This document shows positions 1 through 64,000 of a stretch of 64,000 nt of DNA, piece by piece. Position numbers and translations under genes: made by a program. Each line of letters begins with the position of its first letter. The stretch's first letter is position 1. Origin of the DNA: Massilia niastensis DSM 21313 (GTDB taxonomy: Bacteria; Pseudomonadota; Gammaproteobacteria; Burkholderiales; Burkholderiaceae_D); contig NZ_KB908084.1 in assembly GCF_000382345.1 (NCBI RefSeq), forward strand, positions 1 to 64,000. Reading direction: 5' to 3'. The notes below the pieces were generated by a model. It was not told where the DNA came from. It did not search any database and was given only the letters and a program-made list of their open reading frames with translations.

Positions 1-312
1 TCCGTCATCGGAAGACACGGTACCGCGGGCTGGCGAAGAACACTGCACAGCTGTTCACCTTGTTTGCCTTTGCCAATCTGGTGCTTGCCGGCCGTACCTT
101 TGGGAGCGCTCGCGCCCGAACTCCGTCCTGAATGGGGAAACGCGTGCCGCGACACGCCGAAACCTGCTCGGCAGCGTCGAATAGACGCAAAAAATAGCTG
201 ATTTCGGCGCTCGTCTCTGCCGGCACCGGTTTGTCGCACCGGCGCGAAGGAAACCTTATTTATTCAGCGCTTCCTTAATGTAAGAACCATCTCGCTTTCT
301 CTGGCTGCGGCT
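1..312. other. left-edge stretch without a supported gene
   Basis: No reading frame here has a recognisable product. A short minus-strand frame near 5-226 has low-complexity composition and no family signature. The only feature I can use is a purine-rich AAGGAAA at 247-253, which could serve as a ribosome site for an upstream start of the next gene. Confidence 0.4.
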
Positions 313-789
313 TTGACAGCGCCGGCGGCGTGGAGCATCACCGTTTTTGAAGACAGGGCGCCAAGCGGCGCGCACTACCGCCAGAACGCCGGTGAGCCGG
401 TCTGCACCGTGACTAACCTGGTCGTAAGCTGCACCGGAACCCAGATCGCCGGCGTCGGCAACAATGATGCGGATGTGAGGCTGACAGTGAGTTATTCAGC
501 GACTGTGCAGTGCAGGAACCGTGGGGGCCAGATCGTCGAGGTGAAGACGCAATCCACGAGCTCGACGCCGGCCCCCGACGACACGACCGAGCTCAGGAAC
601 GGAACACTGGTGGTGGCCGCCTTCAGTGCGCAGAATGTCCCTTCGAACCAGGCTTTCGAAAACCTGGCTGTCTGCCCCAACGGGAACTGGACCAAGGTGT
701 TGCTGGGCACTCCCAGGGTGACCAGTTTTACCTACACGCTGACCTTCCAGGGCTATACGGCGCCCGCCATTACCGTGACCGGACCCTGA
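313..789 (+). CDS. small secreted hypothetical protein, start uncertain
   Basis: I do not recognise the family. The mature part is beta-rich with four cysteines (near CTVTN, SCTG, VQCRN, VCPNG) and is Ser/Thr-rich, as in exported proteins. The listed start is the first permitted codon (TTG), but the frame stays open back to 202 and encodes NVRTISLSLAAALTAPAAW just upstream, which reads as a signal peptide ending near the TTG. No ATG, GTG or TTG lies in that upstream part. An ATT at 262 sits nine bases after AAGGAAA, and an ATG at 278 is in another frame and meets TAA at once. The true start is therefore an unusual codon, or one base has been lost near 278. Confidence 0.5.
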   Translation: MTAPAAWSITVFEDRAPSGAHYRQNAGEPVCTVTNLVVSCTGTQIAGVGNNDADVRLTVSYSATVQCRNRGGQIVEVKTQSTSSTPAPDDTTELRNGTLVVAAFSAQNVPSNQAFENLAVCPNGNWTKVLLGTPRVTSFTYTLTFQGYTAPAITVTGP

Positions 790-944
790 CGGCATGCGCC
801 GCCGGGCCACCCGGACTTCCCGGCGAGAGTGCCTTTGCATTCATTAACGCAACATTGTGTCTCCTTTGGGGGAAGTGTGACAAAGAGTGAGTAATATTGC
901 ATTTCCGTTGTGTAAGATGGCTTTCCCTTGAACCGGAAACCTCT

Positions 945-1847
945 ATGCAAAGACTAGTCGCCGCGCTCCTGCTGTGCCTGAGCTTCGGGCTGGCGTGCGC
1001 CCAGACCGGCGTGCAACCGGTGGCGTCCGGGCAGGCGGCGGAGGAGTTGCTGGCTTCGCTCAGGTTCCAGCGCGGCGGCATCACCTTGCCGGGCGCCGTG
1101 GCGACGCTCGACCTGCCCGCTTCCTTCCGCTACCTGGCGCCTGCCGACACCGCGCGCCTGCTGGAGCAGGGCTGGGGCAATCCGCCAGGATTGCGCACCC
1201 TGGGCATGATCGTTCCCTCCGGCGCCAGCCCGCTGGGCGCCGGCGGCTGGGGCGTCGTGATCACCTACGACCCGGGCGGCCACGTCCTGGAAGGCGATGC
1301 CGCCGGCATCGACTACGCCATGCTGCTGGAAGCGATCAAGGAAAGCATGGCGCAGGAAAACCGGGTGCGCAGGAAGCAGGGCTATCCGGCCATGACCCTG
1401 GTCGGCTGGGCCGAGCGCCCGTACTACGATGCGGCCGGGCACAAGCTCTACTGGGCCAAGGAATTGCATACCGAAGGGGCGCCGGTGAATGGGCTCAACT
1501 ACAGCGTCCGGGTGCTGGGGCGGGACGGCGTCCTGGTCCTCAACGCGGTGGCCGGCATCGGCCAGCTCGAGCAGGTCCGGAGCGAGATGCGCAAGGTGGC
1601 GGCGTTCACCCACTTCACTCCCGGGCGCCGCTACGCCGATTTCCATCCCGGCGCCGACCGGGTGGCCGGCTACGGCATCGCCGCGCTGGTCACGGGCGGC
1701 GTCGCCGCCAGGCTGGGCCTGTCGGACAAGCTGCCGGCCCTGGCCACGCCGCTCGCGGCCATCCTGCTGGCGCTGGCGACGCTGGTCCTGGTGTCGCTGG
1801 CCTGGCAGCTGTTCCGGCGCGGACGCGGGCTCAGCCTGGGCCGCTGA
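945..1847 (+). CDS. DUF2167 family membrane protein
   Basis: A 300-residue protein with a cleavable signal peptide (MQRLVAALLLCLSFGLACAQ) and one C-terminal membrane helix (roughly residues 255-290, LPALATPLAAILLALATLVL) followed by a basic tail. The periplasmic body has features of DUF2167 (YdjM-like): GGITLPGAVATLDLP near the N-terminus, WGVVITYDPGGHV, and MTLVGWAERPYYDA followed by LYWAKEL. The family's function is unknown. The start is the ATG after GGAAAC; a longer frame upstream would place residues before the signal peptide. It is followed by the promoter region of the TonB receptor and seems to be transcribed alone. Confidence 0.75.
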   Translation: MQRLVAALLLCLSFGLACAQTGVQPVASGQAAEELLASLRFQRGGITLPGAVATLDLPASFRYLAPADTARLLEQGWGNPPGLRTLGMIVPSGASPLGAGGWGVVITYDPGGHVLEGDAAGIDYAMLLEAIKESMAQENRVRRKQGYPAMTLVGWAERPYYDAAGHKLYWAKELHTEGAPVNGLNYSVRVLGRDGVLVLNAVAGIGQLEQVRSEMRKVAAFTHFTPGRRYADFHPGADRVAGYGIAALVTGGVAARLGLSDKLPALATPLAAILLALATLVLVSLAWQLFRRGRGLSLGR

Positions 1848-1925
1848 CGGCGGCGTCGCCCGCGCGTAGGCTGCGCAGCTTACGCCAGCCTGACGTTGTC
1901 ATCATTGTTGTAAATATCCTGCAAG

Positions 1926-1971
1926 CAATTCATTATGAATTGACATCTCCAATCGTGCCCAGCAGTATTAA
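1926..1971 (+). promoter_or_regulatory. palindromic operator overlapping a promoter of the TonB receptor
   Basis: CAATTCATTATGAATTG at 1926-1942 is a perfect palindrome with 8-base arms around one central base. Its right arm overlaps TTGACA (1940-1945), which fits a -35 element; CAGTAT or TATTAA downstream could be the -10. The 8-1-8 layout resembles iron-type repressor sites, but the bases fit the Fur consensus poorly, so the regulator is unknown. Confidence 0.5.
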
Positions 1972-2037
1972 TTTGCTATTGTCGCCCTGGAAACTCCGGG
2001 GCGGCTGGCGCCAACAACAACAAGAGGAAAAACGAAG

Positions 2038-4524
2038 ATGCAGAAAAGAGTGACGCAACGAACCGCCATGGCCCTCGCGATCGCATCGCTGTTCGCAGGG
2101 ACTGCCCAGGCACAGGAAGCGGCGGCCGCACCGGAAAGCGCCGCCGCCACCGTCGTGGTGACCGGCACCCGGGTGGCCAACCGCACCGCGCTCGATACCG
2201 CGGCCCCGGTCGACATCATCTCGTCCGAGACCCTGAAGAACGCCGGCACCACCGAGATGAACCAGGCGCTGTCGGTCGCGCTGCCCTCGCTGAACTTCCC
2301 GCGTCCCGCGATCACCGACGGCACCGACACCATCCGTCCCGCCACCCTGCGCGGCATGGCGCCCGACCAGACCCTGGTGCTGGTCAACTCGAAGCGCCGC
2401 CACGCCTCCTCGCTGGTCAACGTCAACGGTTCGGTCGGACGCGGCTCGGCCGCGGTCGACCTGAACACCATCCCGACCGCCATCGTGAAGAGCATCGAAG
2501 TGCTGCGCGACGGCGCCGCCGCCCAGTACGGCTCGGACGCGATCTCCGGCGTGGTCAACCTGCGCCTGCGCACCGACCGCACGGGCGGCGAGGCCAGCGT
2601 CACCTATGGCGCGCGCAAGACCGAATACGAGCTGTGGAACGACGTGGCGCCCGTCGGCGCCACCTGGAGCGCGCCGTCTTCGCGCGAGCGCACCGACGGC
2701 CAGACCGCGACCGTCAGCGTCTGGAAGGGCCTGGCCCTGGGCGAGACCGGCTACCTGACCCTGGCCGCCGAATACCGCGACCAGCACCGCACCGAACGCA
2801 GCGGCTACGACATGCGCCAGCAGTACCCGCGCGTGAACGGCGCCTTCGACCCGCGCGAGAACACGATCAACCGCTTCAACGCCTGGTATGGCGAGCCGGA
2901 GACGGAACAGGCCACCCTGTTCGCGAACGCCGGCAACGACCTGGGCGGCGGCGTCAAGGTCTACGGCTGGGCCAGCTACCAGAACCGCGACGCGCGTTCG
3001 GGCGGCTTCTTCCGTCCGGCCCAGGACGTGCGCAACATCATCTCGATCTATCCGGACGGCTTCCTGCCGATCATCGCCCCGACCGTGAACGACTTCGCCC
3101 TCACCGGCGGCGTCACCTGGCGCCTGGGCGAGTGGGACATGGACGCCTCGCTCGGCTACGGCAAGAACAAGATGGAATTCGAGATCCAGAACACGCTGAA
3201 CCGCTCGATCGGCCCGACCAGCAAGACCGTGTTCGACGCCGGCGGCTTCTCGTACGACCAGACCGTGTTCAACCTGACCGGCGTGCGCCAGTTCGAGGTC
3301 GGCCTGGCGTCGCCGCTCAACGTGGCGGTCGGCGCGGAAGCGCGCCGCGAAGGCTACGAGCTGTTCGCCGGCGAACCCGATTCCTACCGCTACGGCGGCC
3401 AGGTGCTGGCCAACGGCACGCCGGCCGCGCCGGGCGCCCAGGTATTCCCGGGCTTCCGTCCCGCCAACGAAGTCGACACCAGCCGCAACGCGGTTGGCGC
3501 CTTCGTCGACGTCGAAGCGAACATCACGCCGCAGCTGCTGGCCTCGGCCGCGGTGCGCGCCGAGCGCTATTCCGACTTCGGCAACAGCCTGGCCGGCAAG
3601 CTGTCCGCGCGCTATGACTTCACCCCGGCCTTCGCGCTGCGTGGCGCGGTCCAGAACGGCTTCCGCGCGCCTTCGCCGCAGCAGCAGAACTTCACCGCGA
3701 CCTCGACCAACTTCATCAACGGCGTGCCGTTCGAGATCACCACCTTCAAGCCGAGCGATCCGGTGGCCGTCGCCCTCGGCGCCACGCCGCTCGACGCCGA
3801 AGAGTCGATCAACTACTCGCTCGGCGCGGTGATGCGCCTGGGCGCGGTCAACGTCACCGTCGACGCCTACCGGATCGACATCGACGACCGCATCATCCTG
3901 TCCGAGAACCTGACCCAGGCCAACGTGCGCAACTACATCGCGTCGCAGGGCTTCGTCGGCGTGGGCGGCGGGCGCTTCTTCATCAACGGCGTCGACACCA
4001 CCACCAAGGGTGTCGACGTGGTGATCAACTGGCCGTACAACGCGGGCGCGGCGGGCCGCTTCGACGTCACCCTGGCCGGCAACTTCACCGAGACCGAAGT
4101 GACCAAGGTGCCACAGACGGCCCAGCTGGCGGCGCTGAATCCGGCGCCGATCCTGTTCGACCGCCTGAACGTGCTGGCGCTGGAGAAAGGCCAGCCGAGG
4201 AACAAGATCAGCGCCAACCTGAACTGGAAGCTGGGACAGTGGGGCGCCACCTTGCGCGCCACCCGCTACGGCAAGGTGCTGACGCCTGGCACCACGGCGG
4301 CCTTCGACTACGAGCACGGCGCCAAGACCCTGGTCGACATCGAGGCGCGCTTCGCGCTGAGCTCGAAGCTGAGCCTGGCGCTGGGCGCGGACAACGTGTT
4401 CGACCAGTATCCGGAAACCCTGCCGCCGGCGCTGAACACGACCGGCAACACGCCGTTCTCGAACTACGCGCCGTTCGGACGCTCGGGCCGCTTCATCTAC
4501 GCCCGCGCCACCTACGGGTTCTAG
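2038..4524 (+). CDS. TonB-dependent outer membrane receptor
   Basis: An 828-residue receptor that should import a siderophore, cobalamin, carbohydrate or similar ligand across the outer membrane using TonB energy. Residues 1-25 (ending GTAQA) form a signal peptide. The plug follows, with TVVVTGTRV near residue 40, the RPATLRGMAPDQTLVLVN stretch, and IEVLRDGAAAQYGSDAISG closing the plug. The rest is a 22-strand type barrel ending in ARATYGF with a terminal phenylalanine, as outer membrane proteins do. AAGAGG lies ahead of the ATG. No TonB, ExbB or uptake genes adjoin it, so the ligand cannot be told from context. Confidence 0.9.
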   Translation: MQKRVTQRTAMALAIASLFAGTAQAQEAAAAPESAAATVVVTGTRVANRTALDTAAPVDIISSETLKNAGTTEMNQALSVALPSLNFPRPAITDGTDTIRPATLRGMAPDQTLVLVNSKRRHASSLVNVNGSVGRGSAAVDLNTIPTAIVKSIEVLRDGAAAQYGSDAISGVVNLRLRTDRTGGEASVTYGARKTEYELWNDVAPVGATWSAPSSRERTDGQTATVSVWKGLALGETGYLTLAAEYRDQHRTERSGYDMRQQYPRVNGAFDPRENTINRFNAWYGEPETEQATLFANAGNDLGGGVKVYGWASYQNRDARSGGFFRPAQDVRNIISIYPDGFLPIIAPTVNDFALTGGVTWRLGEWDMDASLGYGKNKMEFEIQNTLNRSIGPTSKTVFDAGGFSYDQTVFNLTGVRQFEVGLASPLNVAVGAEARREGYELFAGEPDSYRYGGQVLANGTPAAPGAQVFPGFRPANEVDTSRNAVGAFVDVEANITPQLLASAAVRAERYSDFGNSLAGKLSARYDFTPAFALRGAVQNGFRAPSPQQQNFTATSTNFINGVPFEITTFKPSDPVAVALGATPLDAEESINYSLGAVMRLGAVNVTVDAYRIDIDDRIILSENLTQANVRNYIASQGFVGVGGGRFFINGVDTTTKGVDVVINWPYNAGAAGRFDVTLAGNFTETEVTKVPQTAQLAALNPAPILFDRLNVLALEKGQPRNKISANLNWKLGQWGATLRATRYGKVLTPGTTAAFDYEHGAKTLVDIEARFALSSKLSLALGADNVFDQYPETLPPALNTTGNTPFSNYAPFGRSGRFIYARATYGF

Positions 4525-4532
4525 GCAGTACC

Positions 4533-4558
4533 GCGCGCGGGCTTGCCGGCCCGCGCGC
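4533..4558 (+). terminator. hairpin after the TonB receptor
   Basis: GCGCGCGGGC and GCCCGCGCGC form a perfect 10-bp stem around a six-base loop, nine bases after the receptor stop. No U-run follows, so it could be a weak terminator or an mRNA 3' stabiliser. Confidence 0.5.
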
Positions 4559-4626
4559 CGCCGCCATCGACCCGGCCGCGCGGGACGCTAGAATCCATCA
4601 TGCAGTCACAACCATGAGGACGAACG

Positions 4627-5049
4627 ATGACCTACGATTCCCAGAACCCGTTTGCCAGGATCCTGCGCGGCGAATTGCCTTCCATCCGGCTGTATGAGGA
4701 TGAGCTGACCGTGGCGATCATGGACATCATGCCCCAGGCCGAGGGCCATGTGCTCATCCTGCCGAAGGAAGGGGCCGTCGAAATCATGGAACTGTCCGAC
4801 GAGAGCGCCGCGGCGTGCATCCGCACCGCGCGGCGCCTGGCGACGGCGGTGAAAGCCGCGCTGCAGCCGCCGGGTATCATGATTGCCCAGTTCAATGGAC
4901 GCGCAGCAGGGCAGACCGTCCCCCATGTCCATTTTCACGTGGTCCCGCGTCACCAGGCCGAGGCGCTGAAACCGCATTCCGCCGTTCCCGCCGACCCCGA
5001 GCGGCTGCGCGCGGTCGCGGACCGCATCATCGCCGCCTTGCCCGACTGA
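4627..5049 (+). CDS. HIT family nucleotide hydrolase/transferase
   Basis: A 140-residue histidine-triad protein. The active-site motif HVHFHVVPR (about residues 99-107) matches the HxHxHxx signature, with the central His as the nucleophile on nucleoside phosphoramidates or dinucleotides. The N-terminal NPFARILRGELPSIRLYEDE is typical of the HINT/Fhit superfamily. GAGGACGA precedes the ATG. The last 42 bases (5008-5049) recur with a few changes at 5324-5365, beyond the adjacent mobile-element copy; see findings. Confidence 0.9.
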   Translation: MTYDSQNPFARILRGELPSIRLYEDELTVAIMDIMPQAEGHVLILPKEGAVEIMELSDESAAACIRTARRLATAVKAALQPPGIMIAQFNGRAAGQTVPHVHFHVVPRHQAEALKPHSAVPADPERLRAVADRIIAALPD

Positions 5050-5084
5050 TCGCAGCGCAGCGGCCATCGACCCTCCTCATTTGG

Positions 5085-5313
5085 CATTCAGGGTCAGGTC
5101 TGTCATTCGGACACCGAGCGAGCACCTTTGCTCTCTCTCAAAATACTGGTTTGTTTATTCCAAACCCGTCAATGCGCGGCTCGTATCTGTCACCGAAACC
5201 CGCGCATCACGGAGAACGTCGGGAAGAGGGGAAAAGTCTCGGCATGCTTAAAGCCATTCTGAGATTTCGCAAGGGTTGTGCGTCCATGTCCGAATGACAG
5301 ACCTGACCCCGAA
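5085..5313 (+). mobile_element. MITE-like element, copy 1
   Basis: About 229 bp bounded by terminal inverted repeats: left CATTCAGGGTCAGGTCTGTC continuing to ATTCGGACA, right TGTCCGAATGACAGACCTGA continuing to CCCCGAA, near-perfect complements over about 27 bases. A second copy in opposite orientation lies at 49329-49559. It carries no transposase. One frame is open across both copies, but substitutions between them do not favour third codon positions, so it is not behaving as a gene. The end motif resembles flanks of elements mobilised in trans by IS200/RAYT-type enzymes; that link is from memory and unproved. Confidence 0.75.
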
Positions 5314-5323
5314 CACCACCTCT

Positions 5324-5365
5324 CGCGCGGTCGCGGAGCGGATCATCGCCGCCTTGCCGGATTGA
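5324..5365 (+). pseudogene. duplicated 3' end of a HIT gene
   Basis: These 42 bases match 5008-5049, the end of the HIT gene, with about five differences, and encode SRAVAERIIAALPD followed by a stop, against RAVADRIIAALPD in the intact gene. The segment starts ten bases after the mobile-element copy. It looks like the remnant of a second HIT gene or a local duplication whose rest was lost or replaced by the element. Confidence 0.6.
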
Positions 5366-5796
5366 GCGCCCACCGTCCACGCTTCCATGGCCTTTGCCTT
5401 AAAACAAGCATCCTCGACGCCATCGCCGGCCTGCGCGCCAGCACCCAGGCTGGCATTGCCGGGAACGCGGACGAGATCGCGGCCCGGATCGTCGCGATGA
5501 GCGGCGTGATCAAGCTGCACCTGGCGGTGGAGGACAGCGTGCTGTATCCGGCGCTGGCCAGGGGCGGGGCGCGCCTGGCGCGCATGAGCCAGGCGTACCA
5601 GAACGAGATGCGCGGCATCGTGGCCGACTACATGGAATTCGCGGGGCGCTGGAACCTGGCCAGCCGCCTGGCGGCCGCGCCGGAACAGTTCCGGGCCGAC
5701 GCCAACCGCGTGCTCAGGACGGTGTACGAGCGCATCCGCCGCGAGGATGCCGAGTTCTATCCGGCCATCGAGGCCGGGAGCCATATGTCTGCTTGA
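5362..5796 (+). CDS. hemerythrin HHE-like protein, start region probably damaged
   Basis: The body (LKTSILDAIAGLRAS through IKLHLAVEDSVLYPALA to REDAEFYPAIEAG) is an all-helical HHE-type domain: HLAVEDSVLYP and EDAEFYPAIE carry the His/Glu and Asp/Glu ligands expected of a diiron four-helix bundle. The first expected histidine at the N-terminus is not seen. No ATG or GTG opens this frame near the domain start: the listed TTG overlaps the preceding HIT-tail stop, and the next in-frame start upstream is a GTG inside the mobile element. An ATG at 5387 that would encode MAFAL lies one frame off, so a one-base deletion near the A-run at 5400 is possible. Treat the start, and expression, as unsure. 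Confidence 0.55.
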   Translation: MSAHRPRFHGLCLKTSILDAIAGLRASTQAGIAGNADEIAARIVAMSGVIKLHLAVEDSVLYPALARGGARLARMSQAYQNEMRGIVADYMEFAGRWNLASRLAAAPEQFRADANRVLRTVYERIRREDAEFYPAIEAGSHMSA

Positions 5797-5825
5797 CGTA
5801 GGGTGGACAGCTTGCTGTCCACGCG
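5797..5825. repeat. REP palindrome, forward
   Basis: CGTAGGGTGGACAGC plus its mirrored half ending CCACGCG forms a hairpin with GTGGACAGC arms. It begins on the base after the hemerythrin-like stop codon and pairs with the opposed copy at 5880-5908. Confidence 0.7.
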
Positions 5826-5879
5826 GTGATGGTTATCGGCCCGGATATCGGGCTCGATGATCTCGCTTGCAACTATCAT

Positions 5880-5908
5880 GCGTGGGCAGCAAAGCCGCCC
5901 ACACTACG
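5880..5908. repeat. REP palindrome, reverse
   Basis: GCGTGGGCAGC, AAA, then GCCGCCCACACTACG: the family hairpin in reverse orientation. Its CTA at 5904-5906 is the TAG stop of the minus-strand nsrR-like gene. Confidence 0.7.
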
Positions 5909-6359
5909 CGGCCTTCTTGCGGTGCAGGGTGACGGTGACGGGCAGGTCGCGCGGCGCCGGTTCCGGCAGCAGCGAGGCCAGGGTGTGGCGGTCGAGTTCG
6001 GCGAGGTAGGCGCTCGTGGCGTCGCCGAGGACGCCCTTCAGGCGGCAGGACTTGACCAGGCCGCAGGGCGAGCCGGCCGGGTCGAAGCACTCGGCCATGT
6101 AGAAGTCGCTCTCGCTCATGCGCACCACGGCGCCGATGTTGATGTCCTCGGGCTCATGAGCCAGGCGGAAGCCGCCGTTGCGGCCGCGGATGGTCTCGAT
6201 CACGCCGTTGCGCGCAAGCTCGTTGACCACCTTCATCAGGTGGTTCTTCGAGATATTGTGCAGGTCCGCGATTTCCTGGATCGTCACGAGGCGACCCCGG
6301 TTGCTGCCCAGGTGCAGGAGGGTACGCAGCGTGTAGTCGGTGAAAGAGGTCAGGCGCAT
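5904..6359 (-). CDS. nsrR: Rrf2-family repressor, NsrR-like
   Basis: A 151-residue winged-helix regulator beginning MRLTSFTDYTLRTLLHLG, the usual NsrR N-terminus; an upstream ATG would add seven residues and is less likely. Three cysteines in ECFDPAGSPCGLVKSC (about residues 89-104) fit the Fe-S cluster site, which in NsrR reacts with nitric oxide and relieves repression of NO-detoxifying genes. The DNA-binding region (ISKNHLMKVVNELARNGVIE) matches the family. No hmp or norB is in the window; the nearby hemerythrin-like gene is a plausible but unshown target. Transcription diverges from the LuxR-type regulator at 6507. Confidence 0.85.
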   Translation of the reverse strand: MRLTSFTDYTLRTLLHLGSNRGRLVTIQEIADLHNISKNHLMKVVNELARNGVIETIRGRNGGFRLAHEPEDINIGAVVRMSESDFYMAECFDPAGSPCGLVKSCRLKGVLGDATSAYLAELDRHTLASLLPEPAPRDLPVTVTLHRKKAA

Positions 6360-6506
6360 GGTCGGCCAAGTATAACGCATTCACCCTGGGGCGGCCGGCG
6401 GCGGCGCAGCCGCATTTTTTACATGTCTTAACTTGCCGGGGCGGGTCCGCGGTTTCAAGATGATGAGCGGGTAACAAGCCCGACGCCGTCAATTCAGGAG
6501 TAGACC

Positions 6507-7136
6507 ATGCAAACGATTCAATCCGCCGTCCATATCATGCACGCCGATCCGGTGATGACTGCCGGACTGCATGCCATCCTAGCCGAACGGCCCGAATTGC
6601 GAGTCACCACCCATCTGTCCCAGCCGGAAGCGCAGCGTGTCGCGCGCGTGCTGGTCGCCGACTATGATTCCGGCATCGCGCTGGCCCGCCAGCCGGTGCC
6701 GGATGCCTTCCGCCATCCGGGCGTGCTGATCGTCACCCAGCTCGACAAGGAGTGGGAAGTGCGCATCGCCATGGATGCCGGGGTGCACGGCTATGTGCTG
6801 CAGTCGTGCAGCCCGGACGAGCTGCAGAAAGCCGTGACCGCGCTGTCCCAGGGCCAGCGCTACCTGAGCGAATCGGTCACCCGCAGCGTGGCCGATAGCC
6901 TGAGCCGCGAAACCCTGACCGGCCGCGAAACCGACGTGCTCCAGCTGCTGGCCCAGGGCTGCTGCAACAAGTCGATCGCGCGCAAGCTGGGCATCGGGGT
7001 CGGCACCGTGAAGACCCACGTCAAGGGCGTGATGAGCAAGCTGGACGCGACCGCGCGCACCCATGCGGTGGTGGTCGCCACCCAGCGCGGCCTGATCCGC
7101 CCGGGCAGCGGCGTCCATCCCGCCACCTATTCCTGA
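6507..7136 (+). CDS. LuxR/NarL-type regulator with degenerate receiver
   Basis: A 209-residue regulator: a receiver-like fold (1-120) and a LuxR helix-turn-helix (about 135-200; LTGRETDVLQLLAQGCCNKSIARKLGIGVGTVKTHVKGVMSKL). The receiver lacks the usual N-terminal acidic pair (HADPV instead of DDH), and the conserved Lys is Gln (HGYVLQS for GYLLK), although an Asp remains in VLVADYDSG. It probably works without phosphorylation or binds another ligand. No kinase adjoins it. GGAG lies upstream of the ATG. Confidence 0.8.
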   Translation: MQTIQSAVHIMHADPVMTAGLHAILAERPELRVTTHLSQPEAQRVARVLVADYDSGIALARQPVPDAFRHPGVLIVTQLDKEWEVRIAMDAGVHGYVLQSCSPDELQKAVTALSQGQRYLSESVTRSVADSLSRETLTGRETDVLQLLAQGCCNKSIARKLGIGVGTVKTHVKGVMSKLDATARTHAVVVATQRGLIRPGSGVHPATYS

Positions 7137-7309
7137 AGCCGGGAAACCGGCGCCGCTCCGGCCTTGCCGGTGCGGCGGCCGGAACCAGTTGTCGGGAGAC
7201 CGGCGCGGCGGTTCGACCGCGCCGGAGCACCGCCGCAGCGGCCAGGACCAGCGGTCCCGCCGTGCCTCCGGCCTGGCGGGCGCGTGCCCGCTCCAGCCTT
7301 CCGCTTCCT

Positions 7310-8038
7310 TCAGCGCGCCGTCACGGCGCAGGAAAACACATAGCCTTCGTAGCGCAGCGTCTTGATGTAGCGCGGCTCGCGCGCATCGTCGCGCAGGCGC
7401 TGGCGCAGGCGGCTGACCAGCAGGTCGATCGAACGGTCGAAGATGTCGGCGTCGCGCCCCTGGGTCAGCTGGAGCAGCTGGTCGCGCGTGAGCACGCGCT
7501 GCGGATGGTCGAGGAAGGCGCGCAGCAGCCGGTATTCGGCGCCGGTCAGCGCGACCACGGTGTCCTCGGTGTCGAGCAGGTGGCGCGCCACCGTGTCCAG
7601 GCGCCAGTCGCCGAACGAGAGCACGGTGGCCTGTTCCGTCAATTCCATGTTGGGCGGCAGCATGCGCGCGCGGCGCAGCACGGCGCGCACCCGCGCCAGC
7701 AATTCGCGCGCCGCGAACGGCTTGGCGAGGTAGTCGTCGGCGCCCATCTCGAGGCCGAGGATGCGGTCGGCTTCGTCCGAGCGCGCGGTCAGCATCAGCA
7801 CCGGGATGCGCTTGTGCGGCCCGGCGCGCAGGTCGCGGCACAGGGCCAGTCCATCCTCGCCGGGCAGCATCAGGTCGAGCACCACCAGGTCCACCGGATG
7901 ATTGTCGAGCACGTCGCGCATCTGGCGCCCGTTGCCGACGGCGGTGGCGTGCACGCCGTTGCGTTCCAGGTAGCTGACCAGCAGTTCGCGGATTTCGCGG
8001 TCGTCGTCGACGATCAGGATATGGTCGGCTTGTTCCAT
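7310..8038 (-). CDS. OmpR-family response regulator
   Basis: A 242-residue two-domain regulator. The receiver has DDD near residue 11, the phospho-acceptor in VVLDLMLPGEDG (about D55) and the conserved Lys in YLAKPF. The C-terminal winged helix (LTGAEYRLLRAFLDHPQRVLTRDQLL through IKTLRYEGYVF) binds DNA. Its probable partner is the kinase at 9689-11059, read in the same direction but separated from it by a MocR-type gene ending 18 bp upstream of this start. The target is unknown. Confidence 0.88.
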   Translation of the reverse strand: MEQADHILIVDDDREIRELLVSYLERNGVHATAVGNGRQMRDVLDNHPVDLVVLDLMLPGEDGLALCRDLRAGPHKRIPVLMLTARSDEADRILGLEMGADDYLAKPFAARELLARVRAVLRRARMLPPNMELTEQATVLSFGDWRLDTVARHLLDTEDTVVALTGAEYRLLRAFLDHPQRVLTRDQLLQLTQGRDADIFDRSIDLLVSRLRQRLRDDAREPRYIKTLRYEGYVFSCAVTAR

Positions 8039-8056
8039 CGCTCGTTTCCCGCCAGG

Positions 8057-9490
8057 TCAGTCGTAGGGCGCCTGCATGTCGAGCGCCTGCGCCACGCGAC
8101 GCGCCAGTTCCCCGGCCTGGGCCGGGCTGGTGACATTGGTAAAGCTTAACAGCAATGCGCCACGCTCGGGTGGACCGGCATAGAAATCGGCCAGCGCCAT
8201 CGGCGCCAGGCCGTGCTCGCGCAGGCGCTCGGCCATGGCGCGGTCGGCCCCCGGCGCCACCCGGGCCACCAGGTGCAGCCCGCCGGCCTGCGGCGCGATC
8301 TCGGCGCGGCTGCCCAGGGCCGCGGCGAGCGCGCGCGCGGTGTAGTCGCGGCGCTCGGCGTACAGCCGGCGCATGGCCTGGATATGGCGCACGAAGTGGC
8401 CGTCCTGCATGAAATCGCACACGATGCCCTGGGTCAGCGCCGGGCTGCCGTTGCTGACCAGGCTGGCCGCGTCCTCGAAGCGCTCGACCAGCGAGGTCGG
8501 CACCACCACGTAGGACAGGCGCAGGGCCGGGAACATCACCTTGCTGAAGCTGCCGCAGTACACGACCCGTTCGCCCCGGTCCATGCTGGCCAGGGCCGGC
8601 AGCGGCCGTCCGGTGTAGCGGAATTCGCCGTCGTAGTCGTCCTCGACGACCCAGGCGCCGGTGGCCTGGGCCCAGTCGAGCAGCGCCTGGCGGCGTGCCG
8701 GGCTCATCGTGATGGTCAGCGGGCTCTGGTGCGCCGGCGTCACCACCGCCATGCGCGCGTCCGGGGCCAGCGCCGCGCCGCGCGCGATGTCGATCCCGTG
8801 CTCGTCGACCGGCACCGGCACCGGTCCGAAGCCCAGTCCCTTCAGCACCTGGCGGGTCGGCGGAAAGCCGGGATCCTCGGTCCAGGCGCGCTCGCCCGGC
8901 GCCAGCAGCGCGCGCGCGACCAGCCCGAGCGCGTCGCGGTAGCCGGACGTGATGAATACCTGGCAAGGCATGCAGTCGATCCCGCGCGACAGCTGCAGGT
9001 AGCTGGCGATCGCGGTGCGCAGGCTGGAGGCGCCGAACGCCGAATCCTTGACCAGGTGGCGGGTCTGCAGGGAGCGCGCGGCGCGCGCGGCCATGCGCGC
9101 CCACACCTTGCGCGGGAAGGCGTCCAGGGCCGGCAGTCCCAGCTGGAAGGGCAGGGGCGCGATCGCGCCGCCGACGTCGAGCGGCAGCGGGCGCACCCGC
9201 GGCGTCATCGGGGCGCGCGGCGTCGAGGCGTGGCGTGCGGCGATCACCGAGCCGGCCGCGCCGCGCACCTCGAGGTAGCCTTCCGCCGACAGCAGCGCAT
9301 AGGCGGCCGCCACGGTGCCGCGCGCCAGGCCGAGTTCCTGGGCCAGCACGCGCGTGGCCGGGATACGGTCGCCCGGCCGCAGTACGCCGGTATCGACCGC
9401 CTCGCGCACCCGGGCGTAGATTTGCCGGTACAGGGGAACCGGGCTGGCAGCGTCAAATGACAGGTAGTCGCGGGCCGCGAAGTCTTGCAT
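8057..9490 (-). CDS. MocR-type PLP-dependent GntR regulator
   Basis: A 477-residue fusion: a GntR winged helix at 10-85 (SPVPLYRQIYARVREAVDTG, then LARGTVAAAYALLSAEGYLEV) and a fold-type-I aminotransferase domain (about 115-470). The PLP lysine is in YCGSFSKVMFPALRLSYVV, with EDDYDGEFRY and the upstream TPAHQSPLTITMS typical of MocR/PdxR proteins. Such regulators use PLP or an amino-compound adduct as a signal. The chosen ATG follows GAGACG and removes a 59-residue nonconserved extension. It sits between a histidine kinase gene and its likely response regulator, all minus strand. Confidence 0.88.
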   Translation of the reverse strand: MQDFAARDYLSFDAASPVPLYRQIYARVREAVDTGVLRPGDRIPATRVLAQELGLARGTVAAAYALLSAEGYLEVRGAAGSVIAARHASTPRAPMTPRVRPLPLDVGGAIAPLPFQLGLPALDAFPRKVWARMAARAARSLQTRHLVKDSAFGASSLRTAIASYLQLSRGIDCMPCQVFITSGYRDALGLVARALLAPGERAWTEDPGFPPTRQVLKGLGFGPVPVPVDEHGIDIARGAALAPDARMAVVTPAHQSPLTITMSPARRQALLDWAQATGAWVVEDDYDGEFRYTGRPLPALASMDRGERVVYCGSFSKVMFPALRLSYVVVPTSLVERFEDAASLVSNGSPALTQGIVCDFMQDGHFVRHIQAMRRLYAERRDYTARALAAALGSRAEIAPQAGGLHLVARVAPGADRAMAERLREHGLAPMALADFYAGPPERGALLLSFTNVTSPAQAGELARRVAQALDMQAPYD

Positions 9491-9688
9491 CGAAACGTCT
9501 CCTTCTTGAGCGGCGATTATGCACGCAGGCTGTACTGTAAATATAGTGCGCACAAGAAACTCACCCCTTGGCTCAGGCAAAAAGTCACAATTTGGTTCGT
9601 CATGGCCCAGCCGGGATGCGCCTGGCTTCCCTCCTTGGGGTGAAGCCGGCTCCGCGCCGCGCCGCATGCCTGCCCGGGCAGGCGGCGT

Positions 9689-11059
9689 TCAGGCGCCATG
9701 CGCCGCCTCCTTCGCCGCGGGCGACAGGCGCAGACGCGCTTCCAGGCCGCCTTCGGGGCGGTTGTGCAGGCTGAGCGAGGCGCCCATGGCCTCGCTCAGC
9801 TGGCGCGCGATCGCCAGTCCCAGGCCGGTGCCGCCGCTGTCGCGGCTGCGCGAGCCCTCGACCCGGTGGAAGGGCGCGAACACCGCTTCCAGCTGGTCTT
9901 CCGGAATGCCCGGGCCGTCGTCGCGCACCGTGACCGCGATCCCGCCGTCGGGCAGCGCCTGCGCGTCCACCTCGGCGCTGCCGCCGTAGCGCAGCGCGTT
10001 GTCGACCACGTTGGTCAGCACCCGGCGCAGCGCCTGCGGGGCGGCGCGCACCACCAGGCCGCGGCGCGGCCCGACCGTCACGGGCTTGCCGGCGGCCGCG
10101 TAGTCGTCGCCCAGGGTGCCCAGCACGTCGTCCAGGCTCAGCGCCAGCGGGGTTTCCGCGGTGCCGTGCATGCTGCGCGCGTAGTCCAGTCCCTCGCGCA
10201 CCATGCCCTCCATCTCGATCAGGTTGCGCTCCAGCCGTTCGCGGGTGGGCTCGTCGTCGCCGAGCAGGTCGACCGCCAGGCGCATGCGCGTGATCGGCGT
10301 CTGCAGGTCGTGCGACACCGCCGCCAGGATCTGCATGCGTTCCGCGGTGTGGGCGGCGATGCGGCGCTGCATGGCGTTGAAGGCGGTGGCGGCGCGCGCC
10401 ACTTCGAGCGGCCCGTGTTCCGGCAGCTGGGCGGCGCGCAGTGCGGGACCGAAGGCGTCGGCCGCCGCCGCCAGGCGCGCCAGCGGGCGGGTGGCGAGGC
10501 GCACGCTCAGCCAGCACAGCAGCGCCAGCAGCACCAGCTGGAGCAGCAGGGCCGGCACCAGCCAGCTGGAGAGCGGCAGGCCGCGCGGGCGCAGCTCGAT
10601 CGTCAGCGGCATGCCGTCGCGCAGCTGCAGCGCCACCTGCAGCGGCCCGCCGGGCGTGCGCACCGCGCTGGCGCGCAGGGCGTAGTGGCTGCCGAGCGCC
10701 TGTTCGATCGAGGCCACCAGCATGGCCGGCAGGCCGCCGGCCGGCGCGCTGCCCGGCGCCGGCGGCGCCAGCACCAGCCGGTAGCTGCGCCGCTCCAGCT
10801 GGCCCAGCCAGTCGGCGCGCTCGGCGGCCGGCAGGCGGTCGAGCAGGGCGACCGAGGTGGCCAGGTCCTGCTCCATGAAGTTCAGCATCAGGCCGGTGGT
10901 GGCGTCGCGCCGCTCGGACATGATCACCACGAAGCTCAGCGCGTGGGCCAGCACCAGGGCGCCCACCAGCAGCGCCACCAGGCGCCCGGACAGGGTGCGC
11001 GGCGACAGGCGGCCCAGTGCCTGCATGAGGTGCGAAAGGCCAAACGAAGAGGGTGACAT
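9689..11059 (-). CDS. sensor histidine kinase, EnvZ-like layout
   Basis: A 456-residue membrane kinase. TM1 is near residues 25-47, a periplasmic domain follows, TM2 lies near 175-197, then a HAMP linker (RPLARLAAAADAFG). The phospho-acceptor His is in AVSHDLQTPITRMRLAVDLL. The ATPase has the N box NVVDNALRYGG, G1 DDGPGIP and G2 GGTGLGLAI. An internal ATG is taken as start because the first 29 residues of the longer frame lack features. It diverges from ccdA and presumably pairs with the OmpR-type regulator downstream of the MocR gene. Confidence 0.85.
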   Translation of the reverse strand: MSPSSFGLSHLMQALGRLSPRTLSGRLVALLVGALVLAHALSFVVIMSERRDATTGLMLNFMEQDLATSVALLDRLPAAERADWLGQLERRSYRLVLAPPAPGSAPAGGLPAMLVASIEQALGSHYALRASAVRTPGGPLQVALQLRDGMPLTIELRPRGLPLSSWLVPALLLQLVLLALLCWLSVRLATRPLARLAAAADAFGPALRAAQLPEHGPLEVARAATAFNAMQRRIAAHTAERMQILAAVSHDLQTPITRMRLAVDLLGDDEPTRERLERNLIEMEGMVREGLDYARSMHGTAETPLALSLDDVLGTLGDDYAAAGKPVTVGPRRGLVVRAAPQALRRVLTNVVDNALRYGGSAEVDAQALPDGGIAVTVRDDGPGIPEDQLEAVFAPFHRVEGSRSRDSGGTGLGLAIARQLSEAMGASLSLHNRPEGGLEARLRLSPAAKEAAHGA

Positions 11060-11241
11060 GGCGTTCTCCAGCGGGTTCGAGCCGACGTTATAGCCCAACT
11101 TTACGGCGCGATTGTGTCCTTGTGTATCCGTCCCATGGCGCGACACATGCGCTTACGCCGGCGTGGCGATGCTGACATTCGCCAGACACACCAGGCGGGT
11201 CAAATGGCGCCATCCGATAACAAACCCCAAGGAATCAGACC

Positions 11242-11925
11242 ATGTCCACACCGTTCGAAGCCCCGCTGGCCGTGCTGGCCGGCGTACTCACCATCGCTTC
11301 CCCCTGTGTGTTGCCGATGCTGCCGCTGCTGCTCGGCACCAAGGTCACCGAAGGCGGGCGCGCGCGGCCCCTGTTCGTGATCGCCGGCTTCGTCCTGGCC
11401 TTCTCGAGCGCGGGCCTGCTGCTGGCGCTGGCCTCCGGCGCCGACGTGCTGCAGGACAGCGTGCGCACCATCGCGCTGGCCATGCTGGGCGCCACCGGCG
11501 TGCTGCGCCTGTGGCCCGCGCTGTACGACCGCCTGGCGGCGGCCGCGATGGCCCTGATGCCGGCGGCCGGCGGCGCCGTGTCGCAGGCGCGCCCCGGCAA
11601 CGCCGGCGGCTTCCTGCTCGGCCTGACCCTGGGCGCGGTGTGGACGCCGTGCGCGGGCCCGGTGCTGGCCTCGATCCTGGCCCTGGTGGCGCAGTCGCGC
11701 GACCTGGACCGCGCCGCCATCCTGCTGGCCCTGTATGCGGCCGGCGCCGCGCTGCCGATGCTCCTGATCGCCCATGGCGGCCGGGCGGCTGCCGGCCGCC
11801 TGCGCTGGCTGACCGCGCCGCTGGTGCAGCGCGGCTTCGGCGCGCTGGTGCTGGCTACCGCGATCGCCATGTATTTCCACTACGACGTCCGCGTGGCCGC
11901 CTGGCTGAGCGGCGCCCCATTCTGA
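11242..11925 (+). CDS. ccdA: CcdA-type cytochrome c biogenesis / disulfide relay membrane protein
   Basis: A 227-residue membrane protein with about six helices. The two redox cysteines that pass electrons from the cytoplasmic thioredoxin pool to the periplasm are in ASPCVLPMLPLLLG (TM1) and WTPCAGPVLASI (TM4), the CcdA/DsbD signature. The thioredoxin-like protein encoded 18 bp downstream is the likely periplasmic acceptor, so the pair resembles a split DipZ. Confidence 0.87.
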   Translation: MSTPFEAPLAVLAGVLTIASPCVLPMLPLLLGTKVTEGGRARPLFVIAGFVLAFSSAGLLLALASGADVLQDSVRTIALAMLGATGVLRLWPALYDRLAAAAMALMPAAGGAVSQARPGNAGGFLLGLTLGAVWTPCAGPVLASILALVAQSRDLDRAAILLALYAAGAALPMLLIAHGGRAAAGRLRWLTAPLVQRGFGALVLATAIAMYFHYDVRVAAWLSGAPF

Positions 11926-11943
11926 CCCTGAAAGGACAGCATC

Positions 11944-12468
11944 ATGAACCTTATGAACACCATCAAGACCCTGGTCATCGCCGGCGCGGCCGTCGCCGGC
12001 CTGGCCCAGGCGGCGCCGCTGAAGGACTACGGCGCGGCGCCGGAATTCACCGGCATCAACAACTGGCTCAACAGCGCCCCGCTGAAGCAGCAGGACCTGC
12101 GCGGCAAGGTGGTGCTGGTCGACTTCTGGACCTACACCTGCATCAACTGCATCCGCACGATGCCCTACGTGAAGGCCTGGCATGCGCGCTACAAGGACCA
12201 GGGCCTGGTCGTGGTCGGCGTGCACACCCCGGAATACGCCTTCGAACGCTCGACCGAGAACGTGAAGGCCGCCATCGCCCGCTTCGGCATCACCTACCCG
12301 GTGGCCCAGGACAACCGCTATGCGACCTGGCAGGCCTACCAGAACCAGTACTGGCCGGCGGTCTACCTGATCGACAAGAAGGGCCGCGTCGTGTACCAGC
12401 ACTTCGGCGAAGGCGCCTACAAGGAGACCGAGGAGGTGATCCGGACGCTGCTGGCGCAGCCGGGCTGA
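11944..12468 (+). CDS. periplasmic TlpA/DipZ-like thioredoxin
   Basis: A 174-residue protein with a signal peptide (MNLMNTIKTLVIAGAAVAGLAQA) and a thioredoxin fold. The active site is CINC in DFWTYTCINCIRTMPYV, typical of DipZ-type and redoxin-like proteins rather than classical WCGPC. PAVYLIDKKGRVVYQHFGEG holds the cis-Pro. It should be kept reduced by the upstream CcdA protein; the final client is not apparent. AAAGGAC precedes the ATG. It converges on the HD-LuxR gene with a one-base gap. Confidence 0.87.
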   Translation: MNLMNTIKTLVIAGAAVAGLAQAAPLKDYGAAPEFTGINNWLNSAPLKQQDLRGKVVLVDFWTYTCINCIRTMPYVKAWHARYKDQGLVVVGVHTPEYAFERSTENVKAAIARFGITYPVAQDNRYATWQAYQNQYWPAVYLIDKKGRVVYQHFGEGAYKETEEVIRTLLAQPG

Positions 12469-12469
12469 C

Positions 12470-13966
12470 CTAGATCAGGCCGAGGGTCAGCGCCTTCAGC
12501 GTGGCGGCCGCCCGCGTCGAGCACTCCAGCTTGCGGAAGATGCTCTCGACGTGGGTGCGCACCGTGCTCGGGCTGATCCGCATGGCGCGCGCCGCTTCCT
12601 TGTTGCTCTCGCCTACGCTGATCCTCTGCAGCACCTCGATCTCGCGCGCCGACAGGGTCGTGCGCGCACGCACCGGGGCCGGCTGGGCGCCGGCCGCCGC
12701 CGCGGCCACCGCGGCCACCGCCGCGCGGTCGAAGCGCCCGCCCGTCACCTGGGCCTCCAGCAGGGCGCTGGCGGCGCCGTGGTCGTGGGCCGCGCGCCAC
12801 GGGCGCGGCGAGCGCAGCGCCACGAAGGCCGCGGCGGCGGCCAGCAGGCGCTGGGGCAGGCCGAGCGTGTCCGGGCCGAGGCTGCGGAAATAGCCGCTGC
12901 CGTCCAGCCGCTCGTACACGTGCGAGGCCAGCGCGGCGTCCGCGCCCAGGCCCGCGATGCGCGCCCCCGCGCGCGCGGTCCAGTAGGGCACCAGGCGCAC
13001 CGCTTCCCAGTCGGCCGCACTGAGCTTGCCGCGACGTTCCCACACCGTATTCGACACGGCCGCGCGGCCGATGCCGTGCAGCAGGGCGGCGCGCGCCAGG
13101 CTGCGCTGCTGCACCTCGGGCAGGCCGGCCAGGGCCGCCGCCTGCTGGGCCAGCGCGGCCACGCGGCGCGAATAGCCGGCCAGCCAGGGCAGCTTCAGTT
13201 CGATCATGTCGGCCACCAGGGTCAGCGGGACCGAGACCGGCAGGAAGGAGGGCGCATCGGCTTCCCCGGCTTCCCCGGCATCGTGCTCGAGTTCGTCCAG
13301 CCAGGCGCGCGCATGCTCCGGCAGCAGGCGCACCAGCGCGGCCGGATACTTGGCGTCGGCCATCCCGGCGATCATGCCGAGGGCGGCGTCGACGCCGTGG
13401 GCGCGCGCCAGGATCTCGAAGTCGCCAGCCAGGGTCACGTAGAACACCAGTTCGGGAATCTCCGGCCCGCGCAGGCCGAGCGGAATCCCGCCGCCGCCGT
13501 ATTGCTCGAACACGTGGCGCAGCCCCAGCTCGACCGCGGCCGGCAGGCCCATCATGGCCGCGATGTCGCCCGAGACCTCGCAATGCACCTGGGCCAGCGG
13601 CGCGATGTTGTCCAGGCGCCGCGCCATGCCGGGCGACAGGGTATGGGTCAGCATCGCATTGCGGCCGCCGACGTCGTCGCCCAGCAGCTCGGCGAAGCCG
13701 GCCGCGTTGGCGGTGCAGCCCGACCAGCGCAGCTGCGCCACCATGCGCGCATGCTGGCAGGTGGCGGCGTCGGCGCCGGCGGCGCGCGCGATGCGCAGCG
13801 CCAGGCGGGCGCCCCGTTCCGACTGGTCGATCGGCTGGCCCATGCTGAGATCGCCGACGATGGCGAGCGCCTGCATGGCCTGGTCCAGGGTGACCGTGTC
13901 GTGGCCGTGCAGGTCGGAAAAGGAAGGCGGCAAGGAAGTGGAATGCACCTGCGGTCCTGCCTCCAT
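12470..13966 (-). CDS. HD-GYP-like regulator with C-terminal LuxR domain
   Basis: A 498-residue cytosolic protein of two helical HD-related halves and a LuxR helix-turn-helix (about 430-495: LSAREIEVLQRISVGESNKEAARAMRISPSTVRTHVESIFRKL). HD-GYP landmarks are present but altered: LLHGIGRAAVSN in place of HDIGK, and ERLDGSGYFRS in place of HHERxDGxGYP. Phosphodiesterase activity is doubtful, though ligand sensing remains possible. A 12-codon leader with a strong ribosome site overlaps this start by one base (TGATG), and this ATG has no convincing site of its own, so translation is probably coupled. The AhpD-like gene upstream may share its transcript. Confidence 0.75.
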   Translation of the reverse strand: MEAGPQVHSTSLPPSFSDLHGHDTVTLDQAMQALAIVGDLSMGQPIDQSERGARLALRIARAAGADAATCQHARMVAQLRWSGCTANAAGFAELLGDDVGGRNAMLTHTLSPGMARRLDNIAPLAQVHCEVSGDIAAMMGLPAAVELGLRHVFEQYGGGGIPLGLRGPEIPELVFYVTLAGDFEILARAHGVDAALGMIAGMADAKYPAALVRLLPEHARAWLDELEHDAGEAGEADAPSFLPVSVPLTLVADMIELKLPWLAGYSRRVAALAQQAAALAGLPEVQQRSLARAALLHGIGRAAVSNTVWERRGKLSAADWEAVRLVPYWTARAGARIAGLGADAALASHVYERLDGSGYFRSLGPDTLGLPQRLLAAAAAFVALRSPRPWRAAHDHGAASALLEAQVTGGRFDRAAVAAVAAAAAGAQPAPVRARTTLSAREIEVLQRISVGESNKEAARAMRISPSTVRTHVESIFRKLECSTRAAATLKALTLGLI

Positions 13967-14004
13967 CAGGGCACCGCGGCGCGCAGCTTGATGGACTTGG
14001 GCAT
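13966..14004 (-). CDS. 12-codon leader peptide coupled to the HD-LuxR gene
   Basis: Encodes MPKSIKLRAAVP and stops at TGA, whose A is the first base of the HD-LuxR ATG. GTGAGGAAACCC just upstream gives a strong ribosome site at normal spacing. This is what a translational-coupling or attenuation leader looks like; there is no known homologue I can name. Confidence 0.45.
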   Translation of the reverse strand: MPKSIKLRAAVP

Positions 14005-14059
14005 GGGTTTCCTCACATTCTCAGGGGATGGCGCGCCGCACCGCGGCGCGCTTCGGCAA

Positions 14060-14518
14060 TTACATGCCCGGGGCAGGCTGCTCCGGGATCTGGTTGCGCA
14101 GGCTCAGGTTGATCGCGTTCCAGCCCCGGATGGCGGCGATAGTATAGCCAAGTTCGGCAATCTCGGCGTCGCTGAAGTGCTCGCGCAGGGCCGGCCAGGC
14201 GGCGTCGGTATCGTCGCGCTGCGGCAGCGCGTTGACGGCGTCGGCCCAGGCCAGCGCGGCGCGTTCGCGCTCGCTGAAGAACGGCGCTTCGCGCCAGGCG
14301 GAGAGTGCATTCAGGTGGCGCGGATCGGCGCCCTGCTTGACCAGGTCGCGCCAGTGCATGTCGACGCACATGCCGCAACCGTTGACTTGCGAAACGCGCA
14401 GGTGGATGAGTTCGACCAGGCGCTCGCCGAGCGCGCCCTTCTTGTTGACCGTCGACAGGTTGACCAGGGCTTTCAGGTTGGCCGGCGCCAGGGTGAACAG
14501 GGGGATACGTGCGGACAT
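14060..14518 (-). CDS. carboxymuconolactone decarboxylase / AhpD-like protein
   Basis: A 152-residue all-helical protein. CGMC at 48-51 with His55 (CGMCVDMH) matches the AhpD redox centre, so it is more likely a peroxide or alkylhydroperoxidase-type protein than a true decarboxylase. The C-terminal NAINLSLRNQIPEQ is usual in the family. It reads away from the Tat-exported hydrolase at 14819 and lies 93 bp ahead of the HD-LuxR regulator. Confidence 0.87.
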   Translation of the reverse strand: MSARIPLFTLAPANLKALVNLSTVNKKGALGERLVELIHLRVSQVNGCGMCVDMHWRDLVKQGADPRHLNALSAWREAPFFSERERAALAWADAVNALPQRDDTDAAWPALREHFSDAEIAELGYTIAAIRGWNAINLSLRNQIPEQPAPGM

Positions 14519-14818
14519 GATGTGTTCCTTTCAGGTGGGGGAGGGCGCTGGTTGCGTCCTGCATGCCGATAAGACGACCCTGGATGCCGGGATGTGACAC
14601 GCGGCATCAAGACTCCTGCGATTTTTTCCGATCCCTGCCAAAGGAAAGAGCCGGGCGCTAGCACTTTGGTGGGATGCGGGACACTGCCACAGGCGGAATA
14701 GCCCCAGCCGGGGGCCGGAAGTACAGTAGGTACTGCTTCGGGCGCCGTTTCCGCGAAAGGGCCGGCCGTGCGCCGGCCACCTTCGCAGGACCGATAACAC
14801 AACAACCAAGGAATGATC

Positions 14819-15787
14819 ATGTCGAAACAACACCCGCAAGATGTCAGCCTGCCGCGCCGCGCCGCCATGCTGGGAGGCGCCGGCGCCGCCCTCGCGCTGC
14901 CGATGGCGAGCCTCACGGGCGAGGCGGTCGCCGCCAGCGCCAAGGGCGCGACCAACCGCACCGCCAGCACCTTCACCACCCGCGATGGCGTGCAGATCTA
15001 CTACAAGGACTGGGGCAAGGGCCAGCCGATCGTGTTCTGCCACGGCTGGCCGCTCAGTTCGGACAGCTGGGAATCCCAGATGTTCCACGTGGCGAACAAC
15101 GGCTTCCGCGCCATCGCCCACGACCGCCGCGGCCACGGCCGCTCCAGCCAGCCATGGTCGGGCAACGACATGGACCATTACGCCGATGACCTGGCCCAGC
15201 TGATCGAGATGCTGGACCTGAAGAACATCTTCCTGATCGGTTTCTCGACCGGAGGCGGGGAGGTGGCGCGCTACATCGGCCGCCATGGCACCGCGCGGGT
15301 CGCGAAGATCGGGCTGGTGGCGGCGGTGCCGCCGCTGATGCTCAAGACCGCGGACAATCCGGGCGGCCTGCCGCGCGACGTGTTCGACGGCATCCGCGCC
15401 GCCCACGTGGCGAACCGCGCCCAGCTGTTCATCGACGTGCCGAGCGGTCCGTTCTTCGGCTTCAATCGCCCGGGCGCCAAGCCGTCGCAGGGACTGATCC
15501 AGTCCTGGACCATGCAGGGCCTGATGGGCGGCGCCAAGAACACCTATGACTCGATCGAGGCGTTCTCCGCCACCGACTTCCGCAGCGACCTGAAGAAATT
15601 CGACAAGCCGACCCTGATCATCCACGGCGCCGACGACCAGGTGGTGCCGGTCGACGTGGGCGGACGGGCCTCGGCCAAGCTGCTCCCGAAAGCCAAGTAC
15701 ATCGAATATCCCGGCGCGCCCCACGGCCTGACCGACACCCACAAGGACAAGGTGAACGAAGACATCCTCGCCTTCGCGCGCGCCTGA
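14819..15787 (+). CDS. alpha/beta hydrolase, non-heme haloperoxidase type, probably Tat-exported
   Basis: A 322-residue hydrolase. LPRRAAML followed by a hydrophobic stretch and AVAAS (about 40) reads as a Tat or Sec signal. The oxyanion region is [10 protein letters not shown], the nucleophile Ser143 is in GFSTGGGE (usually GFSMGGGE in chloroperoxidases), the acid is in [11 protein letters not shown] and the His in PGAPHGL. The family hydrolyses esters and shows perhydrolase activity. I chose the second ATG because AAGGAAT lies at proper distance from it and directly abuts the first. Confidence 0.87.
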
Positions 15788-15981
15788 GCGGCGGCCGCGC
15801 GACCGAACCGTCCTCCATGTCCGCGCGCGCTTGCGCGGACTTTGCGCGTGCCCCGCGGCGCGCGCATTTTTTTGCCCCTGTCCGCAACACAGGCCCGCGG
15901 GGTCGGTCGATCGACCGATACCCGTCTGGCAAGCCCCTTCCTATACTTCCTTCACACCAACCAAGCATGAAGGAGAACCCC

Positions 15982-16755
15982 ATGTCCGCACTGAAGACCA
16001 CCCTGCGTTCCCTGGCCGTCGCGGCCGCAGTTGCCACACTCGCCGCCGGCGCCGCCCACGCCGCACCGGCCGCCCAGCCCTCGGTCGTGATCGTCCACGG
16101 CGCCTTCGCCGACGGCTCCGACTGGGCCCGGGTGATCCCGCTGCTGCAGGCGAAGGGCGTGAAGGTGACCGCGATCCAGAATCCGCTGACCTCGCTGAAG
16201 GACGACGTCGACGCCGCGCGCCGCGTGATCGACAGCCAGACCGGCAAGGTGGTCCTGGTCGGCCACTCGTGGGGCGGCACCGTGATCACCGAGGCCGGCC
16301 AGCACGACAAGGTGGCCAGCCTGGTGTACGTCGCCGCGTTCGCGCCGGACGCGGGCCAGTCGACCATGGAGGTGGGCAAGGGCTACCCGGTGGCGCCGGG
16401 CGCCGCCAAGCTGGCTCCGGGCAAGGACGGCTTCATCAGCCTGCCGGACGACGTGATGCGCGAGGACTTCGCCCAGGACGTGCCGGCCGCCCAGGCGGCA
16501 GTGATGGCCGCGACCCAGGGACCGATCCGCGCCAGCGCCTTCGGCGAGAAGGTCGGCGGCGCGGCCTGGAAGACCAGGCCGTCGTGGTACATCGCCGCCG
16601 CCAGGGACCGCATGATCGACCCGGGCCTGCAGCGCGCCCTGGCGAAGAAGATCGGCGCCCGCACGGTCGAACTGGACGCCAGCCACGTGCCGCAGCAGTC
16701 GCGTCCCGCCGACGTGGCGAAGGTGATCCTCGAGGCCGTCGCAGCCGCCAGGTAA
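15982..16755 (+). CDS. exported alpha/beta hydrolase
   Basis: A 257-residue protein with a signal peptide ending near AAHAAPAA (about 28). The core is PSVVIVHGAFADGSDW (oxyanion hole), Ser96 in VGHSWGGTVI, an acid near AARDRMIDP and His in ELDASHVPQQSRP, the pattern of salicylate-esterase-like hydrolases. GAAGGAGA lies ahead of the ATG. It follows another alpha/beta hydrolase in the same direction with a gap of about 190 bp that probably carries its own promoter. Confidence 0.87.
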   Translation: MSALKTTLRSLAVAAAVATLAAGAAHAAPAAQPSVVIVHGAFADGSDWARVIPLLQAKGVKVTAIQNPLTSLKDDVDAARRVIDSQTGKVVLVGHSWGGTVITEAGQHDKVASLVYVAAFAPDAGQSTMEVGKGYPVAPGAAKLAPGKDGFISLPDDVMREDFAQDVPAAQAAVMAATQGPIRASAFGEKVGGAAWKTRPSWYIAAARDRMIDPGLQRALAKKIGARTVELDASHVPQQSRPADVAKVILEAVAAAR

Positions 16756-16816
16756 ACGGCGGCGCCGCGCCGCCCGATGTCACATCCGGCCCGCGCCGCT
16801 CGTCTTCTTCGCACAG

Positions 16817-16842
16817 GCTTGACATTGCCACTAGCGTCAAGC
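16817..16842 (+). promoter_or_regulatory. MerR-type operator/promoter
   Basis: GCTTGAC (16817-16823) and GTCAAGC (16836-16842) are perfect inverted repeats 12 bases apart, with TTGACA (16819-16824) as the -35. MerR-family regulators bind such repeats between -35 and an over-spaced -10; GACAAT at 16845-16850 would lie 20 bases from the -35. It precedes the MerR gene itself, so autoregulation with the following SDR gene is likely. Confidence 0.7.
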
Positions 16843-16870
16843 CGCGACAATCGATGAAAAGGAGTGACGC

Positions 16871-17242
16871 ATGCGCATAGGCGCCTTAGCGCAGGCCACG
16901 GCGGTCAGCACGCGGATCCTGCGCCATTACGAAGCGCAGGGCCTGATCGTGTCGCGGCGCTGCCCCAACGGCTACCGCGAGTTCGATCCCGCCACGCAGG
17001 AGCAGGTGCTCTGGATCCGCGACCTGCTCGACTGCGGTTTCAGCACCCGCCAGATCGCCGGCATGATGGACTGCCTGCGCGGCGGCTACGACGCCGGCAG
17101 CTGCGCCGCCGGACTGGCCCTGCACCGGCGCAAGCTGGACGAGCTCGACGCCCTGATCGGGGTGCTGAGCGAGCGCCGGGAGCGGCTGCGCAGCCGGATC
17201 GCGCATTTCGGGCGTCACGCCTCCCCGTCAACCATCGAGTGA
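16871..17242 (+). CDS. MerR-family regulator
   Basis: A 123-residue regulator with the MerR N-terminus (MRIGALAQATAVSTRILRHYEAQGLI, then CPNGYREFD) and a C-terminal dimerisation helix. Cysteines near 55, 68, 79 do not form a recognised metal motif, so this is more like the organic-compound or stress subgroup. The stop is seven bases before the SDR start, so the two form an operon. The operator at 16817-16842 is well placed for autoregulation. Confidence 0.87.
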   Translation: MRIGALAQATAVSTRILRHYEAQGLIVSRRCPNGYREFDPATQEQVLWIRDLLDCGFSTRQIAGMMDCLRGGYDAGSCAAGLALHRRKLDELDALIGVLSERRERLRSRIAHFGRHASPSTIE

Positions 17243-17249
17243 GGAAAGC

Positions 17250-18005
17250 ATGAATCAAGATTTCACCGGACAAGTCGTCCTGATCACCGGCGGCGGCGCC
17301 GGCATCGGCCAGGCCGCCGCGCTGCGCTTCGCCCGCGCCGGAGCGCGCGTGGTCGTGACCGGGCGCCGCGAAGCGCCGCTGCGCGAACTGGCCGCGCGCC
17401 ATGACGGCATCGACTGGCTGGTCGCCGACGCCGGCGCGCCGGAAGACGCGGCGCGCACCGTCGCCGCCGTGATCGAACGCTGGGGCAGGCTGGACGTGCT
17501 GGTCAACAATGCCGGCGCCGGCGCGATCCTGCCGCTGCCCGACGCCGACGCCGCGCGGATCCGCCGCATCTTCGATGTCAACGTGGTCGGCCCGTCGCTG
17601 CTGGCCAGCGCGGCGCTGCCGCACCTGCGCGCGACCCGCGGCGCGATCGTCAACGTATCCTCGACCTTCGGCCACAAGGCCGGCGCCATGCTGTCTCACT
17701 ATGGCGCCAGCAAGGCCGCGCTCGAGCACATGACGCGCTGCTGGGCGCTGGAGCTGGCCGCCGACGGCATTCGCGTCAACGCCATCGCGGCCGGGCCGAC
17801 CGAGACCGACTTCCTGGCCGAGCGCATGGGACTGTCGGACCAGCAGATCGCCGCCGTCAAGGAACAGGAAACGCGCAGCATCCCGCTGGGACGGCGCGGC
17901 GTGCCGGACGACGTGGCCGGGATGCTGGTGGCGCTGGCCTCGCGCGACGGCGGCTGGGTCACCGGCCAGGTGCTGGCGGTCGACGGCGGACTGAATATCG
18001 CCTGA
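17250..18005 (+). CDS. short-chain dehydrogenase/reductase
   Basis: A 251-residue classical SDR. The NAD(P) loop TGGGAGIG is at 13-20, NNAG appears as LVNNAGAGAI, and the catalytic Ser, Tyr and Lys are in VNVSSTFG and YGASKAAL. VTGRR after the second strand suggests NADP use. The C-terminal VTGQVLAVDGGLNIA is typical. The substrate is unknown. GAGGAAAGC precedes the ATG, and the gene is co-directional with the adjoining MerR regulator. Confidence 0.87.
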   Translation: MNQDFTGQVVLITGGGAGIGQAAALRFARAGARVVVTGRREAPLRELAARHDGIDWLVADAGAPEDAARTVAAVIERWGRLDVLVNNAGAGAILPLPDADAARIRRIFDVNVVGPSLLASAALPHLRATRGAIVNVSSTFGHKAGAMLSHYGASKAALEHMTRCWALELAADGIRVNAIAAGPTETDFLAERMGLSDQQIAAVKEQETRSIPLGRRGVPDDVAGMLVALASRDGGWVTGQVLAVDGGLNIA

Positions 18006-18019
18006 GTCGAGAACCTGTC

Positions 18020-19675
18020 TCAGCAGGACGCCGCGCGGATCAGCCACTGGCCGTCGGTGAACATGGCGGCGCGGTTCTTGCCCGCGTTCTTGGCCATGTA
18101 CATGGCGATGTCGGCGCGCGACAGCAGGGCGTCGGCGCTGTCGCCTTCGGCGTGGAAGGCCACGCCGATGCTGGCGCCGACCTCGGTGCGGCCGGCCACC
18201 ACCGCATAGGGCTGGGCGGCGGCGCTCAGGATCTTCTGCGCCACCTGGTCGGCGTCGATGCGGGCATTGCTCACGTGGTCGAGCATGACCACGAACTCGT
18301 CGCCCGCCAGGCGCGCGACCAGGTCGGTGCGCCGCACCGAGTGGCCCAGGCGCTGGCCGAATTCGATCAGCACGGCGTCGCCCGCCTCGTGCCCGCACAG
18401 GTCGTTGACCGCCTTGAAACCGTCCAGGTCGATGAACAGCAGCACCAGCGGACGATCGCTCTCGCGCTGCACCCCCTCGATGGCGCGCTGCAGCCTTCCC
18501 ATGAATTCATAGCGGTTCGGCAGGCGGGTGAGGAAATCGTGGGTGGCCTGGTAATGCATCTGCTCGCTCATCCGGCGCTGTTCCGACACATCGCGCAGGA
18601 AGGCGTGGAAGTAGCGCTCGCCCCGGTGCTGCATGGTGCCGACCGTGAATTCGACCAGGATTTCCTGTCCATCCTTGCGCAGCGCCGGCACTTCGACCCG
18701 TTTCGTCGCGCCCTCCTGGCCGCTGGCCAGGAACCTCGCCACGCCGTCCAGGTGGCCCTGGCGCAGGCGCTCCGGCGGCAGCAGGTCGACCATCGGCCGG
18801 CCGATCGCTTCCCGGGCCGACCAGCCGAAGGTGGTTTCGGCCTGCTTGTTCCATTCGGTGATGATGCCGTCCTGGGTCATCGCGAGGAAGGCGTCGTTGG
18901 CGTTGTCGATCAGGAGCCGGATCTTTTCTTCCTGGCTGCGCAGCCGTTCCTCGTTCTCGATCTGGGTGGTGACGTCGCGCACCGAGCAGTACAGCAGCCC
19001 GTGGCCGTCCGCGCGCGAACTCCATTCGAACCAGCGGTAGCCGCCCGCCGCGTGCCGGTAGCGGTTGCGAAAACCCGTGGAGATGCCGGCCGCGCGCGCC
19101 GCTTCGATGGCCTCGCGGGTGCGCGCGACGTCGTCGGGGTGCACCAGGTCGGAGTACGGCCGCGACGTCAGTTCCTCGGGCGCCCAGCCCAGCACCTCGG
19201 TCCAGGCCGGGTTCACCTGCAGGAAGTAACCCTGGGTGTTGGCGATGGCCAGCAGGTCGGGCGACAGCGTGAAGAAGGCTTCGCGGTCCTCGACCGCGTT
19301 CTTCTGGGCGGTGATGTCGATCACCTGCGCGATGAAGCAGTCGGGTCGGCCTTCGTCGTCGCGGCCGAGCGAGACCGTCAGCAGGCCCCAGACCGTGTGG
19401 CCGTCGCCATGGCGGTAGCGCTTTTCCAGGTTATACGATTCGATCTCGCCGGCCAGGACCTTGTTCGCCAGCCACAGGTCGCCCTCGACGTCGGCGGGGT
19501 GGGTGATGTCCTGGAAGGTCTTGCCCAGCAGTTCGCCGCGCGAATAGCCGAGGATGCGGCAGAGTGCCGGATTGACTTCGAGCCAGTTGCCATGCAGGCC
19601 TACCAGCGCCATGCCGACCGCGGAGTGGGCGAAGGCAGTGAAGAAGAAGTGGGTATTCGACGAGCGAGTTGGCAT
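18020..19675 (-). CDS. diguanylate cyclase with three PAS domains
   Basis: A 551-residue cytosolic sensor. PAS repeats lie near 10-125, 130-245 and 250-375 (VNPALCRILGYSRGELLG, VNPAWTEVLGWAPEEL, EWNKQAETTFGWSAREAIG). The GGDEF domain spans about 385-545. The active loop is AGDEF (RLAGDEFVVM), a variant often still active, and RRTD five residues upstream is the c-di-GMP inhibitory site. No EAL domain follows. It diverges across an AT-rich 240-bp region from a PilZ gene, suggesting a local producer-receiver arrangement. Confidence 0.87.
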   Translation of the reverse strand: MPTRSSNTHFFFTAFAHSAVGMALVGLHGNWLEVNPALCRILGYSRGELLGKTFQDITHPADVEGDLWLANKVLAGEIESYNLEKRYRHGDGHTVWGLLTVSLGRDDEGRPDCFIAQVIDITAQKNAVEDREAFFTLSPDLLAIANTQGYFLQVNPAWTEVLGWAPEELTSRPYSDLVHPDDVARTREAIEAARAAGISTGFRNRYRHAAGGYRWFEWSSRADGHGLLYCSVRDVTTQIENEERLRSQEEKIRLLIDNANDAFLAMTQDGIITEWNKQAETTFGWSAREAIGRPMVDLLPPERLRQGHLDGVARFLASGQEGATKRVEVPALRKDGQEILVEFTVGTMQHRGERYFHAFLRDVSEQRRMSEQMHYQATHDFLTRLPNRYEFMGRLQRAIEGVQRESDRPLVLLFIDLDGFKAVNDLCGHEAGDAVLIEFGQRLGHSVRRTDLVARLAGDEFVVMLDHVSNARIDADQVAQKILSAAAQPYAVVAGRTEVGASIGVAFHAEGDSADALLSRADIAMYMAKNAGKNRAAMFTDGQWLIRAASC

Positions 19676-19916
19676 TGGTCAACAGCAAGTGAGTTCCTGC
19701 CAGTGTAGCGCAAATATAAGTAGATGAGATATCTATTATTGCTAAATCGTCTACTGTTGGTTTTCCGCACGGCCAATTCGATACAAGACAGGCACGATGT
19801 CAATACACATATTAATGTCTATTGCTTTAGATCATTGCGTATGCGAATATCCTTGCACTGCGGCCAAGGACGGGGATGTTCTTTAGGATTTGGCGGCAAG
19901 TCAATCCGGTGATCAC
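19676..19916. promoter_or_regulatory. AT-rich divergent promoter region
   Basis: About 240 bp between the diguanylate cyclase and the PilZ gene, visibly richer in A and T than its surroundings (ATATAAGTAGATGAGATATC, CACATATTAATGTC). Several TATAAT-like stretches occur on both strands. I cannot assign a specific promoter. Confidence 0.4.
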
Positions 19917-20798
19917 ATGCCCAAATTTATTTATCTCTCCGAACAAGAGGTGCACATCGGGGCCGTGCTTCCGTGGCCGATCTATTTGCGCTCGGGAGAA
20001 TTGCTGGCGCCTGCGGGATACCTGGTGGAGAGCCAGGACATCCGCAATCGCTTGCTGGAAAAACGACCGGTGCGTGCGTCCTTGCCCGGCGACCGCAGCA
20101 TCGCCGCGACCCTCGTCGACGGCGAGGAGGCGATGGCCCGGACACAGCGTGACCCGATCACGCACCTGAAGCACAACGCCGAAGGAACGACGCTGAGCTT
20201 CAAGCTGCCGGGCGACTTCGAACAGCGCAGCGAACAGGTCGAATTCATCGGCCGCATTCCGATGCAGACCCTGATCGTTTCCGCGCCGCCGCTGAGGCTG
20301 GGGAACGGGCAGGTCTGGAACGATTTCGAAGGCTTGCCGATGGCGGTGCAGGTCATCTTCGGCCGCAACCTGTGCCTCTTCAAGACCGCGCTGATGCGCT
20401 ACGCTTCCCTGCCGAGCCCGCACATCTTCCTGCGTTACCCGCAGGATGTGGTGACCAAGCCCTTCCGCCAGGCGCTGCGGGTCGATTCCCGTATTCCGGC
20501 CGTCCTGACGGTGGAGGACGATCATACGATCCCGGCGGTGATCATCAACCTCTCCGGGAGTGGCTGCGCGATCGCCACCAATTTCGTACTGGGACAAATC
20601 GGTTCCAAGATGAAAGCTGCTTTCCGTCTCAAGATCGGTGGCCAGAATCACCTCCTGACGGTCTTGTGCGTGATTCGCAGCATCAAGGGCAAGCTGTCGC
20701 AGCAGATGCGCTACGGGATCGAATTCGATAGCGCCAACGATGCGGCGACCATGCTGTTGATCAAGTCGTTCGTCTACGAACACCTGGCCGAGCGCTGA
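19917..20798 (+). CDS. PilZ-domain protein, YcgR-like
   Basis: A 293-residue protein with an N-terminal flagellar-brake-type beta domain (about 90-190) and a C-terminal PilZ domain. The c-di-GMP site is visible as RQALR (RxxxR) in KPFRQALRVDSRIP and NLSGSGCAI ([D/N]xSxxG). The start MPKFIY is preferred over a GTG nine codons upstream. It ends 35 bp from the convergent ycgR-like gene and shares its promoter region with a diguanylate cyclase. Confidence 0.8.
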   Translation: MPKFIYLSEQEVHIGAVLPWPIYLRSGELLAPAGYLVESQDIRNRLLEKRPVRASLPGDRSIAATLVDGEEAMARTQRDPITHLKHNAEGTTLSFKLPGDFEQRSEQVEFIGRIPMQTLIVSAPPLRLGNGQVWNDFEGLPMAVQVIFGRNLCLFKTALMRYASLPSPHIFLRYPQDVVTKPFRQALRVDSRIPAVLTVEDDHTIPAVIINLSGSGCAIATNFVLGQIGSKMKAAFRLKIGGQNHLLTVLCVIRSIKGKLSQQMRYGIEFDSANDAATMLLIKSFVYEHLAER

Positions 20799-20833
20799 GA
20801 CGATGTGCCGGCGTGCGCCGGCATGCTGCCTGC

Positions 20834-21583
20834 TCAGGCCAGGCCGGCCAGGCGCGCGTTGCGCTCGCGTTCGAGCTTGGTGATGTAGCGCTGCACGCCG
20901 GCCAGGGCGCCGCGCGAGATGTCGACGAACTGGCAGCCCAGGCGGCGGTTGGTCTTGTTGTTCAGCAGCGTCATGTCCAGCGAATTGCGGACCTGCAGCG
21001 AGGTCGTGATGGGACCGATCTCGGGCAGTTCGATGCGGCAGTTTTCATAGACCTCGCCGATCGTCGTGCCGAGCTGGAGCTTGTTGTCGAGGATGGAGAT
21101 GCCGCCCACGCTGATGTCGTGCAGCGGGAACACGCCCATGCCGCCGCCGGCCGCCGGCGACACCGGGACCAGGGCGCGCACCGGGTTGCTCACCGGAGTG
21201 GGCATGCGGTAGAACTCGCGCCGCTGCAGGCGGATCAGGGTGGCGGGGATGTCGGCGCGCAGCGCGGCGCCGCCCCGGTAGCTGGTCTCGCCCAGGCCTT
21301 CGGCGGCGAACAGGATGCGGATCTTGTCGAGCGAGGTTTCGCACATCACGCGCCCGGCGGCGATGATGCGATCGTTCTGGGCGCGGTCGATCGAGCGGTC
21401 GAGCACGAAGCTGTCGCCGTCGTCGTCGACTTCGAGGATCGAGGTGACGCAGACATCGGTCTCGCCCTTGACGAGCATGCGGATCAGCTGGTTCTTCTCG
21501 CCGATCTGGCGCAGCAGGGAAACGATCTCGCGCCGCGATCCCACCTCGTAGTCGTGCCAGTTTTCCAGTTCTGCTTCATTCAT
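20834..21583 (-). CDS. ycgR: flagellar brake protein YcgR
   Basis: A 249-residue two-domain protein: YcgR N-domain (about 15-115) and PilZ domain (about 120-235). The c-di-GMP motif is RREFYR (RxxxR) followed by HDISVGGISI (DxSxxG). Bound to c-di-GMP, YcgR acts on the flagellar motor and slows swimming. It is last in the late flagellar block: its start overlaps the end of the FlhB-like gene by eight bases, so translation is likely coupled. Confidence 0.87.
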   Translation of the reverse strand: MNEAELENWHDYEVGSRREIVSLLRQIGEKNQLIRMLVKGETDVCVTSILEVDDDGDSFVLDRSIDRAQNDRIIAAGRVMCETSLDKIRILFAAEGLGETSYRGGAALRADIPATLIRLQRREFYRMPTPVSNPVRALVPVSPAAGGGMGVFPLHDISVGGISILDNKLQLGTTIGEVYENCRIELPEIGPITTSLQVRNSLDMTLLNNKTNRRLGCQFVDISRGALAGVQRYITKLERERNARLAGLA

Positions 21584-21941
21584 TGCTGTTTTCCGTTCTT
21601 GCCGCTGTATTTTTATCGAGGTGTGCGGTCGGATCGGGCGGAGCGGGCGGGACCTCTCCATGTTGTTGAGCCGACTCAATATGATATAACCATGCCAACA
21701 GTTCCGCAATCACGCGGTAGAGGGCGGGCGGAATCTCGCGGTCGAGGTCGACCTGCATCAGCAGGGCCACCAGTTCCTTCGATTCGTGCACGAAGACGCC
21801 GGCTTCCCCGGCGCGGCGCATGATCTGCTCCGCCACCAGGCCCTGGCCCTTGGCCACCACCCTGGGCGCGGCATCGTCGCCGCCATAGGCCAGCGCCACG
21901 GCGCTCTGGCGCCGCTTGCCTTCATTCCCAGGCATCGCCAT
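21576..21941 (-). CDS. FlhB-like C-terminal-domain protein
   Basis: About 121 residues matching only the cytoplasmic tail of FlhB/YscU: SAVALAYGGDDAAPRVVAKGQG through VFVHESKELVALLMQVDLDREIPPALYRVIAELLAWLYHIE. The NPTH self-cleavage motif, and the whole membrane domain, are absent; the protein starts where the cleaved FlhB fragment would. Proteins of this type occur next to fliK in several flagellar clusters and may modulate the export switch. ATGs at 21941 and 21935 are both possible. It overlaps the end of fliK and the start of ycgR. Confidence 0.8.
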   Translation of the reverse strand: MAMPGNEGKRRQSAVALAYGGDDAAPRVVAKGQGLVAEQIMRRAGEAGVFVHESKELVALLMQVDLDREIPPALYRVIAELLAWLYHIESAQQHGEVPPAPPDPTAHLDKNTAARTENSNE

Positions 21942-23061
21942 CCCTGGCGGCGCGCACGTCGAAGCTGGCCAGGCGGGTGCCGGCCGCGCCGAGCGCCTCC
22001 TCCAGCTGCGGCGCGTGGCGGCGCAGCTGGCTCGCGCTGGCGTGGCTGCCGGTCGATAAGCGCAGCTGGAGGGTGTCGCCGGCCAGGCTGATGTTCGCCT
22101 CGAGTTCGCCCAGTGCCGGGAAGCGCAGGCGCAGGCGGCTGAGCCAGGCGGGCTGGCCGTCTTCCTGCTTCGTGTCGCCGCCGGCCTCGCGCTGCACATC
22201 CCATTCCATCGGCTGGCCCGGCCACAGCTGGCCCTGCCACGTCAGCTGGGCCTGTTCCTGGGTGGCCAGCTGCAGGCTGATGAACTGTGCGGTGGCGGGG
22301 TCCAGGGCCACCGGCCGCGCGCCTTCGCGCGCCGCCTGCTGCTGCGGCTCGGCCGCCAGCTCGGCCAGCGGGCGTCCGCCCTGGGCCCATTCGGCCACAT
22401 GCGATTCGTAGAACAAGCCGCTCTTGACAAGTGTTTGCTGGAGCCCGGCCGCGATCGCGCCGGCATCCGCGCCGGGCGCGCCGACCACGGGCGCGCGGCC
22501 GACCAGGGAGCCCAGGGGGGCATCCGCCTTCAGGGCGGCGGCGAGCACGCCGCCGATCGCCTTGCCGGCAGGGCTGAGGGTGGTGTGCCGGGCTTCGGCC
22601 CCGGCCAGCAGGACCCCGGCGCCCGCCGCCGCGCTCTGCGCCAGCAGCGCCTGCGCGCGTCCGGCCGCCCCGAGCTGCTGCGCCGACCCGCCTTCGCGGT
22701 AGGCGAGGGGCGCCTTGCCGGGATCGGCGCCGTCCGGCAGCGGCGGGCCGGCTTCGCTGAAGGCGGGAGTGGCCTGGCCGCCGACCTGGAAGGTGGCGCG
22801 CGGCTGCAGCGACACCAGGGTCAGGGGCACGTCGGCGCCGACCTGGGCGCCCGGGGGCAGCTGCATGCGGGCCGCGATGTCGGCGACCTTGACGACGAAG
22901 CTGCCGTCGGTGAGGCGGGCCAGCACCTGGCCGTGGACCGCCTTGCCGAGCAGGGGCGCGAGCGCGCGCTGGAAGGCCTGCTGGCGCGGGTCGGCGAGCT
23001 GCTCGGCCCCCTGGAACGGCGCGGCGCGCGTGACGGCTGATACGAGCTCGCGCGGCAGCAT
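21922..23061 (-). CDS. fliK: flagellar hook-length control protein FliK
   Basis: A 379-residue protein, rich in Ala, Gln and Pro in the first two thirds as expected of a molecular ruler. The conserved C-terminal export-switch domain is visible: RLRLRFPALGELEANISLAGDTLQLRLSTGSHASASQLRRHAPQLEEALGAAG. It sits between fliT and the flhB-like gene in the flagellar block and overlaps the latter. Confidence 0.87.
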   Translation of the reverse strand: MLPRELVSAVTRAAPFQGAEQLADPRQQAFQRALAPLLGKAVHGQVLARLTDGSFVVKVADIAARMQLPPGAQVGADVPLTLVSLQPRATFQVGGQATPAFSEAGPPLPDGADPGKAPLAYREGGSAQQLGAAGRAQALLAQSAAAGAGVLLAGAEARHTTLSPAGKAIGGVLAAALKADAPLGSLVGRAPVVGAPGADAGAIAAGLQQTLVKSGLFYESHVAEWAQGGRPLAELAAEPQQQAAREGARPVALDPATAQFISLQLATQEQAQLTWQGQLWPGQPMEWDVQREAGGDTKQEDGQPAWLSRLRLRFPALGELEANISLAGDTLQLRLSTGSHASASQLRRHAPQLEEALGAAGTRLASFDVRAARDGDAWE

Positions 23062-23079
23062 GGGTCAGCCCGGTCCGGG

Positions 23080-23412
23080 CTAGACGCCGTAGGCGCGCGC
23101 GACGCGGCGTTCGGTCGTGGTGTTGCTGATCAGGGCCGACAGGCGCGCCATCCACGGCGTGGTCAGGTCGCGGATCTGGCGATCGGCGTCGAGCATGCGG
23201 CGGATCGCGTTGACCTTGCGCAGGCGCTCCTGGCCGGCGAGCGGCTGGGCGTCTTCGTTTTCCTTCAGGCGGCGCACGCAGTCGGCGCAGGCCTGTTCCA
23301 GCTCGACCATGCGATCCCAGTCGTTGGCGGTGGCGGCGTCGAGCATCTGGTCGGTGATCCCGACCATGGTCTCATATACGGAAACAACTTCCTGTCCGGT
23401 CATCTTCATCAT
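23080..23412 (-). CDS. fliT: flagellar protein FliT
   Basis: A 110-residue helical protein in the expected position after fliS, with a 4-bp overlap (ATGA) at its start. FliT is the export chaperone of FliD and in enterobacteria also inhibits FlhDC. Similarity lies in the N-terminal helix (VVSVYETMVGITDQMLDAATANDWDRMVELE) and the conserved LLDADRQIRDL-like stretch. The assignment rests partly on position. Confidence 0.8.
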   Translation of the reverse strand: MMKMTGQEVVSVYETMVGITDQMLDAATANDWDRMVELEQACADCVRRLKENEDAQPLAGQERLRKVNAIRRMLDADRQIRDLTTPWMARLSALISNTTTERRVARAYGV

Positions 23413-23864
23413 GCGTTCACCAGGGTCGGGGTCTTCGGCATCGCCGGGGCGGCTTGGGGAACCGGCTGCCCGGACTTCTCGCCGATGCTGAGCCAGGCTT
23501 CGCGCAGGTCCGACAGCAGGCCATGGACTTCCTCGATGCCCGCGACATCGTTCTTGATGTTCGCCTGCAGCAGGCGGCGGCTCATGTAGTCGTACAGGGC
23601 GTCGAGGTTGTGGGCGATGTCGCCGCCCGCATTCTTGTCGAGCGAGGCGCGCAGGCCGTTGTCGATGATCGTGATCGCCTTCGAGATCGCGGCGCCCTTG
23701 GCGGCCACGTTGCTCGACTTCATATTGCTGATCGCGCTCAGCAGCGCGACCATCGCGCCGTCGTACAGCATGATGATCAGTTTATGGGGCGAAGCGGCCG
23801 CGACGCCGGTTTCGAGACCGACATTCGCATAGGCGTTGACGCCGCGTTTCATGCTTCCGAACAT
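23409..23864 (-). CDS. fliS: flagellin export chaperone FliS
   Basis: A 151-residue protein. YANVGLETGVAAASPHKLIIMLYDGAMVAL is the FliS N-terminal signature (the ASPHKLI...LYDGA motif), and DALYDYMSRRLLQANIKND follows. It binds the C-terminus of flagellin and prevents premature polymerisation. The start MFGSMKRGV is preferred over an upstream one in a nonconserved stretch. It lies 22 bp after fliD. Confidence 0.92.
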   Translation of the reverse strand: MFGSMKRGVNAYANVGLETGVAAASPHKLIIMLYDGAMVALLSAISNMKSSNVAAKGAAISKAITIIDNGLRASLDKNAGGDIAHNLDALYDYMSRRLLQANIKNDVAGIEEVHGLLSDLREAWLSIGEKSGQPVPQAAPAMPKTPTLVNA

Positions 23865-23886
23865 GGTGTTCTCCAGTATTGCTAGA

Positions 23887-26538
23887 TTAGGTGTTTGCCG
23901 ACAGGGCGGCAAGCTGCTGGGTCAGGTAGGCAGAGGTCGACTGCATCGACGACAGGGCGACGTCGAGCGCGGTGAACTGTGCGCGATAGCGTTTTTCGAG
24001 GACGGTCATGCGTTCGTTGAAGGTGGATTCCTTCTTCTTGACCTCGCTGATGTTGCTGTTCAGGCCATTGGTCTTGCTGGACAGCAGGCTGTCCTTGCCG
24101 ATGAAGGTGGCTGCCAGGTTGGTCAGCTGGAAGGCATGTCCCTGCGAGAAGCTGACGGTGCCGCGCTCGCCGGCCGCACCGCCCTTGATCGACACCTGGA
24201 TCCCTTCGGCCGCGGAACCCGGCGCCGCGGTCAGGGACTGGCCGTTGCCGATCGCGGCGACGCCGCCGATGGTGCCGACCACGTCGCTACCCTTCACCGG
24301 GCTGGCGCTGCCGAACAGGTCGCTCACCGCCGTGCCGCTGGCGCCGCTGATCGACAGGCTCGAGGTCGATCCGTACTTGCTCGACGAGATAGACAGGTTG
24401 CCGAGGTCGTCGACCGAAGTCTCGACGGTATCGCCGGCGCCGGCGAAGGTCGCGTTGCCATTGATGGCGGCGCGCAGCATCGAGGCCAGTTCGGTCTTGG
24501 TGTAGGTACCGGCCGGAATCGCGATCTTTTGCGTCTTGCTCTCGGTCACCGGATCGGTCTGGTTGAGCGTGATGTTCCAGGTCGTGTTGGCGGCGATGGT
24601 CGTCGATCCGCCCAGCGGGGCCGCACTGGTCAGCTTGCCTTGCGTCGCCATGCTGGTGACATTGATCGCATAGTTACCCGGCTTGGTCGCCTTGGTCGAC
24701 TTGTCGAAGCTGACCAGGCCGTCGGTGGTCGAACCCATCGCGGCAAACAGGCCGCCGATATCGGCGAAGTTCTCGTCGATTGCCTTGTTGAGCTTGGTGG
24801 AATCCACGGCCAGGCTGCCGTCTCTCTGGAACGTGATGCCGACCTGGCTCAGCGAGGTCAACTTGCCGCCCGAGCTCTCCAGCGCCGAGCTGATCTGCCT
24901 GCGCAGCTGGCTCTGGATCGAGCGGACGCTGGCGTCGCCCTGCAGGATGGCGCCGCTCTTGGTCTCGGCGTTGTAGGCGGTAAGACCGTTGATCGTCTTG
25001 TTCAGTTCGTTGTAGGCCTTGACGAAGTCGTTTACCGCCGTGGAAATCGGTGCGGTGTCCTTGGTCACGGTCAGGGTCGTGCTGCCCACGCCGCTCACGT
25101 CCATCGTGACGCCCTGGATCGCATCCTTGACGCTGGTGGTGTCGCTCTTGATCTCGATGCCGTTCATGTTCACCAGGGTGCTTTGGGCGCCGCTGGTCTG
25201 GGTCAGTTTCTGTGTGCCGGCGGGATCGTAGGACAGCAGGTCGGCGATCGCCGGATCGCCCTGCTGGCCGTCGACGCCGTCGACCGTGATCTTCATCGCC
25301 GAGCTTTCGCCGGTCTTGTTCGAGGTCAGCACCAGGTGGTAGGGCTTGGAACTGCCATCCGAGACGATGGTCGCGGTGACGCCCATGTTGGCCTTGTTGA
25401 TCGCGTCGCGGATGCCCTGCAGCGACTGGTCGCCGGCCTTCAGGGTGACGCTGCCGCTGGCCTGGCCGCCGTTCAGGGTGAAACCGGAACCGATATGGCT
25501 GCCGACGTTGCCGGCGGTAAAACCAGCCGAGGCGGGATTGTTGCCGCCGATGAGGATCTGGTCGCCATCCTTCGACGTCAGGGTCAGGCCGGCGGTGGCG
25601 GTCAGGCTGGAGCCTGTGTTCGGGGTGGCGCTGTTGCGGCCGATACCGCCCATGACGTTGCCGCTGACGGTTTCGGTGACGACGATATTCGAGCCGTCGG
25701 CGGCGGTGAACTTCAGGGTGCCGTCGGCCGCGGTGCCGGAAACGGTGATGTTGGCGGCGGCCAGGGCCGCCTTGGTGCCGGCATTGCCGAGGGTGGCGTC
25801 GATCGAGGCGGCCGTCACCGGCGAGGAGGAATCGGTCTGCGCGCCGAGCTGGACGCCGCCGACCGACAGCGCATAGCTGGCGCCCGCAGCGACGTTGACC
25901 GCGCCGAATCCGGCGAACAGGTTGTCCGCGGTCGCGGTGCTGCCGGCCTTGGCAATCACGCCGGTCTTGTCGCTTTGCGCATTGATGGCGTCGGCCAGCT
26001 GGCTGGCGCTGCGGGTGGCCGTTCCGGTCGTGATCGCGATGCCGTTGATCGTCAGCGCGCCGTTGCCGATGCCGTTGGCGGCGACCGCTGCACCCAGCGC
26101 ACTGCCGTTCACGCCGAAGTTGCCTCCGGTGACGGTGCCGAACTGGAAAGTCAGGGTCGTGGGAGCGCCGCTGCCGATGGTGGACGTCACGCTGGCATTG
26201 CCGCCGGTCTTCAGGCTCTGGGCCTGGGCCAGCTGGGTGACGTTGACCTTGTATTTCCCCGGTACGGCGCCGCTGCCGGCCGAGCCGGTCAGGATGTCCT
26301 TGTTCGACGAGCTTGCGCTCAGTGCACGGAAGGTGGACGGGTTGTTGAGCGAGGTGAGGACGCCCTGGAAGCTGCCGACCGACGCGCTCACCTTGTTGAA
26401 CGCCTCCAGTCGTCGTGCCAGCTGTTGCTGCTTGTATTGTAGGCTTGCGAGCGGCCCGGCGGACTCGGCCTGCATCAATTTGGCGACGAGGGCGTCAACG
26501 TCAAGTCCCGAGCCGATACCAGATGAACTGAGTCCCAA
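23887..26538 (-). CDS. fliD: flagellar filament cap protein FliD, enlarged
   Basis: An 883-residue capping protein, against about 450-480 residues usual for FliD. The N-terminal segment (SSGIGSGLDVDALVAKLMQAES) and the C-terminal coiled region (KESTFNERMTVLEKRYRAQFTALDVALSSMQSTSAYLTQQLAAL) are standard. The extra length is in the surface domains, which contain flagellin-IN-like modules (ALTINGIAITTG...ADAINAQSDKTGV) resembling those in the neighbouring flagellin. The family body with LQGIRDAINKANMGVTATIVSDG remains. A sigma-28-type promoter lies 34 bp upstream. Confidence 0.9.
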   Translation of the reverse strand: MGLSSSGIGSGLDVDALVAKLMQAESAGPLASLQYKQQQLARRLEAFNKVSASVGSFQGVLTSLNNPSTFRALSASSSNKDILTGSAGSGAVPGKYKVNVTQLAQAQSLKTGGNASVTSTIGSGAPTTLTFQFGTVTGGNFGVNGSALGAAVAANGIGNGALTINGIAITTGTATRSASQLADAINAQSDKTGVIAKAGSTATADNLFAGFGAVNVAAGASYALSVGGVQLGAQTDSSSPVTAASIDATLGNAGTKAALAAANITVSGTAADGTLKFTAADGSNIVVTETVSGNVMGGIGRNSATPNTGSSLTATAGLTLTSKDGDQILIGGNNPASAGFTAGNVGSHIGSGFTLNGGQASGSVTLKAGDQSLQGIRDAINKANMGVTATIVSDGSSKPYHLVLTSNKTGESSAMKITVDGVDGQQGDPAIADLLSYDPAGTQKLTQTSGAQSTLVNMNGIEIKSDTTSVKDAIQGVTMDVSGVGSTTLTVTKDTAPISTAVNDFVKAYNELNKTINGLTAYNAETKSGAILQGDASVRSIQSQLRRQISSALESSGGKLTSLSQVGITFQRDGSLAVDSTKLNKAIDENFADIGGLFAAMGSTTDGLVSFDKSTKATKPGNYAINVTSMATQGKLTSAAPLGGSTTIAANTTWNITLNQTDPVTESKTQKIAIPAGTYTKTELASMLRAAINGNATFAGAGDTVETSVDDLGNLSISSSKYGSTSSLSISGASGTAVSDLFGSASPVKGSDVVGTIGGVAAIGNGQSLTAAPGSAAEGIQVSIKGGAAGERGTVSFSQGHAFQLTNLAATFIGKDSLLSSKTNGLNSNISEVKKKESTFNERMTVLEKRYRAQFTALDVALSSMQSTSAYLTQQLAALSANT

Positions 26539-26571
26539 TTGTTTCTCCCGTGAAAGCGATAATGTAAGTCA

Positions 26572-26598
26572 TTATCGACAGAAGTAATCGGTACTTAA
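26572..26598 (-). promoter_or_regulatory. sigma-28 (FliA) promoter of fliD
   Basis: Read on the minus strand, TTAA (26598-26595), 15 bases, then GTCGATAA (26579-26572). This fits the flagellar consensus TAAA-N15-GCCGATAA with correct spacing and ends 34 bases before the fliD ATG. Confidence 0.75.
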
Positions 26599-26665
26599 GA
26601 GCAGGAAAAACGGGCCATTTCTTTTTTCACGGAAGAGTAGGCCAAGATGCGGGAAACAAGGACAG

Positions 26666-26699
26666 GCAGCGCCGTCTTCCTCCCGGGAGACGGCGCTGC
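26666..26699 (-). terminator. hairpin between flaG and fliD
   Basis: GCAGCGCCGTCT and its exact complement form a 12-bp stem with a ten-base loop. On the minus strand CTTGTTT follows, a weak U-run. It lies just past the flaG stop, separating flaG from the fliD promoter. Confidence 0.55.
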
Positions 26700-26716
26700 G
26701 GGACCAGACAGGGAGC

Positions 26717-27064
26717 TCAGGCGGTTTGCCGGATCAGCAATCCCTGCATCTTGTCGATCGATTTCGCGATCTGGAGCGCTTCCTCGGACGGGATCTGGCG
26801 CACCACTTCCTTGGTGTCCTGGTCGATCAGCTTGACGACGATTTCCTTGCTGTCGTCGTCGATCGAGAATTCCAGGCTCTGGGACGAAGCCGGCATGGCT
26901 TCGTTGAGCTTCTTGACCGCAGTCGATACGTCCTCGCGCGAGGGGGGCGAAGCGGGGGGCTCGGTACGCGCGGTACTGGCCGGCACGCCTGATTGCCCCG
27001 CCACCGGCGCCGCGCGCTCGTCGAGCTTCGGCGTGAGCGGCGAATGACTTGGTTGGATGTTCAT
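26717..27064 (-). CDS. flaG: flagellar protein FlaG
   Basis: A 115-residue protein. The C-terminal half carries the FlaG signature: LEFSIDDDSKEIVVKLIDQDTKEVVRQIPSEEALQIAKSIDKMQGLLI. The N-terminal half is disordered and proline-rich. FlaG influences filament length. It sits between fliC and fliD; no own promoter is evident, so it may be read past the fliC terminator. Confidence 0.88.
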   Translation of the reverse strand: MNIQPSHSPLTPKLDERAAPVAGQSGVPASTARTEPPASPPSREDVSTAVKKLNEAMPASSQSLEFSIDDDSKEIVVKLIDQDTKEVVRQIPSEEALQIAKSIDKMQGLLIRQTA

Positions 27065-27082
27065 GTTGACTTCCCTAGTAAA

Positions 27083-27116
27083 AATTCCCCGGCTGAATTT
27101 CTTCAGCCGGGGAATT
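27083..27116 (-). terminator. rho-independent terminator of fliC
   Basis: AATTCCCCGGCTGAA (27083-27097) and TTCAGCCGGGGAATT (27102-27116) make a perfect 15-bp stem with a four-base loop. On the minus strand the hairpin continues into TTTACTAG, so a short U-run follows. It starts about 30 bp after the flagellin stop. Confidence 0.88.
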
Positions 27117-27145
27117 GCTTACAGCGCAAGTTGTTGTGCTAAGGA

Positions 27146-28609
27146 TTAGCCACGCAGCAGCGACAGGACGCCGTTCGGCAGCGAGTTCGCCTGGGCCAGC
27201 ATCGAGGTGCCGGCTTGCTGCAGGATCTGGCCGCGGGTCATTTTCGCGGTTTCCGAAGCGAAGTCGGTGTCGACGATGCGGCTGCGCGATGCCGACAGGT
27301 TCTCGGTCGAGGATGCCAGGTTCGAAATCGCGGTTTCGAAGCGCGACTGCAGTGCGCCGTATTCCGCGCGCTTGGTGTTGACCGAACCCAGGGCCGCGTC
27401 GGCAACCTTGATGGCCAGCTGGGCGCCTTCGAAGGTGCTGACGTCGAGGTCGGCGACCGACTTCAGTTCGGACGAGCCGGTGGTGGCGCCGGCGTCGAGG
27501 TCGAAGCCGCTGCCGTCGACCACCGAGAAGCTCTGCTCCGAGTCCAGGATGATGCGGCCCATGGCAGTGGCGCCGGTCGCACCTTCGGTGGCCACACCGG
27601 CGCCGAGTTTGACGCCGTCCTTGTCGTAGTTGCCCAGGGTTGCAAGCGCGGTCGCATCGGTCGACTTGTTCGCCAGCTTGATGTCGTTGCCTTCGGCGTT
27701 GGTCAGCTTGAGGCCGCCGTTTTCCGCATCATACGAGGCGGTGACGCCGGTCTTGGCCGACTGGGCATTGAACGCGCTGATGGCGCCGGCATAGCCGTTT
27801 GCATCGGCCGCACCGACCGAGAACGAGACCGTCACGGCGGTCGAGTTGTCCGAGGTCAGCTCGAAGGTGTACGACTTGTTGGCCGTAGCGGTGACCAGGG
27901 CGTCGGTCTTGGCGCTTGCCGTGACGCCGGTTTCGCCGCTGAGCTTGTTGATGGCTGCCGCGGTGGTCTTGGCCGTATCGTCGAGGTTAACGTCGACGTC
28001 TTTCGAGCCTTCCGCACCATTGATGGTCATGGTGCCCGCGGTAACGCCGTTCGTGGCGCCGACGGCGGCTTCCAGGGCGCTTGCGTCCAGGCGGTTGTTG
28101 CCGTAGGTCGAGGTGGTGAAGTTCGAGCCGGTCATCGAGATCAGCTGGCCAGCGTTGGCGCCGACCTGGAAGCTGGCGGTGCCCATCGAGCCGTCCATCA
28201 GCTTCTGGCCGTTGAATTCGGTGGTGCCGGCGATACGGTTCAGTTCCGAGGTCAGCTGGGTGACTTCGGTCTGCAGTGCCTTGCGGTCGCTGGCCGAGTT
28301 CGACGAGTTCGACGATTGCACTGCCAGTTCGCGGATACGCTGCAGGACGTCGCCCGAGCTCGACAGTGCGCCTTCAGCGGTTTGCGCCATCGACACGCCG
28401 TCGTTGGCGTTGCGGGTTGCCTGGGTCATGCCCCTGATCTGCGAACTCATGCGATCCGAAATCGCCAGGCCGGCTGCGTCGTCCTTGGCGCTGTTGATGC
28501 GCAGGCCCGACGACAGGCGCTGGATCGAGGTGTTCAGGGTGGCTTGCGAAGCCGACAGGTTACGCTGCGAATTCAGGGATGCGACGTTGGTATTGATGAC
28601 GGATGCCAT
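27146..28609 (-). CDS. fliC: flagellin
   Basis: A 487-residue filament subunit. The D0/D1 ends are canonical: [21 protein letters not shown] at the start and [64 protein letters not shown] at the end (given here in parts of the family pattern). The central D2/D3 region (about 170-380) is variable, with flagellin-IN-type repeats such as [19 protein letters not shown] strong terminator follows and a candidate sigma-28 promoter lies about 100 bp upstream. Confidence 0.95.
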
Positions 28610-28952
28610 GGTGTTTCTCCAGACTGTGCTGCTATTTCGGGGCGGGCGACCTTGCCCTGTTCACTTTGGTCCGCCACGCTGTTCCGTGACGATCAAACCG
28701 CTGTTGATGCTGGTAACGTGTTTCTGGGGAAAAACTTTAGGGGCCTGCACGAAGATATGTCGACTTTTTTTCCTTGAGTTCCGGCGCAGGCCGCTTCTAG
28801 ACGGCGCAAGAAACCAGGACTTTAGGGCTAAAAAATATTTTTTATCGACGCCCTGGCTGGGGGCGGATGGATGGGGAAGCAGCCCGCAAGGACTGAAGAC
28901 CGGGTAGATTGATGTCGAAACGACAAGGGGGGACTGCGCGCCGCAAGCCCGA
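28610..28952. other. intergenic region upstream of flagellin
   Basis: 343 bp between fliC and the diguanylate cyclase gene, both minus strand. It holds the candidate sigma-28 promoter at 28713-28739 and a perfect A/T palindrome TAAAAAATATTTTTTA at 28829-28844, flanked by AGGGC/GCCCT-type arms that may form the 3' hairpin of the cyclase transcript. I see no gene in it. Confidence 0.6.
28713..28739 (-). promoter_or_regulatory. candidate sigma-28 promoter of fliC
   Basis: On the minus strand TAAAGTTT (28739-28732), a perfect match to the enterobacterial -35 octamer, then 11 bases, then CACGTTAC (28720-28713), a half match to GCCGATAA. Spacing is exact. The -10 is weak, so confidence is moderate. 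Confidence 0.5.
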
Positions 28953-30530
28953 TCAGGGCGAGTCCGCCACCACCACCCGGTTCTTGCCGCTGTTCTTGGC
29001 CTGGTACATGGCGCGGTCGGCGCGCGCCGTCAACGATGCCTGGTCCTCGTTCGGCAGGCGCAGCGCCACCCCGCACGAGAACGTGATCAGCATCTTCTCG
29101 TTATCGTGCAGGAAGAAGTGCCGGGTCAGCTCGCGCTGCACCCGCACCATCGCGGCGGAGGCTGCCTCGACATTGGTCTCGGGCAGCAGGATCAGGAATT
29201 CCTCGCCGCCGAAGCGGGCGATCACGTCCATCGAGCGCAGGGTGTCGCGCACCACCTTGACCAGGTGCTTGAGCGCGGCGTCGCCGGCCAGGTGGCCATA
29301 GGTGTCGTTCAGGCGCTTGAAATTGTCCAGGTCGAGCAGGGCCACGCACAGCGGCGTGCCGCGGCGGTCGGCGCGCGCGCTCTCGCGCTCGAACACGTCG
29401 TCCAGGCCGCGCCGGTTCAGGCTGCCGGTCAGCTGGTCTTCGCGCACCAGTTCGCTCATGTGCTGGAGTTCCGCCTCCAGCTCGCGGATGCGCTGCTCGG
29501 CGCCCTGGGCCTCGCGGTGCGCCGCGACCATGCGGTCGCGCGCGGCCAGCGCCTCGTCCTGGGCCTGGCGCGTCTCGCGCAGCACTTCGTCCAGCAGGGC
29601 GTCGAGTTCCTTGACGTCGGTGGCGCGGCCGATGCGTTCCGAGAAGCCGCCCAGCTTGGCGTGGTAGTCGCCGGTCGAGGCGGCCACCGAGCCGAGCCGG
29701 TCGATGAAGGTGATCATCATGTTCTTCATCGTCAGCCGGACGTCGGAAATGCCGTGCTTCAGGTGGCCCTGCCTGACGATCACGTCTTTCAAACTGCGCG
29801 TCGCGTCTTCCAGCGCCCTGGCGTCGAGCGGACCGGAGATCAGGTCCTGCACGGCGGCGATCTGGCCGCGCAGCCAGTTGTCGTCGTCCAGCAGTTCGCT
29901 GACGTTGTCGAGCAGCAGGCGGAACAGGCGCAGCAGCAGTTGCTGCTGTTCCGCGCCGTCGCCGCCGCGCAGCTCGATCTGGAAGCACAGCTGCTTCAGG
30001 CGGCCCGCGATGTCCTGCAGCTCGGCTTCGCCGACAGCCTGCTTCACCGCAGCGCCCAGCGCTTCGGATTCAAGCACCAGTTCCGGGCTGCCGTCCAGCA
30101 GCGAGGCCACGGCGAACGACAGCGTGCGCGCCAGCATGTCGCGCAGGAGGCGGGTATCCGGCTCTTCGTTCCCGAGCGCGAGCACCGGCGTGTTGCGGCG
30201 CAGATGACGTTCCGACAATTGCCCGAGTATCTGGTTAAAGCCGTTCCAGTCGCCGCTCCTCAGCGCGCGCTGCATGCGGCGGCCGTATTCGGACACCTCG
30301 CCCGGCGTGTCGGCCAGGCGGCGGGCGAAGCCGGCCAGCACCTCGCCGGCGCCGTTGTCGGGCGCCGCGGCAGGCGCCGGCGGAATGCCGGCGATCTCGT
30401 CATAGATGGCGCGGTAGGCGTCCGGGGTCGGGGCGATGCGGCGGGTGGCAAGGCGGCGGAAGGCTTCGCGCGCGATGTCGGCGGGGTTCAGGCCGGACGC
30501 GGCGGGCGAGGGGGACGGCAGGTTCGGCAT
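28953..30530 (-). CDS. diguanylate cyclase, cytosolic, long helical N-terminus
   Basis: A 525-residue protein with no membrane segment. Residues 1-350 are helical, with a coiled coil just before the catalytic domain (RETRQAQDEALAARDRMVAAHREAQGAEQRIRELEAELQHM). The GGDEF domain (about 365-520) has an intact GGEEF loop (RFGGEEFLILLP) and the RSMD inhibitory site, so it should make c-di-GMP and be product-inhibited. It lies just upstream of fliC in the same direction and probably acts on motility. A strong palindrome lies 30 bp before the ATG. Confidence 0.87.
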   Translation of the reverse strand: MPNLPSPSPAASGLNPADIAREAFRRLATRRIAPTPDAYRAIYDEIAGIPPAPAAAPDNGAGEVLAGFARRLADTPGEVSEYGRRMQRALRSGDWNGFNQILGQLSERHLRRNTPVLALGNEEPDTRLLRDMLARTLSFAVASLLDGSPELVLESEALGAAVKQAVGEAELQDIAGRLKQLCFQIELRGGDGAEQQQLLLRLFRLLLDNVSELLDDDNWLRGQIAAVQDLISGPLDARALEDATRSLKDVIVRQGHLKHGISDVRLTMKNMMITFIDRLGSVAASTGDYHAKLGGFSERIGRATDVKELDALLDEVLRETRQAQDEALAARDRMVAAHREAQGAEQRIRELEAELQHMSELVREDQLTGSLNRRGLDDVFERESARADRRGTPLCVALLDLDNFKRLNDTYGHLAGDAALKHLVKVVRDTLRSMDVIARFGGEEFLILLPETNVEAASAAMVRVQRELTRHFFLHDNEKMLITFSCGVALRLPNEDQASLTARADRAMYQAKNSGKNRVVVADSP

Positions 30531-30559
30531 GGAGGTATTGACGCAAAGACAGACCCATA

Positions 30560-30586
30560 ATGATAAGCATCTTTTTTGCTTATCAT
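30560..30586. promoter_or_regulatory. perfect inverted repeat upstream of the diguanylate cyclase
   Basis: ATGATAAGCA (30560-30569) and TGCTTATCAT (30577-30586), seven bases apart. It may be a repressor operator, or a 5' UTR hairpin of the minus-strand cyclase mRNA. No U-run follows on the minus strand, so it is not a convincing terminator for the response regulator gene before it. Confidence 0.55.
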
Positions 30587-30652
30587 CAATTGAAAAACGG
30601 TAACAAAGTACCGCTTTTCGCCTGAGCGCAACAGCCGCACAAGAGGAGGGGG

Positions 30653-31300
30653 TCAGTCGACCAGCTGGTTGCGGATCGCGTAATGGGTCAGTTCGGCGCT
30701 GGTCTTGAGCTTCATCTTGACCAGCAGGCGCGAGCGGTATTCGCTGACCGTCTTGACCGACAGCGACAGTTCGCGGGCGATCTCGCTGACCGTCATGCCG
30801 GAGGCGATCATGGTCAGGGTCTGGTATTCGCGGTCGGACAGGGTCTCGTGCGCCGCGGCCTCGTGGTTCTCGCCGATCTGGCTGGCCAGGGTCTGGGCCA
30901 GCGCCGCGCTGACGTACTTCTGGCCCGAGGCCACCAGCCGGATCGCCGTCACCAGCTCGCGCGGGGCGCTCTGCTTGGTCAGGTAGCCGGAGGCGCCGGC
31001 CTTGAGCGAGCGGATCGCGTACTGGTCCTCGCGGTGCATGGACAGCATCAGCACCGCCAGCTCGGGGCGGTCCTTCTTGATCTGCTTGAGCACGTCGATG
31101 CCGTTGCGGTCGGGCAGCGAGATATCGAGGAGCATCACATGGCAGCGCGCCTTGCCCGCCAGCTTGACGGCGTCGAGTCCGTTCTCGGCTTCGCCGGCGA
31201 CGATGATGTCGCGCTGCTCGGCCAGGATCTGCTTGAGCCCTTCACGGACGATGGCGTGGTCATCGGCGATGAACACCCGGATAGTTGCTTTATCTGTCAT
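30653..31300 (-). CDS. NarL/FixJ-type response regulator
   Basis: A 215-residue regulator. The receiver is intact: ADDH near 12-15, phospho-Asp in VMLLDISLPDRNGIDVL (about D58) and Lys in GYLTKQS. The LuxR helix-turn-helix is LSDREYQTLTMIASGMTVSEIARELSLSVKTVSEYRSRLLVKM. It lies four bases after the histidine kinase gene, its obvious partner. The sequence type is common in betaproteobacterial global regulators, but the target is unknown. Confidence 0.9.
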   Translation of the reverse strand: MTDKATIRVFIADDHAIVREGLKQILAEQRDIIVAGEAENGLDAVKLAGKARCHVMLLDISLPDRNGIDVLKQIKKDRPELAVLMLSMHREDQYAIRSLKAGASGYLTKQSAPRELVTAIRLVASGQKYVSAALAQTLASQIGENHEAAAHETLSDREYQTLTMIASGMTVSEIARELSLSVKTVSEYRSRLLVKMKLKTSAELTHYAIRNQLVD

Positions 31301-31304
31301 TCTG

Positions 31305-32390
31305 TTATGCGGCGGTGCTGGCTGCCTGGGCAGTCAGCCGGATCTTGATTGTTACCATCGTGCCACCTCCAGGCGCTTCCGACAAGTTCAGCGTACCGCC
31401 CAGCGCGGCCGCGCGTTCGCTCATGCCGCGCAGGCCGAAGGAATTCGGCTTGAGGCGGTCGGCCGGATCGAGGCCGCGGCCGTTGTCGCAGATGCTCAGG
31501 GTCAGGTGCTGGCGCTGGCGCCGCAGCGAGATCGTCACCCGGGTGGCATAGGCGTGCTTGGCGATGTTGGTCAGCGCCTCCTGGAAAATCCGGAACAGGG
31601 CGGTGGCGTGGTCGGGGTCGAGTTCGATGTCCTGGTCGGCGCAGCGCATGATGACGGCGATGCCCATCTGCTTCTCGAATTCGCGCGCCTGCCATTCGAG
31701 CGCCGCGACCAGGCCCAGGTCGAGCATGGTCGGGCGCAGGTCGAGCGAGATGCGGTGCACCGCCTCGATGGTGCGGTCGACCAGGTCGTCGACATAGGCG
31801 GCCTTCTCGGCGAGCTCGGGCTGGCCGGCGGGCAGGCGCTCGGACAGCATGGCCAGCGCCATCTTGATGGCGGTCAGGTTGCCGCCGAGGTCGTCGTGGA
31901 TCTCGCGCGCGATGCGGGCGCGCTCCTGCTCCTTGGCCCGTTCGATGTGCGCGGTCAGCTCGGCCAGGCTGGCGCGCGAGCGGCGCACCTCGTCCTGTTC
32001 CTTGCGGCTGGCGCTGATGTTGGTCATGATGCCGTCCCACTGCACCGCGCCGTCCGGCAGGGCGTGGGGGCTGGCGCGCAGGTTGATCCACTTGACGTCG
32101 TTCCAGGCGTCGATGCGGATCCGGCCCTCCCAGTTCCAGCTCGACAGCGCCGCGCGCGAGGCCTGCATCGCCTCGAGGAAGCCCTTGCGGTCCTCGGGCA
32201 GGATCAGCTGCCCGAAGCGGGCGGCGTCGCGCTGCAGGTCCGGCGCCGGCAGCCCGAGCAGGGCCTGGCAGCCATTGCTCAGGTAGGGGAAGGCGGTGCG
32301 TCCGTCCCGGTACTGGATGAACTGGAAGACCAGGTAGATCTCGGACGCCGCCGGCTGCATCCCGGCGTCGAGGGAGGAGGGTGAGCTCAT
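31305..32390 (-). CDS. NarX-type soluble sensor histidine kinase with PAS domain
   Basis: A 361-residue cytosolic kinase: a PAS domain (about 20-135) and HisKA_3 plus HATPase. The phospho-acceptor is in ERARIAREIHDDLGGNLTAIKM, and ATP-binding elements are FRIFQEALTNIAKHA, DNGRGLDP and SFGLRGMSERAAALGG. There is no membrane segment, so the PAS domain or a partner supplies the signal. The start overlaps the preceding membrane-protein gene by four bases (ATGA), giving a three-gene operon with the response regulator. Confidence 0.9.
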   Translation of the reverse strand: MSSPSSLDAGMQPAASEIYLVFQFIQYRDGRTAFPYLSNGCQALLGLPAPDLQRDAARFGQLILPEDRKGFLEAMQASRAALSSWNWEGRIRIDAWNDVKWINLRASPHALPDGAVQWDGIMTNISASRKEQDEVRRSRASLAELTAHIERAKEQERARIAREIHDDLGGNLTAIKMALAMLSERLPAGQPELAEKAAYVDDLVDRTIEAVHRISLDLRPTMLDLGLVAALEWQAREFEKQMGIAVIMRCADQDIELDPDHATALFRIFQEALTNIAKHAYATRVTISLRRQRQHLTLSICDNGRGLDPADRLKPNSFGLRGMSERAAALGGTLNLSEAPGGGTMVTIKIRLTAQAASTAA

Positions 32391-32995
32391 GGGGGTTCGG
32401 TTTCCGTGGTTTTCTGGCGGCGCGCGCGCCACTGGGCGTTGAAACGGCGCAGCACGCGCAGCAGGTGGCTGGAGCGGCCCGGCGCCGGGCGCAGGCGCCG
32501 CAGCAGCCTGCGCGCACTGTGGCGCCACAGGGCCACGAGGCGCCGCGCGCGGCGGTAGAAAGCGCTTGCCCTGAGCGCGGCCAGCAGCCGGTCCTTGAGG
32601 GCGACGAAGCCGCCGTGCCAGCGCGCGAACCAGCCCAGGGTCAGCAGGACGGGCAGGGTCAGCATATAGATGCGCGCCACCACCACGGCGCCGCCGAGCT
32701 TGGCGGCGACGAAGCCGGCGATGCCCGACAGGGCGTGACCATGGGCAATAGCGATGATGGCCAGCAACTTGACCGGGAAGAGCAGCAGGCCCGGCAGCAC
32801 GAAGGCGCACAGGGCCGCGTACGGGGGCAGGGTGCGCACCCGGGCTTCGAGGCGGCGCAGCGGCGGCCAGGCGGCGAGCGCGGCTGCGAAGCGGGCGCCG
32901 ACGTCCCAGGTCCAGGCTTCGGCGAGCATGACCAGCGCCGCCAGCTGGACCAGGGGCGCGAGCAGCCGGCTTCGGGATGAGGATGCGCGTCTCAT
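32387..32995 (-). CDS. membrane protein of unknown function
   Basis: A 202-residue protein with three or four membrane helices (about 10-25, 60-80, 88-110 and 115-135; LPPYAALCAFVLPGLLLFPVKLLAIIAIAHGHA) and a strongly basic C-terminal tail rich in Arg. I do not recognise a characterised family. Its overlap with the histidine kinase suggests a role in signalling to that system. It diverges from greB with a 68-bp gap. Confidence 0.65.
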   Translation of the reverse strand: MRRASSSRSRLLAPLVQLAALVMLAEAWTWDVGARFAAALAAWPPLRRLEARVRTLPPYAALCAFVLPGLLLFPVKLLAIIAIAHGHALSGIAGFVAAKLGGAVVVARIYMLTLPVLLTLGWFARWHGGFVALKDRLLAALRASAFYRRARRLVALWRHSARRLLRRLRPAPGRSSHLLRVLRRFNAQWRARRQKTTETEPP

Positions 32996-33063
32996 GAGCG
33001 CATGATACGGTAAATGCGGGCGAACGCAGGGCGATCCGGGGCGAGTGCCGTACAATAAGCCTT

Positions 33064-33630
33064 ATGAACAAGGCATTTGTTAAAGAGTCCGACAACGAGG
33101 ACGACGACGAGGCGTTGGCGCTGGCCCAGGCGATCCCTGCGGGGGCCAAGAACTACATCACGCCCGCCGGCTACCAGCGCATCAAGGACGAACTGCTCCA
33201 GCTGATCGATGTCGACCGGCCCGAGGTGGTGCGCGTGGTGCACTGGGCGGCGTCGAATGGCGACCGTTCCGAGAACGGCGACTACATCTATGGCAAGCGC
33301 CGCCTGCGCGAGATCGACCGCCGCATCCGCTTCCTGACCAAGCGCATGGATTCGGCCTTCGTCGTCGATCCCAGCGTTCATCATGGCAACGACCAGGTCT
33401 TCTTCGGCGCCACCGTCGCCTACGTCAACAAGGCGGGCGAAGAGCACACGGTGACCATCGTCGGCATCGACGAGCTCGACCCGCTGAAGGGCAAGATCAG
33501 CTGGGTGTCGCCGGTGGCGCGCGCGCTGACCAAGGCGCGCGAGGGCGAGCTCATCACCCTGCAGACGCCGCTCGGCGTGGACGAGCTCGAGATTCTCTCG
33601 GTCGAGTATCCGGAGCCGCACGCCGACTGA
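33064..33630 (+). CDS. greB: transcription elongation factor GreB
   Basis: A 188-residue protein that stimulates RNA cleavage by backtracked RNA polymerase. The N-terminal coiled coil carries the acidic tip (NGDRSENGDYIYGKRRLREIDRRIRFLTKRM), and the C-terminal FKBP-like domain has GKISWVSPVARALTKAREGELITLQTPLG. The preference for GreB over GreA rests on YGKRRLREID and the acidic extension NEDDDEA at the start. It stands near spoT and rpoZ, as in many betaproteobacteria. Confidence 0.92.
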   Translation: MNKAFVKESDNEDDDEALALAQAIPAGAKNYITPAGYQRIKDELLQLIDVDRPEVVRVVHWAASNGDRSENGDYIYGKRRLREIDRRIRFLTKRMDSAFVVDPSVHHGNDQVFFGATVAYVNKAGEEHTVTIVGIDELDPLKGKISWVSPVARALTKAREGELITLQTPLGVDELEILSVEYPEPHAD

Positions 33631-33677
33631 ACGGGCCGGGCTGGTAAGATGGCGGCTTGCCGTCTTCCAGGTCCCCC

Positions 33678-34310
33678 ATGAACCCTTACCAAGAAATCGC
33701 GCGCGACGCCGATGTGCTGGCCGCGCTGCGCGCAGCCACGGCCTCGCGGCACGAGCGGCTGGACCACGGCCTTCCGCTGGCGGGCGCCGCGCCCGGCCTT
33801 GCCGAGTATGCTTCCCACCTGCGCCTGGTGCGCGACTGGCTGGCGCCCCTGCAGGCCTGGCTGGCCGGCTACGGCGACGGGCCGCAGGCGGTCCTGGCGC
33901 CGGTGGCGCGGCTGTCCCTGATCGAGGCCGACCTGCTCGAGGCCGGCATGCCGGCCGCCTGCGCGCCGCTTGCGGCGCAGGTGTGGCCGGAAGGCGCGAG
34001 CGCCGCTTACCGCTGGGGCGTGTGCTATGTCATCGAGGGCTCGCAGCTGGGCGGGGCGGTGCTGTACGGGCGCCTGGCCGAGCGGCTGGCGCCGCATCCG
34101 CTGCGCTACCTGCGCGGCGAGCCGGGTGGGCCGGGGCCGCGCTGGCGCACGGTGATGCAGGCGCTGCGCGGCGAGGTGCGCACGCCGGCCGAAATCGCCG
34201 AGGCGTGCGCGGGGGCGTGTGCGGCGTTCGACAGTATCCTGGCGTTGTCACCCGACACGCGAAAAATGTTTACCTCCCCTGTCGATTCCCGGCCTCCGCA
34301 TTCGTCGTAG
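33678..34310 (+). CDS. biliverdin-producing heme oxygenase
   Basis: A 210-residue helical protein. The proximal heme His is probably in TASRHERLDHGLPL, and the distal glycine helix is YVIEGSQLGGAVLYGRLAE, matching the bacterial BphO/HemO pattern. It would open heme to biliverdin, iron and CO. No bacteriophytochrome is in the window, so its role could be iron release from heme or chromophore supply to a distant phytochrome. The start MNPYQEIARD is preferred over one seven codons upstream. Confidence 0.82.
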   Translation: MNPYQEIARDADVLAALRAATASRHERLDHGLPLAGAAPGLAEYASHLRLVRDWLAPLQAWLAGYGDGPQAVLAPVARLSLIEADLLEAGMPAACAPLAAQVWPEGASAAYRWGVCYVIEGSQLGGAVLYGRLAERLAPHPLRYLRGEPGGPGPRWRTVMQALRGEVRTPAEIAEACAGACAAFDSILALSPDTRKMFTSPVDSRPPHSS

Positions 34311-34373
34311 GATGAACGGCGCCGGCTGTTGCCGGGCCGCCGCCTTTCAACTACACCACGACTGGAGGATGCG

Positions 34374-34799
34374 ATGCGTTTCATGATTTTGCTGAAAGCC
34401 GACAAGAACACCGAAGCCGGCCACATGCCGAGCGAGCAGCTGCTGGCCGACATGGGCCGTTTCAACGACGAACTGATCAAGGCCGGCGTGATGCAGGCGG
34501 GCGAGGGCCTGCACCCGTCCTCGCGCGGCGCGCGCGTGCATTTCTCGAAGGATGGCGGGGTGCGGGTCGAAGAGGGACCGTTCGCGGACACGAACGGGCT
34601 GGTCTGCGGTTTCTGGATCTGGCGCGTGGCTTCGCGCGAGGAAGCGATCGAGTGGGTCAAGCGGGTTCCGATGCCCCATGAGAGCGGCGAAGCGGATATC
34701 GAGATCCGCCAGATCTTCGAAATGGAAGACTTCGGCGAGCTGATGACGCCCGAACTGCGCGCCCAGGAAGAGCGCCAGCGCGCCCAGCTGGGCGGCTGA
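34374..34799 (+). CDS. YCII/DGPF-domain protein
   Basis: A 141-residue protein of the YciI-like superfamily: MRFMILLKADKNTEAG at the start and VRVEEGPFADTNGLVCGFWIWRVASREEAIEWVKRVP (the DGPF region). Related domains sit near ECF sigma factors; none is here. GGAGGATGCG gives a good ribosome site at the chosen ATG. The biochemical role is unknown. Confidence 0.85.
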   Translation: MRFMILLKADKNTEAGHMPSEQLLADMGRFNDELIKAGVMQAGEGLHPSSRGARVHFSKDGGVRVEEGPFADTNGLVCGFWIWRVASREEAIEWVKRVPMPHESGEADIEIRQIFEMEDFGELMTPELRAQEERQRAQLGG

Positions 34800-34807
34800 C
34801 AAGAAGG

Positions 34808-34860
34808 CAGGGTGGGTGGGGACATCAGCCCAGTGGACTGAAGTCCGCCCACGCGTTCAA
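34808..34860. repeat. REP palindrome, forward, diverged
   Basis: AGGGTGGGTGGGGAC, a longer loop, then GTCCGCCCACGCGTTCAA. It starts nine bases after the YCII stop and pairs with the opposed copy at 34898-34927. Confidence 0.65.
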
Positions 34861-34897
34861 TTCACAGGCGCGCTGTGGCAACGCACATTTTGGCTGG

Positions 34898-34927
34898 ACG
34901 CGTGGGCGGAGAATCCGCCCACCCTAC
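34898..34927. repeat. REP palindrome, reverse
   Basis: ACGCGTGGGCGGAGAATCCG continuing to CCCACCCTAC: a hairpin with GTGGGCGG arms, 45 bp before the spoT stop codon. Confidence 0.7.
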
Positions 34928-34971
34928 CGCCTTGGCTGAACGGCATCAGCCGCAAGGCCGGCCCGGATGAT

Positions 34972-37215
34972 CTACGAGCGCTCGCGCTCGACCCGGTTGA
35001 CGCCCGCCACCCTGCGCAGGTTGCGGATCAACTGCGCGAGGTGCACCCGATCCTGGATCTGGATCGTGAAGCGCAGCTGGGTCATCATGTGTTCGTCGTC
35101 CTCGTCCATGCCCACATAGGTGATGTTGGCGTCGGACTCGCCGATCTCGGCGGCCACGCGGGCGAGGATGCCCTTTTCGTTGTTGATCAGGAGGCGGATG
35201 CGGCAGTCGAAGCGGCGGTTCAGCTCCGTGCCCCACTGCACCGCGATCCAGCGGTCCGGTTCCTTGGCGCGCACGCGCTTGGCCGGCAGGCACTCGCAGG
35301 TGTGCACGATCAGGCCCTGGTCGCGCCGCAGCTGGCCGATGATCGCGTCGCCCGGGATCGGCAGGCAGCACGGCGCCAGCTGGACCGCCACGCCTTCGCT
35401 GCCGTAGATCGTGACCGGCGCGATGTCGCTGGCCGGCATCGGCTGGGTCGACATCGTCAGATCGGGGTCGCCTTCCATCAGGCCGAAGATGTGGCGCGCC
35501 ACCAGCGCCGGCATGCGCTTGCCGATGCCGATGTCGGCGTACAGCTCTTCCATCGACTTGGCCGAGGACTCGGCCAGCAGCTTCTCGATCGTGGCCGGGG
35601 CCAGCTCGGCCTTGATGTTGCGCAGCGCCAGCGCCTGGGCCAGCAGTTCCTGGCCCAGATCGACCGACTCGTTCAGGTTCACCGTGCGCAGGTAGTGGCG
35701 GATCGCCGAGCGCGCCTTGCCGGTGCGGACAAAGCTCAGCCAGGTCGGGCTCGGGCGCGATTCCGGATCGGTGACGATCTCGACGATGTCGCCATTGTGC
35801 AGCTCGGTGCGCAGCGGCTGTTCCTCGTTGTTGATCTTGACCGCCACCGTATGGTCGCCGATGCCGGTGTGGATCGAGTAGGCGAAGTCGAGCGCGGTGG
35901 CGCCGCGCGGCAGCGCGATGATCTTCGACTTCGGCGTGAACACGTAGACCGAATCCGGGAACAGGTCGACCTTCACGTGCTCGAGGAATTCGGCCGAGTC
36001 GCCGGTCTGCTGCTGGATGTCGAGCAGCGACTGCAGCCACGCATGGGTGCGCTGCTGCAGGTCCGACATGTTCGAGTCGCCCGTCTTGTACAGCCAGTGC
36101 GCCGCCACGCCGCTTTCCGCGGTGCGGTGCATTTCCTGGGTGCGGATCTGGAATTCGACCGGGGTGCCGTAGGGGCCGATCAGGGTGGTGTGCAGCGACT
36201 GGTAGCCGTTGATCTTGCGGATCGCGATGTAGTCCTTGAACTTGCCCGGCATCGGCTTGTACAGCGCGTGCAGGGTGCCGAGGGCCACGTAACAGCTCGG
36301 CACGGTGTCCATCACCACGCGGAAGCCGTACACGTCCAGCACCTGCGAGAACGACAGGTGCTTGTTGCGCATCTTTTTATAGATGCCGTACAGGGTCTTT
36401 TCGCGGCCGTAGACTTCGGCCTGCAGGCCGGCCGCGGCCAGCTGGGCCTTGACCGCCTCGAGGATCTTCTTGACCACTTCGCGGCGGTTGCCGCGCGCCG
36501 CCTTGATCGCCTTCGACAGGGTGCGGTAGCGCAGCGGGTACAGGTGCGAGAAGGACAGGTCCTGCAGCTCGCGGTAGATGTTGTTCAGGCCGAGGCGATG
36601 CGCGATCGGCACATAGACTTCCATCGTCTCGCCGGCGATGCGGCGCTTCTTGGCGGCGGTCATCACGCCCAGGGTGCGCATGTTGTGCAGGCGGTCGGCC
36701 AGCTTGATCAGGATCACGCGCACGTCCGAGGCCATGGCCAGCAGCATCTTGCGGAAGTTTTCCGCCTGCGCCTCGACCAGGCTCTGGAACTCGATCTTTT
36801 CCAGCTTCGACAGGCCGTCCACCAGGTTGGCGACCTGGGCGCCGAAGCGCTCGATCAGCTCGTCCTTCTTGACGTCCTGGTCCTCGATCACGTCGTGCAG
36901 CAGCGCCGCCATGATGGCCTGGGCGTCGAGCTTCCAGTCGGCGCAGATCTCGGCGACGGCGATCGGGTGGGAAATATAGGGCTCGCCCGACTTGCGGACC
37001 TGGCCCAGGTGCATCTCGTCGGAGAAGCGGTAGGCTTCCTTGACCTTCTTGAGTTCTGCGGGGGTGAGGTAATCCGACAGCTTGTTGATCAGCTGCGTCA
37101 CCGAAGCCACGCCCGGAGCGGGGGCCTCGACGGGGTCCTGCGGGCGGGAATCAGGCCGTTTGGCCCGGGTGGTGGGGTTGCCTGGATGAGTCGGTTCCGG
37201 GAAAGGCAGGTTCAT
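34972..37215 (-). CDS. spoT: bifunctional (p)ppGpp synthetase/hydrolase SpoT/RelA
   Basis: A 747-residue stringent-response enzyme. The N-terminal HD hydrolase is intact (SHPIAVAEICADW, ALLHDVIEDQDV, IKLADRLHNMRTLG). The synthetase follows with VYGREKTLYGIYKKM, DVYGFRVVMDTVPSCY and GYQSLHTTLIGPYGTPVEFQIRT. TGS (VFTPKSKIIALPRGATALDFAYSIHT) and a C-terminal ACT domain (about 670-747) complete it. Both active sites look complete, so SpoT-like double function is expected. It is last in a gmk-rpoZ-spoT run. Confidence 0.93.
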   Translation of the reverse strand: MNLPFPEPTHPGNPTTRAKRPDSRPQDPVEAPAPGVASVTQLINKLSDYLTPAELKKVKEAYRFSDEMHLGQVRKSGEPYISHPIAVAEICADWKLDAQAIMAALLHDVIEDQDVKKDELIERFGAQVANLVDGLSKLEKIEFQSLVEAQAENFRKMLLAMASDVRVILIKLADRLHNMRTLGVMTAAKKRRIAGETMEVYVPIAHRLGLNNIYRELQDLSFSHLYPLRYRTLSKAIKAARGNRREVVKKILEAVKAQLAAAGLQAEVYGREKTLYGIYKKMRNKHLSFSQVLDVYGFRVVMDTVPSCYVALGTLHALYKPMPGKFKDYIAIRKINGYQSLHTTLIGPYGTPVEFQIRTQEMHRTAESGVAAHWLYKTGDSNMSDLQQRTHAWLQSLLDIQQQTGDSAEFLEHVKVDLFPDSVYVFTPKSKIIALPRGATALDFAYSIHTGIGDHTVAVKINNEEQPLRTELHNGDIVEIVTDPESRPSPTWLSFVRTGKARSAIRHYLRTVNLNESVDLGQELLAQALALRNIKAELAPATIEKLLAESSAKSMEELYADIGIGKRMPALVARHIFGLMEGDPDLTMSTQPMPASDIAPVTIYGSEGVAVQLAPCCLPIPGDAIIGQLRRDQGLIVHTCECLPAKRVRAKEPDRWIAVQWGTELNRRFDCRIRLLINNEKGILARVAAEIGESDANITYVGMDEDDEHMMTQLRFTIQIQDRVHLAQLIRNLRRVAGVNRVERERS

Positions 37216-37299
37216 ACGCTAGTCGATCAGCCGCAATGTAATAACGAAAGCAGAATAACAGAATAACGGGCTGACGCAGCCAGGCAACCCCGGGGGGCC

Positions 37300-37503
37300 T
37301 TACATCGGGACCTTCTTCAGCATCTCGATGCCGACCTTGCCGGCCGCGATTTCGCGCAGGGCGACGACGGTCGGCTTGTCCTTGGCTTCGACCTTAGGAG
37401 TGTGGCCTTGCAGCAATTGACGGGCGCGATAGGTAGCGGCCAGGGTCAGCTGGAAGCGGTTCGGGATATTTTTCAGGCAATCTTCGATGGTGATACGGGC
37501 CAT
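37300..37503 (-). CDS. rpoZ: RNA polymerase omega subunit
   Basis: A 67-residue subunit starting [30 protein letters not shown], the standard omega N-terminus, with [17 protein letters not shown] near the end. It assists assembly of the polymerase and, in other proteobacteria, forms part of a ppGpp site. Longer upstream frames add nonconserved residues. It lies between gmk and spoT, as is usual. Confidence 0.94.
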
Positions 37504-37552
37504 GTTTGCTCCTAAATAGACGATGATGCGGCGGGCCGAAAGGCGCGATCGC

Positions 37553-38200
37553 TCAGGATGGTGATTGGTGCGCGTGGATTCCCAGCTGGGCAAACAGCGC
37601 AGCGTTGCGGGCGGCCTGTTGGGCGAAGCGGCAACGTGTCGCTTTGACAATCGCCCCTAATTCGGCCAGGGCGACGTTGAACTCTTCGTTGATGATAGCA
37701 TATTCGAACTCCGGAGCGTGAGCCATCTCGCCCCCGGCCGCCAGCAGGCGGCGGGTGATGATGTGCGGCTCGTCGGTGCCGCGCTTGTGCAGGCGCTCCT
37801 CCAGCGCCTCGATCGACGGCGGCAAGATGAAGATGCCGGCGGCGTCCGGGAACTGCTTCTTGACCTGGCGCGCGCCCTGCCAGTCGATTTCCAGCAGGAT
37901 GTCGGTGCCGGTCTTCATTTCCTGTTCCACGGTCAGGCGGCTGGTGCCGTAGTAGTTGCCGTGCACTTCCGCCCACTCCAGGAACTCGCCGCGCTCGGCG
38001 CGGTTGACGAAGTCCTCGGCCGTCGTGAAGTAGTATTCGCGGCCGTCCTTCTCGCCCGGACGGGGCGCGCGGGTGGTGGTCGAGATCGACAGCTTGATGC
38101 CCGGTTCCTGGGCCAGCAGGGCATTCACCAGGGTCGACTTGCCGGCGCCGGAGGGCGCGGCGACGATGAACAGGCTGCCGGAGAAGGCGGTTGGGAGCAT
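37553..38200 (-). CDS. gmk: guanylate kinase
   Basis: A 215-residue enzyme converting GMP to GDP. The P-loop is APSGAGKST (about 15-23); GMP-binding residues lie in [19 protein letters not shown], and [14 protein letters not shown] is the Walker-B-like strand. GAAGGAAAC lies just before the chosen ATG; earlier in-frame ATGs add unrelated residues. First gene of the gmk-rpoZ-spoT run. Confidence 0.94.
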
Positions 38201-38247
38201 GGTTGTTTCCTTCTTTTTACTTGATCGGTGAGTCATGTTAACGCTGA

Positions 38248-38277
38248 ACGCGTGGGCGGGAAACCCGCCCACCCTAC
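38248..38277. repeat. REP palindrome, reverse
   Basis: ACGCGTGGGCGGGAAACCCG continuing to CCCACCCTAC, a hairpin with GTGGGCGGG arms. It lies between yicC and gmk and forms an opposed pair with 38301-38330. Confidence 0.7.
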
Positions 38278-38300
38278 AGAACCGGAAATGCCGGCGATCC

Positions 38301-38330
38301 GTAGGGTGGGTGGGTCCCCCGCCCACGCGT
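38301..38330. repeat. REP palindrome, forward
   Basis: GTAGGGTGGGTGGGTCCCCC then GCCCACGCGT. It lies 34 bp past the yicC stop, facing the copy at 38248-38277. Confidence 0.7.
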
Positions 38331-38363
38331 CCGACGAACGTCTGCTGTCTCGCAGACGCCGGG

Positions 38364-39266
38364 TTATTCGAGGTTCTGCACCTGCTCGCGCATCTGCTCG
38401 ATGAGCAGCTTCAGTTCCATCGAGGCGTCGGCCAGTTCCTTGACCGAGGCCTTGGCGCCGAGCGTGTTCGCTTCGCGGTTCAGTTCCTGCATCATGAAGT
38501 CGAGGCGCTTGCCGACCTGGCCGCCCTTCTTCAGGATGTGGCGGGTTTCGTTCAGGTGCGCTGACAGGCGCGACAGTTCTTCGGAGACGTCGATGCGGAT
38601 GCCGTACAGCGTGACTTCCTGGCGGATGCGCTCGAGGACTTCCTGGCGCGTGAGCGTCGACGGGTTGCCGTGGCCGGCCAGGCCCAATGCATCCTGCATG
38701 CGCTCGACAGCCTTCTGCTGGAACTGGGAGATGACTTGCGGGATCAGGGGCGTGATGCGCTTGACGATCGCTTCCATCGAGTCGATGCGCGACAGCAGCA
38801 TCGTTTCGAGCGCCGCGCCTTCGCGCCTGCGGCTGTCGACGAAGGCGGCGATGGTCTTCGCGGTGAGGGCGGCGACATCGGCCTGGAGCGATTCCTGGCC
38901 CACGCTCGATTCCTCGATCACGCCGGGCCAGCGCAGCAGTTCGGCAACGCTCATCTGGGTCGCGGAGGCGAAGTGACGCGTCACTTCGGCCTGCAGGCGC
39001 ACGAGGTCGGACAGCAGTTCCTGGTTGAGCACCTGCGAACTGCCGGCGGTCTTGCGTCCGAACGACAGCCGCACTTCCACCTTGCCGCGCGTGATCGCGG
39101 CCATGATGGCCGAACGCAGCTCGGGTTCTAGGGCGCGCAGGTCGTCATTGATGCGGAACTGAAGGTCGAGGAAGCGCGAGTTGACGCTCTTGATCTCGAT
39201 CGTGAGGGTGCCGGCAGCGCCTTCGCTGGTGGCGACCGCATAACCAGTCATGCTTGAAATGCTCAA
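38364..39266 (-). CDS. yicC: YicC-family endoribonuclease
   Basis: A 300-residue protein with the YicC N-terminus ([37 protein letters not shown]) and the conserved C-terminal part ([53 protein letters not shown]). YicC/YloC proteins are RNases linked to sRNA turnover and stationary-phase fitness. It diverges from the protein kinase gene and lies upstream of gmk in the same direction. Confidence 0.92.
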
Positions 39267-39345
39267 TGGGATCCCCGGTTTTTATTCTTTACAAAGCCGA
39301 CATTTATCCACACAATCGCCCTGTTAAGCAAGGGAAACCACTTGG

Positions 39346-40329
39346 ATGGCCGCACAGAATAACGCTCCCCTGCCCGAAGGGCTGGAAATTGCCGGATACC
39401 GCATTGTAAAGAAAATTGCGTCCGGTGGGTTCAGTATTGTTTATCTGGCATATGACAGCGACGGGAATGCGGTCGCCATCAAGGAATACCTGCCCAGCGC
39501 ACTGGCCCTGCGCCCGCCCGGCGAGCTGGTGCCGGTGGTCTCGCGGCCCAACCTGCCGGTGTTCCGTATCGGCCTGAAGTGCTTCTTCGAAGAGGGCAGG
39601 GCGCTGGCGCGCATCGTCCATCCGAACGTGGTGCGGGTGGTGAACTTCTTCCGCGCCCATGAGACGGTCTATATGGTGATGGCCTATGAATCGGGCCATA
39701 CGCTGCAGGAGCACATCGCGCGCGCGGCCGCCAGGGATGGCCGCCCGGGCGAGAACTTCGTGCGCCAGGTGTTCAACGGCGTCTGCAGCGGCCTGCGCGA
39801 AGTCCATGCGAACAAGCTGCTGCACCTCGACCTCAAGCCCGCCAACATCTACCTGCGCACCGACGGCTCGCCGCTGCTGCTCGATTTCGGCGCGGCGCGG
39901 CAGACGATCAACAGCGATGCGCCGATGCTGGCGCCGATGTACACGCCCGGCTTCGCCGCGCCCGAGCTGTATGCCAAGGGCATGGCGCTGGGGCCGTGGA
40001 CCGACATCTACAGCATCGGCGCCGCGATGTTCGCCTGCATGACCTGCTCGACGCCGCAGCCGGCCGACGCGCGCCGCCTCGAGGACAAGGTGGCGGCCCA
40101 GCTGGCTGCGCTCGACGGACGCTATTCGCGCGAACTGGTCGAGATGGTGCGCGCCTGCCTGGAGCCCGATCCGCTGGCGCGTCCGCAGAGCGTGTTCGCG
40201 CTGCAGAAGGTGCTGCAGGCCGTCCCGGCTGCGCCGGCGCCGCCGCTGGCCGAAGCGGGCAAGCCGTCCGGCTGGCGCGGCCTGGTCGGCCGCGTCAAGG
40301 GGCTTGGGCTTCCGAAGGCGCGGACCTGA
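39346..40329 (+). CDS. Hanks-type serine/threonine protein kinase
   Basis: A 327-residue soluble kinase. The glycine loop is IASGGFSIVYL (24-34), the ATP lysine K46 (VAIKEYLP), the catalytic loop HLDLKPANIYL and the magnesium motif DFGAAR; the activation segment ends with PGFAAPELY. The catalytic loop Arg before Asp is replaced by Leu (HLD), so it is not an RD kinase. There is no transmembrane or PASTA domain. It is followed three bases later by a PP2C phosphatase, its evident antagonist. Confidence 0.9.
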   Translation: MAAQNNAPLPEGLEIAGYRIVKKIASGGFSIVYLAYDSDGNAVAIKEYLPSALALRPPGELVPVVSRPNLPVFRIGLKCFFEEGRALARIVHPNVVRVVNFFRAHETVYMVMAYESGHTLQEHIARAAARDGRPGENFVRQVFNGVCSGLREVHANKLLHLDLKPANIYLRTDGSPLLLDFGAARQTINSDAPMLAPMYTPGFAAPELYAKGMALGPWTDIYSIGAAMFACMTCSTPQPADARRLEDKVAAQLAALDGRYSRELVEMVRACLEPDPLARPQSVFALQKVLQAVPAAPAPPLAEAGKPSGWRGLVGRVKGLGLPKART

Positions 40330-40332
40330 GCC

Positions 40333-41262
40333 ATGCAGTTCTCCGTCTACCAGCAAAGCCATATCGGCGGGCGCAAGGTCAACCAGGACCGGATGGGCTA
40401 CAGCTTCACGCGCGACGCGCTGCTGCTGGTGCTGGCCGACGGCATGGGCGGCCACGCGCGCGGCGAGCTGGCCGCCACCATCGCGCTGCAGACCATCTCG
40501 ATGATGTTCCGCATGCAGGCGCGTCCCTATGTCAAGAAGCCCGAGCGCTTCCTCGAGGAAGCGCTGCAGCAGGCGCACTGGGACATCGTCGCCTATGCCG
40601 CAACGCACAAGCTGCCCGAGGCGCCGCGCACCACGATCGTGGCCTGCCTGGTCCAGCATAACTGCGCGATGTGGGCGCACGTGGGCGATTCGCGCCTGTA
40701 CTGGGTGCGGCGCAACCAGGTCCTGGCGCGCACGCGCGACCATTCGCACATCGAATACCTGATCGAGAAGGGGCGCGCCGATCCGTCGGAACGCAACACC
40801 CATCCGGACCGCAACAAGCTGTACAACTGCCTGGGCGCCTCGAGCGAGCCGAAGGTCGAGCTGTCGCGCCAGGCCAGCCTGGAACCGGGCGACGTGCTGA
40901 TGCTGTGTTCGGACGGTTTGTGGACCATGCTGCCCGAGACCGAGATCGTGCACCGGCTCTCGACCGCCACCGTGGTGCAGGCGGTGCCCGACATGGTGCA
41001 GATGGCGGCCGCGATCGGCGGCGCGCGCGCCGACAACACGACGGCGCTGGCGATTGCCTGGCAGGGCGCGGATGCGCCTGGCGGCGCAGGCATGGACAAC
41101 GTGATCTCGACCCAGGCGCTGCCGGAGGACGAGGTCAGCTCGACCATCACGGCCGGGCAGCCGGTCCCTTCGGCGACCGATGCGTTCGACGAAGACGAGA
41201 TCGAAAAGGCGATCGCCGAGATCCGCGAAGCGATCGAGAAATCATCCCAGTTACTCAAATAA
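40333..41262 (+). CDS. PP2C-type serine/threonine phosphatase
   Basis: A 309-residue phosphatase. Metal-binding motifs are visible: [43 protein letters not shown] and [13 protein letters not shown]. It should reverse phosphorylation by the kinase encoded just before it. The last 50 residues are acidic and probably flexible. The stop is 20 bp before rph, so the signalling pair may be transcribed with rph-rdgB-hemW. Confidence 0.91.
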
Positions 41263-41282
41263 GAAAGAAGCGAGAAAACCTC

Positions 41283-42020
41283 ATGACATTTGAACACCGC
41301 CCGAGCGGGCGCGCGGTCGACCAGTTGCGTCCGGTCCGCATCACCCGCCAGTACACCCGGCATGCCGAGGGCTCGGTCCTGATCGAGTTCGGCGACACCA
41401 AGGTGATCTGCACCGCCAGCATCGAAGAGAAGGTGCCGCCTTTCCTGAAGGGGAAGGGGCAGGGCTGGCTGACCGCCGAATACGGCATGCTGCCGCGTTC
41501 GACGCATACGCGCATGGACCGCGAGGCGGCGCGCGGCAAGCAGACCGGCCGCACCCAGGAAATCCAGCGCCTGATCGGCCGCTCGCTGCGCGCGGCCTTC
41601 GACCTGGAGGCGTTCGGCGAGCGCACCCTGCACCTGGACTGCGACGTGATCCAGGCCGACGGCGGCACGCGCACGGCCTCGATCACCGGGGCGATGGTGG
41701 CGGCCCATGACGCCTTCAGCGCGCTGGTGGGGCGGGGCCTGGTGGCCGCGCTGCCGGTACGGCACTTCGTGGCGGCGGTCTCGGTGGGCGTGTACCGGGG
41801 CATGCCGGTGCTGGACCTGGACTATGTCGAGGATTCGGATTGCGATACCGACATGAACGTGGTGATGACCGAGCAGGGGCACTTCATCGAAGTGCAGGGC
41901 ACGGCGGAAGGGGCGGCCTTCGACCGGGAAGGGATGAACCGCCTGCTGGACCTGGCGCAGCTGGGCATTGCGGACCTGGTGCGCCTGCAGAAGCAGGCCC
42001 TGGGTCTCGCCAGCGCCTGA
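41283..42020 (+). CDS. rph: ribonuclease PH
   Basis: A 245-residue phosphorolytic 3' exoribonuclease trimming tRNA precursors. [31 protein letters not shown] and [43 protein letters not shown] are the family signature, and [20 protein letters not shown] holds the catalytic acids. The full-length C-terminus is present, unlike the frameshifted E. coli K-12 gene. Confidence 0.95.
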
Positions 42021-42030
42021 GGCGAGCGTC

Positions 42031-42064
42031 GGCGCTGCCGGTTTGCCTGCAAACCGGCAGCGCC
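42031..42064. terminator. perfect hairpin between rph and rdgB
   Basis: GGCGCTGCCGGTTTG (42031-42045) and its exact complement (42050-42064) form a 15-bp stem with a four-base loop ten bases past the rph stop. No U-run follows on either strand, so it may stabilise the rph mRNA 3' end instead of terminating. Confidence 0.55.
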
Positions 42065-42141
42065 AGCCACGCGCCGCTTCCGGGCGCAGCGCCGCCCAAA
42101 CCGGTAAAATACCGCCTCCGCACCACCCACACCCCCACACC

Positions 42142-42726
42142 ATGACCCAACGCCTGATCCTTGCCTCCAACAACGCCGGCAAACTGAAGGAATTCGCCCA
42201 GCTGCTCGAACCCATCGGTTTCGAACTGCACCCGCAGGGCGAGTTCAACGTGCCGGAAGCGGAAGAACCGTTCGGAACCTTCGTCGAGAACGCCCTGGCC
42301 AAGGCCCGCCACGCCTCGCGCCTGACCGGCTTGCCGGCCCTGGCCGACGATTCGGGCGTGTGCGTCAATGCGCTCGGCGGCGCCCCCGGCGTCTACTCGG
42401 CGCGCTATGCCGGCGAGCCGAAGTCGGATGCCCGCAACAATGAAAAGCTGGTCGCGGACCTGGCCGGCCACGCCGACAAGTCGTCCTACTATTATTGCGT
42501 GCTGGTCTACGTGCGCCACGCCGACGATCCGCAGCCGGTCATCGCCGACGGCCGCTGGAACGGCGAGATCATCGCGGAACCGCGCGGCGCCAACGGCTTC
42601 GGCTACGATCCGCATTTCCTCATTCCCTCGCTCGGCAAGACCACGGCCGAACTCGACCCGCAGCAAAAGAATGCGTTGTCGCACCGTGGCCAGGCCTTGC
42701 GCGCACTGGTCGAAAAACTCACATGA
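42142..42726 (+). CDS. rdgB: non-canonical purine NTP pyrophosphatase RdgB/HAM1
   Basis: A 194-residue enzyme removing (d)ITP and XTP from the nucleotide pool. SNNAGKLKEFAQLL, the acidic PEAEEPFGTFVENALAKARHAS, ADDSGVCVNALGGAPGVYSARYAG and GANGFGYDPHFLIP are the family motifs. The start MTQRLILASNN is clear. Its stop overlaps the hemW start (ATGA), giving coupled translation. Confidence 0.95.
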   Translation: MTQRLILASNNAGKLKEFAQLLEPIGFELHPQGEFNVPEAEEPFGTFVENALAKARHASRLTGLPALADDSGVCVNALGGAPGVYSARYAGEPKSDARNNEKLVADLAGHADKSSYYYCVLVYVRHADDPQPVIADGRWNGEIIAEPRGANGFGYDPHFLIPSLGKTTAELDPQQKNALSHRGQALRALVEKLT

Positions 42727-43961
42727 TCCCGATTAAAGTCGCCGGCCCCGCGCCCAGCGAGCCGCGTTCGCCCGCCAGCGCCGCGCTGCAATACCTGCAG
42801 CCGGGCGCCCTGAACCTGGCCGCGCTGCCGCCGCTGTCGCTCTACATCCACTGGCCGTGGTGCGTGCGCAAGTGCCCGTATTGCGACTTCAATTCGCACG
42901 AAGCGAAGGGCGAGGCGCCCGAGCAGGAATACCTGGACGCGGTGCGCCTCGACCTGGAACAGTCGCTGCCGCTGATCTGGGGCCGCAAGATCCACACCGT
43001 CTTCATCGGCGGCGGCACTCCCAGCCTGATGTCGGCCGCGGGACTGGACCGCCTGCTGTCGGACGTGCGCACCCTGCTGCCGCTCGACCTCGACGCCGAG
43101 ATCACGATGGAAGCCAACCCCGGCACCTTCGAGGCCGAACGCTTCAAGTCCTACCGCGACAGCGGCGTGAACCGCCTGTCGATCGGCATCCAGAGCTTCA
43201 ACCCGGCCCACCTGGAGGCGCTCGGCCGCATCCATGACGGCGACGAGGCACGGCGCGCGGTCGAGATCGCGCAGTCCACCTTCGACAACTTCAACCTCGA
43301 CCTGATGTACGCGCTGCCGGGGCAGACCCTGGAACAGGCGCGGCTCGACCTCGAGACCGCGCTGTCGTTCGCGCCGCCGCACCTGTCGCTGTACCACCTG
43401 ACGATGGAACCGAACACGGTGTTCGCCAAGTACCCGCCCGCGCAGCTGCCGGACGACGACCTGAGCGCCGACATGCAGGACATGATCGCGCAGGCCACCG
43501 CCGCCGCCGGCTACGGGCACTACGAAGTGTCGGCCTACGCCAGGGCGGGCCACCGCGCGCGCCATAACCTGAATTACTGGCAGTTCGGCGACTACCTCGG
43601 CATCGGCGCGGGCGCGCATTCGAAGATCTCGTTCCCGCACCGGATCCTGCGCCAGGCGCGCTACAAGCAGCCGGGCTCCTTCATCGAGGCCGCGCGGCGC
43701 GGCAACGCGGTGCAGGAAGAGCACGAGATCGGCCGCGCCGACATGGGTTTCGAGTTCATGCTCAATGCGCTGCGCCTGACCGGCGGCTTCGACCCGAACC
43801 TGTTCGGCGAGCGCACCGGCATGAGCATCAGCACCATCACCAGGGCGCTGAACGAAGCCGAAGCCAGGGGCCTGCTGGTCCGGGATCACAAGCTGATCCG
43901 CCCGACCGAGATGGGGCAGCGTTTCCTGAACGATTTGCAGGAGATGTTCCTGGCCGAGTGA
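42723..43961 (+). CDS. hemW: radical SAM heme chaperone HemW
   Basis: A 412-residue protein. The radical SAM cluster cysteines are in CVRKCPYCDFNSH (CxxxCxxC). IGGGTPSLM, TMEANPGTFE and FNLDLMYALPGQT are HemW motifs. HemW binds heme and delivers it to apoproteins; older annotation calls it oxygen-independent coproporphyrinogen oxidase. The CNxC-like cysteine of true HemN is missing, which supports HemW. It overlaps rdgB by four bases. Confidence 0.92.
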   Translation: MIPIKVAGPAPSEPRSPASAALQYLQPGALNLAALPPLSLYIHWPWCVRKCPYCDFNSHEAKGEAPEQEYLDAVRLDLEQSLPLIWGRKIHTVFIGGGTPSLMSAAGLDRLLSDVRTLLPLDLDAEITMEANPGTFEAERFKSYRDSGVNRLSIGIQSFNPAHLEALGRIHDGDEARRAVEIAQSTFDNFNLDLMYALPGQTLEQARLDLETALSFAPPHLSLYHLTMEPNTVFAKYPPAQLPDDDLSADMQDMIAQATAAAGYGHYEVSAYARAGHRARHNLNYWQFGDYLGIGAGAHSKISFPHRILRQARYKQPGSFIEAARRGNAVQEEHEIGRADMGFEFMLNALRLTGGFDPNLFGERTGMSISTITRALNEAEARGLLVRDHKLIRPTEMGQRFLNDLQEMFLAE

Positions 43962-43977
43962 GGCCGGCGGGTGGAAC

Positions 43978-44010
43978 CGTGGGCGGGCGGGTTCCCGCCC
44001 ACGCGTTCAA
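43978..44010. repeat. REP palindrome
   Basis: CGTGGGCGGGCGGGTTCCCG followed by CCCACGCGTTCAA. It lies in the 45-bp gap between the convergent hemW and marR genes, and TCA at 44007-44009 is the TGA stop of the minus-strand marR gene. Confidence 0.7.
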
Positions 44011-44537
44011 GACAGCCCTTGAGGTTTCGCCTCGGACGCCCCCGGCAATGCCAGCGGCGCCCGGCTCTGCTCGTTGTTCTCCTGCACCAGCCTGGACAGC
44101 AAGCCCATGAACAGCGCCTGTTCCTCCTCGCTCAGCGGCGCCAGCAGCCGCTGGCGTATCCGCTGCGCCCCCGGCTCCATGTCACGCAGCAGCCGTTCCC
44201 CCTCGGCCGTGATGCTCAGCGCGCGCTGGCGCCGGTTGTGCGGAATCACCTTGCGCTCCAATAAACCCTTTTCCTCCAGCCGGACGCACACCGTCGCCCC
44301 GGTCGAGGTATCGATCGCCGCCAGCCCGGCCAGCGACACCTGGTCGATGCCCGGATGCCCGGCCAGCTGGCTCAGCATCGCGTACTGCACCGGCGTCAGC
44401 TCGTTCCCCATTTCATCGTAGAACATCGAGACCGAGATCTGCTGGGCGCGCCGCAGCAGGTGGCCCGGGTGCTGGACCAGGTCGAGCATCGCGCCCTGGC
44501 TCTCGTGTGCGCGCATTTCTAAGGTTCTTGTCGGCAT
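44007..44537 (-). CDS. MarR-family regulator of the van locus
   Basis: A 176-residue winged-helix regulator: LTPVQYAMLSQLAGHPGIDQVSLAGLAAIDTSTGATVCVRLEEKGLLER and NRRQRALSITAEGERLL. MarR regulators next to aromatic catabolic genes usually repress them until a phenolic ligand binds. It diverges from vanAB across 131 bp that contain two palindromes, so it probably controls both directions. The stop codon lies within a REP repeat. Confidence 0.85.
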   Translation of the reverse strand: MPTRTLEMRAHESQGAMLDLVQHPGHLLRRAQQISVSMFYDEMGNELTPVQYAMLSQLAGHPGIDQVSLAGLAAIDTSTGATVCVRLEEKGLLERKVIPHNRRQRALSITAEGERLLRDMEPGAQRIRQRLLAPLSEEEQALFMGLLSRLVQENNEQSRAPLALPGASEAKPQGLS

Positions 44538-44586
44538 CTTTCCTGTCGCTTTTGGTGCGGCGCACCAACAATAATCGTGGCTCGTA

Positions 44587-44641
44587 GTTTACTTCGTCCG
44601 GTAAACGCGTGATACTTTTCCACACATTCAGTGTACTGAAT
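44587..44641. promoter_or_regulatory. candidate MarR operators in the marR-vanA divergent region
   Basis: ATTCAGTGTACTGAAT at 44626-44641 is a palindrome with 7-base arms around a two-base centre, 27 bases before the vanA ATG. A second repeat, GTTTAC...GTAAAC at 44587-44606, has an eight-base spacer. Either or both could be the MarR site; the first is the stronger candidate. Confidence 0.5.
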
Positions 44642-44668
44642 CTTAAAATTATAACCAAGGAGACGTGT

Positions 44669-45712
44669 ATGTTCCCCAAGAATGCCTGGTACGTGGCCTG
44701 CACCCCGGACGAAATCGCGGGCAAGCCGCTGGGCCGCCAGATCTGCGGCGAGAAGATCGTGTTCTACCGCGGCCAGGAGGGCAAGGTCGCGGCGGTCGAG
44801 GATTTCTGTCCGCACCGCGGCGCGCCGCTCTCGCTCGGCTTCGTCCGCGACGGCAAGCTGGTGTGCGGCTATCACGGCCTGGAAATGGGCTGCGAAGGAA
44901 AGACCATCGGCATGCCGGGACAGCGCGTGCGCGGCTTTCCCTGCATCCGCAGCTATCCGGTCGAGGAGCGCTACGGCTTCATCTGGGTCTGGACCGGCGA
45001 CAGGGAACTGGCCGATCCGGCCGCCATCCACCACCTCGAATGGGCCGACAATCCGGAGTGGGCCTATGGCGGCGGCCTGTACCACATCAACTGCGATTAC
45101 CGCCTGATGGTCGACAACCTGATGGACCTGACCCACGAGACCTATGTGCATGCGTCGAGCATCGGCCAGAAGGAGATCGACGAGGCGCCGGTCACGACCA
45201 GGGTGGAGGGCGAGCAGGTGGTGACCAGCCGCTTCATGGAAAACATCGGCGCGCCGCCGTTCTGGCGCGCCGCCCTGCGCGGCAACGACCTGGCCGACGA
45301 CGTCCCGGTCGACCGCTGGCAGATCTGCCGTTTCAACGCGCCCAGCCACGTGATGATCGAGGTCGGCGTCGCGCACGCCGGCAAGGGCGGCTACCATGCC
45401 GATCCGAAGGTCAAGGTGTCGAGCATCGTGGTCGACTTCATCACCCCGGAGACCGAGACCTCGCACTGGTATTTCTGGGGCATGGCGCGCAACTTCAAGC
45501 CGCAGGACCAGGAACTCACGCGCGCGATCCGCGAAGGCCAGGGCCGCATCTTCAGCGAAGACCGCGAGATGCTCGAACTGCAGCAGCAGAACATCCTGCG
45601 CCACCCCGAACGCAAGCTCCTGATGCTCAACATCGATGCCGGCGGCGTGCAGTCGCGGCGCATCATCGACGGGTGGCTGGCGCGCGAGCAGGCCGGCGAG
45701 GTGGCGGCATGA
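44669..45712 (+). CDS. vanA: vanillate O-demethylase oxygenase subunit
   Basis: A 347-residue Rieske oxygenase component. The [2Fe-2S] ligands are CPHRGAPLS and CGYHGLEM, and the mononuclear iron ligands follow in NLMDLTHETYVH, with a later Asp. The start MFPKNAWYVACTPDEI and the overall length match VanA, which demethylates vanillate to protocatechuate and formaldehyde; other methoxybenzoates are possible substrates. AAGGAG lies before the ATG. It overlaps vanB by four bases (ATGA). Confidence 0.88.
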   Translation: MFPKNAWYVACTPDEIAGKPLGRQICGEKIVFYRGQEGKVAAVEDFCPHRGAPLSLGFVRDGKLVCGYHGLEMGCEGKTIGMPGQRVRGFPCIRSYPVEERYGFIWVWTGDRELADPAAIHHLEWADNPEWAYGGGLYHINCDYRLMVDNLMDLTHETYVHASSIGQKEIDEAPVTTRVEGEQVVTSRFMENIGAPPFWRAALRGNDLADDVPVDRWQICRFNAPSHVMIEVGVAHAGKGGYHADPKVKVSSIVVDFITPETETSHWYFWGMARNFKPQDQELTRAIREGQGRIFSEDREMLELQQQNILRHPERKLLMLNIDAGGVQSRRIIDGWLAREQAGEVAA

Positions 45713-46665
45713 ACGGCATCGACGTCCGCGTGGCGAGCAAGACCTGCGAGGCCGACGGCATCTGCAGCTACGAACTGGTGCGCCTGGACGGCGCGCCGCT
45801 GCCGCCCTTCGAGGCCGGCGCGCACATCGACGTGCATCTCGGGGGCGAGCTCGTGCGCCAGTATTCGCTCTGCAATGCGCCCGGCGAAACCCACCGTTAC
45901 CAGATCGGCGTGCTGCGCGACCCCGGTTCGCGCGGCGGTTCGCAGGCGATGCACGACCACATCGAGACCGGCTCGTTCCTGCGCATCAGCGCGCCGAAGA
46001 ACCACTTCCCGCTGGTCGAGGCGAAGCGCACGCTGCTGCTGGCCGGCGGCATCGGCGTCACGCCGATCCTGGCGATGGCCGAAGCCCTGGCGGCGAAGGG
46101 CGCGGACTTCGAGATGCACTACAGCGCGCGCGCGCCGGAGCGCGCGGCCTTCAGGGAGCGCATCCGGGCGTCAAGCTTCGCCGGCCAGGTGCGCTTCCAC
46201 TACGACAGCGGCGACGCCGGACAGCAGCTCGACCTGCCGGCGCTGCTCGCCGGCGCCGGCCTCGAGACCCACCTGTATGTCTGCGGTCCGCAGGGCTTCA
46301 TCGGACACGTGCTGGACAGCGCGAAAGCACGAGGATGGCCGGCGGCGCGGCTGCACGTCGAGTATTTCGGCGCCGCGGCGGTGGACACCAGCGGCGACCG
46401 GCCCTTCGACGTCAGGCTGGCCTCGAGCGGCAGGGTGGTGACTGTCCCCGCCGGCAAGACGGTGCTCGGGGTGCTGGCCGAGCAGGGCATCGACATTCCG
46501 TACTCGTGCGAGGAAGGCGTGTGCGGGACCTGCCTGACGCGGGTGCTGGAAGGGACGCCGGATCACCGCGACCTGTACCTGACCGAGGAGGAACAGGCGG
46601 CCAACGACCAGTTCACGCCCTGCTGTTCGAGGTCGAAGACGCCGGTCCTCGTGCTGGACCTGTAG
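45709..46665 (+). CDS. vanB: vanillate O-demethylase reductase subunit
   Basis: A 318-residue IA-type reductase: FMN-binding region (VRQYSLCN, GGSQAMHDHI), NAD-binding region (LLLAGGIGVTPILAMAEAL, YVCGPQGFI), and C-terminal plant-type ferredoxin with CEEGVCGTC and the fourth cysteine near FTPCC. It passes electrons from NADH to VanA. Translation is coupled to vanA. No formaldehyde-oxidation genes adjoin. Confidence 0.9.
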   Translation: MNGIDVRVASKTCEADGICSYELVRLDGAPLPPFEAGAHIDVHLGGELVRQYSLCNAPGETHRYQIGVLRDPGSRGGSQAMHDHIETGSFLRISAPKNHFPLVEAKRTLLLAGGIGVTPILAMAEALAAKGADFEMHYSARAPERAAFRERIRASSFAGQVRFHYDSGDAGQQLDLPALLAGAGLETHLYVCGPQGFIGHVLDSAKARGWPAARLHVEYFGAAAVDTSGDRPFDVRLASSGRVVTVPAGKTVLGVLAEQGIDIPYSCEEGVCGTCLTRVLEGTPDHRDLYLTEEEQAANDQFTPCCSRSKTPVLVLDL

Positions 46666-46673
46666 GAGGGGCC

Positions 46674-47570
46674 CTAGCTGCGCACCGGGCTCGCGAGCGC
46701 CGCGATGGTGCGCGCCAGGCCCCGGACCACGCGCGACATGCCGTCGAAGTCGGGCTTTTCCGGCGCGCCGCCGGCCGTGTGGTGGTAGGGGTAGCGCAGG
46801 AAGGCCGTGTCCGTGATCATCAGGGCAGGGTAGCCCTGGCGCTCGTCGGGGCCATGGCCGGACAGGGTCACGCCCATCACATGGGCCTGGGCCGCCAGTC
46901 CCTGCGCCGGGAAGTCCGCGCCGGCCTTGAAGGCGGCCAGGGCCTGGCGCACCAGGGCGGACGATTCCAGCGTGCCCACGAAGGCGATGAAGTCGCCGGC
47001 GTCCGGATACCGCGCTTCCAGCTCCGGCGGCGGCTGCCCCGTGCGCCCGGGCAGCAGGCCGCCCATGTCCTCGCCCAGGAACCAGGGCGCTTCCTCGTTG
47101 ACGAAGAAGACGAACTTGACCTCGGTGCCCTGGCCCGGCCGCATGTCCCTGAGCAGGCGCGCCAGTTCGAGCACGGCCGCGGCGCCGCTGCCGTTCTCGC
47201 CCGCGCCCGGCGTGGCATCGAAGTGGGCACCGATGATGAAGATGCGCTCGGGGCGCGCGCCCGGCGCCAGGTTGGCGAGCGAGGCCTCGACGTTGCGCAC
47301 CCTGCGGCCGCCGGCCTCGTATTCCTGGCGCCGCACCGTGTAGCCGAATCCGTCGAGTGCGCCCTCGATATGGCGCGCAGCCTGCTCCGGCTCGCGCGGC
47401 ATGGCCGTGTCGTGCCGCTCGGCGGCGATCGCCGCGACATGGGCGTGCAGGCGCGCCGTCAGCGGCGGGGCCGCACGGGCGGAATCGGTCTCCACGGTCG
47501 TCAGTGCCAGCACGATCGCCAGGATGATCGCGACAATGACTTTCCAGTGTGATTGAAAGAAGTTGCGCAT
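46674..47570 (-). CDS. membrane-anchored M28-family aminopeptidase
   Basis: A 298-residue protein with an N-terminal membrane anchor or signal (about 8-27, WKVIVAIILAIVLALTT). Zinc-peptidase motifs are IIGAHFDATPGAGENGSGA (His and bridging Asp), VNEEAPW (catalytic Glu pair), LMITDTAFLRYPYHHTAGG (Asp and last His). Its active site faces the periplasm or the exterior. It ends eight bases past the convergent vanB gene and has no obvious link with it. Confidence 0.87.
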   Translation of the reverse strand: MRNFFQSHWKVIVAIILAIVLALTTVETDSARAAPPLTARLHAHVAAIAAERHDTAMPREPEQAARHIEGALDGFGYTVRRQEYEAGGRRVRNVEASLANLAPGARPERIFIIGAHFDATPGAGENGSGAAAVLELARLLRDMRPGQGTEVKFVFFVNEEAPWFLGEDMGGLLPGRTGQPPPELEARYPDAGDFIAFVGTLESSALVRQALAAFKAGADFPAQGLAAQAHVMGVTLSGHGPDERQGYPALMITDTAFLRYPYHHTAGGAPEKPDFDGMSRVVRGLARTIAALASPVRS

Positions 47571-47739
47571 GGCAGTCGGCGACGCCGGCGCTGGGTCGGC
47601 AAGCTGTCGATGCACCCAGTGTAGCAAGCCGGGAACAGACCGCGTTCGGAAGGCAAGCAATTCCGCGCGCCAACACCGACCTTGCCCCTGCAAGGCACAA
47701 AGGACCCGGAGGTCCTTTGCACGGGGTATGCCGCCGAGC

Positions 47740-48282
47740 TCAGAAACCGATGCGCACGCCCGCGCTCCAGGCGTCGGCCTTGGCGCCGCTCGGCTTGTCG
47801 CGGCCATAACGCTCGTACTCGGCGTTCAGCGCCAGGTTCTGCGTCAGCCTGTACTGCACGCCCACGGAAGCGTAGGCCCCGGTGTCGGTATCGTTGTGGT
47901 AGGCGCCGGTGTCGTTGTCGTACTGGCGCCCGCTGTGGGACAGGCCCAGCTTGCCATAGGCCGAGAAGCGCTCGGTCAGCGGCACGTTGTACCTGGCGGC
48001 CACGTAGCTGTCATGGCCCTTGGTGGAGCCGCGGATGCTGCGGGTCGCGTCCGAACGCTGCCAGGTGCGGCGGTCCAGGTAGGTGTAGCCGGCTTCGACG
48101 CCCCAGTTCCGGTCGAACTCGTAGCCGGCGAACAGCCTGGGGTTGGTCCTGGAGCCTTCGGCCAGGTAATCGACCTGCGAGGCGCCGATCCCGATATAGG
48201 CCTGCGGGGCGGCGCCGCCTTGGGCCTGGGCCGCGCCTGCAGCGGCAAGTCCGGCGATCAGTGCAAACATCGTCTTGTTCAT
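47740..48282 (-). CDS. small outer membrane beta-barrel protein
   Basis: A 180-residue protein with a signal peptide (MNKTMFALIAGLAAAGAAQAQ). The mature part is an eight-stranded OmpA-like barrel: YIGIGASQVDY, PRLFAGYEFDRNWGVEAGYTYL, SAYGKLGLSHSG, AYASVGVQYRLTQNLALNAEYERYG, and the closing WSAGVRIGF with terminal Phe. There is no C-terminal peptidoglycan-binding domain. Function unknown. Confidence 0.82.
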   Translation of the reverse strand: MNKTMFALIAGLAAAGAAQAQGGAAPQAYIGIGASQVDYLAEGSRTNPRLFAGYEFDRNWGVEAGYTYLDRRTWQRSDATRSIRGSTKGHDSYVAARYNVPLTERFSAYGKLGLSHSGRQYDNDTGAYHNDTDTGAYASVGVQYRLTQNLALNAEYERYGRDKPSGAKADAWSAGVRIGF

Positions 48283-48552
48283 GCGTCTCTTCCTTTTTCG
48301 TGTTTTGACTGTATCGCGGCTCATCAGTGAGTCGCGATGGAGCGGAAGATAGCATTGGCAACCCTGCCAACAATGCGCATTTGGTAAGTAACTGTAACGA
48401 ATTGCATGCATATTCGTCGAAAAATTGGCATATGCACGCGCTGAATTGCCGCGCGATGAAGCCCGATTCACCGAGCTAACACGACATGATGCGAAGGCGA
48501 TCATGTGTCATCCGGCCGCAGGAGGGACCGGATGCCGGCCCCGGCGCGCCGC

Positions 48553-49182
48553 TCAGGCCAGTGCGTCGGACGCCACGACATGCACGCCCGGCCGCGCCTG
48601 GATCGCGGCCTCGAGCAGCGCCTGGGCGATCCGGGGCGCCGGATTGATGCGCCAGCGCCGCGGCAGGACCGGCCCGAGCACCCGCAGCGCCAGCACCATG
48701 GCCTGCTCGCCGGGACGCGATTCCTGGCGCTGCCCGCCGATGAAGCCCGGCCGCACATGGGTGAGCGAGGCGAAGCCGACCGCGGCCAGGTCCCGTTCCA
48801 GTTCGCCCTTCACGCGGTTGTAGAAGATGCGCGACGCCGGGTCGGCGCCGATGGCGGAATTCAGTACGAAGGCCGGCGTGCCGTGGCGCCTGGCCAGTTG
48901 CGCCGCCGCCAGCGGATAGTCGTGGTCGACGCGCCTGAACGCTTCCTGCGAGCCTGCCGCCTTGATGGTGGTGCCGAGCGTGCAGATCGTCGCGTCGGCC
49001 TGCCACCAGGGCGCATCCTGGGGAAGCCTGTCGAAGTCCACCTGCGGCGCCTGCAGTTTCGGATGGGTCGCCAAAGGCCGGCGCGCCGGCGCCGCCACGT
49101 GCCCGACGCGGCCGTCGGCCAGGGCCAGCCGCAGGAGATGACTGCCCACCAGTCCGGTCGCACCCACGATCAGCAGTTTCAT
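48553..49182 (-). CDS. NAD(P)-binding Rossmann protein, HTATIP2-like
   Basis: A 209-residue atypical SDR. MKLLIVGATGLVGSHLLRLAL is the dinucleotide loop, then DATICTLGTTIKAAGSQEAFRRVDHDYPLAAAQLARRHG, and SRIFYNRVKGELERDL contains a YxxxK pair. It resembles oxidoreductases of the HTATIP2/TIP30 group. The substrate is unknown. It reads away from the mobile element copy at 49329. Confidence 0.83.
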   Translation of the reverse strand: MKLLIVGATGLVGSHLLRLALADGRVGHVAAPARRPLATHPKLQAPQVDFDRLPQDAPWWQADATICTLGTTIKAAGSQEAFRRVDHDYPLAAAQLARRHGTPAFVLNSAIGADPASRIFYNRVKGELERDLAAVGFASLTHVRPGFIGGQRQESRPGEQAMVLALRVLGPVLPRRWRINPAPRIAQALLEAAIQARPGVHVVASDALA

Positions 49183-49328
49183 GTCGCCTCCCTGTTTTCC
49201 GCTTGCCAGCGCATCACCGCCAGAACAGCATGATCACACAGGCCGCCATCGCCCACCACACGCCTGTCCGCATCGCCCACCTCGGCGCGCCAGGCAAGGA
49301 TGGAAGCGCCGGCAGCAAAGAAATGCGG

Positions 49329-49559
49329 CATTCAGGGTCAGGTCTGTCATTCGGACATGGACGCGCAACCCTTGCGAAATCTCACAACGGTTTTAAGTAT
49401 GCCGCGACTTTTTTCCTCGTTCCGACATGGTCCGTGATGCGCGGGTTTCGGTAACCAATGCGAGCCGAGCATTGACGAGTTCGGGATAAACAAACCAGCA
49501 TTTCGAGATAGAGCAAAGGTGCTCGATCGGTGTCCGAATGACAGACCTGACCCTGAATG
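49329..49559 (-). mobile_element. MITE-like element, copy 2
   Basis: 231 bp with perfect 29-base terminal inverted repeats (left end CATTCAGGGTCAGGTCTGTC, right end ACAGACCTGACCCTGAATG). It is the reverse complement of the 5085-5313 copy, with no indels and about 25 substitutions over the 213 bases I compared. No target-site duplication is evident in the flanks (GCGG / CGCT). It lies in the 445-bp gap between the NAD(P)-binding gene and the efflux operon; the rest of that gap holds only the terminator at 49583. Confidence 0.75.
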
Positions 49560-49582
49560 CGCTCATCCGTGCAGAACCAACA

Positions 49583-49610
49583 AAAGCCGGGCTGCGAACA
49601 GCCCGGCTTT
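49583..49610 (-). terminator. rho-independent terminator of the efflux operon
   Basis: AAAGCCGGGCTG (49583-49594) and CAGCCCGGCTTT (49599-49610) form a perfect 12-bp stem with a CGAA loop; on the minus strand TTTTG follows. It lies 19 bp past the outer membrane factor stop. Confidence 0.85.
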
Positions 49611-49628
49611 GCTGGCGGGGGAGGGCGG

Positions 49629-51080
49629 TCAGCGCGCCGCGACGGGCGGCGTCGGCTCGGTCCAGCCGCCGCCCAGCACCCGGTACAGGGTGACCTGGTT
49701 CTGCAGGCGCAGCAGGTTGGCCTGGACGGCGGCCTGCTGGGCCTGGAACAGCGAACGCTGGGCGTCGAGCAGGTCTAGGTAGCTGGCCGCGCCGCTGCGG
49801 TAGCGCAGGTCGGACAGGTTGAAGCGGTCGGCTTCGGCTTCCGCCACCGCGCGCTGGGCGCGCAGCTGCTCGCTGAAGGTCGCCTGGCCCGCCAGCGCAT
49901 CCGCCACTTCGCGGAACGCGGTCTGGATCGCGCGCTCGTACTGCGCCACCGAGATGTCGCGCTGCGCCCGGGCGCTGCCCAGGATCGCCGTGTTGCGGCC
50001 ATAGTCGAAGATCGGCAGGATCGCCTGCGGCGCGAAGGTCCAGCCGAAGGAGCCGCTGTCGAACAGGCCGGACAGCTCGGTGCTGGCGCTGCCCGCGCTG
50101 CCGGTCAGCGTGATGCGCGGGAAGAAGTTCGCGCGCGCCGCGCCGATGTTGGCGTTGGCCGCGATCAGCTGCTGCTCGGCCGACCGGATGTCCGGGCGGG
50201 TGGCCAGCAGGTCGGACGGCAGTCCGGCCGGCAGCTCGGGCAGCTCGGTCGTGGCCAGGGTGGCGCCGGGCGCCAGCGTGGCGGGGATCGGCTGGCCGAC
50301 CAGCAGGGTCAGCAGGTTGATGTCCTGCGCGCGCAGGCGCTGCTGCTGGGCGAGCGTGGTGCGCGCGGTTTCCACCAGCGAGACCGACTGCTGCACTTCC
50401 AGGCGCGAGGCCACGCCATTGTCGAAGCGCAGCTTGACCAGCTTGTCCGATTCCTCGCGGGTCTTGAGGGTGTCCTGGGTGATCTTCAGGAGTTCCTCGT
50501 CGGCCAGCAGCTGCAGGTAGGCGTTGGCGACCGAGGCGATCAGGCTGATCTGGGTGGTCTTGCGCGCTTCCTCGGTGGCCAGGTACTGCGCCAGCGCCGC
50601 CTGCGACAGGTTGCGCACGCGGCCGAACAGGTCGAGCTCGAACGCCGACACGGCCAGGCCGGCCTGGTAGACGCTGTTGATCGGCTCGTCCTCGCCGGTG
50701 GTCTGGCGGTTGCCGGTCACGGCCGCCGACACGGTCGGCAGGCGGTCGGCGCGCGCCACGCGGTACTGCGCGCGGGCCTGCTCGATGCTGGCGATGGCGA
50801 TGCGCAGGTCGCGGTTGTTGGCCAGCGACAGCTCGATCAGCTGGCGCAGGCGCGCGTCGGCGAAGAAGCGCTGCCATTCGATATTCGCCGGCGCTTCATT
50901 GGCCGCCGGGGCGCCTGGTGCGCTGGCCGCGCGCGGCAGCTCGGGGAAGCTGCCGGCGACCGGCGCCTGCGGACGCTCGTACTTCGGCGCCAGCGACATG
51001 CAGCCGGCCAGCGCCATCGACAGCGCGAGCGGGGTGGCGATGCGTGTGAGTTGCTTGATCATGTTGTTTGATTCGATCAT
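49629..51080 (-). CDS. outer membrane factor of RND efflux, OprM/NodT type
   Basis: A 483-residue lipoprotein channel. The lipobox is LALSMALAGC with Cys27; trimer-forming repeats follow (WQRFFADARLRQLIELSLANNRDLRIAIASIEQARAQYR and the second-half counterpart DIRSAEQQLIAANANIGAARANFFPRITLTGSAG). The ATG at 51080 overlaps the transporter stop (ATGA) with GAGG upstream; a second ATG six codons later is also possible. Third gene of the operon, completing the tripartite pump. Confidence 0.9.
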   Translation of the reverse strand: MIESNNMIKQLTRIATPLALSMALAGCMSLAPKYERPQAPVAGSFPELPRAASAPGAPAANEAPANIEWQRFFADARLRQLIELSLANNRDLRIAIASIEQARAQYRVARADRLPTVSAAVTGNRQTTGEDEPINSVYQAGLAVSAFELDLFGRVRNLSQAALAQYLATEEARKTTQISLIASVANAYLQLLADEELLKITQDTLKTREESDKLVKLRFDNGVASRLEVQQSVSLVETARTTLAQQQRLRAQDINLLTLLVGQPIPATLAPGATLATTELPELPAGLPSDLLATRPDIRSAEQQLIAANANIGAARANFFPRITLTGSAGSASTELSGLFDSGSFGWTFAPQAILPIFDYGRNTAILGSARAQRDISVAQYERAIQTAFREVADALAGQATFSEQLRAQRAVAEAEADRFNLSDLRYRSGAASYLDLLDAQRSLFQAQQAAVQANLLRLQNQVTLYRVLGGGWTEPTPPVAAR

Positions 51081-54000
51081 ATTTTCTTGTCCTCGACGAC
51101 CGGTTCTTCCTGGTGTGCGTACTTCTTGCGCTGGCGCTCGCTGCCCTTGAACAGCTTGCGGATGAAGACGAAGAACACCGGCACGAACAGCACGCCCAGC
51201 AGGGTCGCCGTGATCATGCCGCCCATCACGCCGGTACCGATGGCGCGCTGCGACGCCGAGCCGGCGCCGCCCGCGATCACCAGCGGCAGCACGCCGAGGA
51301 TGAAGGCCAGCGAGGTCATGATGATCGGGCGGAAGCGCAGGTGCGCCGCCTTGATCGCCGCCTCGACCGGCGACATGCCCTGCGCCTGCAGGTCCTTCGC
51401 GAACTCGATGATCAGCACCGCGTTCTTCGCCGCCAGGCCGATGATGGTCACCAGGCCGATCTTGAAGTACACGTCGTTCGGGTAGCCGCGCATCATGGCC
51501 GCCAGCACGGCGCCCAGGACGCCGAGCGGCACCACCAGCAGGACCGATACCGGGATCGACCAGCTTTCATACAGCGCCGCCAGCGCCAGGAAGATCGCCA
51601 GCATCGAGAACATCACCAGGACGCCCATGGTCGAACCGGACAGCAGTTCCTCGCGCGACTGGCCGGTCCATTCGAAGGCGAAGCCGGGCGGCAGCTGGCC
51701 CGCCAGGCGCTCCATCTCGGCCAGCGCGTCGCCGGTCGAGTAGCCCGGCTTGGTGTCGCCGGCGATGCTCATCGCCGGGTAGCCGTTGTAGCGGATGGTC
51801 TGCATCGGGCCGGTGACCCAGCGCGTGGTCGCGAACGAGGACAGCGGCACCGGCTGGCCCTGGGTATTCAGGGCGTTGAGGCGCAGCAGGTCGTCCGGCT
51901 GCATGCGGGCGCTGGCCTCGGCCTGCACCACGACGCGCTGCAGGCGGCCGGCGTTCGGGAAGTCGTTCACGTAGGACGAGCCGAGCGCGGTCGACAGCGC
52001 GGTGTTGATCGCGTCGAAGGTGACGCCCAGCGCCTGCGCCTTGTCGCGGTCGATGTCGAGCTTCACCTGCGGCGCGTCTTCCAGGCCTTCCGGACGGACG
52101 CCGGCCAGGATCGGGCTTTGCGCGGCCATGCCCAGCAGCTGGTTGCGCGCCGCCAGCAGCGCATCGTGGCCGTTGCCGCCGCGGTCCTGCAGGCGGAAGG
52201 TGAAGCCGGTGCCGCGGCCCAGTTCCGGGATCGGCGGCGGGCTCAGTGCGAACACGAAGGCGTCGCGGATGCCGCCCAGGTGGCCGGTGATGCGGCCCGC
52301 CAGACCCTGCGCGCTCGAGCCTTCGCCCTTGCGCTCGTCCCAGCTCTTGAGCGGGATGAAGGCCAGCGCCATGTTCTGGCCCGAACCGGAGAACGAGAAG
52401 CCCATCACGCTGACCATGTCCTGCACTTCCGGCTGCTTCATGATGTACTCTTCGGCCGTGCGCATCACCTGGTTGGTGCGCTCGAGCGTGGCGCCCGGCG
52501 GCAGCTGGAAGTTGGCGATCACGTAGCCCTGGTCCTCGTTCGGCAGGAACGAATTCGGCATGCGGGTGAACAGCAGCGCGACCGCGCCGACGACCACCGC
52601 GAACACCACCATCGTCCGGCCCGAGCCGCGCAGCAGGCGCGCGACCCAGCCTTCGTAGCGGGCCGCGGTCTTGGTGAAGCGGCGGTTGAACCAGCCGAAG
52701 AAGCCGCGCTTCTCGTGGTGGTGGCCGGCCTGCACCGGCTTGAGCAGGTGGGCGCACAGCGCCGGGGTCAGGGTCAGCGCCAGGAAGGCCGAGAAGGCGA
52801 TCGAGGACACCATCACCGCCGCGAACTGGCGGTAGATGTTGCCGACCGCGCCGGCGAAGAAGGCCAGCGGCACGAACACCGACATCAGGACCACGGTCAC
52901 GCCGATGATCGCGCCCGAGATCTGGCTCATCGCCTTGCGGGTCGCCTGCAGCGGCGGCAGGCCTTCCTCGCTCATGATGCGCTCGACGTTCTCGACCACG
53001 ATGATGGCGTCGTCGACCACGATACCGATCACCAGCACCATGCCGAACATGGTCAGCACGTTGATCGAGAAGCCCAGCGCCAGCAGGGTGCCGAGCGAGC
53101 CCAGCAGTGCAACCGGCACCACGATGGTCGGGATCAGGGTGTAGCGGATGTTCTGCAGGAACAGGTACATCACCAGGAACACCAGCACGATCGCCTCGAC
53201 CAGGGTATGCACCACCTGTTCGATCGAGATCTGGATGAACTTCGAGCTGTCGAACGGGATCGACCACTTCATGCCGGGCGGGAAGTACTTCGACAGTTCT
53301 TCCATGCGCGCGCGCACCAGCTTCGCGGTTTCGAGGGCGTTACCGGACGGCGACAGCTGCACGCCGATACCGGTCGAGGGCTTGCCGTTCAGGCGCGCCG
53401 AGGTCGCGTAGGCCTGGCCGCCGATCTCGATGCGGGCCACGTCCTTCAGGCGGACGGTCGAGCCGTCCGGATTCGCGCGCAGTGCGATGTTGCCGAACTG
53501 TTCGACGGTGCTGAGCTGGCCGGTGACCACCACGGTGGCCGAGATTTCCTGGCCGGCCGCGAGCGGCTGTTCGCCGATGGTGCCCGAGGCCACCTGGGCG
53601 TTCTGGGTGCGGATCGCATTGTTGACGTCGGCCGGCGACAGGCGGTAGCCCACCAGCTTGGCCGGGTCGATCCAGATGCGCATCGCGCGCTCGGTGCCGA
53701 ACAGCTGCGCGGTGCCGACGCCCTTGATGCGCTGGATTTCAGGCAGCACGGTGCGCGAGGCGTAGTCGCCCAGCGCGATCGGGTCCCACTTCGGATCGTC
53801 CGACGACAGGATGGTGAACAGCAGGAAGTTGGCGCGCACCTTGTCGACGCGCACGCCCTGCTGGTTCACCGCCTGCGGCAGGCGCGGGGTGGCGCGCGAC
53901 AGGCGGTTCTGCACGTCCACCTGGGCCAGGTCCGGGTTGGTGCCGGACTCGAAGGTCAGGGTGATCGAGCCGCTGCCGTTGGCGGAGCTGCTCGATTCCA

Positions 54001-54232
54001 TGTAGATCAGGCCCGGCGAGCCGTTCATCTCGCGTTCGATGACGGAGATGACCGAGTCTTCCAGGGTCTGGGCCGACGCGCCCGGGTAGGCGGCGTTGAT
54101 CACGATCGCGGGCGGCGCCACGTTCGGGTACTGCGCGATCGGCAGCTGGGTGATGGAGACGCCGCCGATCACCATGATGAACAGCGCGATCACCCAGGCG
54201 AAAATAGGGCGGTCAATAAAATAACGTGCCAT
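51077..54232 (-). CDS. RND efflux transporter, HAE-1 (AcrB/MexB-like)
   Basis: A 1051-residue inner membrane proton-drug antiporter, normal HAE-1 length. The N-terminus MARYFIDRPIFAWVIALFIMVIGG is typical. The TM4 proton-relay pair is in GIVVDDAIIVVENVERIM, and FPNAGRLQRVVVQAEASARMQPDDLLRLN matches the porter domains. The C-terminus has LGVLFVPVFFVFIRKLF and a basic tail. Drugs or solvents are likely substrates; the exact ones cannot be read from sequence. Confidence 0.94.
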   Translation of the reverse strand: MARYFIDRPIFAWVIALFIMVIGGVSITQLPIAQYPNVAPPAIVINAAYPGASAQTLEDSVISVIEREMNGSPGLIYMESSSSANGSGSITLTFESGTNPDLAQVDVQNRLSRATPRLPQAVNQQGVRVDKVRANFLLFTILSSDDPKWDPIALGDYASRTVLPEIQRIKGVGTAQLFGTERAMRIWIDPAKLVGYRLSPADVNNAIRTQNAQVASGTIGEQPLAAGQEISATVVVTGQLSTVEQFGNIALRANPDGSTVRLKDVARIEIGGQAYATSARLNGKPSTGIGVQLSPSGNALETAKLVRARMEELSKYFPPGMKWSIPFDSSKFIQISIEQVVHTLVEAIVLVFLVMYLFLQNIRYTLIPTIVVPVALLGSLGTLLALGFSINVLTMFGMVLVIGIVVDDAIIVVENVERIMSEEGLPPLQATRKAMSQISGAIIGVTVVLMSVFVPLAFFAGAVGNIYRQFAAVMVSSIAFSAFLALTLTPALCAHLLKPVQAGHHHEKRGFFGWFNRRFTKTAARYEGWVARLLRGSGRTMVVFAVVVGAVALLFTRMPNSFLPNEDQGYVIANFQLPPGATLERTNQVMRTAEEYIMKQPEVQDMVSVMGFSFSGSGQNMALAFIPLKSWDERKGEGSSAQGLAGRITGHLGGIRDAFVFALSPPPIPELGRGTGFTFRLQDRGGNGHDALLAARNQLLGMAAQSPILAGVRPEGLEDAPQVKLDIDRDKAQALGVTFDAINTALSTALGSSYVNDFPNAGRLQRVVVQAEASARMQPDDLLRLNALNTQGQPVPLSSFATTRWVTGPMQTIRYNGYPAMSIAGDTKPGYSTGDALAEMERLAGQLPPGFAFEWTGQSREELLSGSTMGVLVMFSMLAIFLALAALYESWSIPVSVLLVVPLGVLGAVLAAMMRGYPNDVYFKIGLVTIIGLAAKNAVLIIEFAKDLQAQGMSPVEAAIKAAHLRFRPIIMTSLAFILGVLPLVIAGGAGSASQRAIGTGVMGGMITATLLGVLFVPVFFVFIRKLFKGSERQRKKYAHQEEPVVEDKKI

Positions 54233-54262
54233 TGGAGTAGTCCTGTTTCTGTGCTGCGGCGC

Positions 54263-55486
54263 TTAGCGGCTGGCCGGCGCCGGAGCGGCGGCGGTCGTGG
54301 CGCCTGGAGCGGTGCCGGTGGCCGGTTTCCACGGCACCGGCTTGACCGGGGTGCCCGGCGGCATCATCTGCACCTTCTGGAAGCCGTCGACCATCACGCG
54401 CTCGCCTTCCTTCAGGCCGTCGGTGACGATCCAGTTCTGGCCTTGCTGCGAACCGATCTTGACGGTGCGCTGGGCCGGCTTGTTGTCCGGGCCGACCACC
54501 ATCAGGGTATCGCCCTGGGCGCCGCCGCGGGTGACGGCCTGCTGCGGCACCACGATGCCGTTCGGCAGCTCGGCCTGCGCCAGGCGCACGCGCACGTACT
54601 GGCCCGGCAGCAGGGCGTTGTCCGGGTTCGGCACGGTGGCGCGCAGGGTGACCTGGCCGCTGCTCGGATCGACCGTCACGTCGGAGAACAGCAGCTTGCC
54701 GCGCACGCCCAGCTCGGAGCCGTCTTCCAGCAGCACCGTGACCGGCAGGCCGCCGGCGACGCGGCTGGCGCCGGCCTGCTTGCGCAGGCGCTGCAGCTCG
54801 ACGGCCGACTGGGTGATGTTCAGGTACATCGGGTTGGTCTGCTGGATCAGCGCCATCTGGGTGGCTTCGGTGGCCGAGACCAGGGCGCCTTCGGTGACCA
54901 GGGCGCGGCCGATGCGGCCCGCGATCGGGGCGTTGACGCTGGTGTAGCCGACGTTGATCTGGGACACGCGCAGCTGGGCCCTGGCCGCGGCGACGGCCGC
55001 CTCGCCCTGTTTCTGGGCGGCGACGGCGTTCGTGTATTCCTGCTTGCTGATGGCGTTGGCCTCGACCAGCGGCTTGTAGCGCTCGGCCTGGGCCGCGGCC
55101 TGGGTCAGGTTGGCCTGGGCGCGCGCCAGCTCGGCCTGGGCGCTGTTAAGCTGCGCCTGGTAGGTGTCGGGATCGATCTGGAACAGCGACTGGCCCTGCT
55201 TGACCTCGCTGCCTTCGGTGAACACGCGCTTGAGCACGACGCCATTGACGCGGGCGCGGACCTGGGCGGTGCGGACCGGCTCGGCGCGCGCCGGCAGTTC
55301 GGTCTCGAGGGCGACCGGTTCGAATCTGGTGGTGATGACGCCGACTTCCGGGGCGGGCATCTTGCCGCCGGCGGCGGCCGGTGCAGCATCATCCTTTTTG
55401 CCGCAGGCGGACAGCAGCACCAGGGCAGCCAGGGTGCCGGCGGCGATCCGGGTCAGGGACAAGGAGGAGGAGGTGGCAGAGCGCAT
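54263..55486 (-). CDS. RND efflux periplasmic adaptor (AcrA-like lipoprotein)
   Basis: A 407-residue membrane fusion protein. The lipobox is LAALVLLSAC with Cys28. Then come the lipoyl half (RAQVRARVNGVVLKRVFTEGSEVKQGQSLFQID), an alpha-hairpin (about 100-170), the second lipoyl half (VNAPIAGRIGRALVTEGALVSA) and the C-terminal beta domains. First gene of the adaptor-transporter-channel operon, with 30 bp to the transporter gene. Confidence 0.93.
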   Translation of the reverse strand: MRSATSSSLSLTRIAAGTLAALVLLSACGKKDDAAPAAAGGKMPAPEVGVITTRFEPVALETELPARAEPVRTAQVRARVNGVVLKRVFTEGSEVKQGQSLFQIDPDTYQAQLNSAQAELARAQANLTQAAAQAERYKPLVEANAISKQEYTNAVAAQKQGEAAVAAARAQLRVSQINVGYTSVNAPIAGRIGRALVTEGALVSATEATQMALIQQTNPMYLNITQSAVELQRLRKQAGASRVAGGLPVTVLLEDGSELGVRGKLLFSDVTVDPSSGQVTLRATVPNPDNALLPGQYVRVRLAQAELPNGIVVPQQAVTRGGAQGDTLMVVGPDNKPAQRTVKIGSQQGQNWIVTDGLKEGERVMVDGFQKVQMMPPGTPVKPVPWKPATGTAPGATTAAAPAPASR

Positions 55487-55582
55487 TACGTGTGCTTCCT
55501 TCTAGAGTAAACAGATTGACCCATGCGCAGGAAAACAACACCTCTCCTTGGCACGGGATCAACTCTGGCTTTTGCAAATAGT

Positions 55583-55610
55583 TTTATATACTATCACGAC
55601 TGTATGTAAA
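55583..55610. promoter_or_regulatory. TetR-type operator between acrA-like and acrR-like genes
   Basis: TTTATATAC (55583-55591) and GTATGTAAA (55602-55610) are inverted repeats matching at 8 of 9 positions, 10 bases apart. The half-site resembles the AcrR box (TACATACA / TGTATGTA). It lies in the 164-bp divergent region and is well placed for the TetR protein to repress both directions. Confidence 0.7.
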
Positions 55611-55650
55611 ATGTTTTAGACCCCTCATTTTCAGGAGTAGGCTTCAAAAA

Positions 55651-56265
55651 ATGCGCAGGACGAAGGAAGAAGCGGCCGCGACCCGCGACAGTATTCTTGA
55701 TGCAGCAGAGATATTGTTTGCTGAACAGGGTGTGTCCAGAACGACATTGCAGCATATCGCAACTAAGGCCGGGGTGACGCGCGGCGCAATTTATTGGCAC
55801 TTCATGGACAAGGGCGCGCTCTTCAATGCCATGATGGAAAGGGCCACCCTGCCGCTGGAGGCGGCGGTGAAGCTGCTCGACGAGCGCGCGGCTGGCGATC
55901 CCCTGCAATGCCTGCGCGACGAGTTGATGACGGTGCTGCGCATCACGGTGGAGGATCCGAAGGCGCGCCGGGTGTTCGAGATCGCGATGCTGAAGGTGGA
56001 ATTCACCGACGAGGTCGATGCCGTGCGCGTGCGCCGGCGCGAGTCGATGACGCAGTGGCAGGAACGGATGGAAGGCTACCTGAACCTGGCGCTGGCAATG
56101 GGACTGTTGCGTCCCGGGGTCGATCCGCGCAATGCGGCGATGGGTTTCTGGACCATGATCGATGGGCTGATCCGCAACTGGGTGTTCGAGCCCTCGACCT
56201 ACGACCTGATGGAACTGGGCGGGCAGGTGCTGGACACCTACCTGGCCGGCCTGCGCGCCCGCTGA
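55651..56265 (+). CDS. acrR: TetR-family repressor of the efflux operon
   Basis: A 204-residue regulator: MRRTKEEAAATRDSILDAAEILFAEQGVSRTTLQHIATKAGVTRGAIYWHFMDKGALFNAM is the AcrR/TtgR-type DNA-binding domain. The C-terminal ligand pocket (DPLQCLRDELMTVLRITVEDPKARRVFEIAMLKVEFTDE) also follows AcrR. Divergent from the efflux operon, with a matching operator between them, so it should repress the pump until a hydrophobic compound binds. Confidence 0.9.
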   Translation: MRRTKEEAAATRDSILDAAEILFAEQGVSRTTLQHIATKAGVTRGAIYWHFMDKGALFNAMMERATLPLEAAVKLLDERAAGDPLQCLRDELMTVLRITVEDPKARRVFEIAMLKVEFTDEVDAVRVRRRESMTQWQERMEGYLNLALAMGLLRPGVDPRNAAMGFWTMIDGLIRNWVFEPSTYDLMELGGQVLDTYLAGLRAR

Positions 56266-56279
56266 CGCCAGGCCTTGTC

Positions 56280-56304
56280 GGCGCGCCACGGGGCGTGGCG
56301 CGCC
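56280..56304. terminator. bidirectional hairpin between acrR and tal
   Basis: GGCGCGCCACG, a GGG loop and CGTGGCGCGCC form a perfect 11-bp stem between two convergent genes. There is no U-run on either side, so termination efficiency is uncertain. Confidence 0.5.
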
Positions 56305-56328
56305 GTACTACGCCAAGAAGCGACGCGC

Positions 56329-57258
56329 TTAGCGCATTTCCTTGATCATCTTCTTGAGCTTGATCGAGTCGGCGACGAAGGCGCGGATGCCTTCGGCCAG
56401 CTTCTCGGTCGCCATCGCGTCGTCGTTGAGCATGAAGCGGAAGCTCTTCTCGTCGATGGCGATCTTCGCGATGTCGGCGTCGGCGTCAAGCACCAGCTTG
56501 CGCTCGACCGTCGCGTCGGAATCGGCCAGCTTCTGCAGCAGGTCCGGCGAGATGGTGAGCAGGTCGCAGCCGGCCAGTTCCAGGATCTGCGAGGTGTTGC
56601 GGAAGCTTGCGCCCATGACTTCGGTCTTGTAGCCGAACTTGCGGTAGTACTGGTAGATGCGCTTGACCGACTGCACGCCCGGATCGTCGGCGCCCTGGTA
56701 GTCGGTGCCGGTCGATTTCTTGTACCAGTCGTAGATGCGGCCGACGAAGGGCGAGATCAGCTGGACGCCGGCTTCGGCGCAGGCGACGGCCTGGCACAGC
56801 GAGAACAGCAGGGTCAGGTTGCAGTGGATGCCTTCCTTCTCCAGGATCTCGGCGGCGCGGATGCCTTCCCAGGTCGAGGCGATCTTGATCAGCACGCGCT
56901 CGCGCGACACGCCGGCCTTCTCGTACAGGGCGATCAGTTCGCGGCCCTTGGCGACGGTGGCTTCGGTATCGAAGGACAGGGCGGCATCGATCTCGGTCGA
57001 GACGCGGCCCGGGACGAATTTCAGGATCTCGACGCCGAAACCGATCAGGAGGTTGTCGACGATCTCATCGATCTCGGCGTGCGGCGCGTCGGCGATGGCT
57101 TTTTCCAGCAGCGGGAGGTATTCCGGCTTCTGCACGGCCTTCAGGATCAGCGACGGGTTGGTGGTCGCATCCTGCGGCGCGTAGGCCTTGATCGACTGGA
57201 AGTCGCCGGTGTCGGCGACCACGGTGGTGTACTGCTTGAGCTGTTCGAGTTGGTTCAT
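56329..57258 (-). CDS. tal: transaldolase
   Basis: A 309-residue enzyme of the non-oxidative pentose phosphate pathway (sedoheptulose-7-P + glyceraldehyde-3-P to erythrose-4-P + fructose-6-P). The Schiff-base lysine is in [31 protein letters not shown] and [26 protein letters not shown] are TalB signatures. It lies in a sugar-phosphate cluster with zwf, hexR and pgi. Confidence 0.95.
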
Positions 57259-57335
57259 GGCGGTCTCGGTGGTGAATCTGGTGTTGATCGGTGAAACGGG
57301 GATTCTGGGGCCTCAGTTGAAAAGCCGCTGACGCA

Positions 57336-57833
57336 TCAGCAGTCCGTACCCTCGAGGAAGGCCGCAACCATGCGTTCCAGGCCGACACGGTCGTCGTCGG
57401 AAAAGCGATCCACTGTCGGGCTGTCGATATCGAACACGCCGACCAGCTTCCCATCCTTGATCAGCGGCAGCACGATTTCCGAGGCCGACGCCGAATCGCA
57501 GGCGATATGCCCCGGAAACGCGTGCACGTCCGGCACGACGATGGTCTTGCGCTCGACCGCGGTGGCGCCGCACACGCCGCGTCCGAACGGGATGCGGGCG
57601 CAGGCCGGCTTGCCCTGGAACGGGCCGACCAGCAGGTCCTGGCCTTCGCCCTTCTTGGCGGGCACGGTCAGGTAGAAACCGGCCCAGTTCAGGTCGGCGA
57701 GGGTGTCGTAGACGAGGGCGGAAAACTGCGACGCATTGGCGATCAGGTCGCGTTCGCCTTCGAGGACGCTGGCGACCTGGCGCACCAGCAGGTCATAGTC
57801 GGGGCGGGCGCTGCGTTCGGGATTGATGTGCAT
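57336..57833 (-). CDS. msrC: free methionine-(R)-sulfoxide reductase (GAF type)
   Basis: A 165-residue GAF protein. LNWAGFYLTV and the three cysteines in GKPACARIPFGRGVCGATA and HIACDSASASEIVLPLI match fRMsr, which reduces free methionine-R-sulfoxide using thioredoxin. DIDSPTVDRFSDDDR is also typical. The start MHINPERS removes a 17-residue nonconserved extension. It lies between hexR and tal with gaps of 126 and 77 bp. Confidence 0.9.
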   Translation of the reverse strand: MHINPERSARPDYDLLVRQVASVLEGERDLIANASQFSALVYDTLADLNWAGFYLTVPAKKGEGQDLLVGPFQGKPACARIPFGRGVCGATAVERKTIVVPDVHAFPGHIACDSASASEIVLPLIKDGKLVGVFDIDSPTVDRFSDDDRVGLERMVAAFLEGTDC

Positions 57834-57959
57834 GGCGGGGCCGGGAACTGTCGAAACCGGGTATTTTACACCTGTGCCGCGCACAGCTGGGAAGGCTGGC
57901 GGAACAGCGCCAGCGGCATCCGCTCAAAGGACCGGTCGGCAAGCTCAGTCAGGCGGCTC

Positions 57960-58814
57960 CTAGCCGATGAAGGAATCGAACTGCATGTCGAACTCCTGCA
58001 AGGCCTTCTGCGCATTCTGCATCTTCTTGCGGAACTCGGGCCCGCGGCGCAGCGCCAGTCCGACCGCCAGCACGTCGATGACCACCAGGTAGGCCAGCCG
58101 CGCCGAGATCGGCGTATACGGATCGATCGCGAACACCAGGTCGATCGGGATGAACAGCGTGGCCATCTCGGCCAGCGGCGTGCCCGACGGCGCCAGCACG
58201 ATCACTTCCGCGCCGCCGCTGCGGGCCAGCTTGGCCGAGCGCACCATCGAGGGGTTGTTGCCGCGCTGTGAGATCGCCACCACGGCGTCTCCCTCGCGCA
58301 GCAGCGCCGCCGCGATCGAATGGATCGCCGGGTCGGTATAGGCCACGGTCGGCACGCCCGAGCGGAAGAACTTGTGCTGGGCGTCGGCCGCGACGAAGCC
58401 CGAGGTGCCCTGGCCGTAGAACTCGATCTTGTTGGCGCGCGCCAGGATCTCGAGCGCCTTCTGGATCAGTTCGGGATTCAGGTTGTTGCGCAGGTCGAGC
58501 AGGGTATTGATCGAGCGGCTGCAGATCTTGTTGATCAGGTCGGCCGCCAGGTCGTCCTGGGCCGGCTGTTCATTGGCGCCGGGCAGGGCCAGCGCCAGCC
58601 CCTGCGCCAGCTTGAGCTTGAACTCGTGCCAGCCCTCGTAGCCGAGCGTGCGGCAGAAGCGCACCACGGTCGGTTCGGACACCTGGGCGCTCTTGGCGAG
58701 CGCCGTGATGTTCTGGCTGACCGTCACGGACGGCGCGGCAAGCACCGCGAGCGCGACCTTGCGCTCCGACTTGGAGAGCGTATCGAGCTGGGTGCGGATC
58801 GAGTCGAGCAGCAT
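57960..58814 (-). CDS. hexR: RpiR-family regulator HexR
   Basis: A 284-residue regulator: N-terminal RpiR helix-turn-helix (LSKSERKVALAVLAAPSVTVSQNITALAKSAQVSEPTVVRFCRTLGYEG) and a SIS sugar-phosphate domain (about 120-260, KIEFYGQGTSGFVAADAQHKF, VVAISQRGNNPSMVRSAKLARSGGAEVIVLA). In proteobacteria HexR senses KDPG and represses Entner-Doudoroff and related genes. It is ten bases downstream of zwf, in the same operon, and two candidate sites lie upstream of zwf. Confidence 0.9.
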   Translation of the reverse strand: MLLDSIRTQLDTLSKSERKVALAVLAAPSVTVSQNITALAKSAQVSEPTVVRFCRTLGYEGWHEFKLKLAQGLALALPGANEQPAQDDLAADLINKICSRSINTLLDLRNNLNPELIQKALEILARANKIEFYGQGTSGFVAADAQHKFFRSGVPTVAYTDPAIHSIAAALLREGDAVVAISQRGNNPSMVRSAKLARSGGAEVIVLAPSGTPLAEMATLFIPIDLVFAIDPYTPISARLAYLVVIDVLAVGLALRRGPEFRKKMQNAQKALQEFDMQFDSFIG

Positions 58815-58824
58815 GGGCCTGGCC

Positions 58825-60294
58825 TCAGTCTTCCGGCAGCACTTCTTCGCGCCACTGCAGGCCGTCGCGCCCGATCAGCGCGCTCGAGGCGGCAGGGCCC
58901 CAGGTGCCCGAGGTGTAGGGCACCGGCGTGGTGTCGTCCTGCTCCCAGTATTCCAGGATCGGCTCGACCCATTCCCAGGCCGCTTCCAGTTCGTCGCCGC
59001 GCATGAACAGGGTCAGCTGGCCGCGCAGCACGTCGACCAGCAGGCGCTCGTAGGCTTCCATGCGCGGGCTCTTGAACTGCTCGCGGAAGTCCAGTTCGAG
59101 TTCGGCCTGCTTCAGGCGCATGGCGTCGCCCGGGGTCTTGGCCATCAGGTTCATCGACAGGCCTTCGTCCGGCTGCAGGCGGATCACCAGGCTGTTCGGC
59201 TGGAAGCTCGAGGTCGGCTGGTTGAAGATCGAATGCGGGATCGGCTTGAAGCGCACCACGATCTCGGCCAGGCGGTCGGCCATGCGCTTGCCGGTGCGCA
59301 GGTAGAAGGGCACGCCGGCCCAGCGCCAGGTGTCGATCTCGGCCTTCATGGCGACGAAGGTCTCGGTCTTCGAATACTTCGGCGCTTCCGGCTCCTCGCG
59401 GTAGCCCGGCACCGGCATGCCGTCCACGTAGCCGGAGCGGTACTGGCCGCGCACGATGTTCTGCGCCAGGGTGGTCGGGGTGAAGCGTTTCAGCGAGCGC
59501 AGCACCTGCAGCTTGGCGTCGCGCACGGCGTCCGGCGCGATCGAGGCCGGCGGTTCCATGGCGACGATGCACAGCAGCTGCAGCAGGTGGTTCTGCAGCA
59601 TGTCGCGCAGCGCGCCCGAGGTGTCGTAGTAGCCCAGGCGGTTGCCCACGCCGATCTTCTCGGCGATGGTGATCTGCACGTCCGAGATCCATTCGCGGCG
59701 CCACAGCGGCTCGAACAGGATGTTCCCGAAGCGCAGGGCCAGCAGGTTCTGCACGGTTTCCTTGCCCAGGTAGTGGTCGATCCGGTAGATCTGCGATTCG
59801 GCGAACACCTTGCCGACCTCGAGGTTGATCTGCTTGGCCGAGGCCAGGTCGCGGCCCAGGGGCTTTTCCAGCACCACGCGCGAATTCGGCGTGACCAGGC
59901 TGGTGGCGGCCAGGTTGTCGCAGATCGTGGCGAACAGGTGCGGCGGGGTGGCCAGGTAGTACACCCGGGTCAGCGCCTCGTCCTTGCGCAGGGCTTCGAC
60001 CAGGTCGCCATAGGTGGCGACGTCGGTGGCGTTGAGCCCCACGTAGACGATGCGCTTCAGGAAGCGGGCCCAGGCTTCGCTGGACGGGGTGTCCTTGATA
60101 TGCGGCTTCGAATTGGTCTCGATGGTCTGCAGGAACTGTTCCTGTGACGCTTCGTCACGGCCGACACAGATGATGCGCGCGGTCGGCGGCAGGTCGCCGG
60201 CGACGTCGCGCGAGTACATCGCAGGGAGCAGCTTGCGCATCGCAAGGTCGCCGCTGCCGCCAAAGAGAACGAGATCGAAATCGGATAGAGCCAT
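58825..60294 (-). CDS. zwf: glucose-6-phosphate 1-dehydrogenase
   Basis: A 489-residue enzyme making 6-phosphogluconolactone and NADPH. The coenzyme loop is DLVLFGGSGDLAMRKLLPA, the active site RIDHYLGKE, and KPLGRD precedes it; ends as usual in SGTWGPAASSALIGRDG. The chosen ATG starts MALSDFDLV; the frame stays open for another 1.3 kb upstream by chance, opposite the chemoreceptor gene. It heads the zwf-hexR operon. Confidence 0.94.
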   Translation of the reverse strand: MALSDFDLVLFGGSGDLAMRKLLPAMYSRDVAGDLPPTARIICVGRDEASQEQFLQTIETNSKPHIKDTPSSEAWARFLKRIVYVGLNATDVATYGDLVEALRKDEALTRVYYLATPPHLFATICDNLAATSLVTPNSRVVLEKPLGRDLASAKQINLEVGKVFAESQIYRIDHYLGKETVQNLLALRFGNILFEPLWRREWISDVQITIAEKIGVGNRLGYYDTSGALRDMLQNHLLQLLCIVAMEPPASIAPDAVRDAKLQVLRSLKRFTPTTLAQNIVRGQYRSGYVDGMPVPGYREEPEAPKYSKTETFVAMKAEIDTWRWAGVPFYLRTGKRMADRLAEIVVRFKPIPHSIFNQPTSSFQPNSLVIRLQPDEGLSMNLMAKTPGDAMRLKQAELELDFREQFKSPRMEAYERLLVDVLRGQLTLFMRGDELEAAWEWVEPILEYWEQDDTTPVPYTSGTWGPAASSALIGRDGLQWREEVLPED

Positions 60295-60331
60295 GGTCAA
60301 TGTCGGGGCAAAAGTGGGTGGAAGCGTCGCA

Positions 60332-60381
60332 TGTAAATTTACTACATAAATACCTGATCTGCAAGAAAATTTACTACGTAA
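60332..60381. promoter_or_regulatory. two HexR-like boxes upstream of zwf
   Basis: AAATTTACTACATAA (60335-60349) and AAATTTACTACGTAA (60367-60381) are direct repeats 32 bases apart, about three helical turns. The first sits in a palindromic core GTAAATTTAC. With hexR in the zwf operon, these are the natural candidates for its sites. The region also drives the divergent chemoreceptor-like gene. Confidence 0.65.
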
Positions 60382-60556
60382 GTTTGGCCCGAGCAGGATG
60401 CATGGTGCCACATTTACCGCATGGGAGGCGCGGTCGATCCGCGCCGCACGCGCGCGTTTTCCGATGACAACAGGGGCGAATCGGCATATAGTTGCCGTAC
60501 GTAAATACACTGGCCATGCGCAGCAGGCGGGAGCCGGGAAGCGGAAGGAGACAGGG

Positions 60557-61999
60557 ATGAAGTGGTTGAAAGGCGCCATGCGCGCTTCCAGGATGGCGTT
60601 CGCGCCGGCCGGCAGGGGCGGCGTCAGCGGCAGCGTGCGCGCGCTGGTGGTCAAGGCCAGGGACGGCAGCATCAGGACGGCGATCAACACGGCGCGGCTG
60701 CACAAGGAGGTCGACCATGCGCTGGCCCAGGCCACGCGGCAGTACGAGGCGGCGCACGAGCTGGCCGATGCGGCGCACGAGGTGACCCAGCTGTCCGCCG
60801 GCGTCAAGCTGGGCGCCGACCAGATCGCCCGCACGGCCGAGCGCAACCTCGGGGTGGCGCGCGCATCGATGGACGAGCTGGCGCGCCTGGAGCAGCGCAT
60901 GCGCCACATCGAGAGCCAGGTGCAGGGCTTTTCGCGCACCGTCGAGCAGCTGGTGGTGCACCTGCAGTCGATCACCGCATTCGGCACCATCATCGAGAAC
61001 GTCGCCAACCAGACCAACCTGCTGGCCATCAATGCGGCCATCGAGGCGGCCCGCGCCGGCGAGGCGGGCAGGGGCTTCGCCGTGGTGGCGGCCGAGGTGC
61101 GCCGCCTGTCGCAGGTGGTCAACGCGGAAGTCGTGAAGATCTCGACGGCGAGCGGCGCCATGCGTTCGCTGGTCGAGTCGACCTCCGGCGCGACCGCCGA
61201 TGTGCTGGCCGGCGTGAACGTCTCCGCGCGCGAGGTCGGCCTGGCGGCCGGGCACTTCACCACCTTCGTCGCCGATTTCGAGCGCATGACCGGGACCGTG
61301 AACGAGATGGCGGCCGCGATGCAGTCGCTGGACGGCATCAACCAGCAGATCGGCGCCCGGGTGGGCGAGGTGGCCGCGAATGCCTCCACCTCGGCCAGCA
61401 CCATGACCGACGCTTCGCGCCGCGTCGACGAGGTGCGCGTGGCCACCGAAGAGATCCAGGGCGTGCTGGCGGAATTCCGCACCGGCGGCACGCCCTTCGA
61501 CGCGCTGGTGGAAACCACCACCCGCCTGCGCGAAGACGTGCTGTCCTGCCTTGGGCGCCATGCCGCCGGCGGCGCCGACATCTTCGACCAGGCCTACAAG
61601 CCGATCCCGCAATCGAACCCGCCGCGCTTCACGACTTCGTGGGACCGCGCCGTGGAGCGCGACCTGCAGGCCATCTTCGACCGCGTGCTGGGCGACCTGC
61701 CGGGCGCGGCGTACGCGCTGGCGGTCGACAACCGCGGCTTTGCGCCGGCGCACAACACCAAATTCTCGCAGCCGCCCACCGGCCGCCCCGAACACGACCT
61801 GGTCTATTGCCGCAACAAGCGCATCTTCGACGACCCGGTCGGCGGCAAGCTGGCGAAGAACCGCCAGCCCTTCCTGCTCCAGACCTACCTGCGCGATACC
61901 GGGGAGGTGATCAACGACCTGTCGATGCCGGTCATGATCGAGGGCCGCCACTGGGGCGCGGTGCGGATCGGCTACGATTCCGCGCGCATGCAATCGTAG
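60557..61999 (+). CDS. soluble methyl-accepting chemotaxis-like protein with C-terminal sensor domain
   Basis: A 480-residue protein with no membrane segment. The chemoreceptor hairpin tip is clear ([40 protein letters not shown], near 155-195) within a long coiled coil. After it comes a C-terminal domain (about 355-475) with [68 protein letters not shown], which resembles Cache-like sensory domains found at the end of some cytosolic receptors. GGAAGGAGAC supports the start. It diverges from zwf. Its stop TAG lies at the start of a REP repeat. Confidence 0.82.
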
Positions 62000-62029
62000 C
62001 GTGGGCGGGTTTCCCGCCCACGCGTTCAA
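61997..62029. repeat. REP palindrome, forward
   Basis: TAGCGTGGGCGGGTTTCCCG followed by CCCACGCGTTCAA. The TAG is the stop codon of the chemoreceptor-like gene. Opposed to the copy at 62064-62093. Confidence 0.7.
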
Positions 62030-62063
62030 ATAACGCATGCACGAATGCGCCACCGTGCGTTGC

Positions 62064-62093
62064 ACGCGTGGGCGGCAAAGCCGCCCACCCTAC
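62064..62093. repeat. REP palindrome, reverse
   Basis: ACGCGTGGGCGGCAAAGCCG followed by CCCACCCTAC. Its last base is part of the TAG stop (62093-62095) of the minus-strand SMP-30 gene. Confidence 0.7.
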
Positions 62094-62989
62094 TAGCCGC
62101 GGTACTCGGGCTCCTCGCGTCCCGCCACGCCCACGCGCGTGCACAGCACCTTGCCGCTCAGCGGATACTTCGCCAGCTCCTCGGGCGAGCGGCCATGGCT
62201 GGCGCTGGTGATGTACAGCGTGCGCAGGTCGGTCCCGCCGAAGGCGACGGAAGTGGGACAGCGCACCGGCAGGGCGATCTCGCGCAGGATTTCGCCGTTC
62301 GGCGCGATGCGCAGCACGCGCCCGCCTTCGAACATCGCGACCCAGTACGCGCCTTCCTCGTCGATCGTCGCGCCGTCCGGACGGCCGCCGTAGCCGGGCG
62401 CCGTTTTATCGGCCGGGAAGGTCGTCAGGGTGCGTCCGTTGCTGTGGGCGCCGGTGGCGGGATCGAAGTCGTAGCAGTCGATACGGTGGCTGGTGGTATC
62501 GGCATGGAACATCGTGCGGCCGTCCAGGCTCCAGGCCAGGCCGTTCGAGTTGGTCATGCCGCCGGCCCAGGCGCGGCGCAGCTTGCCGCGCTCGAGCACG
62601 TACATCTCGGCCGCGGGCTGGTCGCGCGGCTCGTACATGGTGCCGATCCAGAAGCGGCCCGCCGGATCGACGCGGCCGTCGTTGAAGCGCACCTTGCCGG
62701 TATCGTAGGGCGCTTCGGCGATCAGGTGTTCCGCGCCGCTCGTCGTGTTCAGGCACACCAGGCCGGTGCGGGTGGCGACCACCAGGTTGTTGTCGCCGTC
62801 CACCGCCAGGGCCGAGGGTTCCGATCCCATCTTCCAGGACGTGAACTTGCCGCTGGCCGGGTGCACCCGGTTCACGGTGTGGCCATTGATGTCGACCCAG
62901 TACAGCGCAGACTCGACCTCGTGCCAGGTCGGGGATTCGCCGACCAGCATCGGCGTATCGTGCAGGACTTCAAATTTTTGCGTTGCCAT
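62093..62989 (-). CDS. SMP-30/gluconolactonase family protein
   Basis: A 298-residue six-bladed beta-propeller. Metal and catalytic residues are visible: LVGESPTWHEVESALYWVDINGHTV (Glu), RFNDGRVDPAGRFWIGTM (Asn), MTNSNGLAWSLDGRTMFHADT (Asn) and GRPDGATIDEEGAYWVAMFEGGRV (Asp). Such enzymes open sugar lactones; beside pgi and zwf it may act on 6-phosphogluconolactone or gluconolactone, although no pgl is seen in the window. It is 30 bp downstream of pgi and probably in one operon. Confidence 0.87.
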   Translation of the reverse strand: MATQKFEVLHDTPMLVGESPTWHEVESALYWVDINGHTVNRVHPASGKFTSWKMGSEPSALAVDGDNNLVVATRTGLVCLNTTSGAEHLIAEAPYDTGKVRFNDGRVDPAGRFWIGTMYEPRDQPAAEMYVLERGKLRRAWAGGMTNSNGLAWSLDGRTMFHADTTSHRIDCYDFDPATGAHSNGRTLTTFPADKTAPGYGGRPDGATIDEEGAYWVAMFEGGRVLRIAPNGEILREIALPVRCPTSVAFGGTDLRTLYITSASHGRSPEELAKYPLSGKVLCTRVGVAGREEPEYRG

Positions 62990-63019
62990 AGAGTGCGTGT
63001 TGCTTGTTGTGTTTGTGAG

Positions 63020-64000
63020 TCAGACAGCCGCCCTGGCGCGGGCGATCAGGCCGTTGGTGGAGCTGTCGTGCTGCGCGGGCTGGGCCTCGCCGCCGAGCTC
63101 GGCCTCGATCTTTTTCGCCAGGACCTTGCCCAGTTCAACGCCCCACTGGTCGAAACTGTTGACATCCCAGAGCACGCCCTGCACGAAAGTCTTGTGTTCG
63201 TACAGTGCAATGAGGGCGCCCAGGGTGGAGGGGGTCAGGCGCTCCATCAGAATGGTGTTGCTCGGGCGATTGCCCGGGAAGGTCTTGTGCGGGGTCAGGC
63301 GCTCGACTTCGGACGCATCCAGTCCCTGCTGTTGCAGGTCCGCGCGCACCTCGTCGGCGGTCTTGCCCTTCATGAAGGCCTCCGACTGGGCGAAGCAGTT
63401 CGCCAGCAGGGCGGTGTGGTGGTTGCCGAATTCATGGGCCGGACGCAGGGCGGCGATGAAGTCGATCGGCGTGACGTCGGTACCCTGGTGCAGCAGCTGG
63501 AAGTAGGCGTGCTGGCCGTTGGTGCCGCACTCGCCCCAGATCGCCGGGCAGGTCGGGGTGTCGACCGGCGCGCCGTCGCGGGTGACGCGCTTGCCGTTGC
63601 TCTCCATGTCGAGCTGCTGGAGGTAGGCCGGGAAGCGGTTCAGGTCCTGGTGGTAGGGCGCGATCGTGACCGAGGGCGCGCCCAGGAACTGGCGGTTCCA
63701 GAAGCCGACCAGGGCCAGGATCGCCGGCAGGTTCTGTTCGAGCGGGGCGGTGCGGAAGTGCTCGTCGAGCTCATGGGCGCCGGCCAGGAAATCGCTGAAG
63801 TAGCCGAAGCCGACCGCCAGCGCGACCGGCAGGCCGATCGCCGACCATACGGAATAGCGGCCGCCGACCCAGTCCCAGAACGGGAACATGTTGGCCGGAT
63901 CGATGCCGAAGGTCTTGATGGCCTCGGTGTTGGTGGAGACGGCGACGAAGTGCCTGGCCAGCGCCGGTTCCGGCGCCTGGCCCAGGAACCAGCTGCGCGC
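63020..64000 (-). CDS. pgi: glucose-6-phosphate isomerase, 5' part beyond the window
   Basis: The visible 326 codons are the C-terminal part. [42 protein letters not shown] is the PGI region with the G-x-S/T sugar-phosphate contacts, [11 protein letters not shown] and [28 protein letters not shown] hold the catalytic Glu, and the conserved Lys is in [13 protein letters not shown]. The frame is open to the window edge with no start in family position; an internal ATG at 63889 is not the start. It precedes the SMP-30 gene. Confidence 0.94.

Follow-up and report, generated by a model that had tools for sequence, protein, structure and literature searches.

How do ribosomes reach the start codon of a bacterial regulator gene when that codon has a weak ribosome site of its own and shares a base with the stop codon of a 12-codon open reading frame (ORF)? 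The question arises at one locus of Massilia niastensis DSM 21313, within a 64,000-nt stretch of DNA that was analyzed as a whole (hereafter, the window). Here, a regulator of 498 aa comprising HD_5 and GerE (LuxR-type HTH) domains (Pfam matches at 1.3e-29 and 4.8e-16, respectively) is encoded on the minus strand (12470..13966, start ATG 13966). Upstream of it, on the same strand, lies a gene of the AhpD/carboxymuconolactone decarboxylase (CMD) family (14060..14518; PF02627, 1.1e-20; TIGR00778, 1.9e-16), with 93 nt between its stop codon and the regulator ATG. No terminator was called between the two genes, and they are probably carried on one transcript.

The mini-ORF, MPKSIKLRAAVP, spans 13966..14004 of the minus strand, from its ATG (14004-14002) to its TGA (13968-13966), the last A of which doubles as the A of the regulator ATG (13966-13964). 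An earlier, sequence-only reading of this DNA had described a 12-codon leader overlapping the regulator start through TGATG (13968-13964), and this description is exact to the letter (ATG CCC AAG TCC ATC AAG CTG CGC GCC GCG GTG CCC TGA). Two elements of a coupled pair are present, namely, a stop and a start on one strand that overlap, or nearly so, and an upstream ORF with a ribosome site, in this case, an AGGA (14013-14010) within the ribosome-site-like GTGAGGAAA (14008..14016, minus strand), 5 nt before the ATG. The duplex formed with the anti-SD has an energy of -6.2 kcal/mol at the mini-ORF vs -3.0 kcal/mol at the regulator ATG. The former site had been called strong, which is slightly generous, given that 8.3% of all ATGs in the window score as well. 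All 11 non-start codons of the mini-ORF end in G or C, a mild coding-like sign, in a gap with a G+C content of 69%. The regulator had likewise been said to lack a good site of its own, and this holds for the ATG but not for the in-frame GTG codon 7 (13948-13946), the possible SD of which, GGAGGCAGGA (13955..13964, minus strand; -9.3 kcal/mol), lies in the first regulator codons and is the best ribosome site of the region; -9.3 kcal/mol or better is reached at 1.4% of the 3511 ATG and GTG triplets of the window. For independent initiation, the downstream gene offers a weak ATG and a strong GTG, and, where initiation at an internal ATG had been named as a refuting condition, the better internal site belongs to this GTG instead. 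Codon 7 could act alone or take ribosomes that end at the TGA.

The chance expectation was estimated by counting ATG-started ORFs of 4-40 codons that overlap the ATG. Among 20,000 dinucleotide shuffles of the gap, such an ORF appeared in 12.8% with any SD allowed and in 0.55% with an SD of -6.2 kcal/mol or lower, and comparable ORFs overlap 10 of the 1614 ATGs of the window (both strands, mini-ORF included). A mini-ORF of this kind is unusual for one given gene and, because of the latter frequency, near chance at one case per window, being expected roughly once among the gene starts of 64 kb.

Relatives of the regulator were sought in 62 genomes of the genus (own genome included), 40 of which gave a match at E <= 1e-60, and in 392 genomes of the family (again with the own genome), 47 of which matched at E <= 1e-150; a scan of genome contigs gave 15 stretches and 14 loci, three matching the GerE end only. 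Loci were taken for part of these matches and yielded, after removal of duplicates, 38 regulators (E <= 1e-80), designated here by L numbers; L047, with its N-terminus in a second alignment piece, was set aside, leaving 37 regulators, including that of the window. An overlapping mini-ORF, defined as an ATG-started ORF of 4-40 codons with a stop beginning 6 bases before to 4 bases after the ATG start, was found in 0 of the 36 distinct relatives, the nearest of which is 75-76% identical to the window's regulator. Conservation in orthologues was the test that the sequence-only reading had set for its leader, and it went against the leader throughout this set: an ORF kept in orthologues, the mark of a conserved regulatory leader, is not seen. 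A conserved peptide is rejected for the relatives compared, and the suggestion that the peptide may itself act is unsupported. The leader was also considered as the start of a longer known gene and rejected as such. The best other match listed in the genus (G002:C12; 36 nt, 86%, E 5.1e-5) sits inside a 484-aa ORF, at LESIKLRAEV, and was taken as a chance coding match. The 133-nt segment had no convincing second copy among the matches listed for the 62 genus genomes, own genome included, with ~14 candidates scored per genome.

When the stop was allowed to lie up to 13 bases before the ATG, ORFs appeared in L012 (18 codons), L045 (3), L014 (37-46) and L068 (28-35). The last two regulators are outside the branch of the window and possess the leaderless-type promoter described below, and their ORFs, of 28-46 codons, end 7 and 12 nt before the ATG; near-start ORFs therefore arise where none is needed. 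A branch-wide pattern of mini-ORFs feeding the start (window, L012, L045) was considered and dropped, the ORF of L012 being the frame-shifted N-terminus of the regulator. The corresponding shuffle probabilities at an SD of -4 kcal/mol or lower (window, 0.034; L012, 0.0038; L045, 0.043) come from ranges and thresholds picked after the SD results had been seen. The three-codon ORF of L045 sits next to the regulator's own SD.

The weak site at the regulator ATG is a trait of the family that a leaderless-type promoter accounts for in most relatives, and it is not tied to the leader. Of the 37 starts, 36 have an SD of their own weaker than -4 kcal/mol, L045 (-5.9 kcal/mol) being the exception; L012 was measured at a later ATG. 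Of the 37 regulators, 30 (for example, L015, L027, L034 and L064) carry a TAnnnT hexamer that stops 6-7 nt short of the ATG, compared to 3.0 on average and at most 10 of 37 in shuffled upstream letters, and in 25 of the 30 the hexamer is preceded by TTG at a 17-nt spacer (spacers of 15-19 allowed); column information is highest at -35 to -33 and -12 to -7. The set-aside L047 has TAAAGT, 6 nt from an ATG. These features point to a conserved sigma70-type promoter that would start transcription on the ATG, giving leaderless mRNAs across the family, with the -10 element placed for such a start in the family (30/37) but not in the window copy. Conservation extends to columns -19 and -23 as well, and because the rows are related, shared descent explains part of the promoter signal; moreover, the starts were selected with N-terminal patterns drawn up after a first look, a procedure that favors ATGs yet should not give rise to the spacing seen in the promoter. 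Among the leaderless transcripts of Burkholderia cenocepacia, as reported in PMC4603805, regulators are over-represented and a TA-rich motif lies directly upstream, as we infer for this regulator family; unlike these betaproteobacterial leaderless regulator mRNAs, the window copy is devoid of that promoter arrangement. A literature search on leaderless HD-domain LuxR regulators in Massilia found no paper. A leaderless-type promoter in the family, missing from the branch of the window, is a better supported result than the leader, and retention of this promoter across the family is a testable prediction.

The seven regulators without the hexamer (those of the window, L038, L012, L039, L045, L013 and L011) all fall within one 11-member branch (SH-aLRT 100 in a quick tree), the other four members of which (L020-L023) have TACGAT and no TTG. 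The CMD gene is directly upstream of the regulator in the window, L038, L045, L013, L011 and L012 (not in L039) and also in L064, which yet keeps a TTG-17-TACAGT promoter. The distance from the CMD stop to the regulator ATG is 10 nt in each of L038, L013 and L011, 30 nt in L045 and 35 nt in L012 (97 nt to the later ATG, the shorter distance being to the homologous one), where no mini-ORF was detected in the 35-nt gap by inspection. A promoter and terminator scan of the window gap called none, under a 9-of-12 rule that would miss the relatives' TTGCCG/TACAGT (score 8); the absence of the promoter from the window rests on the hexamer and TTG-spacer comparison, not on this strict scan.

The window, L011 and L013 share a distance of 57 nt between the ATG and a conserved CACGGC, which places the regulator ATG at 13966 at the ancestral position. 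In L012, the homologous ATG is 56 nt from CACGGC and the start frame is shifted by one base, a loss within the first 56 nt that represents either a true frameshift or an assembly error. Two other copies of the regulator look damaged, L026 with an internal TGA and L047 with its two alignment pieces.

The start of the mini-ORF and its SD lie within a 67-nt stretch that is seen only in the window and is bounded by a 14-nt direct repeat, GCGCGCCGCGGTGC, the two copies of which (14038..14051 and 13971..13984, minus strand) are 67 nt apart, the second one inside the mini-ORF. This stretch looks like a local insertion. With one 67-nt unit removed, the gap shrinks to 26 nt and aligns with the gap of L012 at GCGCGCCGC and ATGGAG, a similarity between short and GC-rich sequences that is suggestive only. 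A mobile element was considered as the source of the unit and rejected, the other matches in the own genome, among those listed, being short.

In the predicted fold of the RNA, the bases of the regulator start are almost fully paired, as is the GGAGG before GTG codon 7 in naked RNA, and opening the interval from -18 to +15 would cost 7.2 kcal/mol at the mini-ORF start, 22.5 kcal/mol at the regulator ATG and 16.7 kcal/mol at GTG codon 7. A possible hairpin (13962..13995, minus strand; -14.1 kcal/mol) joins mini-ORF codons 4-6 (UCCAUCA) to the regulator start (UGAUGGA), with 5.2% of 1000 mononucleotide shuffles folding as well, and with the mini-ORF forced open, the start still costs 9.9 kcal/mol to open, compared to 11.9 kcal/mol otherwise. 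A 9-bp GC hairpin with no T run (14031..14051, minus strand) is located shortly after the CMD stop, and GCGGCGCGC has two alternative pairing partners, the two copies of GCGCGCCGC. Over the wider 146-nt region, stability does not exceed that of shuffled sequences (z -0.28, with 73 of 200 shuffles matching it), and an RNA switch was rejected on this ground; neither the stable alternative structures nor the terminator of a leader-peptide system were found in the gap.

We consider the mini-ORF, at just under even odds (a probability of roughly 0.45), to be a lineage-specific minicistron of recent origin that supplies ribosomes to a regulator start no longer served by its leaderless promoter and the amino acid sequence of which is immaterial. 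Most members of the family have a weak-SD ATG under a sigma70-like promoter so placed that transcription would begin on the ATG; the branch of the window is without this promoter, the window's regulator lies behind the CMD gene, and the 67-nt unit contains the SD and start of the mini-ORF. On a shared CMD-regulator transcript, ribosomes would load at GTGAGGAAA, read through the 12 codons while melting the weak hairpin that covers the regulator start, and terminate at UGAUG, after which they would reinitiate either on the overlapping ATG or at GTG codon 7. The minicistron reading is supported by the duplex energies (-6.2 vs -3.0 kcal/mol), the predicted opening costs (7.2 vs 22.5 kcal/mol) and the homologous position of the ATG, along with the missing leaderless promoter in the branch, the 10-nt CMD gaps, the repeat-bounded unit and the likeness of its parts to the E. 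coli constructs and integron ORF-11 described below. It is weakened by the lack of conservation (0/36), a chance rate that is not small and the stronger SD of GTG codon 7; by L012, with its 35-nt gap and no mini-ORF, and L045, with 30 nt, an SD of its own and a three-codon ORF; and by the unneeded ORFs of L014 and L068, the small saving upon forced opening and the precedent of pvuIIC-pvuIIR, where genes overlap but are not coupled. Of the termination-reinitiation form proposed in the sequence-only reading, the anatomy fits (SD-led ORF, UGAUG, weak ATG site) but the leader is absent from 36/36 relatives; the coupling reading is plausible and only partly supported. The fuller scenario, in which the leaderless promoter was lost and the SD-less start, stranded in an operon, was rescued by a minicistron born on the 67-nt insertion, seems to us unlikely; if true, it would capture, within a single lineage, how initiation can pass naturally from leaderless to coupled. 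If the mini-ORF does feed the regulator, a short SD-led overlapping ORF would suffice to take a leaderless-dependent gene into an operon, and the locus would do on a chromosome what ORF-11 does in integrons and what bicistronic designs do in engineered constructs.

Several known systems resemble this arrangement in part. ORF-11 (and ORF-18) of the class 1 integron attI1 site is also a short SD-led ORF, of 11 codons, the translation of which supplies a downstream start that lacks a proper initiation region, and residue changes in ORF-11, a translational enhancer minicistron, matter little according to a review (PMC8876359); its stop is provided by whichever cassette is inserted, and its effect has been measured, whereas the stop of the mini-ORF overlaps the ATG and the case is known from sequence. 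Overlapping ATGA/TGATG gene pairs share the UGAUG-type junction of termination-reinitiation, and 13 of the 14 pairs tested in PMC6728339 were strictly coupled, but these pairs consist of genes, the downstream member of which typically has an SD, in contrast to the 12 unconserved codons of the mini-ORF. The coat-lysis UAAUG of RNA phage GA and the lacZ constructs reported in PMC9955659 similarly combine an AGGA-led short ORF, a stop/start overlap and an SD-less downstream ORF, in E. coli and with UAA rather than in Massilia with UGA, the latter instance being read from the DNA letters. In that E. coli study, an AGGA-led upstream ORF with UAAUG fed the SD-less ORF at six and seven codons, and upstream ORFs of three to five codons did not, with the recycling factor present; the three-codon ORF of L045 is shorter than the lengths that worked there. 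For pvuIIC-pvuIIR, an overlap without coupling is reported (PMC2997769), and a 2025 review mentions short upstream ORFs that merely deliver ribosomes (PMC12548453).

The main rival reading, at somewhat below even odds, is that the mini-ORF is incidental, a product of a small insertion, and that the regulator initiates alone, chiefly at GTG codon 7 or, weakly, from the ATG. The SD score of codon 7, rare among the starts of the window, fits this explanation, as do the restriction of the mini-ORF to the window, the similar ORFs at 10 of 1614 ATGs and the poor conservation of the residues that a start at codon 7 would remove. Retention of the ATG position in L011 and L013 argues against it, and so do the almost complete predicted pairing of the GGAGG and the fact that a GTG codon 7 with a strong SD is found in none of the 36 other regulators (L064 has GTG at codon 7 with an SD of -1.5 kcal/mol). 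Furthermore, strong SD-like sites also occur at internal starts of members with the leaderless-type promoter (L033, GTG15, -11.8 kcal/mol; L028, ATG16, -8.2 kcal/mol), so that such a site need not be used and the SD score alone is no proof of the use of codon 7.

That translation of the regulator depends on the CMD gene, with ribosomes crossing the 93 nt or opening structure and the mini-ORF acting as a relay or being irrelevant, is improbable. The recurrence of CMD before the regulator in the window and six relatives, three of them with the 10-nt gap, speaks for such dependence, but 93 nt is long for reinitiation, the efficiency of which is expected to drop with distance (PMC6728339), the 9-bp GC hairpin stands between the two genes, and L064, with CMD upstream, has a promoter of its own. 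Still far less credible is a sensing leader peptide, acting by attenuation or ribosome arrest, the nascent chain or codons of which would switch the regulator on a signal: the short ORF with an SD and the alternative pairing of GCGGCGCGC are compatible with it, but the peptide contains no run of one amino acid and is not conserved, the folding z-score is unremarkable, and the gap has no called terminator.

The HD-type domain of the regulator carries LLHGIGR in place of the HD of HD-GYP enzymes and GYF in place of their GYP. The H-G form was found in 30 of the 37 regulators with a regular expression that the other 7 did not match, and the domain may bind rather than cleave. Two of the regulators, no more than ~2 kb from one another, are present in each of G018:C1, G021:C9, G022:C1 and G054:C19, and the same 6.59-Mb genome as that of the window encodes a paralogue of most of the regulator (G000:C27:47332-48672), 32% identical.
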